DNA of 10,157 bases, taken from a bacterium (GTDB lineage: Bacteria > T1Sed10-126). The stretch covers positions 1 to 10,157 of the forward strand of contig PWHN01000092.1 of assembly GCA_003554945.1 (NCBI GenBank), read 5' to 3'. The translations under genes were made by a program, and so were the position numbers. This document shows positions 1 through 10,157 of this stretch, one piece after another. Each line of letters begins with the position of its first letter. Position 1 is the first letter of the stretch. Under the pieces are notes generated by a model. That model was given only the letters and a program-made list of their open reading frames with translations, made no database searches and was not told the origin of the DNA.

Positions 1-122
1 GACGGAGGTGTCGATTGTCATTTCTCGGCCCCCGTTATTAGCTGATCAAACAAAGATTGAAGACAACTTCAGGCCATTTGAGCTATCGCCAGGCAATTTC
101 ACTGAAATTAATAATGCCGGCT
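1..122 (+). repeat. Dispersed intergenic repeat, 5' part, copy A (cut by window edge)
   Basis: This is the first of three copies of an intergenic repeat; the others are at 4149-4268 and 7532-7658. All share the core GGTGTCGATTGTCATTTCTC near the left end and an AGGCAATTT segment about 60 bases further on. The copy starts inside the core block, so its left end lies outside the window. It differs from the other two just after the core, reading GGCCCCCGTTATTAGCTGATC where they read AGTGACTGAAC. A small inverted repeat (ATCGC-CAG-GCAAT) is kept with one mismatch. No open frame of note crosses it. Such elements resemble REP-like or MITE-like sequences, but that is inference. Confidence 0.75.
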
Positions 123-427
123 GAATTGAAATACCGAACTGATTGAAGTGATCAAATTTACCGTGAATGACAGAAAATGATTTCCCGATTTTTGGGGCTA
201 TTTAACGATTCGAATTTATAGGCCCATGACCGACTCTCTTACATTTCTTTCCATAAATTTGCTCATTCCCCTGAATTATCGTATACTTTTAGGTGGCCTA
301 CAGTTGATTGGAGTTATTATTTCTTTGGCGCCGTTATTTATTGTTAGGCCCATAAGCGTGAGATAAACGAACAGCTATATGAGAAATAAAAAAGTGTCAA
401 TTTTAAACTAAAAGGAGGCAGTTAGCC
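123..427. other. Intergenic leader upstream of the toxin-antitoxin pair
   Basis: This stretch has no supported gene. It separates the 5' part of repeat copy A from the antitoxin start. It contains two similar short blocks, TAGGCCCAT at about 220 and again at about 344, and one candidate promoter listed separately. A clear ribosome site, AAAGGAGG, ends at 418. I see no riboswitch or RNA gene. Confidence 0.5.
259..287 (+). promoter_or_regulatory. Candidate sigma-A type promoter for the toxin-antitoxin operon
   Basis: A good -10 box, TATACT (282-287), lies 17 bases after a weak -35 box, TTGCTC (259-264). Transcription from here would leave an untranslated leader of roughly 130 bases before the antitoxin. 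Spacing is ideal but only the first three -35 bases match consensus, so this is a suggestion only. Confidence 0.3.
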
Positions 428-640
428 GTGTCCAGGGCACAAAAAATCTATCATGAACTAAGCCAACTTCCTGAGTCGGCCCAAAATGAAGTCCTCGACT
501 TTATTGAATACCTCAAGGAGAAAAAAAGTCGCTCCGAGACGAAAGAATGGAACCAGTTTTCTCTTTCTCGAGCAATGCGAGGAATTGACGAGGAAAACGA
601 ACCGGAGTATGATCATTCTGATATAAAGGAATCTGTTTGA
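428..640 (+). CDS. DUF2281-like antitoxin of a type II toxin-antitoxin pair
   Basis: This 70-residue acidic protein is the likely antitoxin that binds and neutralises the ribonuclease encoded next. Residues 5-32 form a predicted helix with the pattern YHELSQLPESAQNEVLDFIEYL, typical of DUF2281 and similar small antitoxins. Residues 40-68 (EWNQFSLSRAMRGIDEE onward) match the acidic tail that would wrap around the toxin. It starts at GTG 428, nine bases after GGAGG at 414-418. Its TGA stop overlaps the ATG of the toxin by one base, so the two are almost certainly cotranslated. No separate DNA-binding domain is obvious, so autoregulation by the complex is only assumed from other systems. The antitoxin role rests on family resemblance and on its position before a MazF-type gene. 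Confidence 0.8.
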   Translation: MSRAQKIYHELSQLPESAQNEVLDFIEYLKEKKSRSETKEWNQFSLSRAMRGIDEENEPEYDHSDIKESV

Positions 641-987
641 TGGTTGAGGCTGGTGATGTAGTTCTCTTCAAATTTCCAACGGTAAATCAACAAGAAGGCA
701 AACTACGTCCGGCTCTTGTTCTGGCTCCAATACCTGGCGATTATGACGACTATCTTGTTTGTATGATAACTACGCAGCTTCGACAAAAAATAAATGAATT
801 TGATGAAATAATCTCTCCCTCGGATTCAGATTTTGACTCTTCAGGTTTGAAAGCTGAAAGTCTAATACGGATATTTCGTCTTGCAGTAGTTGAAAAAGAG
901 GTTTTTGAAGGCATTGTTGGTAATATTTCCCGTTCTCGACTGAAACGGCTTCAGCAAAAACTTTCCAATTGGCTAAGTGCTCTTTGA
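640..987 (+). CDS. MazF/PemK-family mRNA interferase toxin
   Basis: This 115-residue protein belongs to the MazF/PemK family of sequence-specific endoribonucleases that cleave mRNA and stop growth when freed from antitoxin. The N-terminus has the family signature GDVVLFKFP (5-13) followed by GKLRPALVL (20-28), with the Arg of the RPALVL motif at position 23. ITTQ at 43-46 carries the usual Ser/Thr of the active site. The segment SGLKAESLIRIFRLAVVEK (68-86) matches the common form GLxxxSxVRxxRLxxV. I chose ATG 640 over the in-frame TTG at 637 because AAGGA at 626-630 is well spaced for it and it gives the normal N-terminus. It overlaps the antitoxin stop by one base. Length is typical and no key residue is missing, so the toxin looks intact. 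The RNA target cannot be read from the sequence. Confidence 0.9.
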   Translation: MVEAGDVVLFKFPTVNQQEGKLRPALVLAPIPGDYDDYLVCMITTQLRQKINEFDEIISPSDSDFDSSGLKAESLIRIFRLAVVEKEVFEGIVGNISRSRLKRLQQKLSNWLSAL

Positions 988-1002
988 GTTATTTCGATGC
1001 AG

Positions 1003-1051
1003 AATCTCCTCATACTTTGAATTATTTATTTATTCCCTGAAAATCTTGTTT
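1003..1051 (+). repeat. Second dispersed repeat (49 bp), copy 1
   Basis: This segment (AATCTCCTC, then TACTTTGAATTATTTA, then TTATTCCCTGAAAATCTT) recurs at 5136-5184 with only a few changes. Both copies follow a gene stop, here 15 bases after the toxin gene. It is A+T-rich, with no strong hairpin or coding potential. Its function is unknown; a shared 3' element or a mobile remnant would both fit. Confidence 0.65.
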
Positions 1052-1068
1052 GAGATTGTAAATTAGGA

Positions 1069-1141
1069 AGCGGTATCAGACAGTCACTTTTGACTTATTG
1101 CGGTGTTGCCTCTGCTGATTGCAAAAAAGAGCTGTCCTGGG
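1069..1141 (+). repeat. Dispersed repeat, 3' part, copy A
   Basis: The sequence GCGGTATCAGACAGTCACTT, continuing through TTATTGCGGTGTTG and ending AAAAAAGAGCTGTCCTGG, matches 7671-7743 closely and 4331-4375 partly. In copies B and C this segment follows the 5' part within about 15 to 65 bases. Here it lies about 950 bases from the 5' part, with the toxin-antitoxin pair between them. Confidence 0.7.
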
Positions 1142-1217
1142 TGAACATCTTTGAATGTTTTTTACTAGTTCTGAGCTTTCATGCAAGAACCGAGAAGTGG
1201 TGTGGCTTAAATATTTG

Positions 1218-1232
1218 TTTTTTGTCCGGTAT
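1218..1232 (+). repeat. TTTTTTGTCCGGTAT block, copy 1
   Basis: These 15 bases recur exactly at 7880-7894, and weaker similarity (GGTGTGGCTT against GGTGGGCTC) extends about 17 bases upstream. Both copies lie downstream of a dispersed-repeat 3' part, so the block may mark the far end of the repeat unit in copies A and C. I did not find it in copy B. Confidence 0.45.
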
Positions 1233-1353
1233 ACTAAGTCAAGCTGGAGGACTGCTGGATCTATAGTGGGGATCTGTTAGGTGCAGAAAGCGGTTATGAT
1301 TAAGATGGGGACAGAGCCGGCAAATGCTAATTTTATCTGGAGGCGAAATAGAC

Positions 1354-1812
1354 GTGAGTGAGTTTGAGTGGTCGGAGGAGCTAAAAGTCGGGGTTGATTG
1401 TTTTGACAGCCAGCACAAAAAATGGATAGAACTTGCTCGGGAAGTCAACAAAGCCCTGCAAGAGGAGTATGAAGTTGATTTAATCAGTGCAGCTGAGAGC
1501 AAAGCCCAGGCGGAAAAAATAATAGAAGAAGCGTTCACGGAGTTTCTTCTCTACACTCGTAGGCACTTACGGGCAGAAGAGAAACAGATGCGAAAATATG
1601 ATTTCCCCGGCTACGAAGAACATCGTAAGGAACACAACAAGTATAGAAACTTAGTGCAGAAAATTAAAAAAATATACAAAGAAAACAGCCGTGAGGGGAA
1701 GGAAAAGTTGTTGCAGTTTTTGAGGGAATGGCTGTTGAAGCATATTAAGCAGACAGATAAAAAATACGGCGATTACTTCCCCTCAAAATTAGAAATTGAT
1801 GAGACAACTTAA
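1354..1812 (+). CDS. Bacteriohemerythrin (single-domain hemerythrin-like O2-binding protein)
   Basis: This 152-residue cytoplasmic protein has the full ligand set of a non-heme diiron hemerythrin, a four-helix bundle that binds O2 and may store, deliver or sense it in microaerophiles and anaerobes. Candidate iron ligands are H21 (DSQHKKW), H71 and E75 (HLRAEE), H90 and H94 (HRKEH), H130 and D135 (HIKQTD). The N-terminus FEWSEELKVGVDCFD is the usual family start. I placed the start at GTG 1354, ten bases after GGAGG at 1339-1343. An in-frame ATG at 1324 would add ten residues atypical of the family and has no ribosome site. There is no signalling domain or membrane segment. The helix 1-2 linker (37-58) is somewhat longer and more charged than in minimal members. 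The next gene begins 53 bases downstream, so cotranscription is possible. Confidence 0.92.
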   Translation: MSEFEWSEELKVGVDCFDSQHKKWIELAREVNKALQEEYEVDLISAAESKAQAEKIIEEAFTEFLLYTRRHLRAEEKQMRKYDFPGYEEHRKEHNKYRNLVQKIKKIYKENSREGKEKLLQFLREWLLKHIKQTDKKYGDYFPSKLEIDETT

Positions 1813-1815
1813 TTG

Positions 1816-1841
1816 CTCGGTGCTTCCTCACGGCGACCGAG
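1816..1841 (+). other. Short hairpin between hemerythrin and NfeD genes
   Basis: CTCGGT (1816-1821) pairs with ACCGAG (1836-1841), extendable by two G-C pairs past a one-base bulge. It begins four bases after the hemerythrin stop. No run of T follows, so it is more likely an mRNA end-stabilising or attenuating hairpin than a full terminator. Confidence 0.3.
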
Positions 1842-1865
1842 ACTAAAAGTTGCGAGGTGTGAAAG

Positions 1866-2594
1866 TTGATCTATCTTGGTATTTTCTACTTAACTCTGGT
1901 TAGTTTTTTAGCAATTTATTACGGGATTCTGTTTGAAATTACCAGTGAAAAGGTGTCAATTGCATTCTGGCTGGGCTTACTCTTCTCCATAGTGTTCATA
2001 TTTATTTCTTACTTTGTTCCTGTGAATACTCTCGGGTTAATTGTTGTGGGACTGGGTGGCGGAATAGCTGTGGCCGGTATAATAGTTCCGCCTTTGCTAA
2101 CGGTCCCAGGTATTTTGGGTTTGTTATTAGTTGTTTTTGGTTCATTTTTATCTTTGCCTAAAGCATTATCATTAATAGCTATTTCGCCCGGCGAATTAAT
2201 TTTAACCCGGCTGCTCCCAGCCGAAGTAGAGTTATTAATTTCAGAATTTCTGGCTCCTTTCAGTGGAGAACCACCGGAAAGTTGGGCTTATATATTCCAT
2301 CCATTATTTGGTTCTTTCCTTTTCATAACTACCTGTATAGTGTTATCTATTTTATTTTTTAAGAAAGATGAACAAAAAGTTCCGGGCGGGAGCTTTGAGT
2401 TGATAGGACAAACGGGTGTTGCACGCTCTAATTTAGAACCGGAAGGTAAAATAGAGATGGGGGATGAAATTTGGATAGCCCGGGCGAAATCAGGAATAAT
2501 TTCACCAAACACTGAAGTGGAAGTAATAGGCGAAGAAAATGAAATTCCAATTGTAAAAAAGAAAAACAATGTTACTAATCAAGGAGTTGATTGA
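1866..2594 (+). CDS. NfeD-like membrane protein (short form with C-terminal OB domain)
   Basis: This 242-residue protein belongs to the NfeD family, whose members are encoded next to and act with SPFH/stomatin proteins in membrane organisation. Hydrophobic segments lie at about 3-22, 30-50, 55-75, 80-96 and 146-166. They are followed by a soluble OB-fold domain at about 177-231 (ELIGQTGVARSNLEPEGKIE ... GIISPNTEVEVI), the hallmark of the family. The N-terminal ClpP-like protease domain of long NfeD proteins is absent, so this is the short form. The loop 105-145, between the fourth and fifth hydrophobic segments, is unusually long. It starts at TTG 1866, six bases after GAGGTG. Its TGA overlaps the ATG of the SPFH gene by one base, so they are translationally coupled. 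No enzymatic activity is expected from what is seen. Confidence 0.85.
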   Translation: MIYLGIFYLTLVSFLAIYYGILFEITSEKVSIAFWLGLLFSIVFIFISYFVPVNTLGLIVVGLGGGIAVAGIIVPPLLTVPGILGLLLVVFGSFLSLPKALSLIAISPGELILTRLLPAEVELLISEFLAPFSGEPPESWAYIFHPLFGSFLFITTCIVLSILFFKKDEQKVPGGSFELIGQTGVARSNLEPEGKIEMGDEIWIARAKSGIISPNTEVEVIGEENEIPIVKKKNNVTNQGVD

Positions 2595-3436
2595 TGATGG
2601 CAATAGTTTACACAGTTCCCGAGAAGCATTGCGTCATAGTTAAAAGATTTGATAAATTTGCTCGTGTTCAATCTTCCGGGATAAGGTTTCAGTTACCAAT
2701 TATCGAGAGTTTTCATACGGTTCCAGAATGGGAAGGGGAAGCGGTGAAAAATGATTATCAAATAGAAGTAATGGAACAGCAAACCAATACTCTTCCCCGG
2801 CAGACCCAAACTAAAGATAATGCTACAGTTGAGGCAAACGCCAGCGTTTATTGGAGAATACATAGCCCTAAAAAGGCCTGTTTTAACGTTGATAGCTTGC
2901 CCCAAGCTATGGCGGATACTGCGCTGAATGCATTGCGTTCAAATATTGGCCGCATGGAACTTGACGAGGTTCTTTCTGAGCGGAGCACCTTGAATAAGCG
3001 TATTCAAGAGGAACTCGTCGAGTCGACGGAAAACTGGGGAGTAAAAATAAGACGGGTGGAGATTCAAGAACTAAAAACTGATACTGATACCCGAGATTCT
3101 ATGCGGCAACAGATGGATGCTGAACGAAAGAGACGGGCCAGAGTAGCTGAGGCAGAAGGAGAAGCAGAATATGAAGTAAAAGTTGCCAAAGCGAAAAAGG
3201 AGGCCGCCATTCGGAAGGCCGAAGGGGAGGCTAAGGCGATAAAGAAAATAGCCCAGGCGGAGCGAGAATATTTAGAGACGCTAAAGCAGGAGGTATCGGC
3301 GGAGGACGCCGCCCAAATTCTTGTGGCTCAAAAGTATATTAATGGTTTTGATACTATTTCTGAAAACGAATCCGATAAGGTCTTTTTACCCAATAATTTT
3401 CAGCCGCTTCTCAGTCTTGATGCGGACGATGGGTAG
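2594..3436 (+). CDS. SPFH/stomatin-like (slipin) protein
   Basis: This 280-residue protein is a stomatin/prohibitin-type SPFH protein, expected to oligomerise on the membrane with the NfeD partner encoded just upstream. Residues 8-40 (EKHCVIVKRFDKFARVQSSG, then FQLPII) and 74-130 (KDNATVEANASVYWRI ... ALRSNIGRMELDEVLSER) are the SPFH core. WGVKIRRVEIQEL (148-160) is the usual end of the domain. Residues 170-235 form a charged coiled coil rich in EAEGEA repeats, followed by the conserved tail KVFLPNNFQPLL (262-273). The hydrophobic N-terminal anchor of most slipins is absent: the protein begins directly with the SPFH strand. The start is ATG 2594, seven bases after AAGGAG, or possibly ATG 2597. 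The next gene follows after nine bases. Confidence 0.9.
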   Translation: MMAIVYTVPEKHCVIVKRFDKFARVQSSGIRFQLPIIESFHTVPEWEGEAVKNDYQIEVMEQQTNTLPRQTQTKDNATVEANASVYWRIHSPKKACFNVDSLPQAMADTALNALRSNIGRMELDEVLSERSTLNKRIQEELVESTENWGVKIRRVEIQELKTDTDTRDSMRQQMDAERKRRARVAEAEGEAEYEVKVAKAKKEAAIRKAEGEAKAIKKIAQAEREYLETLKQEVSAEDAAQILVAQKYINGFDTISENESDKVFLPNNFQPLLSLDADDG

Positions 3437-3445
3437 GGATGATTT

Positions 3446-4123
3446 ATGAACTCACTTTTTAACCTCAAAAACAGCAAAGGGGGATTTGTTCGTAGAAAAA
3501 TTACTTGTTTAATTCAGCTCATGATTTTGTTTATAGTTTTGTGTTGGGTAGCAATTCCGCTATCAGTTGAGGCTCAACAAAGAGACCACAGAGAGCGTTG
3601 GTTAGAAGAAGATAGCGCCTCGGCCCAATTAGATTTTCCTCGTTTTTCTGTAGGGATATCCAGCTTTGCCCTTGTATATGATGATGGGATTTCAGAACAT
3701 GAGTTCGGAGGATTAGCTTTTCAATCAACTAATTATTTTAATCGCAACCTGGCGCTTCGTGGGCGCTTTTACAACACTGAGAATGACTATAATGAAGAAA
3801 TTTCAGGACTGGATTTAGCGCTTCTTTTAGGAACTGATTGGGGCGAGGGATTCAATGCCTTTGCAGGGTTGGGCTTTTATACAGAAAATTTTGAAACTCC
3901 GGAGATTTATCAGGCGTTGGGAATTGACTTGGGGGATGATTCATGGTCCGGTTATATGCTTGATTTTGGAATTGGTTATCAATGGAAACATGCTTCCCTG
4001 GGATTGAGTGGAGCGATCAGAGATTCATCGGATCTTGACTCATATAGGGAACAAGATCCGCAAATAATAAGTGTCGATGGGGCTTATGCTTCTGGTTCTT
4101 TATCTATCGAGTATATTTTCTAA
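3446..4123 (+). CDS. Secreted outer-membrane beta-barrel-like protein
   Basis: I cannot assign this 225-residue protein to a named family, but its layout suggests a small outer-membrane barrel. A basic segment (RRK, 16-18) precedes a hydrophobic stretch at about 21-40 and a likely signal peptidase site after VEA (41-43). The mature part alternates hydrophobic and polar residues with many Gly and aromatic residues, as in LALRGRFYNTEND, FNAFAGLGFYTENF, MLDFGIGYQW and ASLGLSGAIRD. It ends in LSIEYIF, and a terminal Phe is the recognition signal for barrel assembly. It starts at ATG 3446 after AGGGA and sits nine bases behind the SPFH gene, so it is probably the last gene of the NfeD-SPFH operon. 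If correct, it implies an outer membrane. Its role (porin, adhesin or structural) is unknown. Confidence 0.75.
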   Translation: MNSLFNLKNSKGGFVRRKITCLIQLMILFIVLCWVAIPLSVEAQQRDHRERWLEEDSASAQLDFPRFSVGISSFALVYDDGISEHEFGGLAFQSTNYFNRNLALRGRFYNTENDYNEEISGLDLALLLGTDWGEGFNAFAGLGFYTENFETPEIYQALGIDLGDDSWSGYMLDFGIGYQWKHASLGLSGAIRDSSDLDSYREQDPQIISVDGAYASGSLSIEYIF

Positions 4124-4148
4124 TTCCTTAGGGACAGAGGTTAAAAGT

Positions 4149-4268
4149 TTCAGTTGGGACAGGGGTGTCGATTGTCATTTCTCAGTGACTGAACAAAAAA
4201 ATAGAAGAAAACTTCACTCCATGTAAGCTATTGCCAGGCAATTTCACCAAAATCACTCCTGTCGGCTT
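4149..4268 (+). repeat. Dispersed intergenic repeat, 5' part, copy B
   Basis: It begins about 25 bases after the barrel gene and matches 7532-7658 closely, starting TTCAGTTGGGAC. TTCAGT at the left end is complementary to ACTGAA about 35 bases further on, GACA-GGGG-TGTC forms a small hairpin, and ATTGC-CAG-GCAAT forms a five-pair hairpin. This suggests a structured RNA or DNA element. No coding frame is evident. Confidence 0.8.
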
Positions 4269-4330
4269 ATTTTTATTCGAGATAATTTATAAATTGATTA
4301 TAGGTTCTCCCGTCTGCATCAAAGTGGAAG

Positions 4331-4375
4331 GCGGTATCGTGCTGTCACTTTTTACTCATTGACGTTTCTATGCAG
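4331..4375 (+). repeat. Dispersed repeat, 3' part, copy B (degraded)
   Basis: GCGGTATCGTGCTGTCACTT followed by TTTACTCATTG matches the start of the 3' parts at 1069 and 7671, then diverges. The AAAAGAGCTGTCCTGG end seen in the other two copies is missing. Confidence 0.6.
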
Positions 4376-4560
4376 GCGGAAGGATTGCGGTTTTTATAAA
4401 AAATCGGGGGTTTGAGGTCCTGCGGCGTTTATTTGTATAGAAATCGGAAAAACTTTTGTGTTTATTTTCCCGGATTTATAAAGTTACCCGTTGAGAATGT
4501 TAACCAGGAGGAGTAGCGGAGTTTATTATGTAGAGAGCAGGGCAAACCAGGTAGTTTTAT

Positions 4561-4677
4561 AGGAGGTTTTATGATCATGAATAAAATCATTGAGCGCGGC
4601 TATGTTCAGCTGATAATAACCAACCCGAGGAAGAAGCAGTTGACGTTGTTAGTTCGGAAAATGATGAAACAGAAAGA
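4561..4677 (+). pseudogene. Orphaned translation start and out-of-frame N-terminal region
   Basis: A strong ribosome site (AGGAGG, 4561-4566) precedes ATG 4571, but that frame gives only a 44-codon product (MIMNKIIERGYVQ ...) ending at 4705. The downstream OB-fold-like protein is in another frame, open only from 4594. Read in that frame, this stretch encodes CSADNNQPEEEAVDVVSSEN and then DETER, which looks like the acidic linker after the cysteine of a lipoprotein. The hydrophobic part of a signal peptide is missing between MNKII and CSADN. I infer a deletion with frameshift, or a sequencing error, in what was once a single lipoprotein gene. Confidence 0.5.
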
Positions 4678-5082
4678 TTGCGGGGCAGAGACTTTGTGCA
4701 ATTAGGCGAATTGGATACGGTTACTGGCATATTGAAAACAGAATTTGGCGAATGGTTTCTTTCTTCAAACGATGTCACTTATGAAATACACATGGGGGAC
4801 CACGATCACAGAAAAGAAATTGGTATAAACCTTGAAGAGGGAAAAAAAGTAACTGCTGCTGGTTTCTTTTATCAACAGGAAGATATGGAAAACGTGGATA
4901 TTGCAGTTACAGCGCTTACGATAGACGGAGAAGAGTATCGGTTTAGAGAAGATGACGGTACTCCCTTATGGAGAGGGCAAGGGTTAGAGAGCGGCCAGGG
5001 CCCGGGTGGTGGGAGTGTTGGCGATAGGGAGGGCGAAGGTCACGGACAAGGCAGTGGCCACCACCGCCATCAGCAAAACTAA
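4678..5082 (+). CDS. Hypothetical OB-fold-like protein with Gly/His-rich tail, N-terminus disrupted
   Basis: I do not recognise a named family. The first 100 residues look like a compact beta-rich, possibly OB-fold, domain (GELDTVTGILKTEFGEWFLS ... VTYEIHMGDHDHRKEIG ... EEGKKVTAAGFFYQQED ... VTALTIDGEEYRFR). The tail from about 100 is low-complexity Gly/Gln/Glu and ends GHGQGSGHHRHQQN. With HMGDHDH in the domain, it could bind metal. The only in-frame start in this open stretch is TTG 4678, which has a poor ribosome site and would begin inside the acidic linker. The natural start is probably the out-of-frame ATG 4571, so the gene may be non-functional or the frame wrong here. Related proteins would be expected to be exported lipoproteins; that is inference. 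Confidence 0.55.
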   Translation: MRGRDFVQLGELDTVTGILKTEFGEWFLSSNDVTYEIHMGDHDHRKEIGINLEEGKKVTAAGFFYQQEDMENVDIAVTALTIDGEEYRFREDDGTPLWRGQGLESGQGPGGGSVGDREGEGHGQGSGHHRHQQN

Positions 5083-5534
5083 AACTTCAGTAAGGTGTTC
5101 AAAAACAACCTCGAAAATTTGTTAAATAAATCCATAATCTCCTCGTACTTTGAATTATTTACTTATTCCCTGAAAATCTTATTTTTCATCAAGCCTATCA
5201 AGCCTTGGAGGTAAAGTTGTTAAGTTATTTATTCTTGCCAAATGCCCTCAGAAGCTCAAAATTTGATATAAATTAATTAGACCTAATAGTGTTATTAGTC
5301 AACATTTGACACCAGCCGGTGAAAGTCTTCTATCCGAAAATAGTTCGTGAAAAATCATCAGATCAAGGATATCATTATACTGAACCATCGCTGATCAACT
5401 CCTCTTGGGACTGGGTTCTTTCGTCAGTTACTAATCTACAAGAGGGCGGTGGCTCTTTCAACTATTAATTTACACAATTAGATGGACACCACTTCGAATG
5501 CATCAATTTAGACCATACATAAGGGAAAAATGCC
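5083..5534. other. Intergenic region upstream of the transporter operon
   Basis: These 452 bases contain the second copy of the 49-bp repeat (5136-5184), then A+T-rich DNA with only short open frames. One, 5267-5350, encodes the residues RPNSVISQHLTPAGESLL, which loosely recalls the end of a LysR-type helix-turn-helix, but it lacks a start and is too short to call. AAGGGA at 5521-5526 is the ribosome site of the transporter gene. I see no clear promoter or riboswitch. Confidence 0.5.
5136..5184 (+). repeat. Second dispersed repeat (49 bp), copy 2
   Basis: It matches 1003-1051 with a few changes (for example CTCGTAC for CTCATAC and ATTTACTTATT for ATTTATTTATT). It lies about 50 bases after the stop of the OB-fold-like gene. 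Similarity fades on both sides, and no dispersed-repeat 3' part follows here, unlike at copy 1. Confidence 0.65.
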
Positions 5535-6953
5535 ATGGATTTTTTAAAACAAATAAGCTATCCGGAAACTGATTTCTCTGACAAAAAAGAATACTGGTTA
5601 CTGCTCGCCCTGGCTGCTGCGGTTCTTGTTTTATCTCTTCCGACGCCCGAGGGGCTTACAGTCACCGGCCACAGGTTTCTGGCCCTGCTGGCCGGATTGG
5701 TTGTTATCTTTTTAACCGAGTCTTTGCCGCTGCCGATCGCCATGGGGGGATCGGGTGTAATGCTGTCGCTCATGGGTATAGGAGAAGTTGATAAGATCTG
5801 GCCGGCCTATGCTCACCCTGTTGTATTTTTTGTCCTGGGCTGCCTGATGCTGGCCACCATTGTCGAACAGGTGGGCCTCTCAGAAAGACTCGGTAATTTT
5901 CTTTTGAAATATTGTGGAAACAATATAGTCAGATTTTCCTTCTTTTCCTGTATGTTTCTCGGATTCATCTCCGGTTTTATGCATGATGTTTCGTCAATCA
6001 CCATCGGCCTGGTAACCATCTTACCGCTGATGCGAGCGGCGCGGATAAAGCCGGGCAGTTCAATGGGCAAATTTTTGGTTCTTTCGATGACTTTTTGCTG
6101 CTCGGCCGGTGGTATGGGGACCCTTGTCGGCGGGGGGCGGAATATGGTCGCCGCGGCTTTTTTAAAAGATTTTACCGGTATAGAGATAAGTTTTCTGGAC
6201 TGGTTAATTCACGCAATGGTACCGGCTCTTCTTACCCTGCCGGTAATCTGGTCGGTTGTCTATTTAATTTTCCGGCCGGATACATCGGTTGAGTTTCCCA
6301 AAAAAGTCCTGATGAATACAGAGAACAGGAAAATTAGCTTGTCTGAAATTTTGACCCTGGTAGTTATCGGACTGGTTTTTGTTGGCTTTTTAACTGGAAA
6401 CATGCATGGTTTTGATTACTCCGTGATTGTGTTCCTGGGGGTTTTTATTCTTACTGTTCTCGGTATAACCGACTGGGAAGATTTGAATAAAAAGACCGCC
6501 TGGCCAATTGCATTTCTGGTGTTTGGCGGTGGGATTGCCCTGGGACGGGCGATGGATTACACCGGCACGGCAGCTTTTGTTGCTGATATTTTCTTCCCCT
6601 TCTTTTCAGGCAGAAACTTTTTCTTGCTGATAATTGGGGTGGCTCTTTTGGGGACTCTGTTTTCAGAAGTAATGGCCAATGTTGCAGCAGCAGCGCTGAT
6701 AATTCCGATTGCTATTCCTATCTCTCTGGAAATGGGTCTCGACCCCCGTGTAATAGCTTTTTCCCTGGGAATGTTTACCTCTTTCGCTTATTTGATGGTT
6801 ATTGGCTGTCCGCCTAACGCTATTGCTTATAGTTTTGGTTATTTCAAGACGTCGGATCTGTTTAAAACTGGAATAATAACGGAAACGGTAGCTATAATTT
6901 TTATGTTACTTGTCGTTTGGATTTGGTGGTCACTACTGGGCACAATAAACTGA
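5535..6953 (+). CDS. DASS/SLC13-family anion transporter (divergent signature motifs)
   Basis: This 472-residue integral membrane protein resembles divalent anion:Na+ symporters (DASS/SLC13), which carry dicarboxylates, citrate, sulfate or similar anions. It shows the two-fold repeat of that fold: hairpin entry regions at about 141-166 and 371-397, and the paired loops GGMGTLVGGGRN (192-203) and IGCPPNAIAYS (423-433). In typical members each entry hairpin carries Ser-Asn-Thr at the Na+ and substrate site. Here those triplets appear as H150-D151-V152 and A381-N382-V383, so ion coupling or substrate may differ. ATG 5535 is preceded by AAGGGA at eight bases. The length is normal. The gene is followed after 12 bases by a CBS-domain gene whose ribosome site overlaps this stop, so regulation by a nucleotide-sensing partner is likely. 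The substrate cannot be read from the sequence. Confidence 0.85.
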   Translation: MDFLKQISYPETDFSDKKEYWLLLALAAAVLVLSLPTPEGLTVTGHRFLALLAGLVVIFLTESLPLPIAMGGSGVMLSLMGIGEVDKIWPAYAHPVVFFVLGCLMLATIVEQVGLSERLGNFLLKYCGNNIVRFSFFSCMFLGFISGFMHDVSSITIGLVTILPLMRAARIKPGSSMGKFLVLSMTFCCSAGGMGTLVGGGRNMVAAAFLKDFTGIEISFLDWLIHAMVPALLTLPVIWSVVYLIFRPDTSVEFPKKVLMNTENRKISLSEILTLVVIGLVFVGFLTGNMHGFDYSVIVFLGVFILTVLGITDWEDLNKKTAWPIAFLVFGGGIALGRAMDYTGTAAFVADIFFPFFSGRNFFLLIIGVALLGTLFSEVMANVAAAALIIPIAIPISLEMGLDPRVIAFSLGMFTSFAYLMVIGCPPNAIAYSFGYFKTSDLFKTGIITETVAIIFMLLVVWIWWSLLGTIN

Positions 6954-6965
6954 GGAGGTTTTTTT

Positions 6966-7481
6966 ATGCCTGATGTCCCCGTTGTTGAGTATATGCAGCC
7001 GATTAAAAATTATGAGTCAGTGAAGATGGATGCTCTTTTTGAGGATATTGTTGATGTTTTTTTAACCGATAGTCCGAAAGAAAGAGAAACCAAGATTGTC
7101 GCCGTAGAAGACCAGGGCACCATTACGGGAATATTGTGTCTGGGAGATATCCTGCGCACTTTAAAAGAGTTGACCGGAGCTTACAGCCGGGATGAAATAT
7201 ATGAACGGTCATCCCGCCTGGATTCTTATGAGAACAAGAACCGGCATGAAATTGAAAAAACTCTTACTGTCGGTTTTTCTCTTAAGGTTCGTAACATTAT
7301 GATTATAGAGCGCCCCAAAATGACTGTGGATTCTTCCGCCGGCGAGGCACTGGATCAACTCCTGATGCACAATCTTAGGTTTCTTCCTATATACGACAGC
7401 AATGAAGAAAAAATTGTAGGTGTCGTACATGCCTCGAATCTTTATGAAAAAATAGTTGAAATTTGGAAAGATTCACTCTGA
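6966..7481 (+). CDS. Two-CBS-domain protein, probable transporter regulator
   Basis: This 171-residue soluble protein consists of two CBS motifs, which usually pair to bind adenosine nucleotides and regulate a partner. The first covers about 4-70 (VVEYMQPIKNYESVKMDALF ... IVAVEDQGTITGILCLGDIL). The second covers about 106-165 (VRNIMIIERPKMTVDSSAGE ... RFLPIYDSNEEKIVGVVHAS). They are joined by a charged linker at 71-105. There is no catalytic, DNA-binding or membrane domain. The start, ATG 6966, is seven bases after AGGAGG (6953-6958), which overlaps the transporter stop, so the pair is cotranscribed. The natural inference is a cytoplasmic sensor for the upstream transporter, but nothing in the sequence shows contact. 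The bound ligand is unknown. Confidence 0.88.
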   Translation: MPDVPVVEYMQPIKNYESVKMDALFEDIVDVFLTDSPKERETKIVAVEDQGTITGILCLGDILRTLKELTGAYSRDEIYERSSRLDSYENKNRHEIEKTLTVGFSLKVRNIMIIERPKMTVDSSAGEALDQLLMHNLRFLPIYDSNEEKIVGVVHASNLYEKIVEIWKDSL

Positions 7482-7491
7482 ACTGAGTGAA
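7472..7491 (+). terminator. Hairpin spanning the CBS gene stop codon
   Basis: TTCACTC (7472-7478) and GAGTGAA (7485-7491) form a perfect seven-pair stem with a six-base loop that contains the TGA stop. The next T-run starts only about 15 bases later and is interrupted. It could be a weak terminator or a 3' mRNA stabiliser. Confidence 0.3.
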
Positions 7492-7531
7492 AACGTATCG
7501 TACTTTAAGTTTTTAAGTTATTCACCAGCAG

Positions 7532-7658
7532 ATTTTCAGTTGGGACGGGGGTGTCGATTGTCATTTCTCAGTGACTGAACAAAGAAAAAACAGGAGACAA
7601 CGTCATTCCATGTGAGCTGTTGCTAGGCAATTTTACCGAAATCACTCCTGCCGTCTGG
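7532..7658 (+). repeat. Dispersed intergenic repeat, 5' part, copy C
   Basis: It starts 50 bases after the CBS gene with TTTTCAGTTGGGACGGGGGT and runs through AGTGACTGAACAAAG to CACTCCTGCCGTCTGG. It matches copy B over its whole length and copy A over most of it. The TTGC-TAG-GCAA hairpin is preserved with wobble pairs in place of the pairs seen in copy B. The 3' part begins only about 12 bases later, so this copy shows the compact form of the element. Confidence 0.8.
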
Positions 7659-7670
7659 ATTGTTATCCAA

Positions 7671-7743
7671 TGAGGTATCAGACCGTCACTTTTTTACTTA
7701 TTGCGGTGTTGTATCTACTGATTTCAAAAAAGAGCTGTCCTGG
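7671..7743 (+). repeat. Dispersed repeat, 3' part, copy C
   Basis: GAGGTATCAGACCGTCACTT, continuing TTATTGCGGTGTTG and ending AAAAAAGAGCTGTCCTGG, matches 1069-1141 along its length. Its first 20 bases also resemble the core of the 5' part (GGTGTCGAT-TGTCATTT against GGTATCGTGCTGTCACTTT in copy B), so the element may contain two related sub-units in direct order. Confidence 0.7.
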
Positions 7744-7879
7744 TCGAAGAGCCGTGGGGATTAAAGAACCTGAACCGCGTGGGCATTAAAAATAGCAGTC
7801 GTGATTTATTTTGCGGCCGGCAAATCGATATGGTATAGTAGAATAACAGCCTAAAAAGGGACGGGTGGGCTCATGTGAA

Positions 7880-7894
7880 TTTTTTGTCCGGTAT
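7880..7894 (+). repeat. TTTTTTGTCCGGTAT block, copy 2
   Basis: This is identical to 1218-1232 and lies about 140 bases after the 3' part of repeat copy C, compared with about 75 bases in copy A. See that entry for interpretation. Confidence 0.45.
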
Positions 7895-7971
7895 CTTCAA
7901 AAATTTATCTAAATTGCTATCCGCCACTAAGCCCTCCGAAATATTGCTCCGGCTTTTGTCACTTTCCTGCC

Positions 7972-8158
7972 TAATTTTCATATATTTTTCAATAGATCAT
8001 CTGATTAATTTATCCCCGGGGATAAATACCTTAGCGCTGGTAAAGTAGAGGAATTGCAGTCCTATTTCTTTCGGAGAGTTTTTAATTGTAGATGATTGGA
8101 GAATGTAGAAAACTATAAATAGAAGAACAAAATTATTTTGGGGCGAGGAGGCTCTATC
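7972..8158 (+). repeat. Duplicated leader of the propeller gene, copy 1
   Basis: These 187 bases, with the following 30 coding bases, recur at 9674-9890 at a constant offset of 1702. By eye I count about nine mismatches in 217 bases and no indel. The leader includes a perfect 20-bp palindrome (8008-8027), a TTTTTAATTGTAGATGATTG stretch, a TATAAAT that could be a -10 box (8114-8120), and the GAGGAGG ribosome site. It marks a tandem gene duplication in which the noncoding part has stayed nearly unchanged. Confidence 0.9.
8008..8027. promoter_or_regulatory. Perfect 20-bp palindrome, candidate operator
   Basis: ATTTATCCCCGGGGATAAAT is fully self-complementary. It stands about 130 bases upstream of the propeller gene and is unchanged in the second leader. 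Uninterrupted dyads of this kind often bind dimeric regulators. As a hairpin it would have no loop without opening central G-C pairs, so a DNA site is more likely than an RNA structure. The regulator is unknown. Confidence 0.5.
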
Positions 8159-9658
8159 ATGGAGAAAGAATTTAAAATTTCAGAGGCTTTTCTGAATAAA
8201 AAGAAAAAACATATTTGGCTTGCCACGCTTGCTATGACAATATTTGGCTTGTTTATTATAGCTGTTATTCTGACAGGACCCGCATCTCTCACTCCGGGCC
8301 TGAGTATGTTGGGTGTTATTTTTGTAGCAGTTAGCCTCATCTTTTTCCTGATAGTTTTTTACGTCATTCCCGTTCACTTTAGTTTAAAGAAAATGGGCGA
8401 AACACGTCTGGTTATAACGCCAGGTCAACTGATTAGAAAAACAGGGGACGACGAGGAAAAAATATCTTTTGATGAAGTTGAAAAACTAACTGTTGTATAT
8501 GGTGATTCGGAAGAACCTTCCGAGGTTAAGTTGTATTCAAAATCGGGCAATCTATATTTACAGGTGTATGAAAATACTGAAAAGATAGTTGATGAATTAA
8601 GCCAAAATATGGCTAAAGAAAAAATTAAAATAAAAGACAAAAGTTTATTCTCGACGTCAACTATCTGGCAAGCGATAGTGTTGGTTAGTATATTCTTATT
8701 TTTCTTTCTGCAATATATTGGAGTTCCAGCCGATTCCCTGAGCTGGATAGCACCCGCTCTTGTATCTTTTTTATTTGGGGTAAAAAGTTTAGCAAGCAGT
8801 TTTAATCGGTCTCTGGATGAATGGCATTGGGTAAAAGGGAAAACGGATAGAACCGTAGATTTTATATGGGGAGTAGTTTTATTAGCACTTAGTATTGTTT
8901 TAGTGGCGCCGTTTTTCATAGCTCACATAGGAACCCCGGAAGTAAAATGGTCGTATAAGACATGGGGCTCGGTAAGTAGTTCCCCCGCAGTAACTAATGG
9001 AGTGGTTTACGTGGGGAGTGATGATAACCACCTGTATGCGGTTGAAGTTGATAGTGGCCAGGAGTTGTGGTCGTATGCGACAGGGAGCCGGGTAAGAAGT
9101 TCCCCGGCAGTAGCCGATGGAGTGGTTTACGTGGGGAGTAATGATAACCACCTGTATGCGATTGAAGCGGATAGCGGTCGCGAGTTGTGGTCGCATGAAA
9201 CCGGGGGCCGGGTGCATAGTTCCCCGGCAGTAGCCGAGGGAGTGGTCTACGTGGGGAGTTGGGATAACCACCTGTATGCGGTTGAAGCGGAGAGTGGTCG
9301 TGAGCTGTGGTCATATGAAACCGGGGGCCCGGTGCATAGTTCCCCGGCAGTCGCCGATGGAGTGGTCTACGTGGGGAGTGATAATTTGCGCCTGTATGCG
9401 GTTGAAGTAGAGAACGGACGGAAGTTGTGGTCGTTTAGAACCGGGCTTCAGGTGCAGAGTTCCCCGGCAATAGCCGATGGAGTCGTCTATGTGGGGAATA
9501 ATGATAACCACCTGTATGCGATTGAAGCTGAGAGTGGCCGTGAGTTGTGGTCGTATGAAACCGGGGATGATGTGCGAAGTTCCCCGGCAGTCGTCGATGG
9601 AGTGGTCTACGTGGGCAGTGATGATAACCACCTGTATGCGATCCCATCAGGAGATTAA
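8159..9658 (+). CDS. Membrane protein with PH-like domain and C-terminal PQQ-type beta-propeller
   Basis: This 499-residue protein combines membrane segments with a surface propeller. Hydrophobic segments lie at about 18-40 and 47-72, then a soluble PH-like stretch at 82-150 (TRLVITPGQLIRKTGDDEEK, then ISFDEVEKL). More hydrophobic segments follow at 169-188, 195-212 and 235-257. Residues 264-499 are six consecutive 40-residue units, each starting WSYxTG and containing SSPAVxDGVVYVGSxDNHLYAxE, the PQQ-like repeat of eight-bladed or smaller propellers. With five membrane passes and the N-terminus inside, the PH-like part would be cytoplasmic and the propeller outside. No dehydrogenase catalytic residues are visible, so binding or scaffolding (for example BamB-like) is more likely than PQQ enzymology. 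ATG 8159 follows GAGGAGG by seven bases and is conserved in the paralogue; the in-frame TTG at 8138 lies before that ribosome site. The function is unknown. Confidence 0.82.
   Translation: MEKEFKISEAFLNKKKKHIWLATLAMTIFGLFIIAVILTGPASLTPGLSMLGVIFVAVSLIFFLIVFYVIPVHFSLKKMGETRLVITPGQLIRKTGDDEEKISFDEVEKLTVVYGDSEEPSEVKLYSKSGNLYLQVYENTEKIVDELSQNMAKEKIKIKDKSLFSTSTIWQAIVLVSIFLFFFLQYIGVPADSLSWIAPALVSFLFGVKSLASSFNRSLDEWHWVKGKTDRTVDFIWGVVLLALSIVLVAPFFIAHIGTPEVKWSYKTWGSVSSSPAVTNGVVYVGSDDNHLYAVEVDSGQELWSYATGSRVRSSPAVADGVVYVGSNDNHLYAIEADSGRELWSHETGGRVHSSPAVAEGVVYVGSWDNHLYAVEAESGRELWSYETGGPVHSSPAVADGVVYVGSDNLRLYAVEVENGRKLWSFRTGLQVQSSPAIADGVVYVGNNDNHLYAIEAESGRELWSYETGDDVRSSPAVVDGVVYVGSDDNHLYAIPSGD
8948..9655 (+). 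repeat. Six in-frame 120-bp tandem repeats encoding propeller units
   Basis: Units start at 8948, 9068, 9188, 9308, 9428 and 9548; the last is 12 bases short. The stretches AGTTCCCCGGCAGTAGCCGA, GGAGTGGT(T/C)TACGTGGGGAG and GATAACCACCTGTATGCG are almost invariant even at third codon positions. This points to recent unit duplication or ongoing recombination rather than protein-level constraint alone. Differences cluster at the residues before VxSSPA (for example GSR, GGR, GGP, GLQ, GDD) and at the DNH turn of unit 4 (NLR). Confidence 0.92.
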
Positions 9659-9660
9659 TG

Positions 9661-9683
9661 ATGAAAATACGCTTAATTTTCAT
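9661..9683 (+). terminator. A+T-rich hairpin after the propeller gene
   Basis: ATGAAAAT (9661-9668) pairs perfectly with ATTTTCAT (9676-9683) around a seven-base loop, two bases after the stop. The stem has little G+C and the T-run that follows is short, so termination would be weak. Its right arm is the first part of leader copy 2. Confidence 0.3.
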
Positions 9684-9860
9684 ATATTTTGCAATAGATC
9701 ATCTGATTAATTTATCCCCGGGGATAAATACCTTAGCGCTGGTAAAGTAGAGAAAATACATTCCTATTTCTTTCTGGGAGTTTTTAATTGTAGATGATTG
9801 GAGAATGTAGAAAACTATAAATAGAAGAACAAAAATATTTTGGGCCGAGGAGGCTCTATC
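9674..9860 (+). repeat. Duplicated leader of the propeller-type gene, copy 2
   Basis: This is the second copy of the 187-base leader at 7972, starting 15 bases after the propeller gene. The 20-bp palindrome (9710-9729), the TATAAAT stretch and the GAGGAGG ribosome site are all retained. The differences cluster between about 9751 and 9780. The two paralogues are therefore likely to be controlled alike. Confidence 0.9.
9710..9729. promoter_or_regulatory. Perfect 20-bp palindrome, second copy
   Basis: This is identical to 8008-8027 and sits at the same distance from its gene. See that entry. Confidence 0.5.
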
Positions 9861-10157
9861 ATGGAGAAAGAATTTAAAATTTCAGAGGCTTGCTTGGATA
9901 AGTATAAGAGAAATTTTATGATATCGGTCCTGGCGGTTACTTATTGTCTTTTTACAGTCATTTACCGCCACAGCACTTCGGCCAGGTTTTTTATGTTTTT
10001 GCTGGGGGGCTGCGCAGTCGTTCTGGTAGTTTTTGTAGTCATTCCCTTTCACTTTAGTTTTAAGAAAATGACCGAAACAAGCCTGGTAATAATGCCGGGA
10101 CAGTTAATTCAAAAAACGGGGAAAGATGAGGAGAGGATCCCCTTTGATGAAATCGAA
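9861..10157 (+). CDS. Paralogue of the PH-like/propeller membrane protein (partial, runs off the window)
   Basis: An open frame from ATG 9861 continues to the last base (99 codons seen). The ribosome site GAGGAGG lies seven bases upstream. The first ten residues (MEKEFKISEA) are identical to the upstream protein. The two membrane segments at about 19-35 and 42-62 are then very different in sequence, and the protein becomes similar again from VIPFHFSFKKM through SLVIMPGQLIQKTGKDEER and IPFDEIE, matching residues 69-108 of the paralogue. It is thus a tandem duplicate with a conserved PH-like domain. Whether it also carries a propeller cannot be seen here. Confidence 0.85.
   Translation, partial: MEKEFKISEACLDKYKRNFMISVLAVTYCLFTVIYRHSTSARFFMFLLGGCAVVLVVFVVIPFHFSFKKMTETSLVIMPGQLIQKTGKDEERIPFDEIE

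Follow-up and report, generated by a model that had tools for sequence, protein, structure and literature searches.

The question raised by this locus is what a protein might do when five membrane segments, an internal domain thought to be PH-like and a PQQ-type propeller are all found within a single chain, a combination that the earlier note could match to no family it could name. The window, that is the whole stretch of DNA analysed, is a complete contig (C110) of 10,157 bases from a draft genome of 2.2 Mb that is 93.5% complete. It contains the gene in question, here called gene A, and the beginning of a tandem paralogue, gene B. The explanation favoured here, which we hold to be evenly poised between right and wrong, is that A and B are lineage-specific inner-membrane proteins with a putative binding role, in which a constant module would be combined with interchangeable periplasmic binding domains. 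Gene A is made up as follows.

8159..9658, + strand: gene A, five-TM module and six-blade PQQ-type propeller, 499 aa (ORF, Pfam, hydropathy, AlphaFold2)
8210..8374, + strand: TM1-TM2, residues about 18-72 (hydropathy; AlphaFold2 helices 10-39, 46-78)
8396..8638, + strand: cytosolic strand-rich domain, residues about 80-160, PH-like by topology (profile match, models, Foldseek)
8660..8929, + strand: TM3, TM4 and TM5, residues about 168-257, C-terminus outside (hydropathy, AlphaFold2)
8942..9655, + strand: periplasmic propeller, six 40-residue units, about 55% GC (Pfam, TRF, hydropathy/repeat analysis, AlphaFold2)

The gene has 499 codons and a stop, with its ATG preceded by a GAGGAGG ribosome site at about 8146. 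Hydropathy gives five strong segments, at about 19-37, 52-70, 172-190, 194-212 and 236-254, and these are matched by AlphaFold2 helices at 10-39, 46-78, 166-186, 191-222 and 230-257, thus the five membrane segments first noticed in the sequence are borne out. Models of the module as a whole are of low confidence, with block means of 27-54 for AlphaFold2 and 55 for a second model, and are built on shallow alignments. The sequence KKKKH lies ahead of TM1 and KK lies behind TM2. By the Lys/Arg rule the Lys-rich start of the protein and the later KK put the N-terminus and residues 80-160 on the cytosolic side, which leaves the C-terminus outside. An Omp85/BamA-type gene is present in the genome, the host cell is very probably diderm, and the propeller is therefore probably periplasmic and not exposed outside the cell. 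The earlier suggestion that the protein binds something outside is thus kept in part, as binding is the natural reading of a propeller beside a lectin-like paralogue, but the site is placed in the periplasm. A protein encoded at 1444-2295 of locus L042 (G196 contig C33) reads as a 2TM-strand domain-2TM-strand domain, which suggests that TM3-TM4 of the module may have descended from a second 2TM-strand unit minus its soluble part.

The PH fold is a seven-stranded barrel capped by a helix. In A and B the best-conserved stretch is residues about 80-160, for which the predicted order is E-E-E-E-E-E-H (six strands and a C-terminal helix, pLDDT 55). A PH-like domain had been proposed at 82-150, and the strand-rich domain with its strands followed by a helix is indeed there, but the PH label is less secure. 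The two paralogues score 17 and 20 bits against the STM3941 family model NF041635, for which the cut-off is 40 bits, with E-values of 4.3e-3 and 4.6e-4 (7.4e-4 in another search), and hhalign against the same family gives a probability of 9.6% from a shallow profile; one STM3941 relative has a marginal match to Pfam bPH_6. Many PH domains (Avo1, Sin1, Pob3, SSRP1, Kindlin-3) are among the top Foldseek matches, all at a non-significant E of 0.12 or worse, and VIA-align listed no PH domain for the model of the 90-residue domain, a model poor enough that this says little. A PH-like fold is plausible, and is suggested by the sub-threshold STM3941 match, the strand order and the PH domains among the Foldseek matches. 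STM3941 proteins resemble A and B in that a soluble strand-rich domain comes after two TM helices, whereas the members examined are short proteins without an outer domain, and with scores under the cut-off A and B are not counted as members of that family.

The outer part of gene A is far clearer. The six 40-residue units seen at first reading are confirmed far beyond chance and occupy residues 262-499, TRF finding a period of 120 with 5.8 copies (score 807), Pfam returning PQQ_2 at 1.5e-46 (159 bits, gathering 27.6) and Beta-prop_ACSF4 at 3.5e-57, and AlphaFold2 modelling strands A-D in the blades at a pLDDT of about 90 over 270-499. The domain is a member of the PQQ-type beta-propeller superfamily. 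Its first strand D comes from residues 262-267 and its last unit is without a strand D. Across the ten pairs of the five complete blades protein identity is 62-85% (median about 72%), which places it among the highly repetitive, recently amplified propellers, defined by a median blade-to-blade identity above 60% (PMC9218822). With those propellers and with 3HXJ it shares the 40-residue blade, the motif W..S..TG..V.SSPAV...GVVYVGS.DNHLYA and blade identity above 60%. Collapse of blades during assembly is unlikely, because the longest exact repeat inside the array is 30 bases and the assembly overlap is 121. The propeller is probably not a PQQ-dependent dehydrogenase, scoring 96 bits against a cut-off of 480 for TIGR03075 and 41 against 833 for TIGR03074, and nothing marks it as part of a defence system, PADLOC giving only a spurious JAB-like match within the blade region. 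Its best NCBIfam match is the AfsK model NF053615, which represents kinases, signalling proteins to which a PQQ-type propeller is joined, although the score is 153 bits against a cut-off of 1300 and A has no kinase domain; one kinase-propeller protein was found, in L055.

Blades differ most from one another at position 267 and in the D-A loop (270, 271 and 273), and 288 in the B-C turn is variable as well; these positions and their equivalents would, by the usual propeller geometry, lie on one face. As no PQQ-enzyme model is matched above its cut-off and the variation appears to fall on one face, the propeller probably serves for binding, as a scaffold and not as an enzyme. The structural residues are invariant across all six blades, and dN/dS between blades is mostly 0.25-0.73 (below 1 in nine of the ten pairs and 1.0 in the other), as expected of blades that are retained and functional.

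A non-enzymatic periplasmic propeller of PQQ type is also what is found in BamB (YfgL), and the propeller of A could be a BamB-like or other assembly scaffold at the inner membrane, structural and not sensory, with the module a plain anchor. The similarity is real, with TIGR03300 matched at 2.5e-44, BamB in the PDB at about 1e-29 and a structural match of 1.7 A, yet the TIGR03300 score is 151 bits against a cut-off of 285, and BamB is an eight-bladed outer-membrane lipoprotein, whereas A has six blades, a five-TM module and no lipobox. These differences reject BamB itself as the identity of A. The wider scaffold explanation is improbable, since a fixed assembly role is hard to square with a paralogue that has an unrelated domain in place of the propeller.

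The number of blades is of interest in its own right. The designed Cake propellers take 3HXJ of Methanococcus maripaludis as their template. The closest solved relatives of the propeller are the designed Cake, Scone and Bagel propellers, 3HXJ and BamB, and its model superposes at 1.4 A over 235 residues on Cake8 and at 1.7 A over 237 on BamB, with 6.8 A for the six-blade Cake6 chain. The six blades of A fit six consecutive blades of 8-bladed rings, and being six eighths of such a ring one chain probably does not close it; the quality of these alignments points to an open arc of 8-blade curvature, a geometry taken from a nearly single-sequence AlphaFold2 model that may have copied it from 8-bladed homologues. 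The ring is probably completed through oligomerisation, or left open. The designed Cake rings have 8-9 blades, unlike the six that A has on its five-TM module. A six-blade WRAP construct formed tetramers (PMC6805158), and 3HXJ has been called an incomplete propeller (PMC7734218).

Composition changes abruptly between the two parts of gene A, the module having a GC of 37% and a GC3 of 0.32 and the propeller 55% and 0.56, a break that comes partly from T-rich membrane codons, though GC3 breaks too. With a GC-rich propeller against a GC-poor module, gene A looks like a graft of the two. This, together with an occurrence in one genome only, at a lineage-specific site, and a blade number of six, lower than the roughly counted 7-9 or so motifs of most related natural propellers, would suit a recent and perhaps decaying fusion. 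A blade array would have come to lie behind the module during the tandem duplication, and its six blades would be what is left of an eight-blade ring and would do little. Decay is hard to reconcile with the intact frame, the low dN/dS, the invariant structural residues and the intact gene B alongside, and we think this account unlikely.

The second gene, and the DNA that it shares with the first, are placed as follows.

7969..8198, + strand: 5' segment before and into gene A, intergenic DNA and the first ~13 codons, 95% identical to that of gene B
8008..8027, no strand assigned: perfect 20-bp palindrome ATTTATCCCCGGGGATAAAT upstream of gene A (sequence search)
9671..9899, + strand: the 5' segment again, ahead of gene B (DNA comparison)
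9710..9729, no strand assigned: second copy of the palindrome ATTTATCCCCGGGGATAAAT, upstream of gene B (sequence search)
9861..10157, + strand: gene B, the first 99 codons in the window (121-bp overlap with contig C39, frame, homology)

The end of the window is identical to the start of contig C39 over 121 bases, in what seems to be a k-mer overlap from the assembly, and the frame runs on across it; the join depends on this one 121-bp overlap and is supported by the frame and by homology. Read through in this way gene B encodes 502 aa, with the same membrane module (41% identity to A over residues 1-270) followed by a probable Lcl_C/DUF1566 domain, so that the tandem paralogue with the same PH-like part, of which only the start had been visible, is now complete. 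The match of the C-terminal domain to Lcl_C (PF07603) is at the threshold, hmmscan giving an E of 3.9e-8 and 34.0 bits against a cut-off of 34.9, and 36.4 bits when neighbours are included in the genome search, and no second domain of this type was found in the genome. In composition the two parts of gene B differ by less than those of A, with a GC of 39% in the module against 50% behind it and a small break in GC3 (0.42 against 0.48).

Lcl_C/DUF1566 is a C-type-lectin-like domain that occurs in Legionella Lcl and in some targets of diversity-generating retroelements. Gene B resembles these in the domain that it probably carries at its C-terminus, but has it on a five-TM module and in a genome without a reverse transcriptase, no PF00078 match being found in the 93.5% complete assembly, and this argues against gene B as a target of such a retroelement. 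The idea that A and B belong to a diversifying family stands in a sense other than the one first meant, insofar as a wholly different outer domain is found on the same module behind near-identical 5' DNA; it is weakened by there being only two members in the genome and no reverse transcriptase.

The shared 5' segment is about 220 bp long and 95% identical between A and B (88-98% per 50-base block), and then identity falls abruptly near codon 13 to about 40%, recovering to 62-74% over the cytosolic domain. The two genes differ less in their non-coding DNA than in the coding DNA that follows, a pattern that indicates a 5' part recently re-copied or subjected to gene conversion. The 18-bp core of ATTTATCCCCGGGGATAAAT is present just twice in the genome, upstream of A and of B, and the palindrome is a possible operator; neither a terminator nor a sigma-70 promoter gave a signal above shuffles in the segment. 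That the two genes belong to a recombining surface repertoire, conserved 5' ends permitting exchange of outer domains as in phase-variable or antigen-variation loci, is very unlikely. The contrast in identity is what gene conversion or recent cassette exchange would leave, and the different 3' domains also fit, but the 5' segment has only two copies in the genome, no silent cassettes were seen, a reverse transcriptase was not found, and the window genes that were read include no recombinase.

The distribution of the module is restricted. A profile of the two paralogues did not convincingly find it outside its own genome in 386 genomes, giving scattered weak matches, some across stop codons, with the long frames examined looking unrelated. 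Only two genomes of the phylum are in the set covered. No relatives were confirmed in two scans of genome contigs, where pattern seeds may miss distant ones, and none were found in viral contigs or plasmids. The genome from the sister genus has no match to the module; there the DASS transporter and CBS genes are conserved, but the gene behind them, going by its sequence, would encode a BipA/TypA-like GTPase. The A/B pair is thus lineage-specific in the data searched. Each of the domain types is known, and the combination and the swap of outer domains were found nowhere else among the 386 genomes, genome contigs, viral contigs and plasmids, in agreement with the unmatched architecture reported at the outset.

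What the analysis shows for A and B is a shared module with different outer domains, near-identical 5' DNA, a composition seam in A and a restricted distribution. Under the favoured explanation of lineage-specific binding proteins, the pair would stem from a tandem duplication in which the 3' part was exchanged, each gene keeping a constant module of five TM helices that holds a small cytosolic, probably PH-like domain, with the outer domain being a six-blade PQQ-type propeller in A and an Lcl_C C-type-lectin-like domain in B. A periplasmic protein, peptide or glycan would be the ligand of the outer domain. The module would hold that domain at the membrane, and through clustering or a change of conformation it may let the cytosolic domain respond to binding. 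A signalling role is suggested by the topology, and the module could be a plain anchor. A further idea, which we put forward as a long shot, is that six-blade arcs of neighbouring molecules form shared periplasmic rings, with ring assembly or ligand binding clustering the cytosolic PH-like domains, and that the constant 5' end and module serve as an exchangeable platform for new binding domains in the periplasm. Should six-blade arrays of separate chains assemble, nature would have its own version of the laboratory six-blade oligomers (PMC6805158). The pair shows, in a small natural system, a single membrane platform with unrelated binding domains, near-identical 5' DNA and a clear seam between its parts; its significance is moderate, as the domain types are familiar and the binding is putative.

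Other genes lie in the window, in which no structured RNA was found at Rfam gathering. Upstream of gene A, at 5535-7481, are a DASS-type anion symporter and a CBS-domain protein, the pair that is also kept in the sister genus. At 428-987 a DUF2281 antitoxin-like ORF is followed by a PemK/MazF-like toxin (Pfam), an ordinary toxin-antitoxin pair, and at 1866-3436 an NfeD-like protein is followed by an SPFH/Band_7 protein (Pfam), the usual NfeD-stomatin pair. Elsewhere, in L012 (G000 contig C27), a CDC48/VAT-like AAA ATPase of archaeal appearance adjoins a large acidic repeat protein, and this is possibly a foreign contig within the draft genome. Within the window, at 3446-4123, a 225-aa protein lacks any Pfam match, begins like a signal peptide and ends in Phe; it looks like a small outer-membrane barrel.
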